Origin: Deltaproteobacteria bacterium
GTDB taxonomy: Bacteria > Myxococcota > Myxococcia > Myxococcales > 40CM-4-68-19
DNA: 64,000 nt
Reading direction: 5' to 3'
NCBI GenBank assembly: GCA_005879535.1
Contig: VBKI01000058.1
Span: 78,000-141,999, forward strand
Shown here: positions 1 to 64,000 of the stretch, one piece after another
Layout: every line of letters begins with the position of its first letter
How positions within the stretch are numbered: position 1 is the stretch's first letter
Translations under genes and position numbers: made by a program
The notes under the pieces: model-generated
Databases searched by the model: none
Told to the model about the DNA's origin: nothing
What the model saw: the letters and a program-made list of their open reading frames with translations, nothing else

Positions 1-2
1 CC

Positions 3-536
3 GGCATCATGCGCGGCGTCTTCGGCGATCCGGATCGGTTCCGCAAGACGTACTTCACCACCTTCCCGGGCCGCTACTTCACCGGCGACGGCTGCCGCCG
101 CGACGAAGACGGTTACTACTGGATCACCGGCCGCGTCGACGACGTGATCAACGTCAGCGGACACCGGCTGGGCACGGCGGAGGTCGAGAGCGCGCTGGTC
201 TCGCACCACGACGTCGCCGAGGCCGCGGTGGTGGGCTTCCCGCACGAGATCAAGGGGCAGGGGATCTACGCCTACGTCACGCTCAAGCAGGGCGTCGAGC
301 CCACCGAGAAGCTGCGGACGGATCTCGTCCAGCACGTGCGCAAGTGCATCGGGCCGCTCGCCCAGCCGGACGTGATCCACTGGGCGCCGGGCCTGCCCAA
401 GACCCGGTCGGGCAAGATCATGCGGCGCATCCTGCGGAAGATCGCGGCCGACGAGCTCGATTCGCTCGGCGACATCTCCACGCTCGCCGACCCGACCGTG
501 GTGGACAACCTGGTCAAGGACAAGAAAGCGCGGTAG
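3..536 (+). CDS. acs: Acetyl-CoA synthetase, C-terminal part (partial at window start)
   Basis: The window opens inside this gene, and the reading frame is already running at base 3. The 178 visible residues are the C-terminal part of an acetate--CoA ligase of the ANL superfamily, which makes acetyl-CoA from acetate, ATP and CoA in the cytoplasm. Visible marks are the hinge region [14 protein letters not shown], the [13 protein letters not shown] motif and the [11 protein letters not shown] motif, whose last lysine is the adenylation-catalytic and acetylation-regulated residue. The end of the protein (stop 534-536) is of normal type for the family. The gene is convergent with the next small gene, and a hairpin lies between them. 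The N-terminal three quarters lie outside the window. Propionyl-CoA synthetase is a less likely alternative. Confidence 0.93.
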
Positions 537-572
537 ATCGCAACCTGTACAGTCTCAAGCGAGAGCCGCAAA

Positions 573-591
573 GCCGCACCTCCGGTGCGGC
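573..591. terminator. Stem-loop between convergent genes
   Basis: GCCGCACC (573-580) pairs perfectly with GGTGCGGC (584-591) around a 3-base loop. It lies between the stop of the acetyl-CoA synthetase gene (536) and the stop of the minus-strand gene (597). There is no strong T tract on the plus side and only a TTT on the minus side, so it would be a weak or factor-assisted bidirectional terminator. The role is inference from position. Confidence 0.4.
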
Positions 592-596
592 AGCGG

Positions 597-809
597 CTAC
601 TGCTCCGAGATGCGGCGCGCGAGATCGTCCGCCGCCTTCTGCTGCTCGCGCTCCAGGTCCTTAGCGCGCTCACGGACGTTGTCCAGCTGGCGCTTCGGAG
701 CGCTCTGCGCCGCGGTGTCGCGCCCGGCCGTCCCGGTCAGCGCGGTCCGCACCGCGAAGGCGACGGCAGCCAGGCCGAGCAGCAGGACGAGGATTTTCCC
801 CAGGCTCAT
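597..809 (-). CDS. Small single-pass membrane protein with coiled-coil tail
   Basis: A 70-residue hypothetical protein. Residues 4-24 form one hydrophobic segment (ILVLLLGLAAVAFAVRTAL). From about residue 38 to the end the sequence is charged and heptad-like (NVRERAKDLEREQQKAADD), which suggests a short coiled coil. It may be a small inner-membrane protein or, if the segment is cleaved, a small secreted one. No family is recognised and no catalytic residues can be proposed. It is convergent with the acs gene and divergent from the MATE exporter gene at 877. Confidence rests on the sensible composition and clean boundaries. Confidence 0.6.
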   Translation of the reverse strand: MSLGKILVLLLGLAAVAFAVRTALTGTAGRDTAAQSAPKRQLDNVRERAKDLEREQQKAADDLARRISEQ

Positions 810-876
810 CTCCGCAGCGTCGCATCGCGGCCGCGGGGCGGCAAGAAACCGGAAGGCCCCGCGTTAGAATGCCCGG

Positions 877-2307
877 ATGACCGAACCTGCCGAGATCGCC
901 GCGGGGCCAGCGGCTCCGCGACGCGGCGGGCTTTGGTCTGACGTCCGCGAGGCGATCCGCGGCTCCGAACAGGACTACACCAAGGGCCCCATCGGACGCG
1001 CCATCCTCCTCCTCGCCATCCCCATGGTGCTGGAGATGGCGCTGGAGAGCGTCTTCGCCGTCACCGACGTCTTCTTCGTCGGGCGGCTCGGGCCGGACGC
1101 AGTCGCGGCCGTCGGCCTCACCGAGTCGATGCTCACGCTCGTCTACGCGCTCGCGATGGGCCTCGGCATCGGGACCACGGCCGTGGTGGCGCGGCGGATC
1201 GGCGAGAAAGACCGCGAAGGAGCCGCGAACGCCGCTGTGCAGTCGGTCTTCCTCGGCATCGGCGGCGCCGTTCTGCTCGGGGGCCTCGGCGTAGCCTTGG
1301 CCCCACACCTGCTCGCGCTGATGGGCGCATCGCCTGCGGTGCTGCAGATCGGGTCGGGATACACGCGCGTCATGCTGGGCGGCGAGGCGACGATCGTCGT
1401 GCTCTTCGTCGTCAACGCCGTCTTCCGCGGCGCTGGCGACGCGGCGATCGCGATGCGCGTGCTGTGGCTTGCGAATGCGATCAACATCGTCCTCGGCCCC
1501 TGCTTCATCTTCGGGCTCGGCCCGTTCCCCGAGCTGGGCGTCACCGGCGCCGCGGTGGCGACTACCATCGGGCGGGCAAGCGGAGCCGTCTATGCCATCA
1601 GCCGGCTGCTGCGACCGGGCTCCCGCGTCGCGGTCGGCCGGCGGCATCTGGGCGTCGATGTGCCGGTGATGCGGACCGTCGCGCGGCTCTCCGGCTCGGG
1701 AGCGTTCCAGTCCATCGTGGGCATGGCGAGCTGGATCGGCCTGGTCCGGATCGTCGCCACCTTCGGCTCGCAGGCGCTCGCGGGATACACCATCGGCATC
1801 CGGATCATCGTCTTCGCATTGCTTCCGTCCTGGGGGATGAGCAATGCCGCGGCGACGATGGTCGGCCAGGCACTCGGAGCGGGAGACCCCGACCGCGCCG
1901 AGCGCTCCGTCTGGCGCGCATGCCTCTACAACCTGGTATTCCTCTCGGCCATCGGCCTCGGATTCGTCGTGGCGGCGCGCCCGATCGTCTCCGCCTTCAC
2001 CTCCGACCCGCAAGTGTTGGCGTACGGCACCCAATGCCTGCGGATCATCGCCGCGGGATTCGCCTTCTATGCCTACGGAATGGTGCTCTCGCAGTCGTTC
2101 AACGGAGCGGGCGATACCGCCACGCCGACGTTGCTCAACCTGATCGTCTTCTGGCTTTGGGAGCTGCCGCTGGCATGGGCGCTCGCCGTCGCCCTCGGAA
2201 TGGGCCCTCGCGGCGCCTTCGTCGCAGTTGCCGTTTCGTTCTCGACGCTCGCAGTGGCAGCGGGTGCGATCTTCCGTCGCGGCAAATGGAAGCGCGTCGT
2301 CGTCTAA
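877..2307 (+). CDS. MATE family efflux transporter
   Basis: A 476-residue polytopic inner-membrane protein of the multidrug and toxic compound extrusion (MATE/NorM) family, which exports cationic drugs or metabolites using a Na+ or H+ gradient. After a 35-residue cytoplasmic N-terminus come twelve hydrophobic segments, typical of the family length of 450-480. The first helix carries the conserved AIPMVLEMALESVFAVTD stretch and the second half repeats the fold (GMASWIGLVRIVATFG). It has its own promoter region downstream of a convergent gene pair. The next gene starts 30 bases downstream, so co-transcription is possible. The substrate cannot be told from the sequence. Confidence 0.92.
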   Translation: MTEPAEIAAGPAAPRRGGLWSDVREAIRGSEQDYTKGPIGRAILLLAIPMVLEMALESVFAVTDVFFVGRLGPDAVAAVGLTESMLTLVYALAMGLGIGTTAVVARRIGEKDREGAANAAVQSVFLGIGGAVLLGGLGVALAPHLLALMGASPAVLQIGSGYTRVMLGGEATIVVLFVVNAVFRGAGDAAIAMRVLWLANAINIVLGPCFIFGLGPFPELGVTGAAVATTIGRASGAVYAISRLLRPGSRVAVGRRHLGVDVPVMRTVARLSGSGAFQSIVGMASWIGLVRIVATFGSQALAGYTIGIRIIVFALLPSWGMSNAAATMVGQALGAGDPDRAERSVWRACLYNLVFLSAIGLGFVVAARPIVSAFTSDPQVLAYGTQCLRIIAAGFAFYAYGMVLSQSFNGAGDTATPTLLNLIVFWLWELPLAWALAVALGMGPRGAFVAVAVSFSTLAVAAGAIFRRGKWKRVVV

Positions 2308-2336
2308 GCTGTTACCTTCGCAGCCGCGAGGACCCC

Positions 2337-2615
2337 ATGTGCCGAAACATCCGGACGCTCTTCAACTTCAAGCCGCCCGCCACCGACGAGGAGATCCACG
2401 CGTCGTCGGTGCAGTTCGTCCGCAAGCTGAGCGGATTTCATCATCCTTCGAAGGCCAACGCTGACGCGTTCGACCGCGCCGTCGAGGAAGTGACCGCCGC
2501 CGCCCGGCGGCTGGTGGATTCGCTCGTCACCAACTCGCCGCCGCGCAATCGCGAGGAAGTCGCCGCGGAGGCCCGGACCCGTTCGGCGAAGCGCTTCCGG
2601 CGGGCTGGTGCCTGA
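2337..2615 (+). CDS. DUF2277 family protein
   Basis: A 92-residue cytoplasmic protein beginning MCRNIRTLFNFKPPATDEEI, the signature N-terminus of the DUF2277 family. These are small conserved proteins of unknown function, usually about 85-95 residues, so length and start agree. The CR.I..L...PPAT segment is the conserved core; the C-terminal third is basic and variable. The start codon at 2337 follows the MATE stop by 29 bases. The last 8 bases overlap the GTG start of the patatin-like reading frame, which suggests translational coupling. No function is assigned to this family. Confidence 0.88.
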   Translation: MCRNIRTLFNFKPPATDEEIHASSVQFVRKLSGFHHPSKANADAFDRAVEEVTAAARRLVDSLVTNSPPRNREEVAAEARTRSAKRFRRAGA

Positions 2616-3451
2616 CGAGAAGCCGCGCCGGGCGCTGGTCCTTTCCGGCGGCGGCAGCAGGAGACGAGCAGGTCGACTACGATCTCCTCTGCGGGACTTC
2701 CGTCGGCGCGATCAACGCCGCCTATGTCGCGCAGACGCCGCTGGGGAAGCCTCGAGAGGCGGCGGCGAAGCTGCGCGCGCTCTGGGACACGGTGACGACC
2801 GACAAGGTGCACCGGGCGTGGTTTCCCTTCGGCAAGATCGCGTCATTCTTCAAGACGTCGGTGTATGACTCCGCACCGCTCCACGGGTGGATTCGCTCGG
2901 GCCTCGATGCGGCGGCAGTGCGCGCGTCCGGTCGCCGCCTCCGCATCGTCTCGGTGTCGTTCGGCACCGGTGAAACGTTCGTCGCGAACGAGCAGACCGC
3001 CGATTTGGCGGAGTGGGTGATCGCCTCGTCTGCGTTTCCGGTGATGCTGACCCCCGCCTCGATCGGCGGAGATCTGTGGACGGACGGCGGCCTGCGCACG
3101 GTGACCCCGCTGGGCGAGGCGATCCGCGCGGGCGCCGACGACATCGACGTGGTTCTCTCCTCGGACCCGTTCGCAAAGTCGCCCTTCGAGGTGAAGGACG
3201 CGCATGCGATCCCGCAACTTCTCTTGCGCTCCATCGACATCATGAACGGCGAGGTGAGCCGCGCCGACTTGCGCATCGCGGGCCTGAAGAACGATCTCTC
3301 GGAGCTCCGCCGCGAATACCGGAAGGTGCGGATCCGCCTCTTCCAGCCCACCCAGCCGCTCCCGTTCGACTCGCTCGACTTCGACCCCGGAAATCTAAAA
3401 GCGATGATCGACGCCGGATACGCGCAATCCGCGGTCTCCGGCGCCGTGTAG
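2608..3451 (+). pseudogene. Patatin-like phospholipase with internal deletion/frameshift
   Basis: Two frames together encode a patatin-family serine lipase. The GTG start at 2608 gives RRALVLSGGGS, which carries the oxyanion-hole glycine loop. The frame is then lost near 2655, and the other frame resumes with YDLLCGTSVGAINAAYVAQ, which holds the GXSXG nucleophile serine. It continues through WTDGGL, which carries the catalytic aspartate, to the stop at 3451. What is missing is the family segment between the glycine loop and the nucleophile strand (normally RGAYEAGVLRYL...), some 20-25 codons and not a multiple of three. Everything else looks under selection. It is therefore a recent pseudogene or a sequence error; a functional enzyme cannot be made from this sequence as it stands. 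Confidence 0.75.
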
Positions 3452-3453
3452 AC

Positions 3454-6400
3454 TTACTTGTGCTCGTCCTCGATCATCTGCTCCGGGTCGTGCCACCACT
3501 GCTCGGCCGACCGATGCCGCGGCGCCGAGATGAACCTGCCGAAAGACGACTGCGTCGCCGCCGGCGTGGCGAACGGAGCCATCAAGTCCTTGACCGTGTA
3601 GAGGCGGCCGTTCTTCATCACGCTCGCCACGTGGGTCGCGTTCCGGATGTCGTCGAGTGGATCGTCGGTCAGGAAGACAAAGTCAGCCAGCTTGCCCGGC
3701 TCGATGGTCCCCAGGTCCTTCGACACGCTGAACGTCTCCGCCGGCAGCTTGGTGGCCGACTGGAGCGCCCGCCACGGCGGAAGGTGGCCGAGGAGGACCT
3801 GTGCGCGCAGGTTCAGGTGCAGCGCGGTGGCGACGTTGTCGAGCGGAGAGTCGGTGCCCGCCAGCATCGTGCCGCCGTTCTGCTGGATGTACGCGACCGT
3901 GTCCTCTTCCTTCTGCAGGGCATCGCGGCCGGCCTGCGGATTCAGGGTCGCGGCTTTGCTCTTCGCGACGAGGAGGGTCTGGTCCCAGGGAACGTTCAAC
4001 GTCGTCAGCCGGACGTCGTTCACCATGGTCGGCTCGTCCGAATACAGGACAGGGCTGAAGGTCGTGGAGATGTCGAACATCCCGGAGAGCCGGAAGAGAT
4101 CGCGCATGTCGGAGTAGCTGATGCCGCCCGTCGAGCGCGTGTATGCGAAGCCCGTCCGCGTGGTGGCGGAGACGTGCGTCTGTCCGTCCATGCCAAAGGC
4201 GAGGCCGGGCAGCATGTAGTGCGAGGCGACCCAGACGCCCATGTCCTGGTGCGCGACCTGCATCGCGCGAAGCTGCCACTCATGCTGCAGGCGCACGTAC
4301 GTCTTCAGCATGTCGTAGCCCAGCGCCTTGCCGCGCGACAGCTCCCGCTCCAGCTGCGCGGCGCTCGTGGTCGGGCGCATGAAGTTGTAGAACACGCGCT
4401 CGCCGTCGATCGCCTCGCCGGTAGCGAAGTAGCGCGGCCCCACGCGGTCGCCCGACGCGAACGATTCCCGCGTCTCGACCGCACGGTATGCGGGATCACC
4501 GACGGAGTTGAGGGTGGTGACGCCGTAGGTCATCCACAGCCGGCCCAGGCGGTCGCCGTAGAACTTGCCCTCGATGTACTCGTGCGTGTGCGATTCCCAG
4601 AGGCCGGGAATGACGGTCTGCTTCGAGGCGTCGATGACGTTGCCCGCAGTGTCGTGCACGCTGTCCCGGTGAGGCTGGATGCTGTCGATGCGATTGCCTT
4701 TGACGATGAGGTCCACGTTGGTCAGCTCATCGGGTCCACGGCCGTCCCAGAGGCGCCCGGCATGGATCACGGTCCGTCCCGAGGAGGGCTGGTCCGGCTT
4801 CCAGGTGAGATCGAGCTCCACGTCGCGGGGATTGCCGCCGCTCCGCGCGATCAGGCGCAGCTTGCCGTTCGAGAGATAGAGCAGCTGCTGCGAGTCGCCG
4901 CTCCAGGTGGGCGCGTCCGTCACCTCGGTGTTGATCCGTGTGGCGGTCCCGGTCGGCTTCCCGCTGTCGCGGTCCACCGGGCGGATCCAGAGGTTGCTCT
5001 CCATGACCAGCGCCATCGCCGTTCCGTCGGGCGAATACACGGGGCCGTCCTCGCCGCGGGTGCCCAGCGACATGTACTGCCCTTCGCCGGTCGCGCTGCC
5101 CGTCGGGTTGTAGGTCAAGGCGCCGGTCGCCACGTCGACGGTGAGGATCTGGCTGGTCCCTTCGCGGAACCTGCGCGTGTACGGCTTGAGCGCGCCGATG
5201 GCGATGGTGTTGCCGGCGAACGACCAGCTCGGCTTGCTCGGCGCGAACAGGTTCAGCGTGGTCGAGTTGGCTGGAGGCGCGCCGACGGCGTGCACGGCCT
5301 TGGTATTGAAGTCGTAATAGAAGGTGGCGCCGTTCTGATCCTGGAAGGCGAGCTTCGATCCGTCCCGCGACCAGGCGGCGGAGACCTGGGCGCCACCGAA
5401 CGTGGTGACGGGGGTCTCGTCTCCGCGGCCGGTGCGGACGTCATAGACGTACACCTTCATGATCCCGCTCTTGTCGGTCGAGTAGGCGAGCTTCGTCCCG
5501 TCGGCCGACCAGGCGGGATCGCACTTGTAGTAGGTGTCGGCCGTGATCGGGCGCGGCTTCTTGCCGATCTCCATCAGCCAGATCTGGTTGAGAGCCTCGA
5601 AAGCGACCTGCTTCGCGTCGGGAGACAGCGCCGGGCCGACGATTCCCACCACCTGGCGCTTGTCGGCGGAGTCGAAGTCGAACTTCTTGCGCGTGTAGGA
5701 ATCGCGCATGATCGGGAAGGTGGCCTCGAATGGAACGTCGGTGGTACCGCCGCCGATGGTGCTGATCTCGATCTTTCCGTCCGCCGTGTAGAGAAGCTCC
5801 GTTTCCGAGAGCCACACCGGGTAGAACGGGAACACGTCGTTGCTGGTGCCGACACGCGTCGTCGCGCCGCCGGGCGCGAGATCTTTCACCCAGAGCTGGC
5901 TCTGATTGACGTTGTCGTTGATGCTGAACTGCACGTAAGCGAGCTTGCCGCCTCCCGGAGAATAAGCGGGAGAGTTGAGGCGCTGCGCCCTGGGATCCGG
6001 CGGAGGCGCTGGCGCCGTCACCAACGTCGTGCGTGCGCCGCCGGCCGCGGGCACCGCCTGGATCGAGGTGCCGGTGGCGCCAGTCCCGTTGACGAAGGCG
6101 ATGGTCGTTCCGTCCGGCGACCACGTCGGCTCGAACGCGTCGAACGTCGTGTCGGAGGCAACGGTGGTCGAGGAGCCCGATGCGACGTCCACCACGCGGA
6201 TGACGTAATTGCTGCCGAAGGCCGCGTTGTCGGACGAGTACGCGATTCTCGATCCGTCGGGCGAGACGCGCGGATCGCGGTCGTCGGGGTGGCCTGACGT
6301 GAGCTGGCGCACATTGCGGCCGTCCGGATCCATCTTCCAGATGTGGAAGGTGCCGCCGGAGTAGGCCTGGAAGGCGACGAAGCCCCCGCGCCGCGCATAG

Positions 6401-6669
6401 TCCGGCCGCGCCGGCTCGAGCAGCGGCTGTGTCAGAGGAGTGGCCGTACCACCGGCGATCGGCAACGACCAGAGCACGCCCTGCAGGTCGAAGACGATCG
6501 ACGCGAAATCCGGCGAGACCGTCGCCGCGATGTTCGTGCCCCGGTTGACCTTGATCTGATCCGGCGAGGTCGCCCATCCAGGTGCGACGTGGACCCCCAC
6601 GACCACGAGTGCAATACCGAGAATTCCCAGCGACACGGCATACCAGCGCCGGCTGCGCGAGTTGTTCAT
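3454..6669 (-). CDS. Secreted TolB-type beta-propeller / amidohydrolase fusion
   Basis: A 1071-residue exported protein. Residues 1-34 are a signal anchor (basic start then GILGIALVVVGVHVAP). Residues 50 to about 640 contain repeated PD40/TolB propeller blades with the SPDGSRIAY-type motif (SPDGTTIAF, SADGTKLAY, SPDGTAMAL). Residues 645-1071 are a metal-dependent amidohydrolase of the imidazolonepropionase/prolidase-like group: a β-sandwich start VIHAGRLWDGRG, the metal motif HTH (VIPGLWESHTHEY), later histidine SHYMLP and the late aspartate in AGTDSPLDN. Such propeller-amidohydrolase fusions are common in Acidobacteria and Myxococcota; their substrates are mostly unknown, with peptides or cyclic imides likely. 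The gene is convergent with the patatin locus, only two bases apart. Confidence 0.9.
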   Translation of the reverse strand: MNNSRSRRWYAVSLGILGIALVVVGVHVAPGWATSPDQIKVNRGTNIAATVSPDFASIVFDLQGVLWSLPIAGGTATPLTQPLLEPARPDYARRGGFVAFQAYSGGTFHIWKMDPDGRNVRQLTSGHPDDRDPRVSPDGSRIAYSSDNAAFGSNYVIRVVDVASGSSTTVASDTTFDAFEPTWSPDGTTIAFVNGTGATGTSIQAVPAAGGARTTLVTAPAPPPDPRAQRLNSPAYSPGGGKLAYVQFSINDNVNQSQLWVKDLAPGGATTRVGTSNDVFPFYPVWLSETELLYTADGKIEISTIGGGTTDVPFEATFPIMRDSYTRKKFDFDSADKRQVVGIVGPALSPDAKQVAFEALNQIWLMEIGKKPRPITADTYYKCDPAWSADGTKLAYSTDKSGIMKVYVYDVRTGRGDETPVTTFGGAQVSAAWSRDGSKLAFQDQNGATFYYDFNTKAVHAVGAPPANSTTLNLFAPSKPSWSFAGNTIAIGALKPYTRRFREGTSQILTVDVATGALTYNPTGSATGEGQYMSLGTRGEDGPVYSPDGTAMALVMESNLWIRPVDRDSGKPTGTATRINTEVTDAPTWSGDSQQLLYLSNGKLRLIARSGGNPRDVELDLTWKPDQPSSGRTVIHAGRLWDGRGPDELTNVDLIVKGNRIDSIQPHRDSVHDTAGNVIDASKQTVIPGLWESHTHEYIEGKFYGDRLGRLWMTYGVTTLNSVGDPAYRAVETRESFASGDRVGPRYFATGEAIDGERVFYNFMRPTTSAAQLERELSRGKALGYDMLKTYVRLQHEWQLRAMQVAHQDMGVWVASHYMLPGLAFGMDGQTHVSATTRTGFAYTRSTGGISYSDMRDLFRLSGMFDISTTFSPVLYSDEPTMVNDVRLTTLNVPWDQTLLVAKSKAATLNPQAGRDALQKEEDTVAYIQQNGGTMLAGTDSPLDNVATALHLNLRAQVLLGHLPPWRALQSATKLPAETFSVSKDLGTIEPGKLADFVFLTDDPLDDIRNATHVASVMKNGRLYTVKDLMAPFATPAATQSSFGRFISAPRHRSAEQWWHDPEQMIEDEHK

Positions 6670-6753
6670 AGCGGTCCCTTTCCCAGGTGAGCGTCCGGGT
6701 ACCGGTGGGCGCGGTGCTCACCTAAAGCAAGAGACGACGGGTCGTCCGTCCGC

Positions 6754-7806
6754 CTACGCTCGCATCAGCGCGGCGCCCCAGTGGAAGCCGGAGCCGAGCC
6801 CCACGAAACAGACCAGCTGGCCTTCGCGGATGCGTCCGCTCTTCCGACATTCGTCCAGGGCGATCGGGATCGTCGCCGCTGTCGTGTTCCCGTATTTTTG
6901 AATGTTGTTGTAGACGCGTTCATCCGGCAGGCCGAGCGCCTTCTGCACTGCCTCGTTGATCCGGAGGTTCGCCTGGTGAGCGATGAGCAGGTCGATGTCA
7001 CCTACCGCCATGTGGTGCTTTGCGCAAAGCTCGCGGACCGCCTGGGGCATGCGGGACACCGCCAGCTTGAATACCGCGCGGCCGTTCATCTCCGGGACAT
7101 GCCGCCAGGCGCGAACCTGCTCCTCGTCCACGAACGGCCGGTGCGCAAAGCCCATCCCGGGGACGTACAGGTCCTTGTAGTTGGCGCCGTCGGAATGGAG
7201 CTGGAACCCGAGAAGGCCGCGCTCTCCGTCCGCGGCCCGCAGCACCACCGCACCGGCTGCGTCGCCGAACAAGACGGTGCGGTCGCGGAAGCCCGTGATC
7301 ACCGCCTTCTCCTCCTCGGAAGGAGGCTGGCCGCCGCGCCCGAAGAGAAAGTCCCACGCGGTCCAGGGCATGAAACCGGAGTGGACTTCCGCACCGACGA
7401 GCAGCACCGTGCGCGCTTCTCCCGCCTTGAGCAGGACGTCGGCGACCTGAAGCCCGTAGATGAACCCGGTGCATTGCTGTCGGATGTCGAGCGCGGGGAC
7501 GTGCGCTACGCCGAGCTTGTCCTGAAGGATGCCGCCGCACCCCGGAAAGTAGTGGTCCGGCGTCATGGTGGCGAAAACGATGTAGTCCACCTCTTCCTTG
7601 GCGATGCCGGCATCGGCGAGCGCCTTCCTTGCCGCGCCCAGGCCGAGGTCGCTGGTCGAGGTGCCCTGCTCGACGTAGTAGCGCGTCTCGACGCCGCTGC
7701 GCTCGCGGATCCATGCGTCTGACGTGTCCATGATCCGGGCGAGCTGGTCGTTGGTGACCAGGTTCTCGCCGGTGACGAAGCCGCTTCCGATGATCTGGCT
7801 GCGCAT
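6754..7806 (-). CDS. fabH: 3-oxoacyl-ACP synthase III (FabH-type ketosynthase)
   Basis: A 350-residue thiolase-fold condensing enzyme. FabH condenses an acyl-CoA with malonyl-ACP to start fatty-acid synthesis. The catalytic triad is in place: Cys112 in RQQCTGF, His277 in IAHQANLRI and Asn307 in KYGNTTAATIP. Length fits, with a slightly long insertion around residues 150-170 (FLFGRGGQPPSEEEKA). That insertion and the absence of neighbouring fab genes suggest a dedicated paralogue, for example for an unusual starter acyl group or for OleA/PqsD-like chemistry, rather than the housekeeping copy. It stands alone on the minus strand, downstream of two gene remnants. Confidence 0.88.
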   Translation of the reverse strand: MRSQIIGSGFVTGENLVTNDQLARIMDTSDAWIRERSGVETRYYVEQGTSTSDLGLGAARKALADAGIAKEEVDYIVFATMTPDHYFPGCGGILQDKLGVAHVPALDIRQQCTGFIYGLQVADVLLKAGEARTVLLVGAEVHSGFMPWTAWDFLFGRGGQPPSEEEKAVITGFRDRTVLFGDAAGAVVLRAADGERGLLGFQLHSDGANYKDLYVPGMGFAHRPFVDEEQVRAWRHVPEMNGRAVFKLAVSRMPQAVRELCAKHHMAVGDIDLLIAHQANLRINEAVQKALGLPDERVYNNIQKYGNTTAATIPIALDECRKSGRIREGQLVCFVGLGSGFHWGAALMRA

Positions 7807-7852
7807 GTCGCGACCTCCGGGCGGATTCTCCTAACAGACGGCGGACCATCCG

Positions 7853-7969
7853 TCACTGGCATGTCAGCGTGCCGGTTCCGGGATCCAGGGCGTCCACCCC
7901 CGCGCAAACAGGCGCATCGAACGTGCCGGTCACGTGTTCGCCGAAATCGAACGTGAGATCGTATCTTGT
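7853..7969 (-). pseudogene. C-terminal remnant of a secreted protein
   Basis: Read on the minus strand from 7963, the frame gives YDLTFDFGEHVTGTFDAPVC and continues AGVDALDPGTGTLTCQ to a TGA at 7853-7855. This has the composition of the last β-strands of a secreted lipoprotein-like domain rather than random GC-rich sequence. There is no start: the frame is opened only by the TAG that ends the kelch fragment at 7970. I read it as the tail of a lost gene. The family is not recognised, and chance is possible because the stretch is short. Confidence 0.4.
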
Positions 7970-8190
7970 CTACTCGACCGCGAATACCTCGTGCGTGTTC
8001 GTCGCTGCGAAGCCGGGAATCGTCGCTCCGCCTGGCAGGTAGACGTTGTTTCCGATCGCGGAGCCGAAGATTCCATGCCGCGGCGTCGGCATGGGAGCAA
8101 GCTTGCTCCAGGCGTTTGCCGCAGGATCGAACACGGCGACGTTCCGCCGCACGACGCCGCGAGCGAGAGCAGCAAAGCGAATCGAAGCAT
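7970..8190 (-). pseudogene. Kelch-repeat lipoprotein reduced to signal peptide plus last repeat
   Basis: From an ATG at 8190 the minus strand encodes a perfect lipoprotein signal peptide, MLRFALLLSLAASCGG, with lipobox LAASC. Around 8150 the frame shifts and the other frame supplies a single C-terminal kelch repeat (VAVFDPAANAWSKLAPMPTP, then HGIFGSAIGNNVYLPGG), ending FAVE at 7970. Kelch lipoproteins normally carry five to seven such repeats and about 300-400 residues, so most of the β-propeller has been removed with head and tail kept. Both halves match the same known type of protein, so a single internal deletion of close to 1 kb is the simplest explanation. Confidence 0.65.
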
Positions 8191-8251
8191 GGGAGACTTG
8201 CAGTGCGCCGCGTCGTCAGCCCATAACGCTCCAACTGCAGCCGCTCCGAGG

Positions 8252-9217
8252 ATGAACATGAAGAAGGCGCCGCTCATTGCCGCAGCCCTCGTCTTCACCG
8301 CCTCTTCGCTGCCCGCCCAGCAGAGGTCGGTCAGGCTCTCCATCGCCACCGGCGGGACCGGTGGCGTGTACTATCCGCTCGGCGGCGGATTGGCCAGCGT
8401 GCTCAGCAAGAACCTGCCCGGCGTGGACGCGACTGCCGAGGTGACCAGCGCCTCGGTGGACAACGTCAAGCTGATCGGTGCTGGAAAAGCGGACCTCGCC
8501 TTTTGCCTCGCGGACACGGCGAGCGACGGCCTCAAGGGAACGGGCAAGTTCAAGGAAAAGGTCCCGGTTCGCTCCATCGCCGTGCTGTACGCGAACAAGA
8601 GCCAATGGGTCACCCTCGAGGGAACCGGCATCGGGAAGATGCAGGACCTCAAGGGCCGGCGCATTTCCACCGGCGCGCCGGGGAGCGGGACCGAGACCAT
8701 CGCGCTGCGCATCCTCGAAGCCTACGGCATGGATCCCGAGAAAGACGTGAAGCGGGAGAAGTTGTCGGTCGCGGAATCGGTGAATGCTCTGAAGGACCGG
8801 AAGATCGACGCGTTCTTCTGGTCGGGCGGGGTTCCTACCGCGGCGGTCACCGACCTGGCCGCCACTCCCGGGATGAAGATCAAGCTTCTCGATCACGCCG
8901 AGGCAGTCCCGAACCTGATCAAGAAGTACGGACCGCTCTACGTGAAAGGAGTCATCCCCGCGAAGGCCTACCCGGGGCAGGACAAGGACGCCAACGTCGC
9001 GGACGTCTGGAACGTCCTGCTCGTGCACGAGAAGATGGACGAGAAACTCGCCTATGACATCGCGAAGACCCTGTTCGAGAAGCAGGCGGACCTCGTCGCG
9101 GTGCACTCCGAGGCGGCCAACCTGAAGCTCTCGACGCAGTACGAGAGCGCGTCGCCGATCCCCTTCCACCCCGGTGCAATGAAATACTTCGCGGAGAAAG
9201 GGCTGAAGCCCAAGTGA
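8252..9217 (+). CDS. TAXI family TRAP transporter solute-binding protein
   Basis: A 321-residue periplasmic receptor of a tripartite ATP-independent transporter of the TAXI subtype. Residues 1-23 are a signal peptide ending PAQQ. The mature start RLSIATGGTGGVYYPLGG is the family signature, and the body follows the TAXI pattern (GAGKADLAFC, STGAPGSGTETIA). ATG 8252 was chosen because the signal peptide begins there; a second ATG at 8258 is possible. The next gene (DUF1850) overlaps the stop codon and the fused permease follows, so the three form one transport operon. Characterised TAXI ligands include glutamate and 2-oxoglutarate; the ligand here is unknown. Confidence 0.92.
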   Translation: MNMKKAPLIAAALVFTASSLPAQQRSVRLSIATGGTGGVYYPLGGGLASVLSKNLPGVDATAEVTSASVDNVKLIGAGKADLAFCLADTASDGLKGTGKFKEKVPVRSIAVLYANKSQWVTLEGTGIGKMQDLKGRRISTGAPGSGTETIALRILEAYGMDPEKDVKREKLSVAESVNALKDRKIDAFFWSGGVPTAAVTDLAATPGMKIKLLDHAEAVPNLIKKYGPLYVKGVIPAKAYPGQDKDANVADVWNVLLVHEKMDEKLAYDIAKTLFEKQADLVAVHSEAANLKLSTQYESASPIPFHPGAMKYFAEKGLKPK

Positions 9218-9678
9218 TCGCGATGGGCCGGAGCGCGCGGCGGCTGGTCCTCGCTTGTGCAGCGGCGTCGTTCGTGGCTCCGGCGCCGACCCATCCGATC
9301 GCCTTCCTGGAGATCGGAAATTCTACGCGCGATGAGGCGGAGCTCATCGCGCTCCACGAACGGACGCCGTTCTCCGTCACCTCCTGGCATTCGATGTACG
9401 ACCAGCCGGTCATCGAGGAGTTCGTGCTCGACGGCCGCTGCCACATCGTCCTGAAATCGGTGTCCAGTCCCAGCGCAGCAGTGCGCGAGTACCTGGGGAT
9501 CACGTCTCCGGGAGAGCGCCACGCCGTCGAGCGGGCGATGGGGCAGATCGTCTTCCGGGTCGCCATGGGGACGCCGCAGCGGTTGAATGCCGGCGCGCGG
9601 GAACGATCATTCCTGGAGTTCGGCGATCACGGCGACCGCCTGGTCATGCGGGCGATGGGTCTCTGCCCCGACTCATGA
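9214..9678 (+). CDS. DUF1850 protein of the TAXI-TRAP operon
   Basis: A 154-residue protein with an N-terminal signal or anchor segment (LVLACAAASFVAPAP) and the DUF1850 core. Conserved features are FSVTSWHSMYDQPVIEEF and a C-terminal region with a lone cysteine. The start overlaps the binding-protein stop (GTGA at 9214-9217); an ATG at 9223 is an alternative. DUF1850 genes nearly always sit between TAXI receptor and fused permease genes and are thought to be a periplasmic or membrane accessory subunit of these transporters, though no activity has been shown. Its own stop overlaps the ATG of the permease in an ATGA. Confidence 0.85.
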   Translation: MIAMGRSARRLVLACAAASFVAPAPTHPIAFLEIGNSTRDEAELIALHERTPFSVTSWHSMYDQPVIEEFVLDGRCHIVLKSVSSPSAAVREYLGITSPGERHAVERAMGQIVFRVAMGTPQRLNAGARERSFLEFGDHGDRLVMRAMGLCPDS

Positions 9679-11607
9679 CGCCCGCGCAAGGCGGAAGAAT
9701 TCATCGAGCAGGAAGAGGGCGCGGCGCGCCACTTCACGGGCTGGACCGACCGCGCAATCACGACGATCGCCGTCGCGATGTCCTTGTTCCACCTCTATGC
9801 GGCCCAGGCGATCATCCCGGCGCAGATCCTGCGGGCGATCCACGTCGCCTTCGTGCTCTTCCTCTGCTTCCTGTTGTTCCCCGCGGCGAAGCGGTTCCGC
9901 GACCGCGTCCAGTGGGTCGACCTGGCGCTGTCCGTCCTCGGCGTCGCGGTCATCGTCTATCTGTTGATCGATTTCGACGCATTCATCGAACGCGCCGTCA
10001 CTCCGACTGGCTGGGACCTCTTTTTCGGCGTGACACTGATCGCGCTGGTGCTCGAGGCGACGCGCCGGACCTCGGGGTGGATCCTCACCGCCGTCGTCGT
10101 CGCGTTCATCGCTTACGCGTTCGCCGGCCCCTGGCTGCCACGTCCCTGGACGCACCGCGGGTATGACGTGGAGCGGCTGGTTGGCCACATGTACATGACG
10201 CTGGAGGGGATCTTCGGGACCGCCATCGACGTCTCGGCGACCTTCATCATTCTCTTCACCATCTACGGCGCCGTCCTGCAGTTCTCAGGAGCAGGCGAGT
10301 TCTTCATCGACTTTTCGCTGGCGGTGACCGGCGGAAGCCGCTCCGCGGCCGGTCGCACGATCGTGCTGTCGTCGTTCCTGCTCGGTGCGCCATCCGGAAG
10401 CGGGGTCGCCACCACCGTTGCGATCGGATCCGTCGCGTACCCGATGCTCGCGAAGTCGGGCTACGGCAAGAACGCGGCGGGAGGTCTGCTGGCCGCGGGC
10501 GGCCTGGGCGCGATCATCTCCCCTCCGGTGCTCGGCGCGGCGGCCTTTCTGATCGCCGAGTACCTGAAGATCTCGTACATGGAAGTGGTCTGGATGGCCA
10601 CCATCCCGACCTTGCTCTACTACCTGGGTCTCTTCCTGATGGTCGAGCTCGACGCGCGCAAGCTCGGCATCCAGAAGGTCGAGCTGCGGCCGCGAGGGAA
10701 TGCGTGGCGGATGGTCAAGGAGCGCGGGTTCCACTTCACGTCGCTGGTAGCGGTCGTGGTCTTCATGGTGCTCGGCTTCAGCGCAATCACCGCGGTGTTC
10801 TGGGCGACCATCGCCGCCGCCGCGCTCTCGTTCCTGCGCAGGGAAACGGCTCTCAGCTTCATTCCCAAGGCGGGCACTCCGCTGCATCGGACGCGCATGG
10901 TCCAGGCCCTGAGGGCAGGTTCGGTGGGTGTACTCGCAGTGGCGGCGACCTGTGCCGCCGCCGGGATCATCGTCGGCGTGGTCACGCTCACTGGCCTGGG
11001 GCTCAAGTTCAGCTCGATCGTCATCGATCTCGCGGGCGGGAATGTCCTGGCCACGGCCGCCTGCACCGCGCTGGTCGTCTGGGTAGTGGGGCTCGCCGTA
11101 CCGGTCACCGCGAGCTACATCATCTGCGCGGTGATCGCAGCGCCGGCGCTGACGAAGCTCGGCGTGCCAGACTTTGCGGCGCACATGTTCATCTTCTATT
11201 ACGCGGTGCTCTCAGAAGTTTCTCCACCGACCGCGCTCTCACCGTTCGCCGCGGCGGCAATCACCGGTGGCGATCCGTACCGCACTACGCTGCAGTCCTG
11301 GAAGTACACCCTGCCGGCATTCCTGCTGCCGTTCGCCTTCGTCCTGGACCCCGACGAAGTGGGCTTGCTGCTGAAGGGCGGCTTCGGAAACGTGGTCCAC
11401 GCCACTGCCGCCGCCGGCCTCGGCATCGCGGCGCTCGCGTGCGGCGTGCAGGGCTGGATGCTACAGCGCACCGCCTGGCTGGAACGAGGCGTGCTGATTG
11501 CCGGCGGGATCCTGCTCCTCCATCCCGCTACCGCCGTCCAGCTGGTCGGCTTTGTGCTGGTCGCGGGCGTGGCGGCAAGCCAATCCTGGAGACGAAGGCG
11601 AGCCTGA
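9675..11607 (+). CDS. TRAP transporter permease, 4TM/12TM fused type, frameshifted near its start
   Basis: A polytopic membrane protein of about 640 residues, combining the small (DctQ) and large (DctM) TRAP subunits in one chain, as is usual for TAXI systems. It carries GAPSGSGVATTVAIGS and AAGGLGAIISPPVLG, typical DctM helices. Translation from ATG 9675 (an ATGA overlap with DUF1850) gives MTPAQ and then goes out of frame. Removing one A from the AA at 9688-9689 gives MTPAQAEEFIEQEEGAARHF, which runs straight into the conserved chain. Without that repair the first usable start is ATG 9778, which loses about 33 residues. So this is either a one-base sequence error or a real +1 frameshift. 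The rest is intact to the stop. Confidence 0.88.
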
Positions 11608-11660
11608 GCTCGATCAGCGGAACAGCGTCGCTCGCAGCGAGGCGCTGGTCTCCTGGCGGC

Positions 11661-13786
11661 CTATGCTTTCGGAACCGACGCCGCCGCCTGGTGCTTGCCG
11701 TCGCCGCCGCCTTGCTCCGCGAGCGCTTCCTTCCGCGAGAGGCGGATCTTCCCGGACCGATCGACGGAGACGACCTTGACCAGCACCTCGTCGCCTTCCT
11801 TGAGCACGTCCTCCACCTTCTTCACCCGCGTGTTCGCGAGATCGGAGATGTGCACGAGGCCGTCGGTCCCGGGGAAGATCTCCACGAACGCGCCGAACTC
11901 CATGATTCGCCGCACGGTGCCGAGGTAGGTCTTTCCCACCTCCGCCTCCTGGGTGAGCGCGCGGATCATCTTGATCGCCTGCTCCACGCCCTCGCTGTTG
12001 GGCGAGGCGATGGCTACCGAGCCGTCGTCCTGGATGTCGATGGTGGCTCCGGTGCGCGCGATGATGTCCTTGATCACCTTGCCTCCCGGCCCGATCACGT
12101 CCTTGATGCGACTGACCGGGATGCGGATGGTGGTGATCTTCGGCGCGTACTTGGAGATGTCCGCGCGCGGCTTCTCGATGGCCTTGGCCATCTCGGCGAG
12201 GATGTGCAGGCGGCCCTCGCGCGCCTGGTTGAGCGCGCTGGTGAGGATCTGCTTGTCCACGCCGGTGATCTTGATGTCCATCTGGATGGAGGTGATGCCC
12301 TTCGCGGTGCCGCACACCTTGAAGTCCATGTCGCCCAGATGGTCCTCGTCGCCGAGAATGTCGGAGAGGATGGCGATCCGGTCCTGCTCCTTGATCAACC
12401 CCATCGCGATGCCGGCCACCGGCGCGGAGATGGGCACGCCCGCGTCCATCAGGGAGAGGGTGCCGCCGCAGACCGTCGCCATCGAGGACGATCCGTTCGA
12501 CTCCAGGATGTCGCTGACCACCCGGATGGTGTAGGGGAACTTGTCGTCCGCCGGCAGCACCCCGCGCAGCGCGCGCTCCGCCAGCACCCCGTGGCCGATC
12601 TCGCGCCGTTCACCTCGCCCACCGAGTAGGGCGGGAAGTTGTAGTGCAGCATGAACTTGCGGAAGGACTGGCCCTTGAGACTCTCCATCCGCTGCTCGTC
12701 CTCGGAGGTGCCCAGGGTGGTGGTGACCAGGCCCTGCGTCTCGCCCCGGGTGAAGAGCGCCGAGCCGTGCGCGCGGGGAAGGATGCCCACCTCGCAGGAG
12801 ATCTTCCGGACCGTCCTGGTATCGCGCCCGCCGATGCGCTGGCCCTCGTGCGCGATCATCCGCCGCATGTGGTCGTACTTGAGGTCCTCGAGCGCGGTCT
12901 TGACGTCCTTCTCCTTGCCGAAGAACGGCTGACCCTCGGCGCAGAGCTCGGCGACCAGGTCCTTCTTGATCTGCGCCAGCTGCCCGTAACGGTCGTGCTT
13001 GTCGTGCTGCGTGTACGCGCCGCGCACCTTTTCCAGCGCCCAGTCGCGCACCCGGGCGGCGACTCCATCGGCCAGCGGGACCTTGTCGAATCCGCGCTTC
13101 TCCGCCTTCACCGAGCCGGCGATCTGTTCCTGCGCCTTGAGCAGCGGCTCGATCGCGCGCTGGCCGAAGAGCAGCGCCTCGATCATGTCGCTCTCGCCCA
13201 CTTCCTTGCCACCGCCCTCCACCATGAAGATCGACTCGCGGTTGGCGGCCATGATCACGTCGATGTCCGACTGGTTGCGCTCTTCCTCGCTGGGATTGGC
13301 CACGAACTGGCCGTTCACGCGACCCACCCGCACGCCGGCGAACTGGAACGGGAAGGGAATGTCGCTCACCGCCATCGCGAACGAGGCGCCGGTGAGCGCA
13401 AGCACGTCGGTGTCGTAGGCAGGGTCGGCGGAGAAGACGGTGGCGATCACCTGCGTGTCGTTCTGGTACCCCTCGGGAAAGAGGGGGCGCAGCGAGCGAT
13501 CGATGAGCCGCGAGATCAGCGTCTCCCGCTCGGTCAGCCGGCCCTCGCGCCGGAAGAAGCTCCCGGGGATGCGTCCGGCGGCGGAGAGCCGCTCCTGGTA
13601 GTCGACCGTCAGGGGAAAGAAGTCGAAGCCCGGCTTGGGCTCCTTCGCGGAAACCGCGGTCACCAGCACCATGCTGTCGCCGCTGCGAACCACCACCGAG
13701 CCATCGGCCTGCTTCGCCACCCTGCCGGTCTCCAGGTTGATGCTCTGGTTCCCAACCTTCGCGGAGACCGAAATCGCTTCTGCCAT
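11661..13786 (-). CDS. pnp: Polynucleotide phosphorylase, frame broken in the second core domain
   Basis: PNPase degrades RNA 3'-5' phosphorolytically and belongs to the degradosome. The start at 13786 ([12 protein letters not shown]) has AAGGA eight bases upstream. The first RNase PH domain is complete ([10 protein letters not shown]), as is the linker. In the second domain the frame runs to FPPYSVGEV and then breaks at about 12609. The other frame resumes with [14 protein letters not shown] and continues through the KH domain ([17 protein letters not shown]) and S1 domain ([19 protein letters not shown]) to the stop at 11661. The missing piece is about seven codons (the usual GEV..GPGRREIGHG link), of length 1 modulo 3. 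Without it the protein would be about 714 residues, which is normal. It lies just downstream of rpsO, the classical arrangement. Confidence 0.92.
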
Positions 13787-13877
13787 GTGCAACGTCCTTT
13801 CGCGCGGGCCCCGCCCGCGCTGCGCTCTACGTCGTTTGTCCGGGGTTGGATCCGGGGAACCGTGGGATCCTGATCGC

Positions 13878-13901
13878 AGCAGCGAAACTGCGTTCGCTGC
13901 T
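13878..13901 (-). promoter_or_regulatory. Stem-loop in the rpsO-pnp intergenic region
   Basis: AGCAGCGAA (13878-13886) and TTCGCTGCT (13893-13901) form a perfect 9-bp stem with a 6-base loop, about 90 bases upstream of the pnp start and 90 downstream of the rpsO stop. In enterobacteria the equivalent region holds the rpsO terminator and an RNase III-cleaved hairpin used in pnp autoregulation. No T tract follows on the minus strand, so an mRNA-processing or stability element is more likely than a terminator. The pairing is seen; the role is inference. Confidence 0.45.
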
Positions 13902-13989
13902 CCGATGAGGGTCCGGCGGGGCTCCCGGGTACAACCCTTTTGTCTTAAAACAGCCGAGAAGCATCTTTCGATGCCCCTCGCACATTCTC

Positions 13990-14271
13990 CTACTTGCGGA
14001 TTCCGAGACCGTCGATGAGCTTGCGGTACCGGCTCGTGTCCTTGGATTTGAGGTAGTCGAGCAGCCGCCGGCGCTGGCCGACCAGCTTGAGCAGGCCACG
14101 GCGGGAGTGATGGTCCTTCTTGTGCGTCTTGAAGTGCTCGGTGAGGTAGTGGATGCGCTCGGTGAGCAGCGCGACCTGGACCTCCGGCGAGCCGGTATCT
14201 CGTTCGTGCGTCCGGAACTTCTCCACCACCGTTGGCTTGCGGGTCTCGTAGTGCAACGGGCCTTGGGACAT
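13990..14271 (-). CDS. rpsO: 30S ribosomal protein S15
   Basis: A 93-residue ribosomal protein that binds the 16S rRNA central domain early in small-subunit assembly. The family signature is complete: [33 protein letters not shown] and [12 protein letters not shown]. Length is slightly above the usual 89 because of a few extra N-terminal residues ([13 protein letters not shown]). An AAAAGGA Shine-Dalgarno lies about eight bases before the ATG at 14271. The pnp gene follows in the same direction after about 200 bases, the classical rpsO-pnp pairing. A GC-rich hairpin upstream may serve S15 autoregulation. Confidence 0.97.
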
Positions 14272-14296
14272 CCTTGAATTCCTTTTGTTTCCCCCA

Positions 14297-14320
14297 CCTT
14301 CCGCCGGCCGGGCGGGAAGG
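14297..14320 (-). promoter_or_regulatory. GC-rich hairpin upstream of rpsO
   Basis: CCTTCC (14297-14302) pairs with GGAAGG (14315-14320), and the stem continues inward through GCC/GGC with a bulged G. It lies 25 bases upstream of the rpsO start and about 50 bases after the stop of the molybdoenzyme gene, all on the minus strand. It could be a terminator for the upstream gene or an S15-binding leader structure. No T tract supports the first; the second is by analogy only. Confidence 0.35.
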
Positions 14321-14370
14321 CGAGCAGGCGTTCCAATTTCCAGGCGAAATTGCCCGGAGGGCGCGGGAAC

Positions 14371-16689
14371 CTACAGGCTTGGACCCTGCGGGTCAAGGGA
14401 AACACCCTGCAAGGTAATGACCACGGACTTCGAGGCCGGCGTGTTGCTGGTGTGCGCGACGTGGCGGGCTGGAACCAGCGCATTCGCCTCAGGAAAGTAC
14501 GTGCAGGCGCACCCGCGCGGGATGTCGTAGGCGAGCGCGACGAACCGCCGCGCCACCCGCGTCTCGCCCTCGAAGCGGCTCTCGATGTCGACGGTCTGGC
14601 CGTCCTTCAGCCCCAGCGCGCGGAGGTCCTCCGCGTTCACCAATACCACCCGGCGATCGCCCTTCACGCCGCGGTAGCGGTCCTCGAGGCCGTAGATGGT
14701 GGTGTTGTACTGGTCGTGGCTGCGGACGGTCATCATCAAGAGCTCGCCGTCGCGGAGCGTATGGCGAGGCAAGGGATGGACGGTGAACCTCGCCTTGCCC
14801 GTGGGCGTGGTGAAGGTTCCCTCGCGTGGGCCGTTCGGAAGGTAGAACCCTCCGGGCCGGCGGACGCGGGCGTTGTAGCCCTCGCTGCCGGGGACGACCC
14901 GCGCGATCAGGTCGCGGACGCGGTCGTAGTCCTCGGCCAGCCACCCCCAGCGCACCCTGGTGCGCCCGCGCAAGGTCGCCTCGGCGAGGCGCGCAACGAT
15001 CTCCGGTTCGCCGAGGAGGTGTTTGCTGGCCGGTTTCATCCGGCCGCGCGACATCTGGACGACGCCCATCGAGTTCTCGGTGGTGACGAATCGGCCGCGG
15101 TCGTCCTCGGTGCGACCGAGGCAGGGAAGGATCAGCGCCGTCGTTCCCGCGACGAGGTGCGCGCGGTTCAGCTTCGTCGAGACATGTGCCGTCAGCCGGG
15201 CCCCGCGCAGGGCAGTCGCCGTATACTCAGTATCCGGCGCCGCAGAGAGGAAGTTGCCGCCAAGGGCGAAGAACGCCTTTGCCCGCCCGTCCCGCAGCGC
15301 ATGGATCGACTCGACCGTATCGAAGCCGTGCTTGCGCGGCGCGACGATTCCGGTCGCCTTCTCCAGCGCCTCGAGGAAGGCGGGGCGCGGCTTCTCCCAG
15401 ATGCCCATCGTCCGGTCGCCCTGCACGTTGCTGTGTCCGCGGACCGGACACACTCCCGTGCCGGGCTTGCCGATGCTGCCGCGGAGCAGCAAGAGGTTGA
15501 CGATCTCCCGGACGTTGTCGACGGCGTTCGCGTGCTGCGTCAGCCCCATCGCCCAGCAGAAGATGATCCGCTCGCTGTGTGCGAAGAGGCGCGCGGCGGC
15601 GCGGATGTCTCGCTCGGAGATGCCGCAGGCGGCGGAGATCTCCGCCCACTGCACGCGCTCCAGATGATCGGTGAAGGCCAAGACGTTCTCGGTCCGCTCG
15701 CGCACGAAGATCTCGTCCACGGCTGCGGCTTCGACCAGCGACTTGGCGATTCCTTGCAACAGGGCGACGTCGCCGTTGATCTTCACCTGAAGGAAGACGT
15801 CGGTGAGCGGAGTCGCCCGCCGCAGCGGGTGCTGGGGATGCTTGAACGAGAGCAACCCCGCCTCGCGCAGGGGATTGATGGCGACGATCTTCGCCCCCGC
15901 CATCTTGGCTTGCTCGAGGGCGGAGAGCATCCGTGGGTGGTTGGTTCCCGGGTTCTGACCGGCGACGACGATCAGCTGCGCCTTGGCGAAGTCGTCGAGG
16001 CGTACGGTCCCCTTGCCGATCCCGATGGTCTCACCAAGTCCGCTCCCGCTCGACTCGTGGCAGAGATTCGAGCAGTCGGGCAGGTTGTTCGTGCCGAGCT
16101 CGCGGACGAAGAGCTGGTAGAGGAACGCCGCCTCGTTGCTCGTGCGCCCGCTCGTGTAGAAGACCGCCTCGTCCGGGCTGCCGAGCGCGTTGAGCTCCGT
16201 GGCGACGAGGGTGAACGCGTCGTCCCAGGCGATCGGCTCATAGTGCGTCGCTCCCGGACGCAGCACCATCGGATGCGTGAGCCGCCCTTGCTTGCCGAGC
16301 CAGTGATCGCTCTGTCGGGAAAGCTCCGCCACGCTGTGGCGCGCAAAGAGCTCCGGCGTCGCGCGCGCCGTCGTACCCTCCTCGGCGATCGCCTTGACGC
16401 CGTTCTCGCAGAACTCGAAGGTGCTGCGGCGGTCGTCCGGGTCCGGCCAGGCGCAGCCAGGACAGTCGTAGCCCTCGAACTGGTTGAGCTGCCGCAGGAG
16501 CTTCGCGCCGCGCAGCGCCCCGGGCTCCCCGGCGGCGTGGCGGATGGAAGCGATCACCGCGGGCAGCCCTCCTGCCCGTTCTTTCGGCGCCTCACGCTGG
16601 AGGGGAACGGCCGTTTCTGGCGGCTGCGCGCGCGCATCCCGCGCGTCGGCCGGCGCCGGCGGCGGAGGTGTCTTCAGGCTTTCCGCCAC
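14371..16689 (-). CDS. FdhF/YdeP-type molybdopterin oxidoreductase
   Basis: A 772-residue cytoplasmic molybdoenzyme of the YdeP-like formate dehydrogenase alpha family. The GTG at 16689 starts a proline-rich 45-residue leader. The family hallmark CPGCAWPDP is at about residue 75, followed by typical bis-MGD-binding blocks ([56 protein letters not shown] near the end). There is no N-terminal [4Fe-4S] CX2CX3C ferredoxin-like motif and no selenocysteine. In E. coli YdeP is linked to acid resistance; the substrate of this branch is not established, so formate oxidation should not be assumed. It lies 17 bases downstream of a sensor kinase gene on the same strand, so the two are probably co-transcribed. 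Confidence 0.9.
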
Positions 16690-16706
16690 TGCGCGAGCGT
16701 ACCACG

Positions 16707-18074
16707 TCAGGCGCTGAGCAGAGCTCCGGTCTCGTGGGACACCGGTTCCGACGGCGCCGCCTCGTCGAGCTCGAACCAGAAGAGGGCCCCGCCGCGGGGG
16801 CCGGCGCGCACACCGAGGGATCCGCCGTGCGATTCGACGAGCCGTTTCACGGTCGCCAGACCGAGACCGATCCCGGGAGCACCCGTGTGCGGCCCGCGAA
16901 TGTAGGGCTCGAAGATCGTCATTCCGAGCGACGCCGGGATCCCCGGGCCGGTGTCCTCGACCTCGAACAAGACCCGGCCGCGCCGCTGGCGGACGCGAAG
17001 AGCGACCTCGCGCAACTCCGCGTCGCCCAGGTACTTGAGGCCGTTGCGCAGCAGGTTGCCGAGCACGCTGAGGAGGACGCCGGAGCTGCACGCGACGGCG
17101 CACTCGGGAACGTCCTCGAACCGGAGCACGGCGTCGCGTTGCACGGCGAACGGGGAAAGCTCGTCGAAGAGACCGGCGGTCACCGGGCGCACGTCTGCCT
17201 TGGCCGCGGCCTCGGGCCGGGCCCCGGCTCGCGCAAACTCGAGCAGTCCGTCGACGATGCGCCGCACACGCGAGAGGCTGGATTGCGCGCGCTCCAGGGC
17301 TTCGGCCGAGTGGGCCGGACTCTTCTCGACGATGCCCATCGCCATGCTCACCGCCGAGAGGGGGCTGAGGATGTCGTGGGCGACGCGGCCGGCAAACTGC
17401 TCCAGCTCCGCGGCCTTGCGTTCGGTCAGGTTCTGGTGCGCCTGCTGCATCCGATGGATCTGGCGCAGCGCGCGGATGGTGACGAACGCCGCGAACGCGG
17501 CGATCGCGGCGCAGAACGCATCGAGCTGCCAGGCCGTCCGGTTGCCGCGTCGCCGCGCGGCCTCGATTCGCTGCGCCGCCTTCTCCGCGGCTTCCACGTC
17601 GTACTGGACGAGATCGTTCGCCGCCGCGCCCGCAGCGTCCGCCAGACGAAAGACCTCGTTGCGCGCCGTCTCCTGCGCCACGTCGCGGTGTCCGCCCCGG
17701 GCCTGCTCCAGCGCTCTCTCGGCCGCTTCGTCGAACGCGCGCACCGCGCTGTGCAGCTTGCCGAGGAGGAGCGCCTCGGGCGCGTCGGTCGGCAGCGCCA
17801 CGGCACGCTCCAACAATGCATCGAGGCGGCGGCGCGAGTCGACGATGTCGCTGGCCGGGAAGCCGTTCACGGTGCGAAAGACGCGCGCCTGCATCTCGCG
17901 CACCTCCGCGCGCAGATCGCTGATCACCTGGATGCCAGGCGCGGCGTCGCGCGAGATCATGACAGCGTCGGCGTCGATCTCCCGCGCCTGGTGCTGGACC
18001 AGGACCGTCGATCCGATGAAGGCCGTCACCACCCCGAGGAAGGCCACCGCCAGAACGCGCGTCGAAGTTCCCAT
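16707..18074 (-). CDS. Membrane sensor histidine kinase
   Basis: A 455-residue protein. A first membrane helix spans residues 7-26 (VLAVAFLGVVTAFIGSTVLV). An extracytoplasmic, mostly helical sensor region follows to about residue 185, then a second helix (FCAAIAAFAAFVTI). The phosphoacceptor motif is RVAHDILSPL. The ATPase domain carries LLRNGLKYLG (N box), DTGPGIP (G1) and GIGLGLATVKRL (G2). The four-helix periplasmic part resembles the ligand-binding bundles of chemoreceptors (CHASE3/4HB-like). No response regulator is adjacent, so it is an orphan kinase; its immediate downstream partner is the molybdoenzyme gene. The start ATG at 18074 was chosen because it precedes the first helix. Confidence 0.9.
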   Translation of the reverse strand: MGTSTRVLAVAFLGVVTAFIGSTVLVQHQAREIDADAVMISRDAAPGIQVISDLRAEVREMQARVFRTVNGFPASDIVDSRRRLDALLERAVALPTDAPEALLLGKLHSAVRAFDEAAERALEQARGGHRDVAQETARNEVFRLADAAGAAANDLVQYDVEAAEKAAQRIEAARRRGNRTAWQLDAFCAAIAAFAAFVTIRALRQIHRMQQAHQNLTERKAAELEQFAGRVAHDILSPLSAVSMAMGIVEKSPAHSAEALERAQSSLSRVRRIVDGLLEFARAGARPEAAAKADVRPVTAGLFDELSPFAVQRDAVLRFEDVPECAVACSSGVLLSVLGNLLRNGLKYLGDAELREVALRVRQRRGRVLFEVEDTGPGIPASLGMTIFEPYIRGPHTGAPGIGLGLATVKRLVESHGGSLGVRAGPRGGALFWFELDEAAPSEPVSHETGALLSA

Positions 18075-18167
18075 GGTCGTAGTACAACACCGACCCCCAC
18101 CGACTTCATCCCACCCGCACACAAAGCGAAACTTGGCGGACATGCGACCGCCGTCCCGGCCACCCTG

Positions 18168-18986
18168 ATGATCGTCGACGCGCACGTCCACTTGCATCCA
18201 CACCGCCTCGCGGAGGCGATCCGGCGCTGGTTCGACACGCACGCCTGGGGGATCGTCTACCGCGAAGACGTGGACGAATCCGTCCAGGTCCTGTGCGACG
18301 GCGGAGTCGATCGGATGGTGGCCCTGCCTTACGTGCACAAGCCTGGGCTCGCCCGCGCGCTGAACGAGTTCACGCTGGAAGTGGCGCGCCGGCACCACCC
18401 TCGAGTGCTGCCCTGTTGCACCGTCTTTCCCGGCGAGGAGGGCGAAGAGCAATTGCTCGACGAGGCGCTGTCCGGCGCCTTCCGCGGCGCGAAGATCCAC
18501 TCGCATGTCATGAAGGTGGCGCCCGACGACCCGCGCCTCGACCCGGTGTGGCGCGCTTCGGCGCGGTTTCGCAAGCCGGTGGTCATCCATTGCGGTCCCG
18601 AGCCCGCACTGGCTGGCTATGGTGTCGATCCCCGGGCGGTTTCCGGCGCGGACCGGCTGCGCCGCGCTCTGGAGCGGCATCCGGATGCCGTCGTCATCGT
18701 CCCGCACCTCGGCTTCGATCACACGGCGCAGTTCGAGGAGATGCTCGCCGATTTCCCGAACCTGTATCTCGATACGACGATGGTCGTCGGCGGATACTTC
18801 GAGCGGCAGCCGGACCTCGCCATCCTCCGCCGCCACCCCGACCGCATCCTCTACGGGACCGATTTTCCGAACATCCCCTATTCATGGGACCGCGAGCTGC
18901 GGGCGATCCGCGCGCTGCGCCTTCCCGCGGGAGACGAGGAGAAGATCCTCGCCGGCAATGCGCTGCGGCTGTTCGGATCTCAGTAG
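18168..18986 (+). CDS. Amidohydrolase family 2 (TIM-barrel) protein
   Basis: A 272-residue cytoplasmic protein of the ACMSD/uronate-isomerase-like amidohydrolase 2 family. The metal-binding DAHVHLHP is at residues 4-11. The barrel histidines are in VIHCGPE and VPHLGFDH, and the late catalytic aspartate is in YGTDFPNIPY. Length is in the normal range. ATG 18168 starts immediately before the metal motif, as is usual. The start faces the kinase start 93 bases away, giving a divergent promoter region. The stop overlaps the rhodanese stop on the other strand by seven bases. Members hydrolyse or decarboxylate small aromatic or lactone substrates; the substrate here cannot be deduced. Confidence 0.88.
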   Translation: MIVDAHVHLHPHRLAEAIRRWFDTHAWGIVYREDVDESVQVLCDGGVDRMVALPYVHKPGLARALNEFTLEVARRHHPRVLPCCTVFPGEEGEEQLLDEALSGAFRGAKIHSHVMKVAPDDPRLDPVWRASARFRKPVVIHCGPEPALAGYGVDPRAVSGADRLRRALERHPDAVVIVPHLGFDHTAQFEEMLADFPNLYLDTTMVVGGYFERQPDLAILRRHPDRILYGTDFPNIPYSWDRELRAIRALRLPAGDEEKILAGNALRLFGSQ

Positions 18987-19312
18987 CGCGGCACAGACGG
19001 ATCGATCAGCCGCGACCACAGGTCGATTCCGCCGGCCAGCGAGACGGCGCTCTCGTACCCTGCCTGCCGCAGGATGGCCGCGGCGCTCAGCGAACGGACT
19101 CCATGGTGGCAGTAGCAGACGATCGGCGCGTCGGCTTGCAGCTCCTCGAGCCGCGACGGCAGCTCGTGGAGGGGGATCACCGCATGGTCAGACAGCCGCG
19201 CGAGCTGATGCTCCCAGTCGTGGCGAACGTCGAGGAGAAAAAGAGGGTCGCCCCGGCGGATCCTGTCCGCCAGCTCCTGGGGGGTGATCTCCATCGCGTC
19301 AGGCGAGGTCAT
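18980..19312 (-). CDS. Rhodanese-domain sulfurtransferase
   Basis: A single-domain rhodanese of 110 residues, like GlpE or the C-terminal domain of MoeB fusions. It begins with ITPQELADRI and LLDVRHDWE (the CH2A motif). The active-site loop is CHHGVRS inside IVCYCHHGVRS, where the second cysteine is the persulfide carrier. It ends LAGGIDLWSRLIDPSVPRY, as in MoeZ-type rhodaneses. It is the last gene of a three-gene minus-strand set: its start overlaps the DUF488 gene by 14 bases. Likely a cytoplasmic sulfur carrier; the acceptor is unknown. Confidence 0.9.
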   Translation of the reverse strand: MTSPDAMEITPQELADRIRRGDPLFLLDVRHDWEHQLARLSDHAVIPLHELPSRLEELQADAPIVCYCHHGVRSLSAAAILRQAGYESAVSLAGGIDLWSRLIDPSVPRY

Positions 19313-19829
19313 ATGTCAGTTTCCCGCGCTCGATGCGCGCGCAGATGGTCAGTTGGTGCGGACGAAGGCGATCGCCGACCAGCTCGTCGACGCGCCGCGT
19401 CTGCTGCACGACGAGGTAATCGGCGATCAGGCTCCGGTGGCAGCGCCAGGGAACGGCCTCGGCGCACATCACCGCGGTGCGCGACCGCCGCGCCAGGCCG
19501 AGCAGCTTCCGGATGCCGGCGCGGAACTCCGCCGTACGCATGTGGTCTGCATAATTGCGGAAGCCACGGTTGCGCCAGCAAGGTCGCGGCGACGGGTCCG
19601 GGCCCTTGCCGCGGCGGCCCGCCAGCTCCGGAACGGCGACATACCTGATTCCCGCGCGTCCGAGGGCGGCGCCGAGACGTCGTTCGCCAAACTGTGGCAT
19701 CGCCCGCGATCCGCGCAGCTTCCTGACGTCCGCGACGATGCCGACGCGCTGCTCGTGAAGGAGCGCGAGGAACTCGTGCAGCGATCGGTTCGAATGGCCG
19801 ACGGTGATGATCCGCGCGGCCCTCGTCAG
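19299..19829 (-). CDS. DUF488 family protein
   Basis: A cytoplasmic protein of about 176 residues with the DUF488 hallmarks: ITVGHSNRSLHEF at the N-terminus, a cysteine-containing motif VMCAEAVPWRCHRSLIADYL and a C-terminal HQL. The function is not established; the conserved CaE..p..CHR motif suggests a nucleotide- or metal-linked activity. No ATG, GTG or TTG lies in frame upstream within a sensible distance. The best candidate is a CTG at 19829 that overlaps the TGA of the GNAT gene (CTGA), implying coupling and a rare start. Its own end overlaps the rhodanese start. Confidence 0.85.
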   Translation of the reverse strand: MTRAARIITVGHSNRSLHEFLALLHEQRVGIVADVRKLRGSRAMPQFGERRLGAALGRAGIRYVAVPELAGRRGKGPDPSPRPCWRNRGFRNYADHMRTAEFRAGIRKLLGLARRSRTAVMCAEAVPWRCHRSLIADYLVVQQTRRVDELVGDRLRPHQLTICARIERGKLTYDLA

Positions 19830-20350
19830 TGCCCCCGCAGTCGCTTCTGCATCGTGCGGCGCACCGTCTCGTACCCCAGGTCCTTGAAGAGGTCGCGCGC
19901 CCGCCGGTTGTTGCCGGCAACCTCCAGCGCAATCACCTCGATGCCCCGCTCCTTCGCCTCCTGCTCGGCCTTCTGCATGAGTAGCCTTCCGTAGTTCTGG
20001 CCGCGGCCCTCGCGCACCACGCCGAGCGTCGTTACTTGTAGTGTTGGCGTCCCGTGGCGGGCGTCGTCGCGCTCGGTCAGCCAGAGGTGCCCGAGGTAGC
20101 GGCCGTCGTCTCCTTCGAGTACCCAGAGCTGTGCGCCGGGACGGCGAAAGCCGTTCCTGCTGAAGCCCATCTTCACGTCGAGGAGCGCGGGGAACCGCTC
20201 CCGGAAGATCGCGCGCTCCTCTTCCGTCGAGTCGCCGAGGGAGTCGAGCTGCGTCTCCAGCTCCAGCGCCGTGAACTGGGCCCAATCCCTGGGAGCGTAC
20301 GGACGGAGGCGTGGCATGGCCGGGCGTGTTAGCGAAATGTGGGCCGCCAT
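19826..20350 (-). CDS. GNAT family N-acetyltransferase
   Basis: A 174-residue acetyltransferase of the GNAT fold. The acetyl-CoA pyrophosphate loop is in VVREGRGQNYGRLLM, followed by EVAGNNRRARDLFKDLGYE, the family's last helix-strand element. An ATG at 20317 (MPRLRPYAPRDW) matches the usual GNAT start better and would give 163 residues; the 20350 start adds an untypical leader and neither has a strong Shine-Dalgarno. It heads the GNAT-DUF488-rhodanese set, divergent from the unknown gene at 20415. The acetylated substrate is not predictable. Confidence 0.85.
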   Translation of the reverse strand: MAAHISLTRPAMPRLRPYAPRDWAQFTALELETQLDSLGDSTEEERAIFRERFPALLDVKMGFSRNGFRRPGAQLWVLEGDDGRYLGHLWLTERDDARHGTPTLQVTTLGVVREGRGQNYGRLLMQKAEQEAKERGIEVIALEVAGNNRRARDLFKDLGYETVRRTMQKRLRGH

Positions 20351-20414
20351 TCAAGGTGGGCCTTGCATCCGCCTTCAGTTTCCGCTTGAAGGAGCCTTCG
20401 GCTCGGAGGAGCGC

Positions 20415-21458
20415 GTGGCACGCAAGAAGGGCAGAGGGCCAGGACCGGGACCAGGCGGGCCACCGCAGAAGCCCGCAGGCATTGCCGGAAGCGGCGGCGG
20501 AGGCGGCTGGGCGCCGCTGCGCGACGCCATCCGGAGAGACGTCGAGCAGGCCGTTGCCGCGCTCGCCTTCGCCGAGCGGCTGCACCAGAAGATGGATACG
20601 CAGCGGCGCGCGTTCCTCGATTTTCCCCGCATCATGGAGCAGCTCCGGTCGGGCGCGATGGAGCGGCTGACCGCTTCGCTCTCGCGGCTGTACGAGGGAG
20701 GGCAGGGTTTCGACCTGCAGCGCTTCCTTCGCGATCTCCCTTTGGCGCTGGGCCAGCTGGCTGCGGCTGATAAAAGCAAATCGCAACCAGCAGCACCGGC
20801 GCCTGCGGAGAATGCACCGGCGCCTGCGGAGGCAGGCGCCGGAACGTTACTCGGGGCCGACTCGCAGGCGGAGGCGCCGCCGCCCGTTCCCGTCCCCGAT
20901 GTTCAGCAAGCCGAAGGTCCCGGACCCCTGAGCCCCCGCCTGGAGCTCCGCGCCAAGCTCCTCGCCGCCGCCCCAAATCTGGCCAAGGCGGCCCAAAGCT
21001 ACCGCCGCAACGTCGCCACCCTCCGGCGCGCCGCCCTACCGCGCCGCTCTCCAGGCCCGTGGCGCGCCGACCGCGAAGTGCTCGAAGAGGCCTCTCGCGC
21101 CGTCGAATTCGTGCAGAAGCTCCACGACGCCTACGCCGAAGCCTGGGCCGACCAGCCGCTGCCGAAGGACCTCGGCGATCAAACGGCGGCGGAGCTGGAT
21201 CGCTTCCTCGCCTGGACCCAGCTCGACCGCTATGTCGAGCTGGCGGTGCTCGCGTCCACGAACACGCTGCGTCCGGGGAAGCCCGGCCAGCACGTGATCA
21301 GCGCACCCAAGGAAGCGGCATCTCATCCCCCGCCGGTCAGCGAGGCCTCGCCGGGAGCCATCGTGGCGGATTCCGATCCCGGACCCGCGGGAGAACCGGA
21401 AGAAGAGCGGTCCGCGCCGCCACCGCCCATCGCGGAACCCGAGCCAGGCCGCGCCTGA
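20415..21458 (+). CDS. Unknown protein with proline/alanine-rich linker
   Basis: A 347-residue protein of no recognised family. GTG 20415 is chosen because GGAGG stands about seven bases upstream and a basic glycine-rich start (VARKKGRGPGPGPGG) follows. Two helical domains (about 35-120 and 180-280) flank a low-complexity linker with a 7-residue repeat (APAPAEN/APAPAEA) encoded by an 18-bp direct repeat at 20793 and 20814. The tail is proline- and acid-rich. There is no signal peptide or membrane helix, so it is probably cytoplasmic. Its stop overlaps the start of the barrel protein gene (TGATG), so the two are coupled. A 10-bp perfect hairpin (20819-20842) lies in the linker. Confidence 0.7.
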   Translation: MARKKGRGPGPGPGGPPQKPAGIAGSGGGGGWAPLRDAIRRDVEQAVAALAFAERLHQKMDTQRRAFLDFPRIMEQLRSGAMERLTASLSRLYEGGQGFDLQRFLRDLPLALGQLAAADKSKSQPAAPAPAENAPAPAEAGAGTLLGADSQAEAPPPVPVPDVQQAEGPGPLSPRLELRAKLLAAAPNLAKAAQSYRRNVATLRRAALPRRSPGPWRADREVLEEASRAVEFVQKLHDAYAEAWADQPLPKDLGDQTAAELDRFLAWTQLDRYVELAVLASTNTLRPGKPGQHVISAPKEAASHPPPVSEASPGAIVADSDPGPAGEPEEERSAPPPPIAEPEPGRA

Positions 21459-22657
21459 TGCGCGCGCTCGCCGCCGCAATGGCGGTGGCGATGGCCGCCT
21501 CACCCGCGCTGGCCGACGAGAATCCCCTCTTCTTCCAGGCGACGGTGGCCACGCAGGCGCACCCGTCGTTCCATGCGCCGTACAGTGGGATGAACAGCCT
21601 TCATCCCGAGGCAGAATCCGCGCTGTCGGTCGTCATGGATTTGGGCGCCAGAATCCATCCCTGGATCGGAGCGGAGATCGTCGTGCAGCCCGAGCTCGCT
21701 GGCGGCCGCGGACTCAGCTCGACGCTGGGCGTTGCGGCGTATCCGAGCGGCGAGGTCTACCGCATCGGGAACCCGGAGCCCGCCCTGACCCTCGCAAAGC
21801 TGTCGCTGCGACAAAAGGCGGGCCCTGTGACTGTGACGCTCGGCAAGCTCAGCACGCCGGATCTCTTCGACAACAACCCGGTATCGAACGATCCCCACAT
21901 GCGCTTCATGAGCTGGGGACTCTGGGCCTCCGCTGCTTACGACTACCCGGCCGACGTGCGCGGAGCCACCTGGGGAATCGCGCTGGACTACACCCATCTG
22001 TGGTGGTCGGCGAGAGCCGGGATGTTCCTCGAGCCCCAGGTCGCCAACGGAGCGACGCTCGAGCGCGACTTTACCAAGGCGCGGGGCCTGGTGGGGCAAC
22101 TGGAAGCGCGCTCGGAGCGCGGCGCAGTGCGCGTTCTCGGTTTCATGAATACGGCGCACATGGGAAGCTACGCGCAGGCGACGGCGCGGCACGTCGACGT
22201 CTCCGAAACCCGCGCCGACGGGCGAACCAAAGCGGGCATGGCCGCGAGCGCCAACTACGACTTCGGAGGCGGCCGCGGTGCCTTCGCGCGGGCGAGCTTC
22301 AACGACGGCCAGAACGAGACCTGGGCGTTCACCGAGATCGATCGGTCGTTCGCCATCGGCGCCGTCCACGCGGGCGGCCCGTGGAGAAGGGAGCGGGACG
22401 AGGCGGGCGCGGCGCTGGTCTTCTCCGCGCTCTCGGCGGCGCATCGCGCATACCTCGCTTCCGGCGGTTACGGGTTTCTCATCGGCGACGGCGCCCTTCG
22501 TTACGGGACGGAAGTCCTGGCCGAGGTCTTCCATCGGGTGGCCCTCAGCGAGCAGGTCTCCCTCGGCGCCAACTACCAGCCGCTCTTCAATCCGGCGTTC
22601 AACCGCGACCGCGGTCCAGTGCACATCTTCACAGCCCGGGCGCACGTGGCGTTCTGA
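21458..22657 (+). CDS. Predicted outer-membrane beta-barrel protein
   Basis: A 399-residue exported protein. Residues 1-20 are a signal peptide cleaved after ALA (AASPALADEN). The mature chain alternates polar and aromatic residues in many predicted strands (GATWGIALDYTHLWWSARAG, GVAAYPSGEVY, HIFTARAHVAF) and ends in phenylalanine, as expected for a BAM-assembled porin. The strand NDPHMRFMSWGLWASAAYDY resembles OprB-like carbohydrate porins, but no family is certain. The start overlaps the stop of the preceding gene. The 2-oxoacid dehydrogenase genes follow 42 bases downstream, perhaps in the same transcript. Confidence 0.75.
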   Translation: MRALAAAMAVAMAASPALADENPLFFQATVATQAHPSFHAPYSGMNSLHPEAESALSVVMDLGARIHPWIGAEIVVQPELAGGRGLSSTLGVAAYPSGEVYRIGNPEPALTLAKLSLRQKAGPVTVTLGKLSTPDLFDNNPVSNDPHMRFMSWGLWASAAYDYPADVRGATWGIALDYTHLWWSARAGMFLEPQVANGATLERDFTKARGLVGQLEARSERGAVRVLGFMNTAHMGSYAQATARHVDVSETRADGRTKAGMAASANYDFGGGRGAFARASFNDGQNETWAFTEIDRSFAIGAVHAGGPWRRERDEAGAALVFSALSAAHRAYLASGGYGFLIGDGALRYGTEVLAEVFHRVALSEQVSLGANYQPLFNPAFNRDRGPVHIFTARAHVAF

Positions 22658-22699
22658 TGCCCGTTGCGCTAAACGAAGCGCGCGCGAAGGAGACCGCTC

Positions 22700-23725
22700 G
22701 TGAGCACCAGCCTCCGGCCCGTCCGCTCGCCCCCCGCGGCGGAGCTCTCGCCAGAGCTCCTGCTCCAGATGCATTCGCTGATGGTGAAGGCCCGCGTCCT
22801 CGAGGAACGCCTGATCCAGATGTACAAGCAAGGCGACGGCTACTTCTGGATCGGCGGACCCGGCGAAGAGGCGTTCAACGTGCCGCTCGGGCTCCTGATC
22901 CACAAAGGGCAGGGCCCGCAGTACGACTACTGCCACTTCCATTACCGGAACTCCGCCACGCTGCTGGCGATGGGCGCCGATCCACTCGATGCGATGCGCC
23001 AGATGAAGAACACCTCCACCGATCCGTATTCGGGCGGGCGGAACTTCGTCGGCCACTACTCGATCCGGGAATGGAACGTGGTCCCTGTCTCCAGCCCCAT
23101 CGAAGTCCAGTACTCGATGGCGCCGGGCACGGCCATCGCCAACAAGCGCGCCGGCGGGCGCGGCATCACCATCGTGACCGGCGGGGACGCCGGCACCGCC
23201 GAGGGCGATTTCTCCACCTGCCTGATCTGGTCGTCGCGGCCCGCCAGTCCACTGCCGGTGCTGATCGTCGTCACCAACAACAAGTGGGGGATCTCGACGC
23301 AGTACCAGGGCCAGCACGGCGAGAAGCGGATCAGCGATCGCGGCAAGGCCTTCGGCATCGAGAGCAAGACCATCGACGGCAACGATCCCGAAGTGAGCTA
23401 CCGCGAGCTCTCCGCCGCGATGGAGTACGTGCGGGCGGAGCGCAAGCCCTTCCTCCTGGAGGCGGTGCTGAGTCGGCTCTACGGCCACAGCTCGGCGTCG
23501 GGTGCCAATCGCGTGAACGACGAGGCCGACTGCATCACCGGATTCGAGCGCCGGCTGGAGGAGCGGGGCCTGCTCAAGCGCCAGCAGATCGACGAGCTGC
23601 GCGCTCAGTTCAGTGCCGAGCTGCTCGCGGCGCACAAGCGCGTCAAGGAGGAGCCGCAGCCGGATCCGAAGAGCATCTACGAGCACGTCTTCGCCGAGCG
23701 CGACCTGGTGGGGGGCGGGGAATGA
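22700..23725 (+). CDS. 2-oxoacid dehydrogenase E1 component, alpha subunit
   Basis: A 341-residue thiamine-diphosphate enzyme subunit (pyruvate, branched-chain 2-oxoacid or acetoin dehydrogenase E1 alpha). The ThDP/Mg motif runs from GGDAGTAEGDF to VTNNKWG, about 30 residues later. A phosphorylation-loop-like region HSSASGANR is also present. The E1 beta gene follows with an ATGA overlap, as in an alpha2beta2 E1. The E2 and E3 genes are not in the window. Substrate choice among pyruvate, branched-chain oxoacids and acetoin cannot be made from sequence alone; the SGGRNFVGHYS segment is closest to branched-chain and pyruvate types. Confidence 0.9.
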   Translation: MSTSLRPVRSPPAAELSPELLLQMHSLMVKARVLEERLIQMYKQGDGYFWIGGPGEEAFNVPLGLLIHKGQGPQYDYCHFHYRNSATLLAMGADPLDAMRQMKNTSTDPYSGGRNFVGHYSIREWNVVPVSSPIEVQYSMAPGTAIANKRAGGRGITIVTGGDAGTAEGDFSTCLIWSSRPASPLPVLIVVTNNKWGISTQYQGQHGEKRISDRGKAFGIESKTIDGNDPEVSYRELSAAMEYVRAERKPFLLEAVLSRLYGHSSASGANRVNDEADCITGFERRLEERGLLKRQQIDELRAQFSAELLAAHKRVKEEPQPDPKSIYEHVFAERDLVGGGE

Positions 23726-24783
23726 GCAACATGGTGCAGGCGATCCGGATGGCCCTGCACGTCGGCGAGGAGCGCCATCGCGTCACCGACATCTTCGGCG
23801 AGGACGTCGGCCCTCCGCTCGGCGGCGCCTTCACTGCGACGCAGGGCTTGAAGACGGCGTGGAACACGCCGCTCGATGAGCGTGGGGTGGTAGGCACCAG
23901 CATCGGCCTCGGGCTCGCCGGCTGCCGCAACGTCGCGGAGATCCAGTTCTGCGACTACGCGTTCAATACCATCGATCTGCTCAAGCTTGCGGGCATGCAG
24001 TACTGGGCCTCGAACGGAACCTGGAACTGCCCGATCACCATCATGACGCCCGTCGGGTCGGGCATCCGCGGCAGCATCTACCACTCGCATTCCTTCGACA
24101 CGACGGCGACGCACATTCCTGGCTTCAAAATCGCGATCCCTTCGACTCCGCTCGACGCGTACGGGCTGCTGCTGTCGTGCATCGTGGACCCGAATCCCTG
24201 TTTCTTCCTCGTGCCCAAGGCGCTGATGCGGGTGCGCTCGCTGCCGGGGGAGGAGATCCCGGGCGAGCCCGGCGACGACCGCGCGCTCTCGAAATTGATC
24301 GATGCTCCGCTGGGCGATCGGACGTCGTGGAAGCCGCAGTGGCCCGATACCCCGGATCACTTCGTGCCCTTCGGCGAGGGGCGCACCGTCCGGGCTGGCC
24401 GCGATCTCACCGTGGTCAGCTATGGGCGCACGCTGCCCTTGTGCGTGAAGGCGGCCGAAGCACTCGCCCCCGAGGGCATCGAGGCGGAAGTCATCGATCT
24501 CCGGTCGCTGCACCCGTACGACTGGACCCGCATCGCCGAGTCCGTGCGCCGCACCGGACGCCTCCTGTGCGTGAACGAGGACACCGAGATCACCAACTTC
24601 GGCGAGCACCTGATCCGGCGCACCGTCGAGGAGCTCTTCTACGAGCTGATCGCTCCGCCGCGCCTGCTGGCCGGAGCGCACGTTCCGGGCATCGGGCTGG
24701 CCGACAATCTGGAAATGGCGTCGGTTCCGCAGCTTCCGTCGATCAGCGAAGCCATCCGCTCACTGGCGAGGATCGAACCATGA
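23722..24783 (+). CDS. 2-oxoacid dehydrogenase E1 component, beta subunit
   Basis: A 353-residue beta subunit of the same E1 enzyme. Family marks are the ThDP glutamate in IFGEDVG, the GIGLGLAG and IQFCDYAFNTIDLL blocks, and the C-terminal transketolase domain (VVSYGRTLPLC, DLRSLHPYDW, EDTEITNFGEHL). The start ATG 23722 overlaps the alpha-subunit stop. The length is slightly above the usual 325-340 because of an insertion near residues 195-220 (SKLIDAPLGDRTSWKPQWPD). The gene is convergent with the DCC-family gene at 24794. Confidence 0.9.
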   Translation: MSNMVQAIRMALHVGEERHRVTDIFGEDVGPPLGGAFTATQGLKTAWNTPLDERGVVGTSIGLGLAGCRNVAEIQFCDYAFNTIDLLKLAGMQYWASNGTWNCPITIMTPVGSGIRGSIYHSHSFDTTATHIPGFKIAIPSTPLDAYGLLLSCIVDPNPCFFLVPKALMRVRSLPGEEIPGEPGDDRALSKLIDAPLGDRTSWKPQWPDTPDHFVPFGEGRTVRAGRDLTVVSYGRTLPLCVKAAEALAPEGIEAEVIDLRSLHPYDWTRIAESVRRTGRLLCVNEDTEITNFGEHLIRRTVEELFYELIAPPRLLAGAHVPGIGLADNLEMASVPQLPSISEAIRSLARIEP

Positions 24784-24793
24784 CCGTCCTCGC

Positions 24794-25162
24794 CTACCTC
24801 TTCCGATCCGGTATGGCGCAGGCCCGCATCCCCAGGGCCGCCGAGATGCGGTGGCGGTTTCGCGCGAATCTGTCGTAGCACCAGCCGGCGAGGTTGCGGA
24901 TGCCCGGCGCGCGCAATAGCGCCGCGATCGGCGCCCACGCCGGGAGCTCGCGAAGCACGCGCGCGACCCCTTCGGCGCGCACCAGCTTCCGCGCGCCGTC
25001 CAGGACGATCATCGTATGCTCGGTCTCTTCGCGCGAGACCCCGGACGGCAGCTGGGCGAGGTCGTTGCCGACGAACTGGAACACGCCCTTGCGGTCGCGC
25101 TTCCGCAGCCACGCGACCGACGCCTGGCAAACCCCGCAGTCTGCGTCGTACACGACGATCAT
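24794..25162 (-). CDS. DCC family (DUF393) thiol-disulfide oxidoreductase-like protein
   Basis: A 122-residue protein with the N-terminal signature YDADCGVCQASV, the DxDCGxC thioredoxin-like motif that names the DCC/DUF393 family. A second block, WAPIAALLRAPGIRNLAGWCYD, is also typical (normally followed by NR). These proteins are predicted redox proteins without a defined substrate. The ATG at 25162 overlaps the stop of the preceding gene (ATGA), making this the last gene of a four-gene operon with the PEGA, YidD-like and TPR-like genes. The last 15 residues are untypical for the family. Confidence 0.85.
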   Translation of the reverse strand: MIVVYDADCGVCQASVAWLRKRDRKGVFQFVGNDLAQLPSGVSREETEHTMIVLDGARKLVRAEGVARVLRELPAWAPIAALLRAPGIRNLAGWCYDRFARNRHRISAALGMRACAIPDRKR

Positions 25163-25941
25163 TTCGATTCCCTGCCTGCGCCCGGCAGCTCCGGAAACAG
25201 GACCCTTTCGATCGGCACGATCCGGCGCCCCCGCTCCTCTTCGTTCCGTTCGCTGGCGAGCGACACGGAACTGACGATGCCGCCCACATAGAATAACGAT
25301 GCCACGAGGCCCGCGGCGATCGCTGGCCACACTAGTCCGGCGCGCGCAAGCTCGACGGTAGAGCCAATGGAGACGGCGTTGAGGGTGAACGCGACTGCTG
25401 AATCCGACCAAAGCCCCAAGCTTGCATGACCTGCGCCGGGAAGCGCGGCGCTCAAGACACCGACGAACGCCGGCGATATCGAGGGTCGCTCGCGCAGGTC
25501 TCGAGCCTGCGCCAGCAGCGAGGGCGGGATCGGACCGTCCCGCTCTTTCACGAGATTGAGATAGAGAGCCGCTCGCCCGCGAAGATCTTCGTCATGGGCG
25601 CTTTCGATCCAGCGCCGGAAGGCCGTTTCATCGCCTCCTTTCAATCGCAGCCACGCCGCCGTGAACGTCAACAACTCTCGATCGCGTAGATCAGGCGCGG
25701 CGGACAGTTCATGGAACGCAGCGTCGGAATCGCCCAGCATCCAAAGACTGTAGGCGTCACGGATCGCGTACCAGATTCGGGCCCCCGGCGTCGATGCGAG
25801 GGATTGACCGACGATGCAGTGGACGTGCGCATCGAAGAACCTTTGGCGTGCGATCAGGCTCTCGATCCGATCGCGGGCGGCGCCGTCGGTGGCCTCGACG
25901 ACGAGCGACGCCGCGAACAATGCCGCGATCACCTCGTGCAT
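25159..25941 (-). CDS. Exported helical-repeat membrane protein of the YidD-like operon
   Basis: A 260-residue protein of unknown family. It has an N-terminal signal segment (EVIAALFAASLVVEA) and a helical, TPR-like middle (residues 25-140: LWMLGDSDAAFHELSAAPDL). The C-terminal region has two or three membrane segments, including ALPGAGHASLGLWSDSAVAF and LVWPAIAAGLVASLFYVGG. The PGAGH..LG..S...AF pattern resembles a small group of membrane proteins found beside YidD-like genes, which supports functional linkage. The start overlaps the YidD-like stop by 13 bases and its stop overlaps the DCC gene start. Probably an inner-membrane protein with a periplasmic helical domain. Confidence 0.75.
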   Translation of the reverse strand: MHEVIAALFAASLVVEATDGAARDRIESLIARQRFFDAHVHCIVGQSLASTPGARIWYAIRDAYSLWMLGDSDAAFHELSAAPDLRDRELLTFTAAWLRLKGGDETAFRRWIESAHDEDLRGRAALYLNLVKERDGPIPPSLLAQARDLRERPSISPAFVGVLSAALPGAGHASLGLWSDSAVAFTLNAVSIGSTVELARAGLVWPAIAAGLVASLFYVGGIVSSVSLASERNEEERGRRIVPIERVLFPELPGAGRESK

Positions 25942-26297
25942 CGCAGCTCGCTGTCAAACCAGCGGAGCCGACCGCGGTAGATGGCATGAGACGGCTGCGA
26001 TCGAGAGATATCCGGCTCCTCGAGCAGGCGTGCGAACGCGGCGTACGTCGACGGGACCACGCCGCACGCGCGCATTCCTCGCACCAGGAATTCGCTGTCC
26101 GAAGGTAGCCATGGACAATTGCTGCCGAGGATCGGCCGCAGCAAAGCCCGATACGCTGCGACGGCGCTGCCGGCCGGCGCCGCTGTCTCCAGCGTTCCAT
26201 GACCGCGCGCCAATTCGTCGATGACGCTTGCGGCCCTCGGCGCACGCGGACCGGCGCAAGCCGCCGCTACGATGCACAAAGTCAAACGACCGATCAC
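25929..26297 (-). CDS. Divergent YidD-like lipoprotein
   Basis: A 122-residue protein. GTG 26297 overlaps the stop of the PEGA gene (GTGA) and opens a lipoprotein signal peptide, IGRLTLCIVAAAC, with Cys14 as the lipidation residue. Residues 48-100 align by eye with the membrane-protein insertion efficiency factor YidD: AAYRALLRPILGSNCPWLPS against the family pattern YqrlISPLLGp.CrfyPtCS. The first family cysteine is kept (Cys61), but the second is replaced (PSDSEF instead of PTCSxY) and the KCHP motif is missing. Canonical YidD is cytosolic or peripheral; this one is predicted to be anchored outside the inner membrane, so the role must differ. Confidence 0.72.
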   Translation of the reverse strand: MIGRLTLCIVAAACAGPRAPRAASVIDELARGHGTLETAAPAGSAVAAYRALLRPILGSNCPWLPSDSEFLVRGMRACGVVPSTYAAFARLLEEPDISRSQPSHAIYRGRLRWFDSELRCTR

Positions 26298-26719
26298 TGT
26301 CCCGCATCCGCCGCACGACTGGGCGCGGGCGGCGGGGCTTCGGTGCTCTGCCGCTGAACCGGCGTAGACTGCTGCTGGGCCAGAACCAGTTCGTAACGAT
26401 GCTCGGGCTTGTAGTTCATGATCCAGAGAAAGGGAACCAGCACGAGGGCGCCTCCGATGCACGCTCCGACGGAGAATTCCTCGTTGCGCTGAAGCGCCGC
26501 ATTGGTTTCCTGATAGCCGTCCTTTACCAGCCTCAAGTGCGTGGTTGAGCCGACGATCTTCTGGTCGGAATAGGAGTAGGGAGTCTGTCCCTTGAACTCG
26601 CCGTCCGCGTAGACCTTGGCCCCCTCCGGGACGGTGTGGATCACCGTCATGCTGGCGCAGCCGTGGAGCAGCGACCCAGCCGCCATCGCGCAGGTAACGT
26701 GCATACGAATGGAATGCAT
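26294..26719 (-). CDS. PEGA-domain lipoprotein
   Basis: A 141-residue lipoprotein. The lipobox LLHGC places the lipidated cysteine at residue 21. Residues 26-70 are a PEGA domain (VIHTVPEGAKVYADGEFKGQ, TPYSYSD), a small β-fold found on bacterial surfaces. Residues 90-112 form a hydrophobic, glycine-rich segment (IGGALVLVPFLWIM) that may re-enter the membrane. The tail is rich in Q, P and A. It heads the four-gene minus-strand operon followed by the YidD-like gene with a GTGA overlap. Related PEGA lipoproteins with the PFLW..Y motif occur near YidD homologues. Confidence 0.8.
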   Translation of the reverse strand: MHSIRMHVTCAMAAGSLLHGCASMTVIHTVPEGAKVYADGEFKGQTPYSYSDQKIVGSTTHLRLVKDGYQETNAALQRNEEFSVGACIGGALVLVPFLWIMNYKPEHRYELVLAQQQSTPVQRQSTEAPPPAPSRAADAGQ

Positions 26720-26935
26720 TTCCCCCTCCAGAGTACGAGCCCAACGTTTTAGTCAAACGGGTAGGGAGATGTAAACACCCCAATCCCACCGCGCGCGCGG
26801 CCCGCGGTGCAGCAGCTCGCCGGCCTCGCGGAGCTGGCTTTGGTCGTGCTTCGGCGCGACGGACCCGTTCCGCCCGAGGGAAGGGATACGCCGCGCTCCG
26901 CGACCGTACCCCGGGGTGCGTGTTAGAGATCCGAC
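26720..26935. other. Divergent intergenic region, possible gene tail on minus strand
   Basis: These 216 bases separate the PEGA operon from the membrane-protein/SPFH operon and should hold both promoters. On the minus strand a frame ending in a TGA at 26753 reads RARWDWGVYISLPV, which looks like the last strand of an outer-membrane barrel or other secreted protein. No matching upstream gene is present. It may be another remnant or may be chance. Confidence 0.3.
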
Positions 26936-27547
26936 ATGGTGCCGGAGAAGTATCGCCTCGCCGCAGTGGGGCGCTTCCTGCTCGAACAATTCGAGCTGCG
27001 CCGTCCTGGCATTCGGGAGTGGTCGCCGCAGATCGAGGCCTCGCTGCGGCAGGACGCCGAGAGCGAGCTGCAGCTGATGGAGAAGCAGGTCCGCGAGATC
27101 GGCATCGACGACGCGACCTACTGGCAGCGCGTCCGCCGTGCGCTCGACGAGATCCTTCTTCCTCGCTACGCGGCACTGGCCACCGGCGAGATCGAGCTGG
27201 CGAAGCGCGACTACGGCATCTGGCGCGGAGGCGACCTGGTCGCGCGCGCCACCTTCGCTCTCGCCGGATTCATCCTCGGCATCATCTGCGTCGAGGTGCC
27301 GTACATTCCCATCCAGGCCAAGTGGTTCCCCGCGCTGCTGTTGGTGCTCGGGCCCTTGTTTCCCGACGCCGTGATGTGGCTCCACCGCCGGCGGTGGCGG
27401 AGAAGGCTCGAGGCGCTGGTCGGCGATCTCCACCGCGCCAGCGAGACGCTGGAGACCTACCGCCCGATGTCCGAGCTGACGCGCGCGCTGGGAATACCTT
27501 CCGAGCTCGCGGAGGCGCCGCCCGTCGCGGCGCGAGAGAGGGGCTGA
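26936..27547 (+). CDS. Membrane protein of unknown function upstream of SPFH genes
   Basis: A 203-residue protein. Residues 1-95 are helical and charged. Residues 103-122 (FALAGFILGIICVEVPYIPI) and 127-143 (FPALLLVLGPLFPDAVMWL) are membrane segments. A basic helical tail follows (HRRRWRRRLEAL). No family is recognised. Its stop is one base before the GTG of the first SPFH gene, so the three genes and truA are one transcription unit. A role with the SPFH pair, for example as membrane partner, is inference from this spacing. Confidence 0.75.
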   Translation: MVPEKYRLAAVGRFLLEQFELRRPGIREWSPQIEASLRQDAESELQLMEKQVREIGIDDATYWQRVRRALDEILLPRYAALATGEIELAKRDYGIWRGGDLVARATFALAGFILGIICVEVPYIPIQAKWFPALLLVLGPLFPDAVMWLHRRRWRRRLEALVGDLHRASETLETYRPMSELTRALGIPSELAEAPPVAARERG

Positions 27548-27548
27548 C

Positions 27549-28601
27549 GTGGACTTCAACCTGAACGTCCCGCGCGTGACCGTCCCCGGCGGCGCGAGGA
27601 TGCGCGTTCTCTGGATCGCCGGGGCGGCGGTGCTCGCCCTGCTGGTCGGCTACAACTCCTGCACCACCTACGTGAAGCCGGGCGAGGCGGGCGTCAAGCA
27701 GATCAAGTTCGGTCTCGGGAAGGGCATCGACCCGACGGTCTACGGCACCGGGCTCCACTACGTGGGAGTGGGCGAGACCATGCACCGCTTCCCGCTGCGG
27801 CTGCAGGTACTCGAGCTGAGCAACTCGCGCGGCGAGGCCGGCGACCTGGAAGGGCACCGGGTGGCGCCGGGGGTGAACATCCAGACGAGCGAAGGCTACA
27901 CCGTGCAGGCCGACCTCACCGTCCTGTACCGGATCGCGGATCCCCTCAAGGTGATGCAGACCATCGGACCGGGTCGGCTCTTCGAGGACAGCGCCGTGAT
28001 CCCGCGCGCCCAGCAGGACCTGCGCCGCGCCCTGGGTGAGCTGGACGCGGAAGACTTCTATCGCGGCGACAAGCGCGTGGAGAAGGCGCGGGCCGCGCAG
28101 CACGCGCTGGAGGTGGAGCTGAAGGACAAGGGGATCGAGGTGCTGCAGGTCCTCATCCGCCGGTACACCTACGACCAGCGCTACCAGCAGGCCATCGAGC
28201 AGCGAAAGATCCAGGATCAAACCGTCTACAAGAACGAGGCGGAGGCAAAGTCCGCCGCTGCCGCGGCTGCCAAGAACAAGATCATCGCCGAGGGCGCCGC
28301 CTCTGTGCAGGTCGAATTGGCGCGCGGCGAGGCCGAAGTGAAGAAGCTCGAGGCCGATGCGGACCTCTACCGGCGGAAGAAGGCCGCCGACGGCGACCTG
28401 CTGGTGAAGCTGGCGGAGGCGCAAGGGACCGAGCTGGAGAACCAGGCGCTGCGCGGCGTGGGAAGCGAGAACATGGTCGGCCTGCGGATGGCGGAGGCGC
28501 TGAAGGGGACGCGGCTGATCGTCCTGCCCTCCGACGGCGAAGGCGGCATGAACCCCCTCGATCTGAAGACGCTGATGCGGCGCTTCGACGTGAAGGAGTG
28601 A
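27549..28601 (+). CDS. SPFH/Band 7 domain protein (first of a pair)
   Basis: A 350-residue membrane-anchored protein of the stomatin/prohibitin/flotillin/HflK-C superfamily. Residues 22-38 form the anchor (LWIAGAAVLALLVGYNSC). The SPFH domain spans about 45-215 (GLHYVGVGETMHRFPLRLQ, TVQADLTVLYRIADPLKVM). A charged alanine-rich coiled coil follows (AEAKSAAAAAAKNKIIAEGA). The C-terminus reads MAEALKGTRLIVLPSD, then MNPLDLKTLMRRF. GTG 27549 was chosen for the one-base gap from the upstream gene; an internal methionine (MRVLWIAG) just before the anchor is an alternative. It overlaps the second SPFH gene by four bases. Likely forms hetero-oligomers with it. Confidence 0.88.
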   Translation: MDFNLNVPRVTVPGGARMRVLWIAGAAVLALLVGYNSCTTYVKPGEAGVKQIKFGLGKGIDPTVYGTGLHYVGVGETMHRFPLRLQVLELSNSRGEAGDLEGHRVAPGVNIQTSEGYTVQADLTVLYRIADPLKVMQTIGPGRLFEDSAVIPRAQQDLRRALGELDAEDFYRGDKRVEKARAAQHALEVELKDKGIEVLQVLIRRYTYDQRYQQAIEQRKIQDQTVYKNEAEAKSAAAAAAKNKIIAEGAASVQVELARGEAEVKKLEADADLYRRKKAADGDLLVKLAEAQGTELENQALRGVGSENMVGLRMAEALKGTRLIVLPSDGEGGMNPLDLKTLMRRFDVKE

Positions 28602-29650
28602 CCATGCTGACGCGCAAGACCACTCCGCTACTGCTCCTTGCCGCCGGCTGCACCTTCCACAGCACCGACTCGACCGAAGTGGGCGTGCTCACCCGCAAGA
28701 TCGGAATCGTCGGCAAGGGCGGCGTGCAGCAGGAGACGTACCTGCCCGGCGCCACCTACACCTTCCCGGCCTTCATCACCGACTGGAACGTCTACAACGT
28801 CGCGCTGCAGAACCTGGCGATGGTTCGCACGTTGCAAAAGGGTGACCGCGGCTCGCGGGACGACGTGGAGTTCAAGACCCACGACGGCAACGACATCGCG
28901 GTGGACGTGACCGTCGCATGGCGCATCGATCCGGCGAAGTCGCCGTGGATTCTCGAGCACGTCGGCGGCTCGACCGAGGAAGTGAAGGAAAACCTGGTGC
29001 GGCCCGCCTGCCGCAGCATCGTGCGCGACGTGCTCAACGCGATGACCAGCGAGGAGTTCTACGTTTCCGAGAAACGGTTCGTGAAGGCGGAGGAAGCGCG
29101 GGAGAAGCTGGCGGCGGTGCTCGGTCCGGAAGGAGTGATCGTGGAGCGGGTCATCCTCGGCGAGCACCATTTCCATCCCGACTACGAGAAGGTGATCCAC
29201 GACAAGAAGCTCGCGGAGCAGACCGCGGAGCGGATGGTGAGCGAAGGTCACGCCGCCCTGCAGGAGGCGCTGCGAAATCTGGAGACGGCGAAGGGGCAGG
29301 TGTCGCAGAAGATCGCCACCGCCCGCGGCGCCCTCGATCAGGTGAAGCTGCACGCCGACGCCGACTACTTCCGCGCGCAACGCGAAGCGGAAGCGATCCT
29401 CGCGGAGAAGAAGGCGCGGGCGAAGGGCGTGGAGAAGACGAACCAGGCGATGAGCGGCGCCGGCGGCCGCACGCTGGTCAAGCTGAGCGTCGCCGACGCG
29501 CTGCTGGGCAAGCAGATCTTCTTCCTTCCCTCAGGGGGAAAGGCGGGAGGGCTGCAGACGATGAACCTGAACGATCTTCTCGCCCGCTTCGCGTTCGCGG
29601 AGACCTCGTCCAAACCCGCCGCGGTGAAGGTGCAAGACGACGCGAAGTGA
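28598..29650 (+). CDS. SPFH/Band 7 domain lipoprotein (second of a pair)
   Basis: A 350-residue SPFH protein whose N-terminus is a lipoprotein signal (TTPLLLLAAGCTFHST, lipidated cysteine near residue 18) instead of a membrane helix. The SPFH domain follows (DVEFKTHDGNDIAVDVTVAW), then a coiled coil and a C-terminus (VADALLGKQIFFLPSGGKAG, MNLNDLLARF) that mirrors the end of the first protein. The GTG at 28598 overlaps the upstream stop (GTGA); ATG 28604 is the alternative. The shared C-terminal motif and identical lengths point to an old duplication. The lipid anchor would place the SPFH ring on the periplasmic face. Confidence 0.88.
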   Translation: MTMLTRKTTPLLLLAAGCTFHSTDSTEVGVLTRKIGIVGKGGVQQETYLPGATYTFPAFITDWNVYNVALQNLAMVRTLQKGDRGSRDDVEFKTHDGNDIAVDVTVAWRIDPAKSPWILEHVGGSTEEVKENLVRPACRSIVRDVLNAMTSEEFYVSEKRFVKAEEAREKLAAVLGPEGVIVERVILGEHHFHPDYEKVIHDKKLAEQTAERMVSEGHAALQEALRNLETAKGQVSQKIATARGALDQVKLHADADYFRAQREAEAILAEKKARAKGVEKTNQAMSGAGGRTLVKLSVADALLGKQIFFLPSGGKAGGLQTMNLNDLLARFAFAETSSKPAAVKVQDDAK

Positions 29651-30420
29651 CGTTCCTCAAGCTCACGCTGGAGTACGACGGCACCGACTTCGTGGGCTGG
29701 CAGCTGCAGCCCAACGGCCGCAGCGTGCAGGAGGAGCTGGAGAAGGGGCTCGCGCGGCTCTGCGGCGAGCCCGTGCGCGTCACGGGCGCAGGCAGGACCG
29801 ACGCCGGGGTGCATGCGCGCGGACAGGTGGCGTCGTTGCGTGTCCCGCGCGAGCTGCCTCTGAAGGCGTGGACGGCCGGGCTCAATGCGCTGCTTCCCGA
29901 CGACATGGCCTGCGTGCGGGCCGAGTCCGCTCCCGAAGGCTTCGACGCGCGCCGCTGGGCGCGGGGCAAGCGCTACGCGTACGCAATCCTGGTGACCGCG
30001 GTGCGGTCGCCGCTCGAGCGGGGCCGCGCATGGGAGATCCGCCGGCCGCTCGACGTCGAAGCGATGCGCCGTGCCGCTCCGTCGCTGCTCGGCGTGCACG
30101 ACTTCTCCGCTCTCCGGGCCGCGGACTGCCCGGCGCACACGACCGTGAGGGAAATTCGCAAGCTGGAGATCCGGCAGAGCGGGCGGCGCCTGGAGCTGGT
30201 CGTGGAAGCGACGGCGTTCCTCAAGCACATGGTGCGCAACATCGTGGGAACGCTCGTGGAGGTCGGACACGGGCGCCGCGAGGCGGGGTCGCTGACGGCG
30301 CTGCTCGAGGGTCGCGACCGGACGCTGGCGGGCCCGACAGCGCCGCCCCATGGGCTCGTGCTCGACGAGGTCTTCTACCTGCCTGGAAACTCCGACCCTA
30401 AGCAGGATCTCGAGGACTAG
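29647..30420 (+). CDS. truA: tRNA pseudouridine(38-40) synthase
   Basis: A 257-residue TruA, which converts uridines 38-40 in the anticodon arm of tRNAs to pseudouridine. The catalytic aspartate is Asp52 in GAGRTDAGVHA. Other family blocks are LEYDGTDFVGWQLQPN, LPDDMACVRAE, GKRYAYAI, FLKHMVRNIVGTLVEVG and APPHGLVLDEVFY. GTG 29647 overlaps the stop of the SPFH lipoprotein gene (GTGA), so it is translated from the same operon. Its 3' end overlaps the convergent gene at 30398 by 23 bases. Confidence 0.95.
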   Translation: MTFLKLTLEYDGTDFVGWQLQPNGRSVQEELEKGLARLCGEPVRVTGAGRTDAGVHARGQVASLRVPRELPLKAWTAGLNALLPDDMACVRAESAPEGFDARRWARGKRYAYAILVTAVRSPLERGRAWEIRRPLDVEAMRRAAPSLLGVHDFSALRAADCPAHTTVREIRKLEIRQSGRRLELVVEATAFLKHMVRNIVGTLVEVGHGRREAGSLTALLEGRDRTLAGPTAPPHGLVLDEVFYLPGNSDPKQDLED

Positions 30421-30898
30421 GCGGGCGGATCGGCTCGGGGCCGCGATCGCGCCCGATGCGAAATCTCCGCGCGCCGAGCTCGAGCAGGAAACCGTGGCGG
30501 TCTTCGCGCAGGTAATCCGCGAGCGAGAGCTGCGCGTCGCGCGTCAGCCGCGCACGCTCGCCGCCGACGCGCACGTAGAGCACGTCCTCGACGCCGGCGG
30601 CGAAGGTCGACAGATCGATCTGGACCCACTGGCCCGAGGCGAGCTGCCCGCGCAACGTCGCCCCTGAGGGTTCGATGCGCCGAATCCAGAGCGCCGCGTC
30701 CTCTACATCGAGGTAGGCCCAGTCCTTGCCGATGCGCGTCGCCCAGCGGCCGTCCGCTGCGCGGTGGATGCCCTGATGCAGCACGGCATAGGTGCGCGCG
30801 TGCTCGACGAGGCCGTCCCGATGCCAGAAGCGGCCCTCCTTGTCGAGGCGAAGGCCGCTCTGCTCGCGCAGCTGCCGCAGCGTGTCCGGATCCACCAT
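30398..30898 (-). CDS. DUF1285-like conserved protein
   Basis: A 166-residue cytoplasmic protein. The N-terminal half reads GLRLDKEGRFWHRDGLVEHA, followed by WATRIGKDWAYLDVEDAALW, a β-rich pattern like the DUF1285 fold (residue stretches around a W-rich strand and V.D.A..). Such proteins are conserved in Proteobacteria, and structures exist without known function; the match here is by eye and not certain. There is no signal or membrane segment. It is convergent with truA and overlaps its end. The C-terminal 15 residues are arginine- and proline-rich. Confidence 0.7.
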   Translation of the reverse strand: MVDPDTLRQLREQSGLRLDKEGRFWHRDGLVEHARTYAVLHQGIHRAADGRWATRIGKDWAYLDVEDAALWIRRIEPSGATLRGQLASGQWVQIDLSTFAAGVEDVLYVRVGGERARLTRDAQLSLADYLREDRHGFLLELGARRFRIGRDRGPEPIRPPSPRDPA

Positions 30899-30942
30899 CG
30901 GAGGATTCTAGCCATGCTGCGGCGAGACCTGCGAGAGCGCCC

Positions 30943-33618
30943 TCAGTTCCCCTGGTCGTGCGGCACGGTGACGGCGACGGTGCCCGTCGAGCTGTTGTTC
31001 GAAGCGTCGGTGCAGGTCACGGCCACGTTGTACACGCGGTCGCCCTTGCCGGAGCGCTCTGCGCGCAGGCTGGCCGTCATCCTGCCGGTGATCTGGGAAT
31101 CGGCCGCGCTGCCTTCGTTGCTGCTGACGGAGACGATGCGGCATGAGCTGGCCACATTCGCGTCGCACGCGTCCGCGACGGACACCCCGAGGGAAACCGC
31201 GACCATCTTGTGATTCGGCGGCCAGAGGACGTTGGGGGATGCGGTCATCTTCGAGATGCCCGGAGGGGTCCTGTCGACGACCGTGACCGTTGCCGCGCAA
31301 GATGCGGCTGAGTCGAATTCGTCGGTAGCCTTCAGACTGACCGCGGTAGCGCCGAGCGGATAGGGACCTGCCGGCGTCTGCGTGACTACGAAGGGATCCT
31401 TGTCCGGGTCGAATGATCCATTGTCCACGGACGCCGTTGCGGAGCACGTGGACTGCGGTGTGGCAACCGTGACGTTCTGGCAATTGGCGATGGGTGGGTT
31501 GTTCACGGGGACGCCCCTTGCGAGGCCGTTCGAGATCAGTCGATTGAACTCGCTGTTGACGTCTTCCGGGAGCATCAATCGATCGGCGACCATCCGATCG
31601 AGTGCGGCAGAGATCTTGTGATAGTAGTTGCCATAGGACGGGTACCTCTCCCCCCCAACGGCCTGACGTGGGTCGTTGGTTGCCCGGTCCGCGGCGGTCG
31701 CCGCAAACGGAATCATCTGCCCGGAACCCTCGCAGCCGTCGTTCGCCTGCGCACCGGCGCGCAGCGCCCAGCCGGTATACGTGGCGAGAGGCACCGTGAC
31801 GTCCACCAGGCGCACGCCGGCGATGTCGTTACCGTCGCCATCCGTTTTAGGAATGAAGCTTGGATAGATGGGGCCGTTGGCCGGGTTGTCCTGGTAAGTG
31901 GACTGAGCCGGAGTCCGAACATCGATCACGGGCGGGTTGATCGTGGCGATGCCCGTTTGGTAGAAATTCGGCCCATAGTCAAACAGGTAGCGCGTCGTCT
32001 TCAGGCCGGTATAAGTGACGAGCCCATTCGGAGTGTGATTGAGCTGCGTGAACGGGTCCGGAATATCCGGGAAGCCCATGCCCGATTGCGGCAGCGGCGG
32101 CACCAGGGTGCCATTGTCCAACCTGGGGACGCGACTCGGCGGCGGCAGGATTCCGTTGGTCCAGTCGTCAAGCGCGATGAACAATGCCCGCTGCACCGGC
32201 GCCGAGTTGAGCGGGTTTTGGGACTGCTGGCAGGCTCCTCGGCTTGCGCCGTTGCCCGTGCCATGCTGGTGGCTGGAGATGAAGTAGTTCCTCGTGAACG
32301 GCGAATCGGGCAGATCGACCGTGCCGGTCGGGTCGGTATGGAGCAGCGACGCCGCTTTCACCCAGTATTCATTCGCGGAGTAGATCTCGGCGCCGAAGGG
32401 GCAGGTGCCGCTCGCTTCGCACTTCGCATATCGGCTGTCGGTCTTGCCGCTGATGGGGTCGTGGGTCATCACGTTCGCGAACGGGAACACGCCCTCGACG
32501 AAAAGATGATCCTGGCGGTTGCGCTCGGTGCGGCCCGGCTGGGAGAACCGGTAGTTCATGTTGATGCCGTCTCCCGCGGCGATCCACTGCATCATGCCGT
32601 CGAACACCTTTTTGCCGTTCTCGGCCTGGTTGAACCCGAGGTGCCTGAAGTCGTTGAGCAGGCGGCCGGGTTGCGAGACGATCTCGGTGTAGATGCGGGT
32701 GATGTCGCCGGCCAACGGATTGGCGGTGCCGGAATCATCCGACAGCTCGTAGCGGAGCCAGGCATTCCAATCGCGGATGGCGGCAAAGCCGAGCCCGTTC
32801 ACCGTCGGGTCTTTGGCCGTGTACGAAAATTCGTAGATGTCGTTTGCGAGGAAGCTCGATCCGACGAGGCTGATGGCGGTTCCGGCCGCATTGTAGGTCC
32901 AGCCAGAACTCGGAACCACGGCTGGCGCGTCGCCGAGGTGAACGTGATGGGTCAGGGTCGCCTGGCTCTTGTCGAGGGTCGCTGCCGGATAATTCAGCTG
33001 ATACGAGGCTCCCGGGCTGACGATGTACTCGAACGCCGGTCCGGTGATGGTAGAGCCATCCGGGTACTTCGCGATCGGCAGCGTGATCGTCGTGTTGAAG
33101 TTTGCCGTGCTGGTGCCGGCCGCAAAATCCCACCCGCTCCAGACCATCGTATATCCGCGCGGCATCAGGAATGAATTCGCCAGGACCGTCGAGTCGGTGA
33201 TCGTCGAACCGGGATCGTTTGTCACGCCCCCGCTGACGCGGCCCAACCCAGTCCACGTCTTGCCACCACGATTGGGTGGCTCATACATCACCTTGTGGGC
33301 GCCTTTGGTCAGATCGATGGGCTTGAGGATGTAGAAGTCGAACGAGTACTCCACGTAGCCCTTCATATTTCGCGGCGCGAGGCCGATGTCGACGATGACG
33401 GAGTTCAGCGGCCCGGTCGGGTCGACTTCGCCAAACGCCTTACCGACGATCTTCTCGTACTGGCCGACTCCCGGCCACGAGTAGCGGCCGAAGGTCGGCG
33501 ATTCCACCGCGGTGATCTGGATTCTGGTGATGCGAGCCTGTGCCGGCGCTGCGGGAATGAAGCAAATCGCGAACGCGAGCATCGCGCCGCAACCGAAGAT
33601 CGGTCCCGTACGTGTCAT
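30943..33618 (-). CDS. Secreted alpha/beta-hydrolase domain (Abhydrolase_10) protein with C-terminal HYR-like domains
   Basis: An 891-residue exported protein. Residues 1-28 are a signal peptide (GAMLAFAICFIPAAPAQA). Residues 30-690 match the large α/β-hydrolase-domain family often seen in soil Proteobacteria (ITRIQITAVESPTFGRYSWP start, GYTMVWSGWDF, HQHGTGNGASRG, YTGWALRAG). The canonical G-x-S-x-G nucleophile elbow is not obvious by eye, and the family's activity is unproven. Residues 700-885 are two Ig-like HYR/Big repeats with paired cysteines (NCQNVTVATPQSTCSATASV, DRTPPGISKM, LWPPNHKMVAVSL). The second half probably binds the surface or substrate. Confidence 0.82.
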   Translation of the reverse strand: MTRTGPIFGCGAMLAFAICFIPAAPAQARITRIQITAVESPTFGRYSWPGVGQYEKIVGKAFGEVDPTGPLNSVIVDIGLAPRNMKGYVEYSFDFYILKPIDLTKGAHKVMYEPPNRGGKTWTGLGRVSGGVTNDPGSTITDSTVLANSFLMPRGYTMVWSGWDFAAGTSTANFNTTITLPIAKYPDGSTITGPAFEYIVSPGASYQLNYPAATLDKSQATLTHHVHLGDAPAVVPSSGWTYNAAGTAISLVGSSFLANDIYEFSYTAKDPTVNGLGFAAIRDWNAWLRYELSDDSGTANPLAGDITRIYTEIVSQPGRLLNDFRHLGFNQAENGKKVFDGMMQWIAAGDGINMNYRFSQPGRTERNRQDHLFVEGVFPFANVMTHDPISGKTDSRYAKCEASGTCPFGAEIYSANEYWVKAASLLHTDPTGTVDLPDSPFTRNYFISSHQHGTGNGASRGACQQSQNPLNSAPVQRALFIALDDWTNGILPPPSRVPRLDNGTLVPPLPQSGMGFPDIPDPFTQLNHTPNGLVTYTGLKTTRYLFDYGPNFYQTGIATINPPVIDVRTPAQSTYQDNPANGPIYPSFIPKTDGDGNDIAGVRLVDVTVPLATYTGWALRAGAQANDGCEGSGQMIPFAATAADRATNDPRQAVGGERYPSYGNYYHKISAALDRMVADRLMLPEDVNSEFNRLISNGLARGVPVNNPPIANCQNVTVATPQSTCSATASVDNGSFDPDKDPFVVTQTPAGPYPLGATAVSLKATDEFDSAASCAATVTVVDRTPPGISKMTASPNVLWPPNHKMVAVSLGVSVADACDANVASSCRIVSVSSNEGSAADSQITGRMTASLRAERSGKGDRVYNVAVTCTDASNNSSTGTVAVTVPHDQGN

Positions 33619-33818
33619 GAGTTCCCTCCCCCGATGTCCCCGGATCGCGCGACCGGTACGCCCGCGCGCGGCGAGCGGTCAAGTGGCCCCGCGTCAGGCG
33701 AGAAACAAAGCGAAATGGAAGATCCGGCATCCGTCGTACATGTAATTTTACGTCTGTGCGGCGGATGGCGTGCTGCGCCTCGACCGAGTGCGTACCTTGC
33801 GGCCGGAGGCGATGCACC

Positions 33819-34313
33819 ATGCCAGAGAAGGAAACCATCGAGCGCGCGCACAAGGACGCAGCGCAGGGCAAGTCGACGTCGACACAGGCCGGCGAGTTCG
33901 TCCGCGAGGAGATGCATCACGTCCGTGAAGGCAAGCACGGCGCGCGATCGCCCAAACAGGCGATCGCCATCGGCCTGTCGAAGGCGCGGCGAGCGGGCGT
34001 GAAGCTCCAGGCGCCGAGAGCGGGGAAGGCATCGCCGCAAACCCGACGCAAGGCCGCGCGCGACGTCGCCAAGGGGAGGCGGCGGAGGCGGCCGTCCGCA
34101 AGGCGGTCTCGGGCGGTGCGACGCGCGCTGAAGCGGGAGCCGCGTTCCTCGGCATCGCGGTCGGCACTCGCGAGGCAGGCGCACGGCGCGGCGATGCGGC
34201 GCGGCCCGAAGTCGCGGCGGGCGGCGGCGAAGAAGGCGGTGCGGACCAAGGGCCCGGCCGGGCGCCGCGCGGCGGCGCGCAAGGCGGCGCGGACGCGCGC
34301 GCGGTCGCGCTAA
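33819..34313 (+). CDS. DUF6496 family basic protein
   Basis: A 164-residue protein. ATG 33819 has GGAGG nine bases upstream. Residues 1-57 (ERAHKDAAQGKSTSTQAGEF, VREEMHHVREGKHGARSPKQ, AIAIGLSKARRAG) are the DUF6496 domain. The rest is a lysine/arginine/alanine-rich tail like histone H1 or Ku-type tails, which suggests nucleic-acid binding. These proteins are common in Myxococcota and Proteobacteria; no function is established. It stands alone in its own transcription unit, divergent from the large secreted hydrolase gene. Confidence 0.85.
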   Translation: MPEKETIERAHKDAAQGKSTSTQAGEFVREEMHHVREGKHGARSPKQAIAIGLSKARRAGVKLQAPRAGKASPQTRRKAARDVAKGRRRRRPSARRSRAVRRALKREPRSSASRSALARQAHGAAMRRGPKSRRAAAKKAVRTKGPAGRRAAARKAARTRARSR

Positions 34314-34435
34314 GCCTCGAGGCGCGGATCCGTCGGCTGCCCGGCGGTAAACGGCGGCAACGGTGGGCAGCCGTGGGGCGGCATCGCACGCGCTCGCAGA
34401 GAATCGTCAGCCGCCTTCCGGGTACCATTCGGAGG

Positions 34436-35002
34436 ATGAACACACCATCCTCCGTCGTTGGGTGTTCCAGCTGCGGTGCTTTGCATACGCCGACTCCGGG
34501 CGACCGGGGTCTCTGCGCGGCGTGCCGGCGCCTTCTCGTCTCCGACGTGCCTTGGCGCGGTGACACAGCGGGCGCCGGAACCGCCCCCAAAAAGCCGCAG
34601 AAGGAAAACGCGTCGCGCCCGCGCCCGATCAGGAACGGGGCCTCGCGACGCATCGTGATCGGCGCGGTCGTCGCCTTGATTGTCGCCGGCCTCGGTGCGG
34701 GCGTCGCGACGCGGCGGCAGCCGCTTTTGGATTCCTGGACGAAGATCGAGCGGCACATGAAGAGCGGCGTCTGGAGCACGATCCGACGCCGCACTTCGGC
34801 CGTCTGGGCCACGATGCGACGCCAGAGCTCCGACGCGTGGATCGCAGTTCGGCGCCGCCTGCCGTTCGACGCGTCAGAGGGCAAGGGCAGCGACTCGATC
34901 GCGCCCGCGGGCCCTTCGCGCGCAGGCGCTGGGGATACGACCGTCGCGCGAGGGACGCACCGGCGCAAGACGGCGTCGACGAGGCGCAGCCGCGACGACT
35001 GA
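34436..35002 (+). CDS. Zinc-ribbon membrane protein of unknown function
   Basis: A 188-residue protein. Residues 9-31 hold two CXXC pairs (CSSCGALHTP, LCAACRRLL) of a zinc ribbon. A single membrane helix lies at about 73-91 (IVIGAVVALIVAGLGAGVA), followed by a basic domain with tryptophan-spaced repeats (TIRRRTSAVWATMRRQSSDAW). GGAGG stands directly against the ATG at 34436, which is too close for normal initiation, so the true start could differ. No family is recognised. The gene is preceded by about 120 bases without a gene and followed 46 bases later by the molybdopterin-domain gene. Confidence 0.65.
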   Translation: MNTPSSVVGCSSCGALHTPTPGDRGLCAACRRLLVSDVPWRGDTAGAGTAPKKPQKENASRPRPIRNGASRRIVIGAVVALIVAGLGAGVATRRQPLLDSWTKIERHMKSGVWSTIRRRTSAVWATMRRQSSDAWIAVRRRLPFDASEGKGSDSIAPAGPSRAGAGDTTVARGTHRRKTASTRRSRDD

Positions 35003-35048
35003 GCGCCTTGCTGTTCTATACTCCGCGGCCGCCAGGAGGCGCTGCGGG

Positions 35049-35477
35049 ATGCTGATCATCGAAGGCGAGCTGGACGGGCCGCGCTCGATCGATCCGACGG
35101 ACCTGCGAATGCTGCCGGTGCAGATCGACGACGTCTCGAAGGTCGTACCGGGACGCGACGGCTCCGCGGTCTGGCTGCGCGACGTCCTCGCGCAGTCCGG
35201 GCTCAGGCCTTCGGGGCGATTCGCGACCCTGGCCTCCGGCGACGGCAAGTTCGCCATCTCGGTCCCGCTACAGCCTCTGCTCGAGCGGGCGATGCTCGTC
35301 TACCGCAAGGGCGATGCGCCGCTGCCCCTTTCCAAAGGCGGACCGGTCCGGCTGCTCCTTACGGGCAAGGTGGAATGCGAGGCGCCCGACATCGACGCCT
35401 GCGCGATGGTCAAAGGCCTGGCCCGCATCCGGGTCACCGTGGAGCGGGAACCCGACGTGGGCCACGTGCACCACTGA
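35049..35477 (+). CDS. Small oxidoreductase molybdopterin-binding-domain-like protein
   Basis: A 142-residue cytoplasmic protein resembling the sulfite-oxidase-type molybdopterin-binding fold in miniature (GPRSIDPTDLRMLPV, then GRDGSAVWLRDVLAQSGL, IPLQPLLER-type strand, late VTVEREPDVGHVHH). The molybdenum-ligating cysteine motif is absent, so it should not bind active cofactor. Such short homologues occur near sulfite-oxidase-like and redox genes and may bind a related ligand or partner. The His-rich end (VGHVHH) could bind metal. It is convergent with the alcohol dehydrogenase gene, 10 bases apart. Confidence 0.65.
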   Translation: MLIIEGELDGPRSIDPTDLRMLPVQIDDVSKVVPGRDGSAVWLRDVLAQSGLRPSGRFATLASGDGKFAISVPLQPLLERAMLVYRKGDAPLPLSKGGPVRLLLTGKVECEAPDIDACAMVKGLARIRVTVEREPDVGHVHH

Positions 35478-35487
35478 GCCCGCCTCG

Positions 35488-36501
35488 TCAGGGCGTCAGC
35501 ACCGCGCGGAAGCGGACGCGGTTTTCCATCATCTTCCCGAACGCCTGCTCCGCCTGCTCCAGCTTGAAGACCTCGATGCGGGGACGGACTCCGGTGAGCA
35601 CGCTGAATGCCATCGTTTCCTCGGAGTCGATCGAGCTGCCGCTTGGCCATCCCGCGATGCTCTTGCCGCTGAGCAGCGTGAGGGCCGAGAGCTTCAGCGG
35701 CTCGAACGGTGCGGCAACGATGAGCAGTTTCCCGCGGGGCTTGAGGCCTTCGACGGTGCCGGCGATGGCCTCGCTGTTCGGCGCGGTCGCCAGCACGAGG
35801 TCCGCTCCTCCAAGCTCTTGCAGTCCTGCGGCGGCGGCACCGTCGGCGGTGTCGACGTACTCGTGCGCGCCGAGCTGCTGCGCGAGCTCCCTCTTGTCGG
35901 CGCCACGCGAGACCGCGACAGTCCGGAAACCCATTTGCGCGGCGAACTGGATGGCGAGGTGTCCGAGGCCGCCGATGCCCTGGACGGCCACGGTGTCCCC
36001 CGGACGCGCGCCGCTGTTGCGGAGCGCGTTGTAGGTGGTGATGCCAGCGCAGAGCAGGGGAGCGGCGTCCTTGGCGTCGAGCTTCTCGGGGATCCGCGCG
36101 GCGGCTTCGTGCGAGACGACGACGTACTCTGCGTAACCGCCATCGAAACTGATGCCCGTTACCTGCGCCCGCTCGCAGTTGAGGAAGAGTCCCTTGCGGC
36201 AGGCATTGCAGACGAAGCAGTGGCCGCCGTGCCAGCCGACACCTGCCCGGTCGCCCCTCTTCCACTGCGTCACGTTGGCGCCGACCTTGTCGACGCGTCC
36301 GGCGATCTCGTGGCCGGGAACGCGCGGCAACTTGAGACCCGGATAGGCCCCCATCTTGACCAGCGCGTCGCTGTGACAGATGCCGCACGCTTCCACCTGG
36401 ACGCGGATCTGGTTCGGCGCCGGTTCCGGCAACTCGCGCTCGACGAGCTCGAAGGCACCGCCGGGTTTCGACACCTGCACCGCTCGCATCATCTTCGCCA
36501 T
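35488..36501 (-). CDS. Zinc-dependent alcohol dehydrogenase (AdhP-like)
   Basis: A 337-residue medium-chain dehydrogenase. ATG 36501 is preferred over 36537 because GGAG-type spacing and the family start (MRAVQVSKPG) fit. Catalytic zinc ligands are Cys39 and the GHE histidine (VPGHEIAGRV). The structural zinc cysteines lie in CFVCNACRKGLFLNC. The NAD(P) fold is GIGGLGHLA, and CAGITTYNAL is typical. It oxidises primary alcohols or reduces aldehydes; the substrate is not defined. The closest type by eye is the proteobacterial AdhP/cinnamyl-type group. It is preceded on the same strand by the Tat-exported amidohydrolase gene, 60 bases upstream. Confidence 0.92.
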   Translation of the reverse strand: MAKMMRAVQVSKPGGAFELVERELPEPAPNQIRVQVEACGICHSDALVKMGAYPGLKLPRVPGHEIAGRVDKVGANVTQWKRGDRAGVGWHGGHCFVCNACRKGLFLNCERAQVTGISFDGGYAEYVVVSHEAAARIPEKLDAKDAAPLLCAGITTYNALRNSGARPGDTVAVQGIGGLGHLAIQFAAQMGFRTVAVSRGADKRELAQQLGAHEYVDTADGAAAAGLQELGGADLVLATAPNSEAIAGTVEGLKPRGKLLIVAAPFEPLKLSALTLLSGKSIAGWPSGSSIDSEETMAFSVLTGVRPRIEVFKLEQAEQAFGKMMENRVRFRAVLTP

Positions 36502-36561
36502 GGTGGGCTCCTCTCCTTGGATCCTGTGGAGATGCACCGCCCACCATGGCGATGCGGCGAA

Positions 36562-38571
36562 CTACCCTTTCGTGCGCATCCAGCCGAAGCGGGTGTTGTC
36601 CCTCCCGCCGCCCATTTCGGCGTACTGCTTCTTCATCTTCGTCAGCTTGTCGTCGGGGAGCAGGGCCACCGGAACGATCGGGGTCGGGTAACCGGGGCCT
36701 CTCAGGGCGTTGTCGATGGCGCTCCCCGACTGCATGTAGAGAGCGTAGTTCGCCAGCCTGCCCTGCTTGTAGACGCCTTCGTCAGTGCCGAGGGGCTTGG
36801 CAGCCGCGGGGAGTCCATACAGGCGCGCGCTGTTCAGACCAAGGATCTTCCGCTTCGCCGATTCCGTCACTTCCGGATACCCCCACTTGTGCTGGAGCTC
36901 GTCCGGCATCTGGAACCGCCACAGCGCGTCGATCTGCCACTGCGGTCCGCCATACCAGAGAGAATCGGACCCGAAGACGATGTTGTTCTCGCCCATGTAG
37001 TAGAGCAGCTGGCCGATGAGGTGGGCCCAGACCGTCGGGAAGGTCACGATCATCGACGCCATCGTGGTGCCAAGCTCCGCGTAGACATTGGGGAGCCGCC
37101 GCGTGCTCGCCGGCGAGTTCGAGAACGGCTCCGCCCCTTGCACGTACTTGCCGGCCGCGATCTGCGCGAACTGCGTGGTCCAGCGGATGTTCGGCACGGT
37201 GTGGCCGCGGCTGTCCGTCAGCGTCGTCGGCGGCATCGCCAAGGCAGTGTTCTTGATGTCCTGCAATGCCTGCAGGACCCAGAACGACGGCCGGATGCAC
37301 GAGTGGTAGATGATGAAGTTGAACTGAGGCCAATCCGAAGCCGCCTTCACCATGTCGTCCGGGTTGCCGAATTGCGGAATGTTGTTGCTTCCGCCGGGCT
37401 GCGTTCCATTCGGACCGACCGACGCTGACAATCCCTTGTGGATGCAGATGTTGTTGAAGCCCGGGTGCTTCTTCAGCTGATCCTTGTTGGCGTCGATGAT
37501 CCCGTAGGTGGGATACGCGATGTCCTCGTCGTCGAGGCGCCACCTGCCGAACTGGGCGCCGGGCGCGCCGCTCGCGGCAAAGGCGATGTTGTAGCCCTTC
37601 CACGAGTCGGGGTGCATGTTCTCGATCTGCCACTGCGTGTAGTCGCCGAAGTCCGGGTCGACGAGGTTGCCCGCGCCCGGATAGATCTGCGCGTGCGCGA
37701 GGGCACGTGTGGAGCCGGCGAGCGCATTGATGAAGTCCCGGCACTGCGCCGTCTGCCACCCCGTCAGGATTTCACTGCCGAGGCTCTCGGTGATCTTCCT
37801 CGCTGGGCCCGGAACGCCTCCGCCCGGCGGTGTGAAGAGGGCGATGTTCGCGTTGCTGATGATCGACACGCTGGTCTGCGCCTGCAGGTACATCCGGTTG
37901 ATGTACTGGCCGAGGTGGAACTCGCCGGCGTCGGTGGTGGGCGGTCCGGGGTTGGGCGGGGAGTCGGGGCCGAGCTGCCCGGGATTCCACGGGGTCCACG
38001 GGCTGCCCAACTCATCGACGCCGCCCGGGTTTCCGCCCGTGCCGTTGTTGGGATTGCCGAACGGTCTCGTCGGGCTCGGGAAGAACCCGGCCCCTGTCGA
38101 GACCGACCCCGGCCCCTGCGCCAGCGCCCGCAGCCCCTGCGGGTTGTTGGTGCTCGACCGGACGATGTGCGTCTGATCGTCGAAAACGAACAGGTTCGCC
38201 GGCGCCCCGTTCTCCCTGAACGCCGCCGGCTCGAACATCTCGACCGGGCTGACCTTGAAGAACTTTGTTCCGAACACGTCGTTGATGGCGAGCAGCGACG
38301 CCGCCATGCCTCCCGAGCCTGAGAGGAAATCGCGCCGGCTGACCCCGAGCTTTTTGGATGCCTTGTCGGCGAGCTCCTTGATCCGGGCCTCGACATGTTT
38401 CTGCTTCTCCGTTTGCGGATGCGGCATGTACTCGCCGTTGGAGATCATCCGCGTCGGGATCGGCGCCTGGAACGGCTCGCTCTCCGCGGGCGCGACATGA
38501 TCGAGCTGCTCGTCGCTCAGCCACGCATCTTCTTCACGCGAACCGGGATATCTCTTGCCGTCAGAAGCCAT
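36562..38571 (-). CDS. Tat-exported amidohydrolase family 2 protein
   Basis: A 669-residue protein. After an unusually long 80-residue N-terminus comes a twin-arginine motif (SRRDFLSGSGGMAASLLAI). The body is an amidohydrolase 2 TIM barrel (FVFDDQTHIVR, NNICIHKGL, IIYHSCIRP, NIVFGSDSLWYGG) with the first metal pair reduced to DDQTH instead of DxHxH. A proline/glycine-rich insertion lies at residues 160-215. Large exported members of this family occur in Proteobacteria next to redox genes; the substrate is unknown. The long pre-Tat leader may be real or may mean a later start. Confidence 0.82.
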   Translation of the reverse strand: MASDGKRYPGSREEDAWLSDEQLDHVAPAESEPFQAPIPTRMISNGEYMPHPQTEKQKHVEARIKELADKASKKLGVSRRDFLSGSGGMAASLLAINDVFGTKFFKVSPVEMFEPAAFRENGAPANLFVFDDQTHIVRSSTNNPQGLRALAQGPGSVSTGAGFFPSPTRPFGNPNNGTGGNPGGVDELGSPWTPWNPGQLGPDSPPNPGPPTTDAGEFHLGQYINRMYLQAQTSVSIISNANIALFTPPGGGVPGPARKITESLGSEILTGWQTAQCRDFINALAGSTRALAHAQIYPGAGNLVDPDFGDYTQWQIENMHPDSWKGYNIAFAASGAPGAQFGRWRLDDEDIAYPTYGIIDANKDQLKKHPGFNNICIHKGLSASVGPNGTQPGGSNNIPQFGNPDDMVKAASDWPQFNFIIYHSCIRPSFWVLQALQDIKNTALAMPPTTLTDSRGHTVPNIRWTTQFAQIAAGKYVQGAEPFSNSPASTRRLPNVYAELGTTMASMIVTFPTVWAHLIGQLLYYMGENNIVFGSDSLWYGGPQWQIDALWRFQMPDELQHKWGYPEVTESAKRKILGLNSARLYGLPAAAKPLGTDEGVYKQGRLANYALYMQSGSAIDNALRGPGYPTPIVPVALLPDDKLTKMKKQYAEMGGGRDNTRFGWMRTKG

Positions 38572-38842
38572 CGCTCCCTCCTTCGAGTGGCCGTTTTCGG
38601 ATGGCGGATCGCCCCCCGTTGCGCGCGGAAGCGAAGCGAGCGCAGCGGGAAAAGATCAAGACGCGGCTCGTCGCGATCCGGATGGATGTACCGCGTCAAA
38701 GGCGGGATCGGGCGCGAGACCAACAGCTTGTGGCGTTGAGCAGACCCATCGCAGAGCGCTTCAGAGGTCGCGTGGGCTGCGACCTAGGTCGGCGCGCATT
38801 TTTGCCGCCCGCGCGGAATCGAGGTGCTGCCGGCGTGGGCCG
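38572..38842. other. Intergenic region without a recognisable gene
   Basis: These 271 bases lie between two minus-strand genes. Short frames on both strands show arginine-rich shadow composition. It presumably holds the promoter of the amidohydrolase gene. No repeat, tRNA or hairpin with T tract was seen. Confidence 0.5.
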
Positions 38843-40126
38843 TCACTGCGTGATGTAGAGGAAGCCGATGCACATCTCGTCGTCGGTGCCTTCGCCCCAG
38901 TTGAGATCGCGCGGAGCACGGCCGTCGGGCTGGTGCGCCGCGCTGTTGTCCCAGTGGCACTCGATGGAGAGGCTGTCGTTCATCTGCACCCGCGTCGGGG
39001 TCTTCAGGGCGTACGAGCCCTGCCAGTGGAAGTCCCAGCGAGGAATGTCCAGGAGGCACTCGTGGCTCCCTCCGGCGCGCTGGATCTCGAGGCGGTTGTG
39101 GGTGCCGCGAAGGTGCTGGTGCGTGGCGGCGCCGTAGACGGTGAACGGGCCGGCGGGGATGGCGCCGCTCGTAATCAAGCCGAGATAGGAACCCGGCGCG
39201 AATGTGAATGCGTGACTGACGTCCGGCTGCCCAGCGGGAACGTTCATCGTGTGCGAGCTCAGCCAGGATGGATCCGCCCAAGGGAGAACGAAGGCCTGCC
39301 GCTGCACGGCATCGTCGAGCTTGAGCTGGAGCGAAGTCTGGTCGGAGGCTCCGTCCCTCGGCCGGTTGTAGTGGACCTGCAGGATGATCTTCGAGCCGGG
39401 ATCGATGGGCACCCCGGTGCCCGCCGGAAAGTCGCCGCCGCGGCTCCCCGGGACCCAGCCGCCGAGCGTCGGCACGACACCGCCAGGGCCGCCGAAGCAC
39501 GTGTATCCGGGCAAAGGGTCCGCATCGTCGAGCGCCTGGAACTGCGAGACCTGGCCGGGAGGAGCGACAAAGACCAGCACGTGATGGACGATGGCAGCGT
39601 TTCCCGGCTTCGCGACGAAGCCGGTGACGTAGCGTCTTGCGGATTCCGGCCAGTCGAGCAGGAAGCAACGGTACTCGTCGGGAACCTGCACCGGCGTGTA
39701 CGGCGCCGCGACTCTCAGGTCGCGGTCGACGCGCGACAGGCCACCGGGCGGTGGGGAGGAGACGGGTGTCGCATCGGCCGGATTGCCCTCCGGCGCTCCG
39801 TGGTCGAGCCAGGTGAGGAGCGTGGTGCGGTCCTTCTCGGAGAGGGAGCGATCGTCGTCGTACTCCGTGCACCCCGGCGCCGGTGGCCAGGGCGGCATCC
39901 GGCGGGACGTGACCTGCTCGCGAATGAGCTGCTGCCGGCCGAAGAGATCGGCATAGGACTCGAACGGAAAAGGCGCGATGGACCCGGTGCTGTGACAGCC
40001 GCTGCAACTCTGCGTGACGATGGGGCGGACGTCGCGGTGCCAGGTGGGCACCCGGTCGGCGTTGGAACCGCAGCCGCAGATGACGATGGCGCAGATGACC
40101 GCGGACGCCCGCATGCCGAGGAGCAT
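38843..40126 (-). CDS. Lipoprotein cytochrome c / copper type II ascorbate-dependent monooxygenase-like protein
   Basis: A 427-residue exported protein. Residues 1-20 form a lipoprotein signal (AVICAIVICGC). Residues 28-115 are a small cytochrome-like domain with haem motif CSGCH (Cys41, Cys44, His45) and the PPWPPAPGC motif usual in these fusions. Residues 150-427 resemble peptidylglycine/dopamine-type copper monooxygenases, with VHHVLVF, ILQVHYN, ATHQHLRGTHN and IECHWDN as candidate copper-ligand segments. Eukaryotic relatives hydroxylate with two coppers and ascorbate; here the haem domain could supply electrons directly. The substrate is unknown. It lies divergent from the sulfite-dehydrogenase-like operon. 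Confidence 0.85.
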   Translation of the reverse strand: MLLGMRASAVICAIVICGCGSNADRVPTWHRDVRPIVTQSCSGCHSTGSIAPFPFESYADLFGRQQLIREQVTSRRMPPWPPAPGCTEYDDDRSLSEKDRTTLLTWLDHGAPEGNPADATPVSSPPPGGLSRVDRDLRVAAPYTPVQVPDEYRCFLLDWPESARRYVTGFVAKPGNAAIVHHVLVFVAPPGQVSQFQALDDADPLPGYTCFGGPGGVVPTLGGWVPGSRGGDFPAGTGVPIDPGSKIILQVHYNRPRDGASDQTSLQLKLDDAVQRQAFVLPWADPSWLSSHTMNVPAGQPDVSHAFTFAPGSYLGLITSGAIPAGPFTVYGAATHQHLRGTHNRLEIQRAGGSHECLLDIPRWDFHWQGSYALKTPTRVQMNDSLSIECHWDNSAAHQPDGRAPRDLNWGEGTDDEMCIGFLYITQ

Positions 40127-40204
40127 AGTTTGATCTGCAGGGCGAAGTCGCGCTATTTGGGGCGTCTGGAATCAGACGACCTCCGCAGGTAGCCGAGGCC
40201 AGCC

Positions 40205-41353
40205 ATGACGCTGGATCGCAGGCAATTCCTGAAATCGTCGCTGTCCGGTGCCGCCGCCTTCGCCTGCTGGGTGAAGGTTCCGACTCTCGCGCATGCCAAG
40301 GGGAGGGCGGACCTCATCCGCATGACGGAACGGCCGCCCAACTACGAGTCGGTGCGCTCGACGTTCACCACGCGGATCACCCCGGTCGAGCGGTTCTACC
40401 TGCGCAACCACTTCGACCTGCCGAAGATCGACGTCGCGAAGTGGCGCCTGAAAGTGCACGGCCTGTTGGAGAAGGAGCTGTCGCTTTCCCTGGCCGATCT
40501 GCAGCGCATGCCCCAGGTCACCGTGGAGGCGGTGCTGCAATGCGCGGGGAACGGTCGCGCGCTGTTCACGCCGCATGTGCCGGGCGTCCAGTGGCGGTAC
40601 GGAGCCATGGGCAACGCGGAGTGGACGGGAGTCCGCTTCAAGGATGTGCTCGCCTTCGGCGGGCTCAAGAAGGACGCCGCTTTCATCCAGCTTCAAGGTG
40701 CGGAGCGCCCGACCATGAACACGACGCCGGCATTCATCCGTGCCATCCCCGTGGAGAAGGCGCTTCATCCGGACACGCTCCTGGCACTGAAGATGAACGG
40801 CAAGCCGCTGGCGCCGACCCGAGGACAGCCGATCCGTCTTGTGGTGCCGGGCTGGGTCGGCGACGACTGGGTGCGGGCGCTGGTCGACATCGAGGTGCGC
40901 GCCGACGAGCCGAAGGCCTTCTACTACGACACGGCCTATCGATTTCCGGCAACGCCGGGCGCTCCGGGTGCCCCCATTCCCGCCGACCAGATGAAGCCGA
41001 TGACGAAGCTCAACGTGAAGTCGCTGCTCGGATCCCTGAGCGACGGCGATCGGCTCGCGCCGGGCGTCCATCAGCTTGCCGGAGTGGCCTTCTCCGGCGA
41101 GGCGGGGATAGAGCGGGTCGAGCTGAGCTTCGACGGCAGCAAGACCTGGACCGCGGCGAAGCTCGACGGTCCGGCCAGCGCGTACGGTTTTCGGGTCTTC
41201 CGTCATGCCTGGAAGACGGAGCCCGGCAGCTACGAAGTCGCGTGTCGTGCGACGGACAACGCCGGCGCCACGCAGCCGGAGACGCCAGTGTGGAACCCGT
41301 CCGGCTATCTGTACAATGCGATCGAGCGGCTGAAAGTGGAGGTGCGAGCATGA
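40205..41353 (+). CDS. Sulfite oxidase-family molybdoenzyme (SorA/SoxC-like)
   Basis: A 382-residue periplasmic molybdenum enzyme. A Tat motif (DRRQFLKSS) opens the chain. The molybdenum-ligating cysteine is Cys113 in LQCAGNGR, and other cofactor blocks are VPGVQWRYGAMGNAEWTGV and LVVPGWVGDDWVRAL. The C-terminal dimerisation domain reads GVAFSGEAGIERVELSFDG. The best functional guess is sulfite:cytochrome c oxidoreductase, because two small c-type cytochromes follow with ATGA and GTGA overlaps, as in SorAB. SoxC is structurally similar, but the partner SoxD would be a larger dihaem cytochrome. Confidence 0.9.
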   Translation: MTLDRRQFLKSSLSGAAAFACWVKVPTLAHAKGRADLIRMTERPPNYESVRSTFTTRITPVERFYLRNHFDLPKIDVAKWRLKVHGLLEKELSLSLADLQRMPQVTVEAVLQCAGNGRALFTPHVPGVQWRYGAMGNAEWTGVRFKDVLAFGGLKKDAAFIQLQGAERPTMNTTPAFIRAIPVEKALHPDTLLALKMNGKPLAPTRGQPIRLVVPGWVGDDWVRALVDIEVRADEPKAFYYDTAYRFPATPGAPGAPIPADQMKPMTKLNVKSLLGSLSDGDRLAPGVHQLAGVAFSGEAGIERVELSFDGSKTWTAAKLDGPASAYGFRVFRHAWKTEPGSYEVACRATDNAGATQPETPVWNPSGYLYNAIERLKVEVRA

Positions 41354-41718
41354 TCCGCATCCTCATCGCAGCCGGCCTCTCGCTCGGCGGCGCCGCATGG
41401 GTCATCGCATCCGCAGCGGCGGCGGACGACAAGGCGACGGCGGCGCTCCTCGATGGCCAACTTCCCGACGACCCGGCGCGTCCGCTGGTGCAGGGAAAGT
41501 GCCTGCTCTGTCACTCCGCCGAGTACGTCACCTCGCAGCGGTTGACGGAGGGGCAGTGGCAGAAGACGGTGGACAAGATGCGCAAGTTCGGGTCGCCCGC
41601 GACCGACGAGGAGGCGAAGGCGATGACCGCTTACTTCGCGCGCTACTGGACGCCCGACTTGCCGCCGCTGCGTGTCGTGCGAGCGCCAGCCCCACCGGGA
41701 TCGGTTCCCGGCAAGTGA
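41350..41718 (+). CDS. Monohaem c-type cytochrome, SorB-like
   Basis: A 122-residue periplasmic cytochrome. A signal peptide (LIAAGLSLGGAAWVIASAAA) is followed by the haem motif CLLCH (Cys51, Cys54, His55). The family pattern LVQGKCLLCHSAEYVTSQRL is that of SorB, the electron acceptor of sulfite dehydrogenase, and the Met-containing loop (KMRKFGSPATDEEAKAM) supplies the sixth ligand. ATG 41350 overlaps the stop of the molybdoenzyme gene and its own stop overlaps the next cytochrome gene. The proline-rich tail is probably unstructured. Confidence 0.9.
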   Translation: MIRILIAAGLSLGGAAWVIASAAAADDKATAALLDGQLPDDPARPLVQGKCLLCHSAEYVTSQRLTEGQWQKTVDKMRKFGSPATDEEAKAMTAYFARYWTPDLPPLRVVRAPAPPGSVPGK

Positions 41719-42077
41719 TCTGGACGTTGCCGCTCGTGGTGCTCGCCGTGACGTCGCCCGCGCGGGCAGCCAGGCCGCCGAAGCGGTCGCCGGTGCTGCT
41801 CGAGATGGGGAAGCGCACCTACGGCATCTACTGCGTCGCTTGCCACGGCGAGACCGGCGCGGGAGATGGGTCGGCGGCGGCGAAGCTGGACCCGAGGCCG
41901 CGGAACTTCAGCACGGAGCCGTTCAAGCAAGGTTCCAGCGTGCGGCAGATCTTCGACACGCTGGGAAAGGGAGTCCCGGGGACGGCGATGGTGAAGTTCA
42001 CCAATCTGTCCGAGGAAGAGCGGTGGGCGCTGGCGTGGTACGTGCGCGAGCTCAAGGACGGCAAGCCGGAGCGGTGA
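41715..42077 (+). CDS. Second monohaem c-type cytochrome of the sulfite-dehydrogenase operon
   Basis: A 120-residue periplasmic class I cytochrome c. The signal peptide ends around PARAA. The haem motif is CVACH (Cys40, Cys43, His44) in YGIYCVACHGETGAGDG, and GTAMVKF holds the likely methionine ligand. GTG 41715 overlaps the previous stop (GTGA). It probably relays electrons from the SorB-like cytochrome to the terminal oxidase. The operon ends here; the stop at 42077 faces the convergent stop at 42083. Confidence 0.9.
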   Translation: MIWTLPLVVLAVTSPARAARPPKRSPVLLEMGKRTYGIYCVACHGETGAGDGSAAAKLDPRPRNFSTEPFKQGSSVRQIFDTLGKGVPGTAMVKFTNLSEEERWALAWYVRELKDGKPER

Positions 42078-42082
42078 TCCCG

Positions 42083-42613
42083 TCAAGGGAGGTCGTACAC
42101 GTCTTTCGATACGCGGCAGATCTGTCCGGACAGCGTTCCCTCGAATCCGGTTGGCGTGCTCGTACCCTGTGCGAAGAGCGTACCGTCGTGATCCGCAAAT
42201 GAGCCGGTGCCTTCCACCGTCTGCTCGATCTCGAAGAAGGTGCCGTCGAGCGTGTTGAGCACACCGCTGTCCTGAATGGTCAAGGTACCGTCGGGCGTGG
42301 TGATGACCAGCTCCCCACCGTAGAGCAGGAGCTCTGGCGAGTCGCCCGGGCCGAGTGAAAGCACGCTGAACTGCGTCGTCCCTGCCAGCGGCCCGGAGGG
42401 AATCGTTCCTTCGGTGCAGAGCCCGAACGGGCTCGTGCAGCCTTCGATGAAAAACGTCGTCACGATCGGGGCCCGGATGCTCACGCACTCGCCATCCGCA
42501 CCGTTTGCAGGCGCGTCGACGCTGGTGGCGATGTCGTCGGCGCGCGCGGCCACTGGGACCAGACCGACTGTCACTACGGAGATCGCCGCGGCCGCGACGA
42601 GTCTGCATCGCAT
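42083..42613 (-). CDS. Secreted protein of unknown function
   Basis: A 176-residue exported protein. The signal peptide is residues 1-25 (LVAAAAISVVTVGLVPVAARA). The mature part is β-rich with two cysteine pairs (DGECVSIRAP, EGCTSPFGLC) and many G/T/S turns (LLLYGGELVITTPDGTLTIQ). ATG 42613 is chosen for the GAGGGGG stretch seven bases upstream and the signal peptide. No family is recognised. The fold could be a jelly-roll-like secreted domain. An inverted repeat sits just upstream. Confidence 0.7.
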   Translation of the reverse strand: MRCRLVAAAAISVVTVGLVPVAARADDIATSVDAPANGADGECVSIRAPIVTTFFIEGCTSPFGLCTEGTIPSGPLAGTTQFSVLSLGPGDSPELLLYGGELVITTPDGTLTIQDSGVLNTLDGTFFEIEQTVEGTGSFADHDGTLFAQGTSTPTGFEGTLSGQICRVSKDVYDLP

Positions 42614-42626
42614 GAATCCACCCCCT

Positions 42627-42653
42627 CGAGACCGCCGCAATACTACGGTCTCG
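42627..42653 (-). promoter_or_regulatory. Inverted repeat upstream of secreted protein gene
   Basis: CGAGACCG (42627-42634) and CGGTCTCG (42646-42653) are perfect inverted repeats 11 bases apart, 14 bases upstream of the start at 42613. It could be an operator or a leader hairpin. A T6 run at 42671 lies too far away to make a terminator on the plus strand. Confidence 0.35.
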
Positions 42654-42832
42654 CCCTGAAGGGCAATGCCTTTTTTCAGCGCTGCTGTAACGCGCTCCGG
42701 CAAACGGGAGGTCGTCCGGGCGCCGTCGCCGCGGGCCGTCTCGCACGATGATCAGACGAGCGCAGTGGGAAGTCAGCCCCCGACCGCGCGGTCGGCGGGC
42801 AGTCTCCCGTAAGCTGCGCACGTTCCGATGCA

Positions 42833-44776
42833 ATGAATACGTTCCAGTCCGTGGTTTTTGGCAGCCTGGGCCGAGAGTCGCCGTTCGACGACAGCGTGCG
42901 CACCACTCTTGCGGCGGACGTCATCGTCGCAAACGCGCCCGACCCCGTGTTCGTCTGCGATCTGCGCGGGAAGATCCTCGAGGCGAACGCGGCGGTCTCG
43001 CAGCTCCTCGGCCTTCGCCGCGACGAGGTTCTCGAGCAATCGGTTTCGCGCTTCCTCAGCCCGCCCGAGGCCCAGGAATTCGTCGCCGCCGTCCGGGAGG
43101 TGGTGGACCGCGGCGTGACGCGGAATCTCCGCCTCAACCCCGGCAGCGCTTCGGGCGAAGTGATCCCGACGGCGTTGAACGCCTCCGCGCTCCGCGACGG
43201 CGAAGGACACGCCATCGGCGTCATCGGGATCCTCCGCGACATGCGGGAGCTGGACAAGGCCCGCGCGTACGCCGAGAGCCTGATCAAGAATGCCCCGGAC
43301 CCGGTCTTCGTCAGCGATCTGCGCGGGAAGATCCTTCAAGCGAACGACGCCGTCTTCGATCTTCTTGGGTTCCGTCCCGATGAGGTGATCGAGCAGTCGT
43401 TGTCGCGCATCATCTCCGCCGAGGAGACACGCGAGTTCATCGCCGCGCTGCGCGAGGTGGTGGAGCGCGGCGTCACCCGCAACGTGCGGCTGAATCCTCG
43501 CAGCGCCTCGGGCGAGGTCATTCCGACCACCCTCAACGCTTCCGCCCTGCGGGATCCCGACGGGATGCTCATCGGGGCCATCGGGATCCTGCGCGACATG
43601 CGCGCCTACGAACGGGTCGTGCACGACCTGGAACAGTCGCGCCGCGAGCTGCGGGAGGCGGACAAGGCCAAGGACCATTTCCTGGCGATGGTCTCGCACG
43701 AGCTGCGCACGCCGCTGACGGCGATGCTCGGATGGGCGCGCCTGCTGCGCGTCGGATTCCGGGATGCGGTCCGCGCCGCTCGCGGGCTCGAGGTGATCGA
43801 GCGGAACACGAAGCTTCTCGCGCAGCTCATCGAGGACCTCCTCGACGTCTCCCGCATCGTCACGGGCAAGCTGCGGATCGATCGCCGGCAGGTCGACCCG
43901 GTGGCCATCATCGAGGCCGCCATCGAGGCCGTCCAGGGCGTGGCGGATGCGAAGGAGATTCAGCTGGACGCCTCCCTCGATCCGGACGCAGGTCCGCTCC
44001 TCGCCGATCCCGATCGGCTGCAGCAGGTCGTCTGGAACCTGCTCTCGAATGCGATCAAGTTCAGCCCGGCGCACGGACGCGTCGCCATCCGCCTGGAGCG
44101 CTCCGGGTCACTCGCGCGCATCACGGTTTCCGACCACGGCGCCGGGATCAAGCAGGAGCTGCTCCCCCATATCTTCGATCGATTCCGGCAGGGCGAACGT
44201 TCGACCGGGGGGCTCGGGCTCGGATTGGCCATCGTGCGCCACATCGTCGAGCTACACGGTGGCGCCGTGCGGGCGCAGAGTCCGGGCGAGCGTCAGGGCG
44301 CGACGTTCACCGTCGAGCTGCCGACGCTGAACGAAACCGGAACCGTCGCCGCCGCGGCGCCACATCCCGGCGAGGGGTCGGCGCGGACGCGGCTGGCGCC
44401 CCTGCGAGGGGCGAGGCTGCTGGTGGTGGACGACGATGACGATGCCCGGGAGCTCCTGAGCATCATCCTGCAGGAGGCCGGAGCCGAGGTGAGCACCGCT
44501 GCGTCCGCCAACGAGGCGCTCGAAGCATTCGAGCGCGAGCGACCCGATGTCCTGGTCAGCGACATCGGGATGCCGGACGGAGACGGCTACAGCTTGATCC
44601 GCAGGGTACGATCTCTGGAAGGGCAGAGCGGCGCGAAGGTCCCTGCCGTGGCGCTGACGGCGTTTGCGCGCGCGGAGGATCGGGGGGAGGCGCTCGGATC
44701 GGGGTTCCAGGCGCACCTGCCGAAGCCAATCGAGCCCGGCGAGCTCACGGCGTTGATCGCAGAGCTGATCGCGTAG
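42833..44776 (+). CDS. PAS-PAS hybrid sensor histidine kinase with receiver domain
   Basis: A 647-residue cytoplasmic hybrid kinase. Two PAS domains (about 28-146 and 147-265) are close copies of each other with a 119-residue period: NAPDPVFVCDLRGKILEANA against NAPDPVFVSDLRGKILQAND. The HisKA phosphoacceptor is His289 in MVSHELRTPL. The ATPase domain (N box LLSNAIKFS, G box DHGAGIK, GGLGLGLAIV) runs to about 505. The C-terminal receiver domain starts LLVVDDDDDARELL, with the phosphorylated aspartate at 577 (VSDIGMPDGDGY). There is no membrane segment. The copies differ at the possible ligand cysteine (FVCDL against FVSDL). There is no adjacent output regulator. Confidence 0.93.
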   Translation: MNTFQSVVFGSLGRESPFDDSVRTTLAADVIVANAPDPVFVCDLRGKILEANAAVSQLLGLRRDEVLEQSVSRFLSPPEAQEFVAAVREVVDRGVTRNLRLNPGSASGEVIPTALNASALRDGEGHAIGVIGILRDMRELDKARAYAESLIKNAPDPVFVSDLRGKILQANDAVFDLLGFRPDEVIEQSLSRIISAEETREFIAALREVVERGVTRNVRLNPRSASGEVIPTTLNASALRDPDGMLIGAIGILRDMRAYERVVHDLEQSRRELREADKAKDHFLAMVSHELRTPLTAMLGWARLLRVGFRDAVRAARGLEVIERNTKLLAQLIEDLLDVSRIVTGKLRIDRRQVDPVAIIEAAIEAVQGVADAKEIQLDASLDPDAGPLLADPDRLQQVVWNLLSNAIKFSPAHGRVAIRLERSGSLARITVSDHGAGIKQELLPHIFDRFRQGERSTGGLGLGLAIVRHIVELHGGAVRAQSPGERQGATFTVELPTLNETGTVAAAAPHPGEGSARTRLAPLRGARLLVVDDDDDARELLSIILQEAGAEVSTAASANEALEAFERERPDVLVSDIGMPDGDGYSLIRRVRSLEGQSGAKVPAVALTAFARAEDRGEALGSGFQAHLPKPIEPGELTALIAELIA

Positions 44777-45257
44777 GTTCGCCCCGGCCAAGCCCTTGGC
44801 CCACGAAACGCTCCGCGCGCTCGGCCTGGTCGCGTCCAAGGCGACCTGAATCTCTTGCCGCAGATCGAGCAGCGCCTCCGCCTCGAGCGGTAAAATAGAA
44901 ATACGATACCGTCAGCAGGACGAAGAAGATCAGCGGATCGAGGACGAACAGGATGCTGATTCTCGCGTCACCTCTGGAAAAGTGCGCAATCGCGGCGGAG
45001 AGCAGGGTGATCCCGAAACCAAAATAGGCGAATTCTTTGATCTTCGCCGGCACCCCCGGGATCAGAAGCGCCGAGACGCCCAGTATCTTGGCGATCGTCA
45101 GTTCCACCTTGAAGTAATTGGGCAGGCCCAGATGAACGAAGCCTCCTTCAGGGAACGGGAAGTGGTCGAACACGGTGAAGTTGAGGATGCTGAAGACCAT
45201 CACGGCGCAGACAATCCCCGTCGTCGTCCAATAAACGATCCTGTCTCTCTTCGTCAT
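44745..45257 (-). CDS. DoxX-like membrane protein with untypical C-terminal extension
   Basis: A 170-residue protein. Residues 1-125 are a four-helix DoxX-like protein (YWTTTGIVCAVMVFSILNF, HLGLPNYFKVELTIAKILG, PGVPAKIKEFAYFGFGITL, ILFVLDPLIFFVLLTVSYFY). Such proteins normally stop soon after YFYF. Here a 45-residue R/G-rich tail continues and overlaps the end of the hybrid kinase gene by 32 bases, which suggests that the original stop was lost by deletion. A plausible Shine-Dalgarno (GAGGAA) lies before ATG 45257. It follows the NmrA-like gene by 14 bases. The function of DoxX-like proteins is not settled. Confidence 0.82.
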   Translation of the reverse strand: MTKRDRIVYWTTTGIVCAVMVFSILNFTVFDHFPFPEGGFVHLGLPNYFKVELTIAKILGVSALLIPGVPAKIKEFAYFGFGITLLSAAIAHFSRGDARISILFVLDPLIFFVLLTVSYFYFTARGGGAARSAARDSGRLGRDQAERAERFVGQGLGRGEPTRSALRSTP

Positions 45258-45271
45258 GGCTGGTTTCCTCG

Positions 45272-45733
45272 TCAGTCAGCGATTCCGATGGTTCGTTGAT
45301 GCTTCCTGAGCGCCGCTCTGATCAACGGACTGAACAGGTTCCGCATGAAGAACCCGTCGCCCGGGTCGCGCTTCGGCGGGTTCGGGCGGCCCGGGGACGG
45401 AACGGTCCCGATGGGCGCGGCGCTGACCACGATGATGCGGCGTACGCCGGTTGCCTTCATCGCTTCGACGATCGACCGCGTGCCCTGCCACGCGATCCCG
45501 GCCTCCGAAGCGGACCGTGGCCCGAGGCCGGAGAGCACTGCGTCGGCTCCTTTGACCGCGGACTCGAGCGCCGTGGGGTCCGGAGCCGCCAGGTCCGAGG
45601 TTACGGCGCGTACTGCCCGGGGCAGCTTCGCCGGATTCCGTACGACTGCCGTGACCTCGTGCCCCGCTCCGACGGCCTGCTCGAGGACTTGCCGACCGAT
45701 TCCTCCGGTCGCTGCGAAGATCGTGAGCCTCAT
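45272..45733 (-). CDS. NAD(P)-binding NmrA/SDR-like protein, C-terminally truncated
   Basis: A 153-residue fragment of an atypical short-chain dehydrogenase. The Rossmann motif MRLTIFAATGGIGRQV and VTAVVRNPAKL, SGLGPRSASE and RRIIVVSAAPIG are typical of the roughly 210-residue NAD(P)H-binding family. The chain follows the family as far as RNLFSPLIRAALRKH and then ends QRTIGIAD, so about 60 residues are missing. The end falls directly before the DoxX leader, as expected from a deletion. ATG 45733 is preferred over 45772. It is divergent from the marR gene, the usual arrangement for a MarR-controlled oxidoreductase. Confidence 0.75.
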   Translation of the reverse strand: MRLTIFAATGGIGRQVLEQAVGAGHEVTAVVRNPAKLPRAVRAVTSDLAAPDPTALESAVKGADAVLSGLGPRSASEAGIAWQGTRSIVEAMKATGVRRIIVVSAAPIGTVPSPGRPNPPKRDPGDGFFMRNLFSPLIRAALRKHQRTIGIAD

Positions 45734-45764
45734 CCCTCGCTCCCTGGCTGGTTCATGATATCCT

Positions 45765-45784
45765 CCGTACATCAGAAGGTACGG
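45765..45784. promoter_or_regulatory. Candidate MarR operator between divergent genes
   Basis: CCGTAC (45765-45770) and GTACGG (45779-45784) are perfect inverted repeats 8 bases apart in the 63-base gap between the NmrA-like gene and marR. The position, dyad symmetry and 20-bp length fit a MarR dimer site that would control both genes. It stands only 12 bases before the marR start, so bound repressor would block initiation. Confidence 0.5.
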
Positions 45785-45796
45785 TACAAGTAACGT

Positions 45797-46276
45797 ATGG
45801 GTTCCATATCGTCAACCGATTCGGACCGCCGGCGCCTGACCGCCTCGATCAAGCAGTCGCTGCGGGCGCTGAGCATCCAGCTGTCGCTGCTCAACCATCA
45901 GGTGGGCGCACATGCCGGACTCAACGACGTCGATCTCGACTGCCTCGACCTCGTCGCGCGCCATGGTCCGCTCAGCCCGAGCGCCCTCGCACAGCGCGCC
46001 GCGCTGCACCCCGCAACCATGACCGGCATCCTGGACAGGCTGGAGCGCGGCGGCTGGGTCGTCCGGGAACGCGATCCTTCCGACCGCCGCGCTGTCGTCG
46101 TCCGGGCGCTGCGCGACCGGAACGCCGAGCTCGTGCGGCTCTACGCGGGGATGAATTCCTCGATGAACGAGATCTGCGCTGGATATGACGACGCCGAGCT
46201 GGAGGTGCTCGCCGACTTTCTCCGCCGCACCGTAGACGCTGGGCGAGAGGCCACCGAGAAGCTGGCCGGGGACTGA
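45797..46276 (+). CDS. MarR family transcriptional regulator
   Basis: A 159-residue winged-helix repressor. The recognition region LSPSALAQRAALHPATMTGI and the wing DRLERGGWVVRERDPSDRRA are canonical MarR features, the DxRDRRA-like motif being close to consensus. Helices at both ends form the dimer interface. The start ATG 45797 leaves a very short leader behind the inverted repeat. It probably represses itself and the divergent NmrA/DoxX genes in response to a phenolic or redox signal. No cysteine suits a thiol switch apart from the two at about residue 50 and 125. Confidence 0.9.
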   Translation: MGSISSTDSDRRRLTASIKQSLRALSIQLSLLNHQVGAHAGLNDVDLDCLDLVARHGPLSPSALAQRAALHPATMTGILDRLERGGWVVRERDPSDRRAVVVRALRDRNAELVRLYAGMNSSMNEICAGYDDAELEVLADFLRRTVDAGREATEKLAGD

Positions 46277-47230
46277 ATGGTGGAAGTCTCGAACCCCGAC
46301 CGGATCGTCTTCCCGGAGATCGGCCGGAGCAAGGCCGACGTCGTCGCGTACTACGAGCAGATCGCACCGCGCGCGCTTCCGCACGTCTCCGGTCGTCCTC
46401 TCTCCATTCGCCGCTACCCGAGGGGGCTCGCCGGTCCCGGGTTCTTCCAGAAGAACGTCCCGCCTCATTACCCGCAGTCGATCGAGCGCTTTCCCGTGCC
46501 GCGCAGCCCCGCGGCGTCAAAGAAGCATCCGGGCAAGGGTGGCAAGAACCAGGACGTCACCGTCTATCCCATCCTGCGGCAACCCGAAGACCTCGCCTAT
46601 CTTGCGAACCAGGGAGCGATCGAGCTCCACGTGCCGACGTCGCGTGCCGCCGATCTCTTCCACCCCGATCGCCTCGTCATCGATCTCGATCCGCCGCCGG
46701 GCCAATTCGCTCGCGTCCGGCGCGCCGCCTACGTCGTCCGCGATGCGCTCGCCGAGCACGGCCTCGCCAGCGTGCCGATCGCCACGGGCTCCAAGGGCTA
46801 TCACGTCGTATCGCCGATCCACCCGTCGGCTTCGAGCGATACGATTGCCATCACGCTGCAGAAATTCGCCGTGCTGCTCGCCGCCAGGCACGGAGAAGAT
46901 CTCACCGTCGTGTTTCGCGTCGCCTTGCGAGGCGAGCGCGTCTTCGTCGACTGGTTGAGGAACAACCCCATGGCCACCGTGATCGCGCCGTATTCGCTCC
47001 GTGCACGGCCGCGCGCCCCGGTGGCGACGCCGCTCAGCTGGACCGAGATGGAGCAGACCGATCCGGACGCGTTCGGGATCGGCGACGTCGATCGCCTCCT
47101 CGATCGGCCCGATCCGCTCGCCGAGCTCGCCGCCGCTCCGAGCGACACCGAGCGCTTCCTCGTCGCCGTCGATGCGGCGTTCGAGGCGTCAGGCCTCGTC
47201 TTCGAGACGTTCGATCGTTTCCGCTCCTAG
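46277..47230 (+). CDS. Stand-alone LigD-type polymerase domain protein
   Basis: A 317-residue member of the archaeo-eukaryotic primase superfamily as found in the polymerase domain of LigD, used in non-homologous end joining. Family marks are NPDRIVFPEIG at the start, the catalytic acidic pair in LVIDLDPPP, the SKGYHV histidine and ERVFVDWLRNNPMATVIAPY near residue 230. There is no ligase or phosphoesterase domain. Stand-alone PolDom proteins are known in bacteria and can fill gaps or add ribonucleotides. Neither Ku nor an ATP-dependent ligase gene is in the window. ATG directly follows the marR stop, so co-transcription is likely. Confidence 0.92.
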   Translation: MVEVSNPDRIVFPEIGRSKADVVAYYEQIAPRALPHVSGRPLSIRRYPRGLAGPGFFQKNVPPHYPQSIERFPVPRSPAASKKHPGKGGKNQDVTVYPILRQPEDLAYLANQGAIELHVPTSRAADLFHPDRLVIDLDPPPGQFARVRRAAYVVRDALAEHGLASVPIATGSKGYHVVSPIHPSASSDTIAITLQKFAVLLAARHGEDLTVVFRVALRGERVFVDWLRNNPMATVIAPYSLRARPRAPVATPLSWTEMEQTDPDAFGIGDVDRLLDRPDPLAELAAAPSDTERFLVAVDAAFEASGLVFETFDRFRS

Positions 47231-47293
47231 CCGCGCGACCGGCAGCATCCCACGCAAGCGGTCGGCATCGAACCCCGAATCCGAGGAGGAACG

Positions 47294-48340
47294 ATGGTGA
47301 AGACCCCTGCGTATGCTGCTGCTTCCAAGACGAGTCGGCTGGCGCCATTCATCATCGAGCGCCGCGAGCCTGGGCCGAACGACGTGCTCATCGAGATCCT
47401 CTTCTGCGGGATCTGCCATTCCGACATCCACCAGGTGCGCGACGAGTGGACCGGCGCTCTCTTTCCGATGGTTCCCGGGCACGAGATCGTTGGCCGGGTC
47501 AAGCAGGTCGGCAAGCAAGTCACCAAGTTCGAGGTGGGCGACACCGCTGGCGTCGGATGTTTCGTCGACTCCTGCCGGGAGTGCGATCCCTGCCGCCGTG
47601 GGCTCGAGCAGTTCTGCGAGAAGGGCGCGGCCTTCACCTACAACGGCACGGAGATGGACCGAACCACGCCCACGTACGGCGGTTACTCGTCGCAGATCGT
47701 CGTGGCGGATCGATACGCACTGAAGGTCCCGGCTGGCCTCGATCCGGCACGCGCAGCGCCGCTCCTCTGCGCCGGCATCACCACGTATTCGCCGCTGCGC
47801 CAATGGAACTGCAAGAAGGGAGACCGCGTGGGTGTGGTGGGCCTCGGTGGTCTGGGCCACATGGCGGTCAAGCTCGCCGCCTCGATGGGGGCCGAGGTGA
47901 CGATGCTGAGCACGTCGCGATCGAAGGAAGCCGATGCGCGCCGCCTCGGGGCCCAGGCGTTCGAATCCACTCGGGACGAGGCCACCTTTCAGAAACTGGC
48001 CCGCCGTTTCGACCTTCTGATCGACACCATCTCGGCCCCGCACGACTACAACCGGTATCTGGGAATGCTGCGCCCCCAAGGTGCGATGGTGGTGGTCGGC
48101 GTTCCGCCCGAGCCGACTCCCGTGGCCGCGATGTCGCTGATCCGGGGAAACAGGCGGTTGGCTGGGTCCGCCATCGGGGGCATTCCCGAGACGCAGGAGA
48201 TGCTCGATTACTGCGCACGCCACGAAATCGGCGCCGACGTGGAGATCATCCCCATCCAGAAGGTGAACGAAGCGTACGAGCGGATGATCCGCAACGACGT
48301 GCGCTATCGGTTCGTCATCGATCTCGCCAGCCTCAATTAG
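47294..48340 (+). CDS. NAD(P)-dependent zinc alcohol dehydrogenase (YahK/AdhC type)
   Basis: A 348-residue medium-chain dehydrogenase of the cinnamyl-alcohol-dehydrogenase-like group. Catalytic zinc ligands lie in FCGICHSDIHQVRDEW (Cys38, His42-type) and PGHEIVGRV. Structural zinc cysteines are in CRECDPCRRGLEQFC. The NAD(P)H fold is GLGGLGHMAVKL, and STSRSKEADA points to NADPH preference. The GCFVDSCRECD segment is diagnostic of YahK/AdhC. It reduces a broad range of aldehydes. A plausible RBS (GAGGA) precedes ATG 47294. Confidence 0.93.
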   Translation: MVKTPAYAAASKTSRLAPFIIERREPGPNDVLIEILFCGICHSDIHQVRDEWTGALFPMVPGHEIVGRVKQVGKQVTKFEVGDTAGVGCFVDSCRECDPCRRGLEQFCEKGAAFTYNGTEMDRTTPTYGGYSSQIVVADRYALKVPAGLDPARAAPLLCAGITTYSPLRQWNCKKGDRVGVVGLGGLGHMAVKLAASMGAEVTMLSTSRSKEADARRLGAQAFESTRDEATFQKLARRFDLLIDTISAPHDYNRYLGMLRPQGAMVVVGVPPEPTPVAAMSLIRGNRRLAGSAIGGIPETQEMLDYCARHEIGADVEIIPIQKVNEAYERMIRNDVRYRFVIDLASLN

Positions 48341-48357
48341 AGCCCGGGACGCCCGAA

Positions 48358-50115
48358 TCAGGGTGTGACCGCGCCGAGGGCCTCGCGCTCGGCTGCGCGA
48401 GTCTCCCCCAGGCCGACGCGAAGCCGATTGCGCCCGTCCGGGAGCGGCAAGGTGAACGTCACGGTGCGGTCGGAGTCGAGTCGTGCCGTGGAGCTCGAGG
48501 TGTCGCGCGAGTCGAGCAGCGCGAAGTGCGACTGGTGCGCGCACGGTTCCTTCGTGTCCTTGCGCGTCGCGAACGCCGCTCTCGCGTGGAGCCGCTTTCG
48601 GGGCTCCTGTTCGATCCAGAGTCTCTCTACTGCGCCGCGCTCGAGCCTGGCGCACCCGCTCGCGGTCGAAATCCTTGCCGACGCGACCTCGACGCGTCCC
48701 GCAAGCGCGTACCCGACCCGACGGACCTCGCGGCGCCCCAGGTCAATGCGCCATGACTCCAGCGGGCGGGTCGGGCTCGCCAGGTCGAGCCGGACCACAT
48801 CGACGCCTTCCGGCAGCTCGAAGTTGTACAGAATGTCGCGCCAGCCCTCCCGGGGGGTCTCACCCATCGTCCCCGACGAATGGAGAGCACGGCGGCCGTC
48901 CGCAAACGCGGTCACCTCGAGGGGCAGCCAGTCGCAGGCGACCTCCTGTGAATGCAGCACGAGCTTCAATTGCATCGCCTTGAGGCCGGGCCAGGTCCGG
49001 ACGCGGGCGAGCTCGATGCCCGCGCGCTGGTAGCAGGAGGGCAACCCCGGGTCGAGCTCGCGCAACTTGGCTCCGCTCAGGAGCCGGCCCATGGAGACGT
49101 CGCGGTGGTCCGATTTGGGAGGAGGCGGAGGTGGCGCGGGCTTGGACGGTTCAGTCAGCTCGCGCTCGAACGCCTCGAGCTGCGCACGCTGGACGCGCTC
49201 GGCGTTTGCACCTGGACTTGCCGTCAGCGCGTTCATCGTCTTCTGCATCGCGATCCAGGGGAGGAGCCTCGGCCGGATGGGACGAGACCCGGGCGCCGGT
49301 GCCTCGAGGGCGAGCAGCGCCTCGACGGCAGAGGCGGGGCGAGAGGCGCGTTTTCGCGCGGTCAACCGACCGAGGAATGCGCGAAAGGCCGGCGAGACGT
49401 TCAGATGATCGAGCCGAAGCTCCAGGTCCGGTCCGAGGATGTCCTCGGGCGCCTTGCGGCCGACCAGATGGACGAGGGTGGCTCCCAGTGCGTACAGGTC
49501 CGCAGTAGCATCGACGGTGCCGCCGAGTTGCTCGGGCGGCATGTATCCAAAAGTGCCGACCAAGGTTGCGCCATGGGTCACGCCCTCCACAGCGCGAGCG
49601 GCGCCGAAGTCGACCAGCGCGAGCGTGCCGTCGGGACGGCGGAGGATGTTCGCAGGCTTGACGTCGCGGTGCACGATGCCGCGCTCGTGCAGGTAGCGCA
49701 GGATGGTCAGGAGCTGCCGCGCGATGACGCGCGCTTCGGCCTCGTCGATGCCGATTCGGCTGGAGAGGGGTCCGCCGTCGACCAGCTCCTGCGCGAGATA
49801 GAGGCGCAGGGATGGACCATCGCCTTCGCGAAAGGAGTCGATCAGGCGCGGGATCTGTGGGTGCGAGACCGACCGCAGGAGCCGCGCTTCGCGCTCGAAT
49901 GCGTCGAGCTGCTGGGCCGTCGGGACGAGAGCGAAGACCATCTCCTTGAGCGCGACCATCCCGGTGGGTCCTTCGGCGCGGTAGGTCCTGCCGTGCGGAG
50001 ACTGCGCCAGCATGGACAACACGCGGAACGCTCCGGCACGCGCGGCAGCACCGCACCCGCCGCAGCGATTTCCGGTCAGTGGAGCAGAGCACGATGGACA
50101 GGACGCGGCGTCCAT
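48358..50115 (-). CDS. Serine/threonine protein kinase with N-terminal zinc ribbon
   Basis: A 585-residue protein. Residues 6-21 form a zinc ribbon (CPSCSAPLTGNRCGGC). The kinase domain spans about 28-270: ALKEM (lysine), IVHRDVKPANILRR (catalytic loop), VDFGAAR, and GTFGYMPPEQLGG. There is no transmembrane helix. Residues 290-335 are a proline-rich linker, and residues 340-585 form an uncharacterised, strand-rich domain that often follows zinc-ribbon kinases in myxobacteria. It is probably cytoplasmic and autophosphorylating; targets are unknown. It is convergent with the alcohol dehydrogenase gene and divergent from the next gene. Confidence 0.92.
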   Translation of the reverse strand: MDAASCPSCSAPLTGNRCGGCGAAARAGAFRVLSMLAQSPHGRTYRAEGPTGMVALKEMVFALVPTAQQLDAFEREARLLRSVSHPQIPRLIDSFREGDGPSLRLYLAQELVDGGPLSSRIGIDEAEARVIARQLLTILRYLHERGIVHRDVKPANILRRPDGTLALVDFGAARAVEGVTHGATLVGTFGYMPPEQLGGTVDATADLYALGATLVHLVGRKAPEDILGPDLELRLDHLNVSPAFRAFLGRLTARKRASRPASAVEALLALEAPAPGSRPIRPRLLPWIAMQKTMNALTASPGANAERVQRAQLEAFERELTEPSKPAPPPPPPKSDHRDVSMGRLLSGAKLRELDPGLPSCYQRAGIELARVRTWPGLKAMQLKLVLHSQEVACDWLPLEVTAFADGRRALHSSGTMGETPREGWRDILYNFELPEGVDVVRLDLASPTRPLESWRIDLGRREVRRVGYALAGRVEVASARISTASGCARLERGAVERLWIEQEPRKRLHARAAFATRKDTKEPCAHQSHFALLDSRDTSSSTARLDSDRTVTFTLPLPDGRNRLRVGLGETRAAEREALGAVTP

Positions 50116-50160
50116 TCAACGATCATGACACCGGGGCTCATTGGCACCAGTTTATGGCCG

Positions 50161-50745
50161 ATGAGCGCCCACCCAACAGGCATGAGCAGGCTCGAAGAAT
50201 TCGCTCCGGCGTACGAGTTCAACGAGGTTCATCGCATCCGCATCCGCGCGCCGAGGATTCGGATCTACCGGTCCTTCAAGGAAGTGACCGCCGGCGAAAT
50301 CACGCTGTTTCGCACGCTGACCTGGATCCGGCGCTTCGGGAGAGCAGGTCCCGAGGGCATCCTCAACGCTCCCAGTCATGAGCCGCTCCTCGACGTCGCC
50401 ACGCGGACCGGATTCTTGCTGCTGGCGGAGGACCCCGAACGCGAGATCGTCGTCGGAACCGTCGTGATCGCTCCACGCGGGGTGAAGAAACCGTCGACGC
50501 CGGAGCAGTTCAAGGAGCTCGTTGCTCCCGGCGTCGCGAAAGCGGTGATGAACTTCCAAATCGACGATGCAGGCGACGGCGCGTGGCTGGTTTCGACCGA
50601 GACGCGCGTGCACGCCACCGACGCATCAGCGCGGCGCCGCTTTGCCAGGTACTGGACCGTCATCCGTCCCGGGAGCGGTTTCATCCGGAGGATGTGGCTG
50701 CGCGCGATCAAGCGCCGTGCCGTTCAATTGATCGCCGTCACGTAA
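50161..50745 (+). CDS. SRPBCC-like conserved protein, end altered
   Basis: A protein of about 194 residues with the pattern of polyketide-cyclase/SRPBCC-like proteins: YEFNEVHRIRIRAPRIRIYR, LTWIRRFG, then GFLLLAEDPEREIVVG, and MNFQIDDAGDGAWLVSTETR, ARRRFARYWTVIRPGSGFIR. Three ATGs are possible (50125, 50161, 50182); MSRLEEFAPAYEF at 50182 matches family starts well. The last eight or nine residues (AVQLIAVT) read antisense through the tail of a lost SDR gene, so the original C-terminus may have been cut. The function is unknown; small hydrophobic ligand binding is likely from the fold. Confidence 0.75.
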   Translation: MSAHPTGMSRLEEFAPAYEFNEVHRIRIRAPRIRIYRSFKEVTAGEITLFRTLTWIRRFGRAGPEGILNAPSHEPLLDVATRTGFLLLAEDPEREIVVGTVVIAPRGVKKPSTPEQFKELVAPGVAKAVMNFQIDDAGDGAWLVSTETRVHATDASARRRFARYWTVIRPGSGFIRRMWLRAIKRRAVQLIAVT

Positions 50746-50773
50746 CCGCCGTTGACGCGCAAGTTGGCGCCGT
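50724..50773 (-). pseudogene. C-terminal remnant of a short-chain dehydrogenase
   Basis: On the minus strand the frame ending in TGA at 50724-50726 reads GANLRVNGGYVTAIN, which is the diagnostic last strand of classical short-chain dehydrogenases (usual form G.NLRVDGG). Nothing upstream continues the gene: a VOC gene begins its stop at 50775. Only about 16 codons of a gene of about 250 survive. The match is short but specific. Confidence 0.5.
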
Positions 50774-50774
50774 G

Positions 50775-51143
50775 TCAGCTCGCCAGGATGACGTGGGCGA
50801 TCTGCCAGACGTTGCCGAACGGGTCGCGCACCATCGCTCGGCGGTCGCCGTAAGGGGTATCGAGCGGCTCCTCGAGGGAGACCGCGCCGGCCGAGAGCGC
50901 GCGCTCATACACTGCGTCGGCGTCGTCGACGTACACATAGAGAAACGCCGGGAACCGCTCGCGGGCGCCGGCGGGTGTCACCATGATGAGAGAGTCGCCA
51001 ATGCGGATCTCCGCGGGGCGGTCGCCTTGGTGCTCGCCCTTGGCGTCGAATACGGTGCGGAGGAACGCGATGAGCGCCTCCGCGTCCGCAACGACGAGAC
51101 GAGGAGTTACCGAGTGAAAGCCTTTGCGCGGGTTCTTCTGCAC
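50775..51143 (-). CDS. VOC (glyoxalase/bleomycin resistance) family protein
   Basis: A 122-residue protein of the vicinal oxygen chelate fold, close to the YerK/PhnB-like group: VTPRLVVADAEALIAFLRTV, EIRIGDSLIMV, YVYVDDADAVYERALSAGA, and DRRAMVRDPFGNVWQIAHVI, the last being the family signature. GTG 51143 gives the usual start before FHSVTPRL; an upstream start at 51233 adds an untypical leader. Metal-binding residues (H10-type, E) are plausible but not certain. No substrate can be assigned. Confidence 0.88.
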   Translation of the reverse strand: MQKNPRKGFHSVTPRLVVADAEALIAFLRTVFDAKGEHQGDRPAEIRIGDSLIMVTPAGARERFPAFLYVYVDDADAVYERALSAGAVSLEEPLDTPYGDRRAMVRDPFGNVWQIAHVILAS

Positions 51144-51386
51144 GGGGTCAGCCTGCCTCTTCTTCCGGCCGCCTGAGCGGAGTGTATGACGGCGACCTGG
51201 GCTGGAGGCAATCATGGCCGATGCGCTGCACAACCCGGAGCTGCTCTACGCGCCGCACCCGGGAGACTAGGTGGGCGTCACGTCGACTCCATCTGGCCGC
51301 TCTGCTTGATCTCCCGACGGGCGCGGCACGGGCTGGTACCCGCGGCTCGCGTACTGACAAGTGGTTCGTTCAACCGATCCAGCACA
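51144..51386. other. Region with no intact gene, possible start fragment
   Basis: No complete gene is seen. On the plus strand GGAGG is followed six bases later by an ATG at 51213 that encodes MADALHNPELLYAPHPGD and then a stop. The good ribosome site and natural composition suggest the cut-off beginning of a former gene. Nothing else is supported here. Confidence 0.3.
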
Positions 51387-51775
51387 TCATTCCACCGGGA
51401 AATTCATCCTGGTGAGCAGGGCGTGATAGCGCTGATCGTCGCGCAGACCGCGTAGCAATGGGTCGTACTTGACGTAACTCAAGCCGGGATCGTGCACGTC
51501 ATATGCGCGGTCTAGCCATTCGAATGCGGGGTCCCCGTCTGCGGCCTTCACCAGCTGGGCAGTGACGCGCACGCGGTTCCCGGATCTCCGCACACTCCCT
51601 TCGAGCACGGCGCTTACGCCAAGTTTCTCGTCGCGTCGGGCAGGTGCAAGGCATGGCTGATCGGCTCGACAATCTGAAGCACGGCGAATGCTGCGATTCC
51701 GTAAGCAACGAGCGCGCGAAATACGCGCCGGCGCTTCAACTCCTCGACCACGGGCAGCTGCACATCGGCCTCCAC
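51387..51775 (-). pseudogene. FlgO/TPR-type membrane protein gene with internal deletions
   Basis: Three separated pieces of one known architecture are joined here. From about 51775 the minus strand gives VVEELKRRRVFRALVAYGIA, AFAVLQIVEP and HALHLPDA, the typical cytoplasmic start plus first membrane helix. After a frame change near 51635 comes EKLGVSAVLEGSVRRSGNRV, RVTAQLVKAADG, the FlgO-like/adenylate-cyclase-associated segment. This is followed directly by AFEWLDRAYDVHDPGLSYVK and DPLLRGLRDDQRYHALLTRM, the last TPR-like repeat. Normal proteins have about 600-800 residues; some 150 codons remain. So at least two internal deletions have occurred. All three pieces are in the expected order and strand. 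Confidence 0.7.
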
Positions 51776-51857
51776 CTGCAGGATGGAAGCTACCACACCG
51801 ATAGACCGATGATTTCGGGCGCGTCGCGGAGTCCATGGCTTCAGAAAGGAGCCACAG

Positions 51858-52497
51858 ATGGCCGATCGCAAGCTGCTTCCTGGAAAATTCGTCTGGTTCG
51901 AGCTCGTCGAAGGATGCCAAGAAGGCCCAGGCGTTCTACGGCGAGGTGCTGGGGATGGAAGGTCCAGCCGTTCCCGATGGGCGACTCCACCTATGAGATG
52001 ATCTACGCCGCTTCAGGAGCAACGAGGGTGATCCCCCCCGACGCGCTGGCGCCCCGCGGTGGCTGGTGCTGGAATGAGCTGCACACCAGCGATCCGAAGA
52101 AAGCGCTCGCGTTCTACGAGAAGGTCTTCGGGTTCGCGCACCGCTCTCTGGTCGGGCCGGACGTCACGTACCACATCATCTCGCAGGGCGGCGTCGACCG
52201 CGGCGGAGTGACGGATGTGGGCGGCGAGCGGCCGAACTGGCTGCCTTATGTCGCCCTCGACGACGCCGACGCGACGCTCGCCCGCGCGAGGAAGCTCGGC
52301 GGAACAATCTGCGCGGGTCCCGAGGACATCCCGAACGTCGGCCGACGTTCGGCGTTCTGCAGGATCCCACCGGCGCGGCGATCGCGATCCTCAAGCCGTT
52401 CCCAATGCAGAAGCAGCGCCAACCAGCCCGCCACAGAGGCACTCGGTTCTCGAGGTGGCGCGCGATTGGAAGCGCAGAACGCGCGGTTACCGGTTAA
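51858..52497 (+). pseudogene. Two-domain VOC family gene with three frameshifts
   Basis: ATG 51858 (AAAGGA seven bases upstream) gives MADRKLLPGKFVWFELV, the start of a tandem VOC protein. The frame then breaks about 51906, where SKDAKKAQAFYGEVLG is found in another frame (a two-base loss). It breaks again near 51957, where WKVQPFPMGDSTYEMIY follows (a one-base gain). The second VOC half is intact (GWCWNELHTSDPKKALAFYE, WLPYVALDDADATLARA) until 52345, where a two-base gain inside a palindrome diverts it. The proper end, FGVLQDPTGAAIAILKPFPM, is in the third frame and closes at 52497. With three independent frame breaks it cannot be functional as written. Confidence 0.75.
52331..52352. repeat. 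Perfect 22-bp palindrome at a frameshift site
   Basis: CCGAACGTCGG (52331-52341) is followed immediately by its exact reverse complement (52342-52352). Restoring the reading frame of the VOC gene requires reading GGCCGxTTCGG instead of GGCCGACGTTCGG. The ancestral sequence would then have been an imperfect palindrome that became perfect by gaining two bases. This is the expected product of template switching within a hairpin during replication. Confidence 0.7.
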
Positions 52498-52562
52498 GAT
52501 CGGTTCGACGTCCGTCTTGCTTCTTCGGCTTGCGCTGAAACGGCGGCCGCCATGGAGGAGCC

Positions 52563-52850
52563 ATGCGACGGATCATCACGATCGTAGACTTGAAGACGGG
52601 CGCGGTCTCGGCGCGGGCGAGCGACACGCGCACGCTGGATCTCCCTGTGGACTTCGATCTCGAGTCTGCGGTGGCCGCGCTCGATGCGCGGTCGCATGTG
52701 CGCTATCGCTCGACGCGGGGCAAGGACATCAGCATCCTCGTGCATCCACGTCCGCTGTCCTGGCGCGTGCGCGGGGAGGAGTGTCTCATCGCGGACGACG
52801 GAGCGGCGTCCGCCTACTCGCTCTGCGCCGTCGAGCCGACTGCCGACTGA
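52563..52850 (+). CDS. Small protein of unknown function
   Basis: A 95-residue cytoplasmic protein. GGAGGAGCC precedes the ATG, giving a good ribosome site. The chain has a β-rich pattern (RRIITIVDLKTGAVSARASD, DISILVHPRPLSWRVRGEEC). No family, signal or membrane segment is recognised. It lies alone, downstream of the ghost patch and about 100 bases before the desaturase gene. Composition and codon pattern match the flanking real genes. Confidence 0.6.
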   Translation: MRRIITIVDLKTGAVSARASDTRTLDLPVDFDLESAVAALDARSHVRYRSTRGKDISILVHPRPLSWRVRGEECLIADDGAASAYSLCAVEPTAD

Positions 52851-52955
52851 GCGCCCGGACGTAAACCGGTTCGCGTCCAAATGCCGCAGCGCGGCGTGCA
52901 GTGACCATCGCGTGACATGCGACATGCGGAATGGAAGGAGCCAAGGAGGCTCTGC

Positions 52956-53750
52956 ATGCTCTACGTGTTCTTCTTCGGACATTGGCTGGCCAGCGTGTTC
53001 TTTCAGAGCCTGTTCCAGCACCGGTACGCCGCACACCGGATGTACACGATGAAGCCCCGGACCGAACGCGGGCTCCATCTGCTCACCTACCTGGTCCAGG
53101 GCCCGTCGTATCTATCGCCGCGCGGGTACGCGATCCTGCACCGGCAGCATCATGCCTTTTCCGATACCGAGCGCGACCCTCACTCACCCCGGTTATTCCG
53201 CAACGCCCTGGAGATGATGCTTCACACCAAGGGCCGCTATGACGCCTATGCCTACCGGCGCGAAGAGCCCGAGCCGCGGTTTGCAGGCGGATACCCGGAG
53301 TGGAAGCTGATCGACGAGACGCTCGGACAGTCGTGGTTGATGCGCGTCGCCTGGGGCGCGCTGTACGCCGTCCCGTACTTCTTCCTCGCGACGCATTGGT
53401 GGCAGTGGACCTTGTTGCCCGTGCAGTGGGTGCTGGGTCCCATCCACGGGGCGATCGTCAACTGGTGCGGTCACAGGTACGGCTACCGCAGCTTCGACAA
53501 CGGCGACGGCTCGCGCAACACGCTGCCGCTCGACGTCGTGACCATGGGCGAGCTCTTCCAGAACAATCACCACAAGTACCCGATGAGCCCGAACTTCGCG
53601 GCGAGGTGGTTCGAGATCGACCCGACCTGGCAGGTCATGAAGCTCCTCGCCTGGGCGGGGGTGATCGAGATCGCGACGCCGCAGAAGGCCATCTATCCGG
53701 CACCCGCACCAACAGCGTCCTTCCAGGCTACGAGAATCTCGGCGGCATGA
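52956..53750 (+). CDS. Acyl-CoA / fatty acid desaturase-like protein
   Basis: A 264-residue membrane di-iron desaturase. AAGGAGG stands seven bases before ATG 52956. The histidine boxes are HRYAAH, HRQHH and NNHHKYP, with an additional WCGHRYGYRSF, the pattern of delta-9 acyl-CoA desaturases. Membrane stretches are YVFFFGHWLASVFF and YAVPYFFLATHWWQWTLLPV. The chain is at the short end of the family (usual 280-330) because the N-terminal helix starts immediately. It introduces a double bond into a saturated acyl chain. The DUF427 gene overlaps its stop (ATGA). Confidence 0.9.
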   Translation: MLYVFFFGHWLASVFFQSLFQHRYAAHRMYTMKPRTERGLHLLTYLVQGPSYLSPRGYAILHRQHHAFSDTERDPHSPRLFRNALEMMLHTKGRYDAYAYRREEPEPRFAGGYPEWKLIDETLGQSWLMRVAWGALYAVPYFFLATHWWQWTLLPVQWVLGPIHGAIVNWCGHRYGYRSFDNGDGSRNTLPLDVVTMGELFQNNHHKYPMSPNFAARWFEIDPTWQVMKLLAWAGVIEIATPQKAIYPAPAPTASFQATRISAA

Positions 53751-54097
53751 CGAGACAGCACCGGATCACGATCGAGCCCAACCCGAAGCGTGTGCGCGTC
53801 GTCTTCAACGGGCGCGTCGTCGCCGACACGACGCGGGCGCTCACGCTCAGGGAGGCGACCCTGCCGCCGGTCCAATACGTCCCGCGCGACGACGCCGACA
53901 TGTCGCTGCTGGAGCGGACCGACCACAGGACTCACTGCCCTTTCAAGAGCGACGCTTCCTACTTCACGATCCGGGCGGACGGGCGCGTGGCGGAGAACGC
54001 CGTCTGGACCTACGAGGAACCGTATCCAGGCGTCGCGGCGATCAAGGATCACCTCGCCTTCTACCCGGACCGCGTCGACCGCATCGAGGAGCTGTGA
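53747..54097 (+). CDS. DUF427 family protein
   Basis: A 116-residue protein of the DUF427 family, β-barrel proteins of unknown function. Family marks are RVRVVFNGRVVADTTRALTL, QYVPRDDADMSLL, THCPFKSDASYFTI and a C-terminal AFYPDRVDRIEE. The CPFKG-type motif is changed to CPFKS. ATG 53747 overlaps the desaturase stop, suggesting coupled expression; whether the two work together is unknown. Confidence 0.9.
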   Translation: MTRQHRITIEPNPKRVRVVFNGRVVADTTRALTLREATLPPVQYVPRDDADMSLLERTDHRTHCPFKSDASYFTIRADGRVAENAVWTYEEPYPGVAAIKDHLAFYPDRVDRIEEL

Positions 54098-54157
54098 AGA
54101 AGCTCCACTCCCGCTTCGATCGGCGTATGTTGCCCGTCGGGATGCAGGAGGTGCCAC

Positions 54158-54451
54158 ATGGCGACGTACGTGACGCTGCTGAAGTACACGGATCAGGGGA
54201 TCAAGGCGATCAAGGAGGGCCCTAGCCGGCTCGAGAAGGCCAGGCAAGCCTTGAAGTCGATGGGCGGCGAAGTGAGGTCGTTCCATCTCGTGCAGGGCCG
54301 GTACGATGCAATCGCGTTCGTCGAGGCGCCGAACGACGAGGTGGTGGCGAAGTTCGCGCTCGCCGTCGGCTCTCAAGGCAACGTGCGCAGCGAGACGATG
54401 CGGGCGTTCAACGAGGAGGAGTACCGCAGGATCGTCTCCGGGCTGCCGTGA
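54158..54451 (+). CDS. GYD domain protein
   Basis: A 97-residue protein of the GYD family (dimeric α/β-barrel ferredoxin-like fold). It starts MATYVTLLKYTDQGIKAIKE and carries the GGEVRSFHLVQGRYDAIAFV block and the A..VGSQGNVRSETMRAF end, which define the family. GYD proteins are often found with carboxymuconolactone or aldehyde-metabolism genes; no activity is established. GGAGG stands nine bases before the ATG. The unknown gene at 54471 follows closely. Confidence 0.9.
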   Translation: MATYVTLLKYTDQGIKAIKEGPSRLEKARQALKSMGGEVRSFHLVQGRYDAIAFVEAPNDEVVAKFALAVGSQGNVRSETMRAFNEEEYRRIVSGLP

Positions 54452-54470
54452 GGAGATCGACGCAGGGACC

Positions 54471-55433
54471 TTGCTTTTGACGAAGCGAGATCATGCACAG
54501 CCGGCGCCGTGGAAGCCTTCGCTGAATCCCGGCGTCGATCTGCGCAGCCTGCCGCTCACGCCGGAAGAGGGTTTCATCGCGTCCCGGCTCGATGGACTGA
54601 CGGACCTTCATGGAATCTCGGTCGGCACGGGTCTGTCGCCGGAGCGCGTCGAGGAGGCGCTCGAGAGACTCGTGACGCTCGGTGCGGTGTCGCCGCCCGA
54701 GGTCCCCGACGAGGACGAGCCTGTGGCAGCGGACGAGCCGGCCGGCGTCCACCGCGAGGTCTACCAATCATCCCTGCGCCAACTTCCTCCAGAAGAACGC
54801 GCCACGCGGGCGAAGCTCGCGGACGAGCCTGAGTTGTCGGCGCTCTGCTTCGATCCGCTGCCGGCCGTCATCCACGCGTTGATCGACAACCCGCGCTTCG
54901 GTCTGCCGCAGGCGCGGCTCGTGGCGAGCCATCACCGGACCCCGGCAGGTCTCGAAGCCCTCGCTGCGCGCGCCGCCATCGCCGCGGACGCGGGCGTGCG
55001 CCGGGCCCTCCTGCGCAATCCACAGCTCTCGATCGCCTTGCTGCGCCGCCTCCACGGCGGCCGGCGACTCCTCGAGCAGCACAAGCTGGTCGTGTCGCGC
55101 GACGTGCCCGAGCAGACCCGGCGGGCTGCGCGAGAGCTCCTGCGCGCGCGGTTTTCGACGGCTGAAGGCGAGGAGCGCGTCGAGGTGATCGTCAAGACCG
55201 AGGGCCGCTGCCTCACATCGCTTGCCGGTTTGCCCGTCGACGGCAAGACCGCGGCGCTCCTCTGCGGCCGCATATACAGCTCGACACTGCTGGTGCAGAA
55301 CATCTCCCGCTGGGCGGCGTGTCCGCCTGCGCTGATTTCACATTTGCTGAAGCAGGAGCTCGTCCGCCGCTCGCCGGCGTTGAAGCTCGCTCTGCAACGG
55401 CACCCGAACGCGCCCGCCGACTCGCGCCGCTAA
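54471..55433 (+). CDS. Leucine/alanine-rich helical protein of unknown function
   Basis: A protein of about 320 residues. Residues 20-75 resemble the small helical domain that appears in myxobacterial signalling proteins (LPLTPEEGFIASRLDGLTDL, GLSPERVEEALERLVTLGAV). The rest is built of HEAT-like short helices (VIHALIDNPRFGLPQARLVA, ALLRNPQLSIALLRRLH, QNISRWAACPPALISHLLKQ). A TTG at 54471 or 54477 is the likely start, with AGGAG 15 bases before; no ATG fits. No signal peptide. The helical repeats suggest protein-protein interaction. It is convergent with the AsmA-like gene, three bases apart. Confidence 0.72.
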   Translation: MLLTKRDHAQPAPWKPSLNPGVDLRSLPLTPEEGFIASRLDGLTDLHGISVGTGLSPERVEEALERLVTLGAVSPPEVPDEDEPVAADEPAGVHREVYQSSLRQLPPEERATRAKLADEPELSALCFDPLPAVIHALIDNPRFGLPQARLVASHHRTPAGLEALAARAAIAADAGVRRALLRNPQLSIALLRRLHGGRRLLEQHKLVVSRDVPEQTRRAARELLRARFSTAEGEERVEVIVKTEGRCLTSLAGLPVDGKTAALLCGRIYSSTLLVQNISRWAACPPALISHLLKQELVRRSPALKLALQRHPNAPADSRR

Positions 55434-55436
55434 GGC

Positions 55437-56309
55437 TTATCGCTTTGGCGCAGCCCGACCGGCGGCTGCGTCATTCTTCTTGCCGCCGAGAATCCCGCTG
55501 ACCTCTCCCTGGAGCGCTTTGCCGGGATCCTTCGCCAGCGCCGCCGGGTCCGCCGCTACCTTGGAAAGCCGGTTGCCCAACTCGCCCGGGATGGCGGCGG
55601 CAATCTGCTTCTGCGCTTCGGCCCCAAGCTTTCCGGCGACCTGCCCGACGTTCAGGGCGAGGAGCGCCTTCAGCTCGGGTGGAAGCGAACCGGACTCCGC
55701 CGCTTTTGCGGCGAGCGCCGTGATCACCACCATCGTCACGTCCTTGATCGCCGCCCCGTTCTGCGAGCCCCGGCCGCTTCCGACGTTCTTCATCGCGAGC
55801 GACGGCACCGCCACATTGATCTCCTGCCGCACGCCGGGCAGACCGGGGTGGATCACCACCTGCGCGTCCTGCACCTGGAGGTCGTCGATGATGAGCTTCA
55901 CCGGTTTTTCCGACGAGCTCTCGTGCGCCGGCAGCCGATCCATTGCCGTCTTGAAGTTCAGCGCCCCGTTGTGCTGCTCGATGACCAGCCTGGGCTGACG
56001 GAGGGTCAGCGATTGCACACGGATGGGATCCTTGCGCAGCTCCCCGTATCTGACTGCCAGATCGACGTCGCCCATCTCGAACATCTGCGCTGCGGAGAAG
56101 CCCGACGGCGAGGCGATGCCGAGCCGGTCCAGGTTGAGCTTGCCGCCCAGGATCGACAGATGCGCGCGGTTCAGCGTCGTGGTCAGCTTGAGGGAGGTGG
56201 TGCTCTGCTTCTCGACGGTGCTCTTGATCATTCCGTCGATGGCGAGGTACCCGATCACTCCGGCAACGATCAGAAGCGAGACGAGGACGGTGCGCCGCAC
56301 TGGTTTCAT
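55437..56309 (-). CDS. AsmA-like membrane-anchored protein
   Basis: A 290-residue protein with one N-terminal membrane helix (VLVSLLIVAGVIGYLAIDGM). A periplasmic AsmA/DUF748-like β-rich domain follows (LTTTLNRAHLSILGGKLNLD, RLGIASPSGFSA, VRVQSLTLRQPRLVIEQHN). The tail is alanine/lysine-rich and ends KKNDAAAGRAAPKR. The short form lacks the long repeat region of true AsmA. ATG 56309 has CGGAG six bases upstream; upstream starts at 56324 and 56396 are possible. Family members affect outer-membrane lipid or envelope integrity. Here the role is inferred by resemblance only. Confidence 0.75.
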   Translation of the reverse strand: MKPVRRTVLVSLLIVAGVIGYLAIDGMIKSTVEKQSTTSLKLTTTLNRAHLSILGGKLNLDRLGIASPSGFSAAQMFEMGDVDLAVRYGELRKDPIRVQSLTLRQPRLVIEQHNGALNFKTAMDRLPAHESSSEKPVKLIIDDLQVQDAQVVIHPGLPGVRQEINVAVPSLAMKNVGSGRGSQNGAAIKDVTMVVITALAAKAAESGSLPPELKALLALNVGQVAGKLGAEAQKQIAAAIPGELGNRLSKVAADPAALAKDPGKALQGEVSGILGGKKNDAAAGRAAPKR

Positions 56310-56392
56310 CGGATTCTCCGGCATCTCAGTATGCGCACGGACCCGCCCAGCGCCACGCGACGTGCGCCGCTTGCCTGCTCGGCGAACGGCCC

Positions 56393-56617
56393 TCACGCCT
56401 CGCGCGTGAAGAGGATCAGCTCCCAGCGTTGCGACTCATGGTCATGACGCAGGATGTACTGCGCGCCGTCGTCGCCTCGAACCTTGAAGTACCGATGGTC
56501 CGGGCCGAACCATCGATCGATGACTTCCGTCACCTCGACGCGGCGCTCGCCGAGCGTGAAGTGGCGCGGCGTCTCTTCGCCGCGGTAGCCTGAGTAACAT
56601 TCGACCCGCAGGTCCAT
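56393..56617 (-). CDS. Small conserved cytoplasmic protein
   Basis: A 74-residue protein beginning MDLRVECYSGYRGEETPRHF, followed by RRVEVTEVIDRWFGPDHRYF and YILRHDHESQRWELILF. The pattern (ECYSG....ETPR.F.....V.EV.DRW....R.F.V...D....IL..D.....W.L) recurs in many Proteobacteria, Acidobacteria and Gemmatimonadota as a stand-alone protein of unknown function. Clean boundaries and divergence from the MFS gene support it. Confidence 0.8.
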   Translation of the reverse strand: MDLRVECYSGYRGEETPRHFTLGERRVEVTEVIDRWFGPDHRYFKVRGDDGAQYILRHDHESQRWELILFTREA

Positions 56618-56663
56618 CGGCTCACCCAGGCATCCAACCGTTCATACCAGCATCCCACGTCGC

Positions 56664-57908
56664 ATGGCCCGGCACCCCAGCGAACGCACAGTCATCTTTC
56701 TCATCGGCGCCGTCCAGTTCGTCAACATCCTCGACTTCATGATGGTGCTGCCGCTGGGACCGTTCTTCGCCGGACCGCTGGGCATTCCTGCGTCGCGAAT
56801 CGGCGTCATCGGCGGGAGCTACACCGCCGCGGCGGCGATCTCGGGCATCGCCTGCTCGTTCTTCCTCGATCGATTCGATCGCAGAAAGGCCCTCGGCGTC
56901 GCGGTCGCCGGACTCGTCATGGCCACCGCGCTCGGCGGTTTCTCGGTGGGGTTCGGGAGCATCGTCTTCGCCCGCATTCTGGCCGGTTTTTTCGGCGGGC
57001 CGGCGACCTCGCTGTCGCTCTCGATCGTCGCCGACGTCATCCCGGCGGAGCGCCGCGGCAAGGCGCTCGGCGCCGTGATGGGGTCCTTCTCCGTCGCGGC
57101 CGTGCTCGGCGTCCCCGTCGGCCTCGAGCTGGCGCGCTGGGGCGGGTGGCGGCTGCCGTTCTTTTCCGTCGCGGGACTGGGCCTCGTTCTCCTGCCCATC
57201 GCAATCGCGTTGCTGCCGCCCCTGAGAGGTCACCTCGCCATCGGGGACAGCGCACGCCGCACCGGGTTTCTCGGCCTGCTCTCGCGCCGGACCGTGCAGC
57301 TCTCGATCGTCGCGACGATGGTGGTGATGTCGTCGGCGTTCCTCGTCATCCCTGTCATCACGCCATACCTGGTCTTCAACCTGCGCTTCCCGGCCAGGGA
57401 CCTGAAGTGGATCTACATGATCGGAGGCGCGCTCTCGTTCGTGGTCCTGCGGATCATCGGCGCCCTTGTCGATCGGTACGGGTCTACCCGGCTGGCGACC
57501 CTCGGCACCGCCATGTTCCTGCTCGTCTCCTGGCTGTCGTTCGTCAGCTACGACGTGAGAGTCCCCATCACCCCGCTGTTCGTCCTCTTCATGGTGGGGA
57601 TGAACTTCCGCATGGCGCCATACCAGACCCTGATCAGCAAGGTGCCCGTGCCCCAGGAGCGGGCGAGCTTCATGTCGCTGATGAGCGCGATCCAGCACCT
57701 CTCGACGTCGGCCGGAGCGGTGTTCTCGAGCGTCGTGCTCTCCACCGGAGAGGACGGTACGCTCGTGGGGATGCCGGCGCTGGGGATCCTCGCGATGGCC
57801 GTCGCTGCGCTCGTGCCGCCCCTCTTCTGGCTGGTGGAGCGCCGGGTGGCGCGTGCCGCGCCGATGCCGACGGCGCCGGTCGTGGTGGAAGCGAGCTCGA
57901 CGGGCTGA
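56664..57908 (+). CDS. Major facilitator superfamily transporter
   Basis: A 414-residue inner-membrane transporter of the drug:H+ antiporter type (DHA1) with twelve helices. The A motif lies between helices 2 and 3 (FFLDRFDRRKALGVA), and the antiporter motif C-like region is GSFSVAAVLGVPVGLELARW. The first helix, NILDFMMVLPLGPFF, has the acidic residue of arabinose/drug efflux permeases. The central loop and second half are complete (FVVLRIIGALVDRYGSTRLA). The substrate cannot be deduced. A promoter-like region with inverted repeats follows before the next operon. Confidence 0.9.
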   Translation: MARHPSERTVIFLIGAVQFVNILDFMMVLPLGPFFAGPLGIPASRIGVIGGSYTAAAAISGIACSFFLDRFDRRKALGVAVAGLVMATALGGFSVGFGSIVFARILAGFFGGPATSLSLSIVADVIPAERRGKALGAVMGSFSVAAVLGVPVGLELARWGGWRLPFFSVAGLGLVLLPIAIALLPPLRGHLAIGDSARRTGFLGLLSRRTVQLSIVATMVVMSSAFLVIPVITPYLVFNLRFPARDLKWIYMIGGALSFVVLRIIGALVDRYGSTRLATLGTAMFLLVSWLSFVSYDVRVPITPLFVLFMVGMNFRMAPYQTLISKVPVPQERASFMSLMSAIQHLSTSAGAVFSSVVLSTGEDGTLVGMPALGILAMAVAALVPPLFWLVERRVARAAPMPTAPVVVEASSTG

Positions 57909-57918
57909 CGCCGGCACA

Positions 57919-57965
57919 GTCGACCCGTGGTGGGGTTGACGGTCGAACCCCGACAGGACTAAAAC
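57919..57965 (+). promoter_or_regulatory. Inverted-repeat promoter region of the Sox-like operon
   Basis: GTCGACCC (57919-57926) and GGGTTGAC (57933-57940) form a near-perfect inverted repeat, and GGGGTT (57932-57937) pairs again with AACCCC (57946-57951). The middle arm contains TTGACG (57936-57941), a possible -35 box, with TAAAAC 18 bases further as a weak -10. Overlapping dyads on a -35 box suggest repressor control of the operon that starts at 58040. All roles are inference. Confidence 0.38.
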
Positions 57966-58039
57966 GCGAATTATTCTCCGTTTGCTCCTGGGGAACGGAG
58001 ACGGGTTCACGCGGGCGATTGCACCACTCGGAGCGCGCC

Positions 58040-58807
58040 ATGCCCACACGACGTTCGCGGTCGATGCTTTTCGCTGGAAGCATCTCGCCAGCCTTCGTTC
58101 TCACGACTCTGCTCTCGCTCCCGGCGGCGGCGTACGAGTCGGTGCAGGTGACCGAAGGCGGCACGATCAACGGGAAGGTCGTCTACCAGGGTGACATCGC
58201 AACCCGGAAGATCATTCCGACCAAGGATCCCGAGACCTGCGGGGGCATCCGCGAGGAGCCGTTGATCGTCGTAGGGGGCGGCAAAGGCGTCCAGAGCGCG
58301 GTCGTGTACCTGAAGGACATCCAGAAAGGGAAGGGGCTCGCGAAGCCGCCCAAGAACCCGGAGATCAACAACCTCAACTGCCAGTTCGACCCGCACGTAC
58401 AGGCGATTCCGGTGGGATCGATCGTCGTCGTCAACTCAGACCCCGTCATGCACAACACGCATGGCTTCCTCGGCAAGCAGACGGTCTTCAACCAGGCGAT
58501 GCCGACCAAGGGGATGCGGATCGAGAAACCGATCCGGAAGGCGGGGATGATGCGGATCGAGTGCGACGTGCACGGCTGGATGCTCGCCTGGGTGTATGCA
58601 GCCGAGCACCCGTACCACGCCGTGACAGGGAAGGACGGCAGCTTTTCCATCCCGGACGTGCCGCCGGGCTCGTACACACTCGTCGCCTGGCAGGAGGCGG
58701 CGGACGTGACCGAAGTGCCGGTGACGGTGAAGCCGAAGGAAGCCACGCAGCAGACCATCGAGCTGAAGAACGCGACGGAGCAGAATATCGAGCTGAAGAG
58801 GAAGTGA
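58040..58807 (+). CDS. Periplasmic cupredoxin / carboxypeptidase regulatory-like domain protein
   Basis: A 255-residue exported protein. Residues 1-31 are a signal peptide (VLTTLLSLPAAA). Residues 36-185 form a cupredoxin-like domain with a full candidate type 1 copper set: His138/His141 in DPVMHNTHGF, then Cys175, His178 and Met181 in CDVHGWM. Residues 190-255 are a β-sandwich regulatory domain (KDGSFSIPDVPPGSYTLVAW) with a lysine- and glutamate-rich end. Relatives are often annotated as methylamine-utilisation-like plastocyanins. It is first in the operon with the metallophosphoesterase, SoxA-like cytochrome, SoxYZ and rhodanese, so an electron-carrier role there is plausible. Confidence 0.85.
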   Translation: MPTRRSRSMLFAGSISPAFVLTTLLSLPAAAYESVQVTEGGTINGKVVYQGDIATRKIIPTKDPETCGGIREEPLIVVGGGKGVQSAVVYLKDIQKGKGLAKPPKNPEINNLNCQFDPHVQAIPVGSIVVVNSDPVMHNTHGFLGKQTVFNQAMPTKGMRIEKPIRKAGMMRIECDVHGWMLAWVYAAEHPYHAVTGKDGSFSIPDVPPGSYTLVAWQEAADVTEVPVTVKPKEATQQTIELKNATEQNIELKRK

Positions 58808-58856
58808 GGCTGTCGAGCTCGGTGCCCGTGCCCGCAAGGCGTGGGGAGGGAAGACC

Positions 58857-60017
58857 ATGGACGAGAATCAGCGAGAGAGGATCGAGCTGCACAAGACGCT
58901 ACAAGGCACGGGCGAGCGACCGGGCGGATCGCTGCGGATCACGCGCCGGACTTTCCTCCACAAGTCGCTGCTCACGGGTGCCGCCGGAGCGGCCACCTAC
59001 GGGTGGTTCCCGCTCATCGGCACGCTCGATTTTACGCTGGCCCAAGCGGGAGGACAGGCGACATCGTTCAAGTTCGCCTGGATCTCGGACAACCACCTCT
59101 ACCCGAAGGAGGTCAACCAACGCTTCGTGGACAAGGCGGTGCGAGCCGTGAAGGAGGTCCAGGCCATGAATCCGCCCGCGGACTTCCTCATCCACGGAGG
59201 TGACCTCGCCCAGCTCGGCGATCCTGTCGAGCTCGACCTCGGAAACGAGATCCTGAAGGAGGTGAAGATCAAGAAGGTCTTCATCCCCGGCGAGCACGAC
59301 TGGTACCTCGACCTGGGCCAGAAGTGGACCAACCTGTTCGGCCAGCCCAACTGGACGTTCGATCACAAGGGCGTGCGGTTCGTCGGGCTCGACACGGTGA
59401 GCAGGGGCCCGGACTACTGGACGGCGAAGAAGATGAGCCCCAAGGAGCGCATGGGGCACATGGCGACGCTCGACGGCAGCGTCGCCGGGGCCTGGGCTGG
59501 CGTGGGGCGGGACCAGCTCCAGTGGCTGAACCAGACGCTCTCCAGCTGGGACAAGAGCAAGCCAATCGTGATCTTCAGCCACAACCCGCTCTATGAGTAC
59601 TACCCGCCGTGGAACTTCTGGGTCCGCGACTGGCGGGAGGTCCACGAGGTGCTCAGGCCCTACGCGAACGTGACCAACGTCCATGGCCACACGCACCAGG
59701 TGCTCTACAACGAGCTCGGCAAGATGCGGTCCATCGGAATGCTCGCCACCTCCTGGACCTGGCCCTACGCGCCCGAGGGCGTCCCGGCGCTCACCAAGTG
59801 CAAGGTCCGCGTGGACCCCGGCGACCACTTCGACGGCGTTGGCTGGGGGCGGCTCACGCTGACCGCCGCGAACAGGGTCGAGAACGAATACATGATGTGG
59901 CGGAAGGACATCTTCGCCGATGCCGCCGTCGACTCGGGGTGCGGGGACAACGGCAACCAGATCGTTCACCCCCGCATCGCGGACCAGGAATGGCCCTACT
60001 ACGGCGCGTACAAGTAG
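58857..60017 (+). CDS. Tat-exported calcineurin-like metallophosphoesterase
   Basis: A 386-residue periplasmic protein. The twin-arginine motif TRRTFLHKSLLTG is at about residue 29. The dinuclear metal site is complete except for one change: Asp78 and His80 (SDNH), Asp116 (HGGDLAQ), GEHD at 145-148 where most families have GNHD, His242 (FSHNPLYEY), and GHTH (His278, His280). The W/Y-rich loops around residue 250 are unusual. Tat export suggests a folded metal enzyme. SoxB, the thiosulfohydrolase, belongs to the same superfamily, and this gene stands beside SoxYZ; hydrolysis of a SoxYZ-bound group is a reasonable guess but not shown. Confidence 0.88.
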   Translation: MDENQRERIELHKTLQGTGERPGGSLRITRRTFLHKSLLTGAAGAATYGWFPLIGTLDFTLAQAGGQATSFKFAWISDNHLYPKEVNQRFVDKAVRAVKEVQAMNPPADFLIHGGDLAQLGDPVELDLGNEILKEVKIKKVFIPGEHDWYLDLGQKWTNLFGQPNWTFDHKGVRFVGLDTVSRGPDYWTAKKMSPKERMGHMATLDGSVAGAWAGVGRDQLQWLNQTLSSWDKSKPIVIFSHNPLYEYYPPWNFWVRDWREVHEVLRPYANVTNVHGHTHQVLYNELGKMRSIGMLATSWTWPYAPEGVPALTKCKVRVDPGDHFDGVGWGRLTLTAANRVENEYMMWRKDIFADAAVDSGCGDNGNQIVHPRIADQEWPYYGAYK

Positions 60018-60038
60018 CCCACGCGAGAGGAGACGGCC

Positions 60039-60488
60039 ATGAAGAAAATGATCCGAAACGGTCTCGTCGCGGCGGGCATCCTCGTCGGCTCGCTCCTGAT
60101 CGTCACGTCTGCTCGTGCTCACAAGGCCAAGCACACTCCCCAGCAGCTCAAGGCATTCGAGGAAGTGTTCATGGAACAGGTGCGCGTCGGGGACCTGCTC
60201 TTCCACGGAGACGACGGCGCGCAGAAGAAGCTGAACGTGAGGCTCAGCAGGACGGGGACGGCATGCGCCATGTGCCATCCATTCGCGACCGATACGCACC
60301 CCTACGAGTTCCCGAAGTTTCAGGAGCAGGTCGGGCAGTTCGCCACCCTGCGCGACATGATCAACTGGTGCATCGAGAAGCCCGCCGAGGGAGAGAAGCT
60401 GGATACGGACTCGGCCGCGATGAAGGCGCTCGAGGCGTACATCTACTGGTCGAACCGCGGCTCCAAACTGGATCCTGGCAGGCACTGA
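60039..60488 (+). CDS. SoxA-like monohaem c-type cytochrome
   Basis: A 149-residue periplasmic cytochrome. The signal peptide is residues 1-27 (AGILVGSLLIVTSARA). The haem motif is CAMCH (Cys76, Cys79, His80) in TACAMCHPFATDTHPYEFPK. The segment after it follows SoxA: TLRDMINWCIEKPAEGEKLD then DSAAMKALEAYIYWSNRG, where SoxA has a cysteine (here Cys111) that ligates the active-site haem and becomes a persulfide. The protein is half the length of SoxA, lacking the first domain. ATG 60039 has GAGAGGAG ahead of it. It is flanked by the phosphoesterase and SoxYZ genes. A separate SoxX is not seen. Confidence 0.82.
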   Translation: MKKMIRNGLVAAGILVGSLLIVTSARAHKAKHTPQQLKAFEEVFMEQVRVGDLLFHGDDGAQKKLNVRLSRTGTACAMCHPFATDTHPYEFPKFQEQVGQFATLRDMINWCIEKPAEGEKLDTDSAAMKALEAYIYWSNRGSKLDPGRH

Positions 60489-60498
60489 ACGGCCAACG

Positions 60499-61290
60499 AT
60501 GGCTCGCCAGCCCATCTTTCGCGCGCGCGTTCTTTCCAGGCGAGACGTCCTCGGGCTCGCCTCGGTCGCCGGCCTCTGCATCGGCGGGGCGCGGGCGGCA
60601 TCGTCCGGGAGGCGCTTGCTCGGCGGGGACCCGGCGCTCCTCTCACCGCTCGAGCGCGAGCACCTTCCCTTGCTTCGCATCCCGGCGAAAACCCGCAACG
60701 CGCACAAGGTCCCGATCGTCGTCGAGATGTCGCATCCCATGACGGCCGACCATCACGTGACGAAGGTGGAAGTGGTGAACGACAGGGAACCGGTCCCCTC
60801 GATGGGGACGTTCCGGTTCACGCCCGCCAACGGTGTCGTCTACGTCGGCTTCCAGGCCCGCATGGACGACGGGGACTCCGAGGTGACCGTCACGGCAGAG
60901 TGCAACCGCCATGGCGCGTGGGCGATCCGCCGGCGCATCACCATCGCGGAGGATCCCGAGGGCTGCTCCGCTACCGCCCCTCCGCGCGCACGCACGGCCG
61001 GAAATGACATCCACCCGCCGGAGATCCGTATCCCCGAACTGGTCGAGCGCGGCCGGATCCGCCGCGGCGAGGTCATCCACCCGCAGCTCAAGATCCGGCA
61101 CCCGAACCGCACCGGGACGTCCGAGCCGCTCCACCTCAAAGACCTCGAGGTGTGGTTCGCCGGACAGCGCGTCAGCCGGTTCGAGCTCACCCCGGCGCTG
61201 AGCGACGACCCGTTCATCAGCTTCGCGCTGCTCGCCAGCCGCGAGGGGGTTCTCGGGGTCCGCCTGGCGAACAACCGCGGCCAGCGGTGA
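60499..61290 (+). CDS. soxYZ: Fused SoxY-SoxZ sulfur carrier protein
   Basis: A 263-residue periplasmic protein that joins both subunits of the Sox carrier. A twin-arginine signal (LSRRDVLGLASVAGLCIGGA) starts the chain. Residues 60-150 are SoxY-like (VPIVVEMSHPMTADHHVTKV, EVVNDREPVPSMGTFRFTP). SoxY normally ends in a GGCGG arm; here Cys156 in AEDPEGCSATAP occupies that position and is followed by the SoxZ-like domain (PPEIRIPELVERGRIRRGEV, IHPQLKIRHPN, and WFAGQRVSRFELTPALSDDP). Fused SoxYZ-like carriers are known beside quinoprotein dehydrogenases, but none is visible here. The cysteine would be the sulfur-bearing residue. Confidence 0.88.
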   Translation: MARQPIFRARVLSRRDVLGLASVAGLCIGGARAASSGRRLLGGDPALLSPLEREHLPLLRIPAKTRNAHKVPIVVEMSHPMTADHHVTKVEVVNDREPVPSMGTFRFTPANGVVYVGFQARMDDGDSEVTVTAECNRHGAWAIRRRITIAEDPEGCSATAPPRARTAGNDIHPPEIRIPELVERGRIRRGEVIHPQLKIRHPNRTGTSEPLHLKDLEVWFAGQRVSRFELTPALSDDPFISFALLASREGVLGVRLANNRGQR

Positions 61291-61308
61291 GTGTAGGAGG
61301 TGGCGACG

Positions 61309-61833
61309 ATGCGCAATCTCGCCGTGATCCTGGGAGCACTCGGGCTGGTGTGCGGCGCTCTCGCCGACGAGCCCGGTTCGCCTGCAGGCGCTCCACCGGG
61401 CGGTGCCGATGCCCGCAAGCACCTCGCGGACTTCTTCCTGCGCACCAAGGGAATGACCCGCGTCGTCTCTGCCTCCGAGGTATCCGAGGGCATCCGGACG
61501 GGGAAGAGCAAGTATCGCGTGGTTGATGTCCGGCCCCCTGACGAATACGAAAAGGGCCACGTGCCCGGGGCGATGAACATCCCGCTCGACGTTCTCTTCC
61601 GCCCGGCGAGCCTGGAGAAGCTGCCCGCGGCCGGGGATCCGATCCTCCTCGTCTGCCCGTCCGGGCACATGGAGTCGATGGCGCTGGGCGGGCTCGCCGC
61701 GCTCGGCTACGAGCCCTACGTCCTGCGCTTCGGAATGATCGGCTGGAATGCCGAGACCAAAGTGAAAGTGGCAGGCGCGCCGGGTCAGGCGCCCGAGGTG
61801 GTCCACGGCCTCGGCGGACCGATCGAGAGGTAG
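61309..61833 (+). CDS. Exported rhodanese-like sulfurtransferase
   Basis: A 174-residue periplasmic rhodanese. AGGAGG lies eight bases before ATG 61309, which is preferred over a GTG at 61300. Residues 1-19 are a signal peptide (LAVILGALGLVCGALA). The domain shows VVDVRPPDEYEKGHVPGAMN (CH2A motif) and the active-site loop CPSGHMES with Cys116. It is the last gene of the Sox-like operon and could move sulfane sulfur to or from the SoxYZ arm. An AAGGAG-spaced ATG at 61861 just downstream opens only an antisense frame, so a further operon gene may once have begun there. Confidence 0.88.
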   Translation: MRNLAVILGALGLVCGALADEPGSPAGAPPGGADARKHLADFFLRTKGMTRVVSASEVSEGIRTGKSKYRVVDVRPPDEYEKGHVPGAMNIPLDVLFRPASLEKLPAAGDPILLVCPSGHMESMALGGLAALGYEPYVLRFGMIGWNAETKVKVAGAPGQAPEVVHGLGGPIER

Positions 61834-61881
61834 GCAAGATCGAAGAAGGAGCCGCGTGCGATGTCCCCCGATGCGCTGCAC

Positions 61882-62493
61882 TCACCCGCGGTTCACCAGC
61901 AAGGCGGCATCGCGCACCACGCGCTCCACCGAGCCGGCGTCTTCCGGGTCATAGCGCGCCCGGATTCGCCCTTGACTGTCCACGAGCACCAGATCCGTTC
62001 CTCGGGAAACGGCGTCGCGGACGGTATCGACCGGTCCGGTGAGGAAGGTCCACATCCGGGGACTGGCGCGATGCTCACGCGCGTAGGCAGCGAGCCGGGA
62101 GGGATCGTCGAACCCGGGATCGACGGTGATCGACACGAGGTGGAAGGCAGGCTCGAGGTTCCGCGTGCGGGCCTGGATCCGCGCCATCTGCCGGGTGATG
62201 ACGGGGCAGACGGTCTGACACCGCGTAAAAATGAAGCTCGCCAGCCAGACGCGCCCGATGAGGTCCTTGGAGCCGAACCGGCCGCCGTTCGCCGCAGTGA
62301 GCTCGAAAGGCGGGACGGTCCCGAGGACGGGCAGCCTGGGAGGCACCGGCGTACGGAGAGCCCAGGAGATCGGCCACGCGGCGATGAGCGCGATGAGCAC
62401 GACCCAGGTGAGCGGGCGCCCGACCGCAGCGCCTACCCATGCCTGGATGCGATCGCGAAACCCGGATCGGGCGGCGGTTGGCATTGCACCCAT
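61882..62493 (-). CDS. SCO1/SenC family protein lacking the copper-ligand histidine
   Basis: A 203-residue membrane-anchored thioredoxin-like protein of the Sco family, which delivers copper to the CuA site of cytochrome c oxidase. The membrane helix is at 29-46 (TWVVLIALIAAWPISWAL). The CXXXC pair is Cys92/Cys96 (IFTRCQTVCPVIT), followed by LVSITVDPGFDDP. In the region of the third copper ligand (usually a His before the LVLVD strand) the sequence is AVSRGTDLVLVDSQG with no histidine. It may thus act only as a thiol-disulfide reductase, or the ligand may be elsewhere. It lies opposite to and upstream of the oxidase genes. Confidence 0.88.
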   Translation of the reverse strand: MGAMPTAARSGFRDRIQAWVGAAVGRPLTWVVLIALIAAWPISWALRTPVPPRLPVLGTVPPFELTAANGGRFGSKDLIGRVWLASFIFTRCQTVCPVITRQMARIQARTRNLEPAFHLVSITVDPGFDDPSRLAAYAREHRASPRMWTFLTGPVDTVRDAVSRGTDLVLVDSQGRIRARYDPEDAGSVERVVRDAALLVNRG

Positions 62494-62555
62494 CGCTTTC
62501 GAAACCGACGATCAGATACCGGAAGCCTCGAGGGCAGGGAAGTCGGAGGTGAGGC

Positions 62556-63197
62556 TTGAGCAGCACGGTCGCCCACGAGCACGGGCACCCGACGGCGGCG
62601 TGGCCGCCGGATGCCCAATACGGCACCGCGACACCCGGGAAGATCGGGATGTGGATCTTCCTCATCTCCGATGCCTTTTCTTTTGGCGGCCTGCTCATCG
62701 CCGAAGGCATCCTCTACGCGGGCCACCGCCCGTGGCGGCAGGCCGGGGAGCCGGAGCTCGGGATCCTGTTCACCGCGGCGCTGACCTTCATCCTCGTCTG
62801 CACGAGCCTGACGAACGTCCTCGGCTGGGCGGCGGCCGCCGACCGGAAGCGCAGACAGGCAGCCATCCTGCTCGGTCTGACGGCGTTCGGCGGCGCCCTT
62901 TTCCTCGTCGGTCAGTTCCAGGAGTGGTTCGGGATCTGGGCGCCCGGGCTCCTGCGCGAGGGGCTGGTCTTCGGCCAGTCGCCTCGGGCGAGCACGTTCT
63001 ACGTCATCACCGGCTACCACGGTCTCCACGTCCTGATCGGCGTCGCCTACATCCTCGCGATCCTCGTCGGGTACCTTCGCGGCCGCGTCAATGAACGTCA
63101 GATCGAGCTTCTCGGTTTGTACTGGTGCTTCGTCGACTTCGTCTGGGTGTTCGTGTTCTCGTTCGTCTATCTCCTCCCTTCGTTGAGCGGCGCATGA
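62556..63197 (+). CDS. ctaE: Cytochrome c oxidase subunit III
   Basis: A 213-residue inner-membrane protein with five helices, the short form of haem-copper oxidase subunit III. Family marks are IGMWIFLISDAFSFGGLLIA (with the conserved glutamate two turns on), QFQEWF, and the helix pair TGYHGLHVLIGVAYILAILV / YWCFVDFVWVFVFSFVYLLP. TTG 62556 is the start: GGAGGTGAGG stands six bases upstream. The subunit IV gene overlaps its stop (ATGA). It heads the oxidase operon, which continues past the window end. Confidence 0.92.
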   Translation: MSSTVAHEHGHPTAAWPPDAQYGTATPGKIGMWIFLISDAFSFGGLLIAEGILYAGHRPWRQAGEPELGILFTAALTFILVCTSLTNVLGWAAAADRKRRQAAILLGLTAFGGALFLVGQFQEWFGIWAPGLLREGLVFGQSPRASTFYVITGYHGLHVLIGVAYILAILVGYLRGRVNERQIELLGLYWCFVDFVWVFVFSFVYLLPSLSGA

Positions 63198-63529
63198 CCG
63201 AAAAGGAGATCCTCCAGCCCGAGGTTTCCTCGGTGACCCACGTTCCGGAGGCGAGGCAGCGGACCCCGTACCTCGCCGCGTTCGGCGTGCTCGTCGCGCT
63301 CACGCTGGTGGAGATCGGTGTGGTGCGGAGCGCGGGGATCCCTCACCGGGCGGCAATCGTCGCGCTGATCGCGATTGCCTTGGCGAAGGCCGCGCTCATC
63401 GCGCTCTTCTACATGCACCTGCGCTACGAGACCCGGATCCTGAAAGTCACGGTGCTCGGCCCGCTCATTGCGCCAGCGGTCTATGGGCTGCTCTTGATGC
63501 TCGATTCCGCCGCGAGGCACATGCCATGA
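63194..63529 (+). CDS. Cytochrome c oxidase subunit IV
   Basis: A 111-residue membrane protein with three helices (YLAAFGVLVALTLVEIGVV, AIVALIAIALAKAALIALFY, VTVLGPLIAPAVYGLLLML) and the subunit IV hallmark ALFYMHLRYE at the end of the second helix. ATG 63194 overlaps the subunit III stop and its own stop overlaps the next small gene. It stabilises or assembles the oxidase. Confidence 0.9.
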   Translation: MTEKEILQPEVSSVTHVPEARQRTPYLAAFGVLVALTLVEIGVVRSAGIPHRAAIVALIAIALAKAALIALFYMHLRYETRILKVTVLGPLIAPAVYGLLLMLDSAARHMP

Positions 63530-63699
63530 CCCTCGCCCTTCTTTTCGCCATCGCAAGCGTCCCGGCCGTCGCTCTCGCCTGCCCGGCCTGCTCGCGGGAC
63601 GGGACGCCTCAGCTCGCGCTGCTGCTCGGCGCGATGATCGCCGTCCCGTACGCCGTCGTCGCGCTGGCCGTGTACGCAATCCGGGGAGGCGGGCGGTGA
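63526..63699 (+). CDS. Small membrane protein with CPAC motif in the oxidase operon
   Basis: A 57-residue protein: a signal-like helix (MTLALLFAIASVPAVALA), then CPAC, then a second helix (LALLLGAMIAVPYAVVALAV). ATG 63526 and GTGA at its end give four-base overlaps on both sides, strong evidence that it is translated. The CPAC motif at the periplasmic membrane surface suggests a copper or thiol role in oxidase assembly. No family name is known to me. Confidence 0.8.
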   Translation: MTLALLFAIASVPAVALACPACSRDGTPQLALLLGAMIAVPYAVVALAVYAIRGGGR

Positions 63700-64000
63700 C
63701 CGCGGCGCCCGTACCGGAGCACGGCTACGGACTGCCGCACGACGTGTCGGTGGACGGCTTCCGCGTCGACGAGCTCATCCATTTCACGCTTGCCGCCATC
63801 ACGGTGATCTTCGCCGTAGTCGCGGCGGCGATGATCTGGTCGTTCGTGAAACACCGGGGCGGTCCCGCGCTGTACTCGCACGGGACCCGCGGCTCCATCG
63901 CGTTGGTGGTGGGTGCCGTTGCCGTGGTCCTGTTCGGGGTGGACGGGAACCTTTTCGTCCACACGCTCGCCGACATGCACCGGTACTTCTGGAACTTCAA
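63696..64000 (+). CDS. ctaC: Cytochrome c oxidase subunit II, partial at window end
   Basis: The first 101 residues of a subunit II-like protein. GTG 63696 overlaps the preceding stop (GTGA). Two helices are visible (HFTLAAITVIFAVVAAAMIW and GSIALVVGAVAVVLFGVDGN), with a short periplasmic start and HTLADMHRYFWNF after the second helix, as in the subunit II of some caa3/aa3-type oxidases. The CuA domain should follow outside the window, so the oxidase type cannot be fixed here. Confidence 0.85.
   Translation, partial: MTAAPVPEHGYGLPHDVSVDGFRVDELIHFTLAAITVIFAVVAAAMIWSFVKHRGGPALYSHGTRGSIALVVGAVAVVLFGVDGNLFVHTLADMHRYFWNF

Follow-up and report, generated by a model that had tools for sequence, protein, structure and literature searches.

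Does the run of five genes for exported proteins at positions 58,040 to 61,833 of this stretch of DNA (64,000 nucleotides, hereafter the window) encode a Sox-like sulfur-carrier system in a soil myxobacterium-related genome that has no canonical one? The original prediction read the products as a cupredoxin, a metallophosphoesterase, a SoxA-like monohaem cytochrome, a fused SoxYZ carrier and a rhodanese. The five consecutive genes are real; all the open reading frames were confirmed on the + strand, with intergenic gaps of 49, 21, 10 and 9 bases, and an Rfam search of the window gave no match. The genes, and the parts of the carrier, are located as follows.

58040..58807, + strand: cupredoxin, exported, with a C-terminal carboxypeptidase-regulatory-like beta domain (profile, fold, invariant ligands)
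58857..60017, + strand: calcineurin-type metallophosphoesterase, Tat-exported (Pfam PF00149, twin-arginine signal, invariant residues)
60039..60488, + strand: monohaem c-type cytochrome of the SoxA/TsdA domain family (PF21342, CxxCH, invariant C111)
60499..61290, + strand: fused carrier, Tat-exported, consisting of an SOR/SoxY domain, an arm cysteine and a SoxZ domain
60652..60948, + strand: SOR/SoxY domain, residues 52-150 of the carrier (profile; alignment with SOR structures)
60964..60966, + strand: codon of Cys156, the SoxY-like arm cysteine of the carrier
61060..61284, + strand: SoxZ domain, residues 188-262 of the carrier (profile)
61300..61833, + strand: rhodanese, exported, an optional neighbour (profile; Cys119)

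The carrier matches the Pfam profiles of SoxY (9e-13) and SoxZ (3e-10), and its model matches SoxY and SoxZ structures in fold comparison, so its description as a fused SoxYZ holds to this extent. Its N-terminal half also matches Desulfoferrodoxin/superoxide reductase (SOR) at 3.5e-13, with the SOR profile slightly ahead of SoxY; SOR structures are found by fold comparison too, and all five ligands of the SOR iron site (His4Cys) are present, namely H55, H79, H85, C135 and H138. Because this half is, judged by its residues, an SOR-type iron domain, the carrier is no ordinary fused SoxYZ, and the description had to be amended. The five ligands are also complete in the Myxococcota relatives and in Nitrospirota proteins, and the site is partly decayed in Rokubacteria carriers; roughly half of the carriers from Rokubacteria and Entotheonella have lost the first histidine ligand, and three have lost H138. 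The iron ligands thus vary, whereas the arm cysteine, Cys156 in the window, is invariant across every complete carrier. It lies in the motif EGCSATA (GGCAGTA in the relatives), within a low-confidence stretch of the model that is predicted to be flexible and presumably mobile. The SoxZ part of the window protein lacks its last 10 residues, which form the last SoxZ strand, through a 30-bp in-frame deletion relative to the closest relative; the Anaeromyxobacter-like copy of L006 and the copy of L011 retain the end of SoxZ intact.

The carrier shares with SOR/desulfoferrodoxin centre II (PF01880) the fold and all five iron-ligand positions, and with TAT-SOR the twin-arginine export (PMC3116461). 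It differs in the added arm cysteine and SoxZ, in an iron site that is not strictly conserved across its group, and in the absence of the lysine ahead of the first histidine ligand (REHLP versus EKHVP), a residue that 10 of the 12 SORs in the comparison possess. This Glu-Lys criterion is not a strict one, since some SORs, L102 and L103 among them, also lack the lysine.

In a tree of SoxY/SOR proteins, which was rooted on SOR and contains just two PQQ rows and long branches, the PQQ-linked SoxYZ fusions and canonical SoxY form one 100/100 clade, and the window group lies outside it. The SOR rows stand on one side of a 97/97 branch, and the window group stands on the SoxY side, not within the SOR clade. 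As the PQQ-linked fusions occupy a separate branch, the two kinds of SoxY-SoxZ fusion look independent. Unfused relatives from Nitrospirota (L086-L088) are SoxYs with SOR ligands that end in GGC, and their operon neighbours are a SoxB-like hydrolase, SoxZ, and TsuA-, TusA- and DsrE-like genes. Tentatively, and with a low probability, the window and Nitrospirota operons could be two forms of an overlooked iron-containing class of SoxY, intermediate between SOR and canonical SoxY, in which Fe(His)4Cys would work on the sulfur of its own arm and so allow oxidation of bound sulfane on the carrier without SoxCD. SoxY trees have so far used desulfoferrodoxins as an outgroup (PMC6382920); the SOR iron-ligand set and the SoxY arm in one carrier offer a direct lead on the origin of SoxY. 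In the open-access literature, which leaves most subscription journals outside its coverage, we found no paper joining desulfoferrodoxin with SoxZ or SoxY with superoxide reductase, and none on this gene set.

Fusions of SoxY and SoxZ linked to PQQ dehydrogenases have been described (PMC11237559), and the family of quinoprotein dehydrogenase-associated SoxYZ-like carriers (TIGR04557) shares with the window protein the exported fusion, a GGCSAP-like arm and a metallohydrolase as neighbour, in many cases together with a rhodanese. Its members differ in having no iron ligands, another hydrolase family, a linkage to PQQ dehydrogenases and a separate branch in the tree. The carrier scores 79 bits against the TIGR04557 cut-off of 140, and membership was rejected in view of this score, the ligands, the context and the tree. 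No PQQ dehydrogenase adjoins the cluster: G066 and G282 carry the cluster and no PQQ dehydrogenase, and in G000 the PQQ dehydrogenase genes are on other contigs.

Among the remaining products, the cupredoxin is recognized in Pfam only by its C-terminal carboxypeptidase-regulatory-like domain; a profile search finds blue copper proteins, and fold comparison of its AlphaFold model (pLDDT 87) gives purple cupredoxin, amicyanin and plastocyanin. With the type-1 copper motif CDVHGWM and invariant C175, H178, M181 and H138, it is probably a periplasmic electron carrier. The phosphoesterase (PF00149 at 2e-11) has GEHD in place of the usual GNHD, and its residues D78, H80, D116, E146, H147, D148, H242, H276, H278 and H280 are invariant. 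It falls outside the SoxB/5'-nucleotidase family and lacks the C-terminal domain of that family. The rhodanese gives a profile match of 1e-14, with the conserved Cys119 at the active-site position.

The cytochrome (PF21342 at 1e-10) bears out the SoxA-like assignment as regards family and ligand: its invariant C111 stands where SoxA haem 2 and TsdA have their cysteine haem ligand. The active-site arginine is missing: the residue four before C111 is methionine in all 30 sequences save one with glutamine, and never the arginine of SoxA and TsdA, which weakens TsdA-like catalysis as a candidate. In SoxA, the domain to which the protein aligns most closely is that of haem 1, and its score is 35 bits against the TIGR04484 cut-off of 110.

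Across Myxococcota, Methylomirabilota (Rokubacteria) and Entotheonella, 22 loci share one order and strand for the genes of cupredoxin, phosphoesterase, cytochrome and carrier, and an order kept across phyla is not due to chance. The expected five-gene neighbourhood was thus recovered as a core of four. The rhodanese adjoins it only in Myxococcota and on one 3.4 kb contig of a Chloroflexi MAG (L015), whose genes resemble those of L007; this contig may therefore be misbinned and was left out of the count of phyla. In L007 the rhodanese is upstream, not downstream, of the set. The phosphoesterase-cytochrome pair is found without carrier or cupredoxin in about 50 Myxococcaceae genomes, beside a MauG/CCP-type gene. 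With the rhodanese optional and the pair also occurring alone, the idea of five genes as one unit was rejected.

The four-gene set is usually beside haem-copper oxidase genes. In the window this is an aa3-type cluster, and CcoN/CcoO-type genes come after the set in most Rokubacteria and Entotheonella loci.

61882..62493, - strand: SCO1/SenC copper chaperone, start of the adjoining haem-copper oxidase cluster
62556..63197, + strand: cytochrome oxidase subunit III
63194-63529, after subunit III: oxidase subunit IV-like
from 63696: oxidase subunit II; subunit I lies past the end of the window

CtaG-like and cytochrome-maturation-like genes also occur among the neighbours of the set, alongside oxidase and SCO1 genes. 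MauG/CCP-type genes flank it in several Methylomirabilota, ECF sigma/anti-sigma genes are found nearby, and a TsuA-like gene is located near the set in L074 and L075.

Canonical Sox (SoxXA, SoxYZ, SoxB, SoxCD) has in common with the operon an exported SoxY-like/SoxZ carrier with an arm cysteine, a SoxA-family cytochrome with the cysteine haem ligand position and a hydrolase of the metallophosphoesterase superfamily. It differs in the phosphoesterase family, in the active-site arginine that the window cytochrome lacks, in the SOR iron ligands of the Y domain, and in the arm, which is internal to the chain here (EGCSATA) and a terminal GGCGG there. Separate SoxY and SoxZ are also missing from this genome, and no SoxX is present within the operon. 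A genome-wide search found no SoxB above cut-off (best TIGR04486 match 90 bits against 550), no second SoxY or SoxA-type cytochrome besides those of the operon, and no true SoxC, the best matches reaching 197 and 170 bits against a cut-off of 420. A canonical sox operon elsewhere, searched for by SoxB, SoxY, SoxA-type cytochrome and SoxC, was not found. The view of an exported Sox-like set in a genome free of canonical Sox is therefore upheld, and the combination that the original prediction named as contrary to it, a canonical operon elsewhere and the set only beside PQQ dehydrogenases, is not what was observed. The 197-bit match is a SorA-like protein, encoded in the same window, outside the operon, next to a SorB-like gene; relative to SorAB sulfite dehydrogenase, both (40205-41718) score below the curated cut-offs.

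40205-41353, + strand: SorA-like molybdenum sulfite dehydrogenase (score below curated cut-off)
41350-41718, + strand: SorB-like cytochrome (score below curated cut-off)
41715-42077, + strand: further c-type cytochrome

The reading that we favor, with a probability of about 0.5, is that of a periplasmic, Sox-like system in which the products of the operon carry sulfur and feed electrons to a haem-copper oxidase. Cys156 of the carrier arm would bind a sulfur compound, and the cytochrome and cupredoxin would accept the electrons of its oxidation and deliver them to the adjoining oxidase, the likely terminal electron acceptor. In canonical Sox, the bound intermediate is hydrolysed by SoxB, which also belongs to the metallophosphoesterase superfamily; the phosphoesterase of the operon, possibly a SoxB-like hydrolase, would act likewise on the carrier-bound intermediate. 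Where present, the rhodanese would take off sulfane sulfur; any sulfite set free could pass to the SorAB-like pair (40205-41718), a possible sulfite-oxidising partner unlinked to the operon. As the Fe(His)4Cys ligand set is complete in the carrier of this genome, the SOR-type Y half may contribute a redox step of its own on the carrier. The substrate, which may be thiosulfate or another sulfane, the direction of electron flow, the phosphoesterase target and any iron binding are inferred.

This sulfur-carrier reading is suggested by the invariance of the arm cysteine against variable iron ligands, the fused SoxZ, the predicted flexibility of the arm, the Sox-type operon in which the Nitrospirota relatives lie, the TsuA-like gene of two loci, the family of the cytochrome, the order kept in 22 loci, the proximity of oxidases and the lack of canonical SoxB, SoxC and further SoxY or SoxA. 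The cytochrome without the arginine and closest to the SoxA haem-1 domain, the non-SoxB family of the phosphoesterase, the Myxococcaceae pair without carrier and the lost SoxZ strand of the window protein would argue against it. The conserved set is consistent with a likeness to the Sox cycle; since the pair needs no SoxY in Myxococcaceae, the analogy with SoxAX and SoxB is not compelled.

That same pair could be the real unit, acting on a soluble compound by a reaction that is either TsdA/SoxB-like or of quite another kind, with cupredoxin, carrier and rhodanese as later add-ons in some lineages. Within the phylum, 53 of 195 genomes have the phosphoesterase and 4 of 193 the carrier, Myxococcaceae often having the pair alone, and a precedent is known in Erythrobacter flavus, whose TsdA plus SoxB thiosulfate pathway combines a SoxA/TsdA-family cytochrome and a metallophosphoesterase-superfamily hydrolase with no canonical SoxYZ (PMC7608252). 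In the window, however, the hydrolase is not SoxB, the cytochrome is monohaem and lacks the active-site residues of TsdA, and the operon includes a carrier. Carrier and cupredoxin, moreover, stay with the pair in fixed order in 22 loci of three phyla, so joint action there is probable, and we regard the pair as the sole unit as rather unlikely. Still less probable is a periplasmic ROS defence, with the carrier as a working SOR fed by cytochrome and cupredoxin and with cytochrome c peroxidase-type neighbours clearing peroxide. The complete ligand sets, the SOR profile and fold matches, the MauG/CCP-type genes flanking both set and pair, and the ECF sigma/anti-sigma genes would fit, but iron ligands are lost in some carriers while the arm cysteine never varies, the lysine common in SORs is absent, and the SoxZ fusion and the Nitrospirota Sox-type operon are left without a reason.

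A further reading, which we likewise consider improbable, builds on the PQQ-linked SoxYZ fusion sets and takes the adjoining oxidase as the client. The metallohydrolase, fused SoxYZ and rhodanese of Sinorhizobium are a close parallel in composition, as are those of Pseudomonas (PMC12997753), and the set adjoins oxidase, SCO1, CtaG-like and cytochrome-maturation-like genes. The carrier nevertheless lies outside the PQQ-linked clade, the metallohydrolase family differs and relatives sit in Sox-type operons; the adjoining oxidase varies by locus (aa3-type, cbb3-type or none in view), so there is no single conserved client.

Under the sulfur-carrier reading, the same set beside respiratory oxidases in three phyla points to undescribed sulfur handling for respiration. 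Since the SoxA, SoxB and SoxY profile cut-offs miss the set, the sulfur metabolism of the lineages that carry it would be under-counted; these are soil lineages, among them Rokubacteria, Entotheonella and uncultured Myxococcota.

At window positions 58040-61833, the original prediction of five consecutive genes for exported proteins was borne out: all five are + strand genes separated by short gaps, their export signals are plausible, and they encode a cupredoxin, a calcineurin-type phosphoesterase, a SoxA/TsdA-type monohaem cytochrome, a fused carrier and a rhodanese. They form a real and conserved Sox-like module around a carrier with a superoxide reductase (SOR)-type set of iron ligands, apparently new to the literature. 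Its best-supported role is sulfur handling, with a probability of about one half; its substrate, iron binding and mechanism are putative. An MFS transporter gene, kin of the myxochelin exporter MxcK, lies immediately upstream (56664-57908).

The carrier had been read as a fused SoxYZ protein, and Pfam matches to SoxY (8.9e-13) and, C-terminally, SoxZ (2.8e-10) agree with this, but the N-terminal half fits Desulfoferrodoxin slightly better (3.5e-13). In an alignment with solved SORs, H55, H79, H85, C135 and H138 occupy the positions of the five iron ligands. Most SORs have a lysine before the first of these histidines, which the carriers lack. The arm, EGCSATA, is internal to the chain, where SoxY has GGCGG. 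The carrier model (pLDDT 85, pTM 0.82; arm region below 50) contains two beta domains, and Foldseek matched it to neelaredoxin-type SORs (target TM 0.70, rmsd 2.2) and Paracoccus SoxY (0.74, 1.9), its matches also including unrelated immunoglobulin-like folds. The cupredoxin model resembles purple cupredoxin and plastocyanin. A 30-bp in-frame deletion at 61285-61300, unique to this genome among those compared, leaves the window carrier 10 residues shorter at the SoxZ end than its closest relative.

The carrier occurs in 4 of 193 genomes of the window's phylum, including the complete, single-contig G066, which has the whole set with rhodanese. When a four-row alignment was run against 84,980 species genomes, further copies turned up in Rokubacteria, in Entotheonella and on a contig of a Chloroflexi MAG, and Nitrospira proved to have an unfused relative. 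The phosphoesterase was found in 23 of 95 Methylomirabilota genomes and in 2 of 5 of the Entotheonella phylum. Searching for the neighbourhood in other genomes recovered the order cupredoxin-phosphoesterase-cytochrome-carrier on one strand in 22 loci (17 Methylomirabilota, a Rokubacteria contig included; 3 Myxococcota, the window included; 2 of the Entotheonella phylum). Since phosphoesterases are 68-84% identical between phyla, the four-gene set would be either under strong constraint or transferred between lineages.

All five iron ligands and the arm cysteine are retained in Myxococcota and in ten Nitrospirota proteins. Among the carriers as a whole, no sequence departs at H79 or C135; H85 is missing once, H138 is missing in three cases, and 10 of the 21 Rokubacteria/Entotheonella rows retain H55. 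Every complete sequence has the arm cysteine; the arm is thus under the strictest constraint, with the iron site a variable asset. The cytochrome conserves CxxCH and C111, which sits where SoxA and TsdA have their cysteine haem ligand; in TsdA, an S-thiosulfonate intermediate forms on that ligand (PMC4423706). SoxA haem 2 and TsdA have Arg four residues before this cysteine, whereas the cytochromes here have Met (29/30) or Gln (1/30). Phosphoesterase metal-ligand motifs are conserved, with Glu replacing Asn of GNHD.

Against a simple Sox-like reading stands the phosphoesterase (43-48% identity) of about 50 genomes, placed in Myxococcaceae partly from kinship, in which the cytochrome is adjacent and carrier and cupredoxin are absent; the pair therefore has a function independent of SoxYZ. 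Six larger loci (L169-L174) combine a MauG/CCP-type gene, phosphoesterase and SoxA-type cytochrome without SoxYZ; L171 additionally has genes for an ECF sigma factor and an anti-sigma factor downstream.

Genome-wide searches showed that SoxB, true SoxC and any further SoxY or SoxA-type cytochrome are absent; judged by these four components, there is no canonical Sox system elsewhere in the genome. The earlier statement that no SoxCD is visible holds for true SoxC, but sulfite-enzyme genes with overlapping reading frames lie in the window:

40205-41718, SorA-like sulfite dehydrogenase and SorB-like cytochrome
40205-42077, the same with a second c-type cytochrome

Divergent from the SorA-like gene, 38843-40126 encodes a CxxCH protein with copper type II monooxygenase-like domains. 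In the Rokubacteria genome G193, SoxB and SoxC both exceed their cut-offs; the set can therefore coexist with canonical Sox. Conservation only beside PQQ dehydrogenases, a possible objection, was not seen, as their occurrence does not follow that of the set.

Sox-type operons of Nitrospirota (L086-L088; L086 9644-14656), near-copies weighing about one observation, encode an unfused SoxY with all SOR iron ligands and C-terminus VGGC, then a relative of SoxB that scores 431 bits (cut-off 550), SoxZ, and TsuA-, TusA- and DsrE-like genes. In L093, SoxZ, TsuA-like and SoxB-like genes surround a more distant copy. In an SOR-rooted tree with long branches and two PQQ rows, canonical SoxY and PQQ-linked fusions form a 100/100 clade outside which the SOR-ligand SoxYs fall. 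This supports independent SoxY-SoxZ fusions; an SOR-like ancestor of SoxY is plausible.

Neighbours were classified with a simple home-made ORF caller, BLAST clustering and NCBIfam on representatives; CcoQ, CtaG, cytochrome-maturation and MauG labels come from reading sequences. In most Rokubacteria and in Entotheonella, the set leads into cbb3-type oxidase genes (one CcoN-like, one a CcoO-cytochrome fusion), with a CtaG-like gene also downstream, and most such Rokubacteria have an ECF sigma factor and a CxxCH-motif anti-sigma factor upstream. Anti-sigma factors like L013 6609-7430, whose exported part ends in a CxxCH motif (CLVCHAPHE), are possibly haem-binding redox sensors. MauG/CCP-type genes flank the set on both sides in another Methylomirabilota group, and a TsuA-like thiosulfate transporter gene is near it in 2 loci. 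The oxidase cluster that adjoins the set, or lies close to it, in the window and in G066 is of aa3 type. Downstream of that cluster, outside the window in its locus L009 (14972-16792), lies a gene for a 606-residue exported-looking protein whose hydrolase-like region reads like a metallo-beta-lactamase fold.
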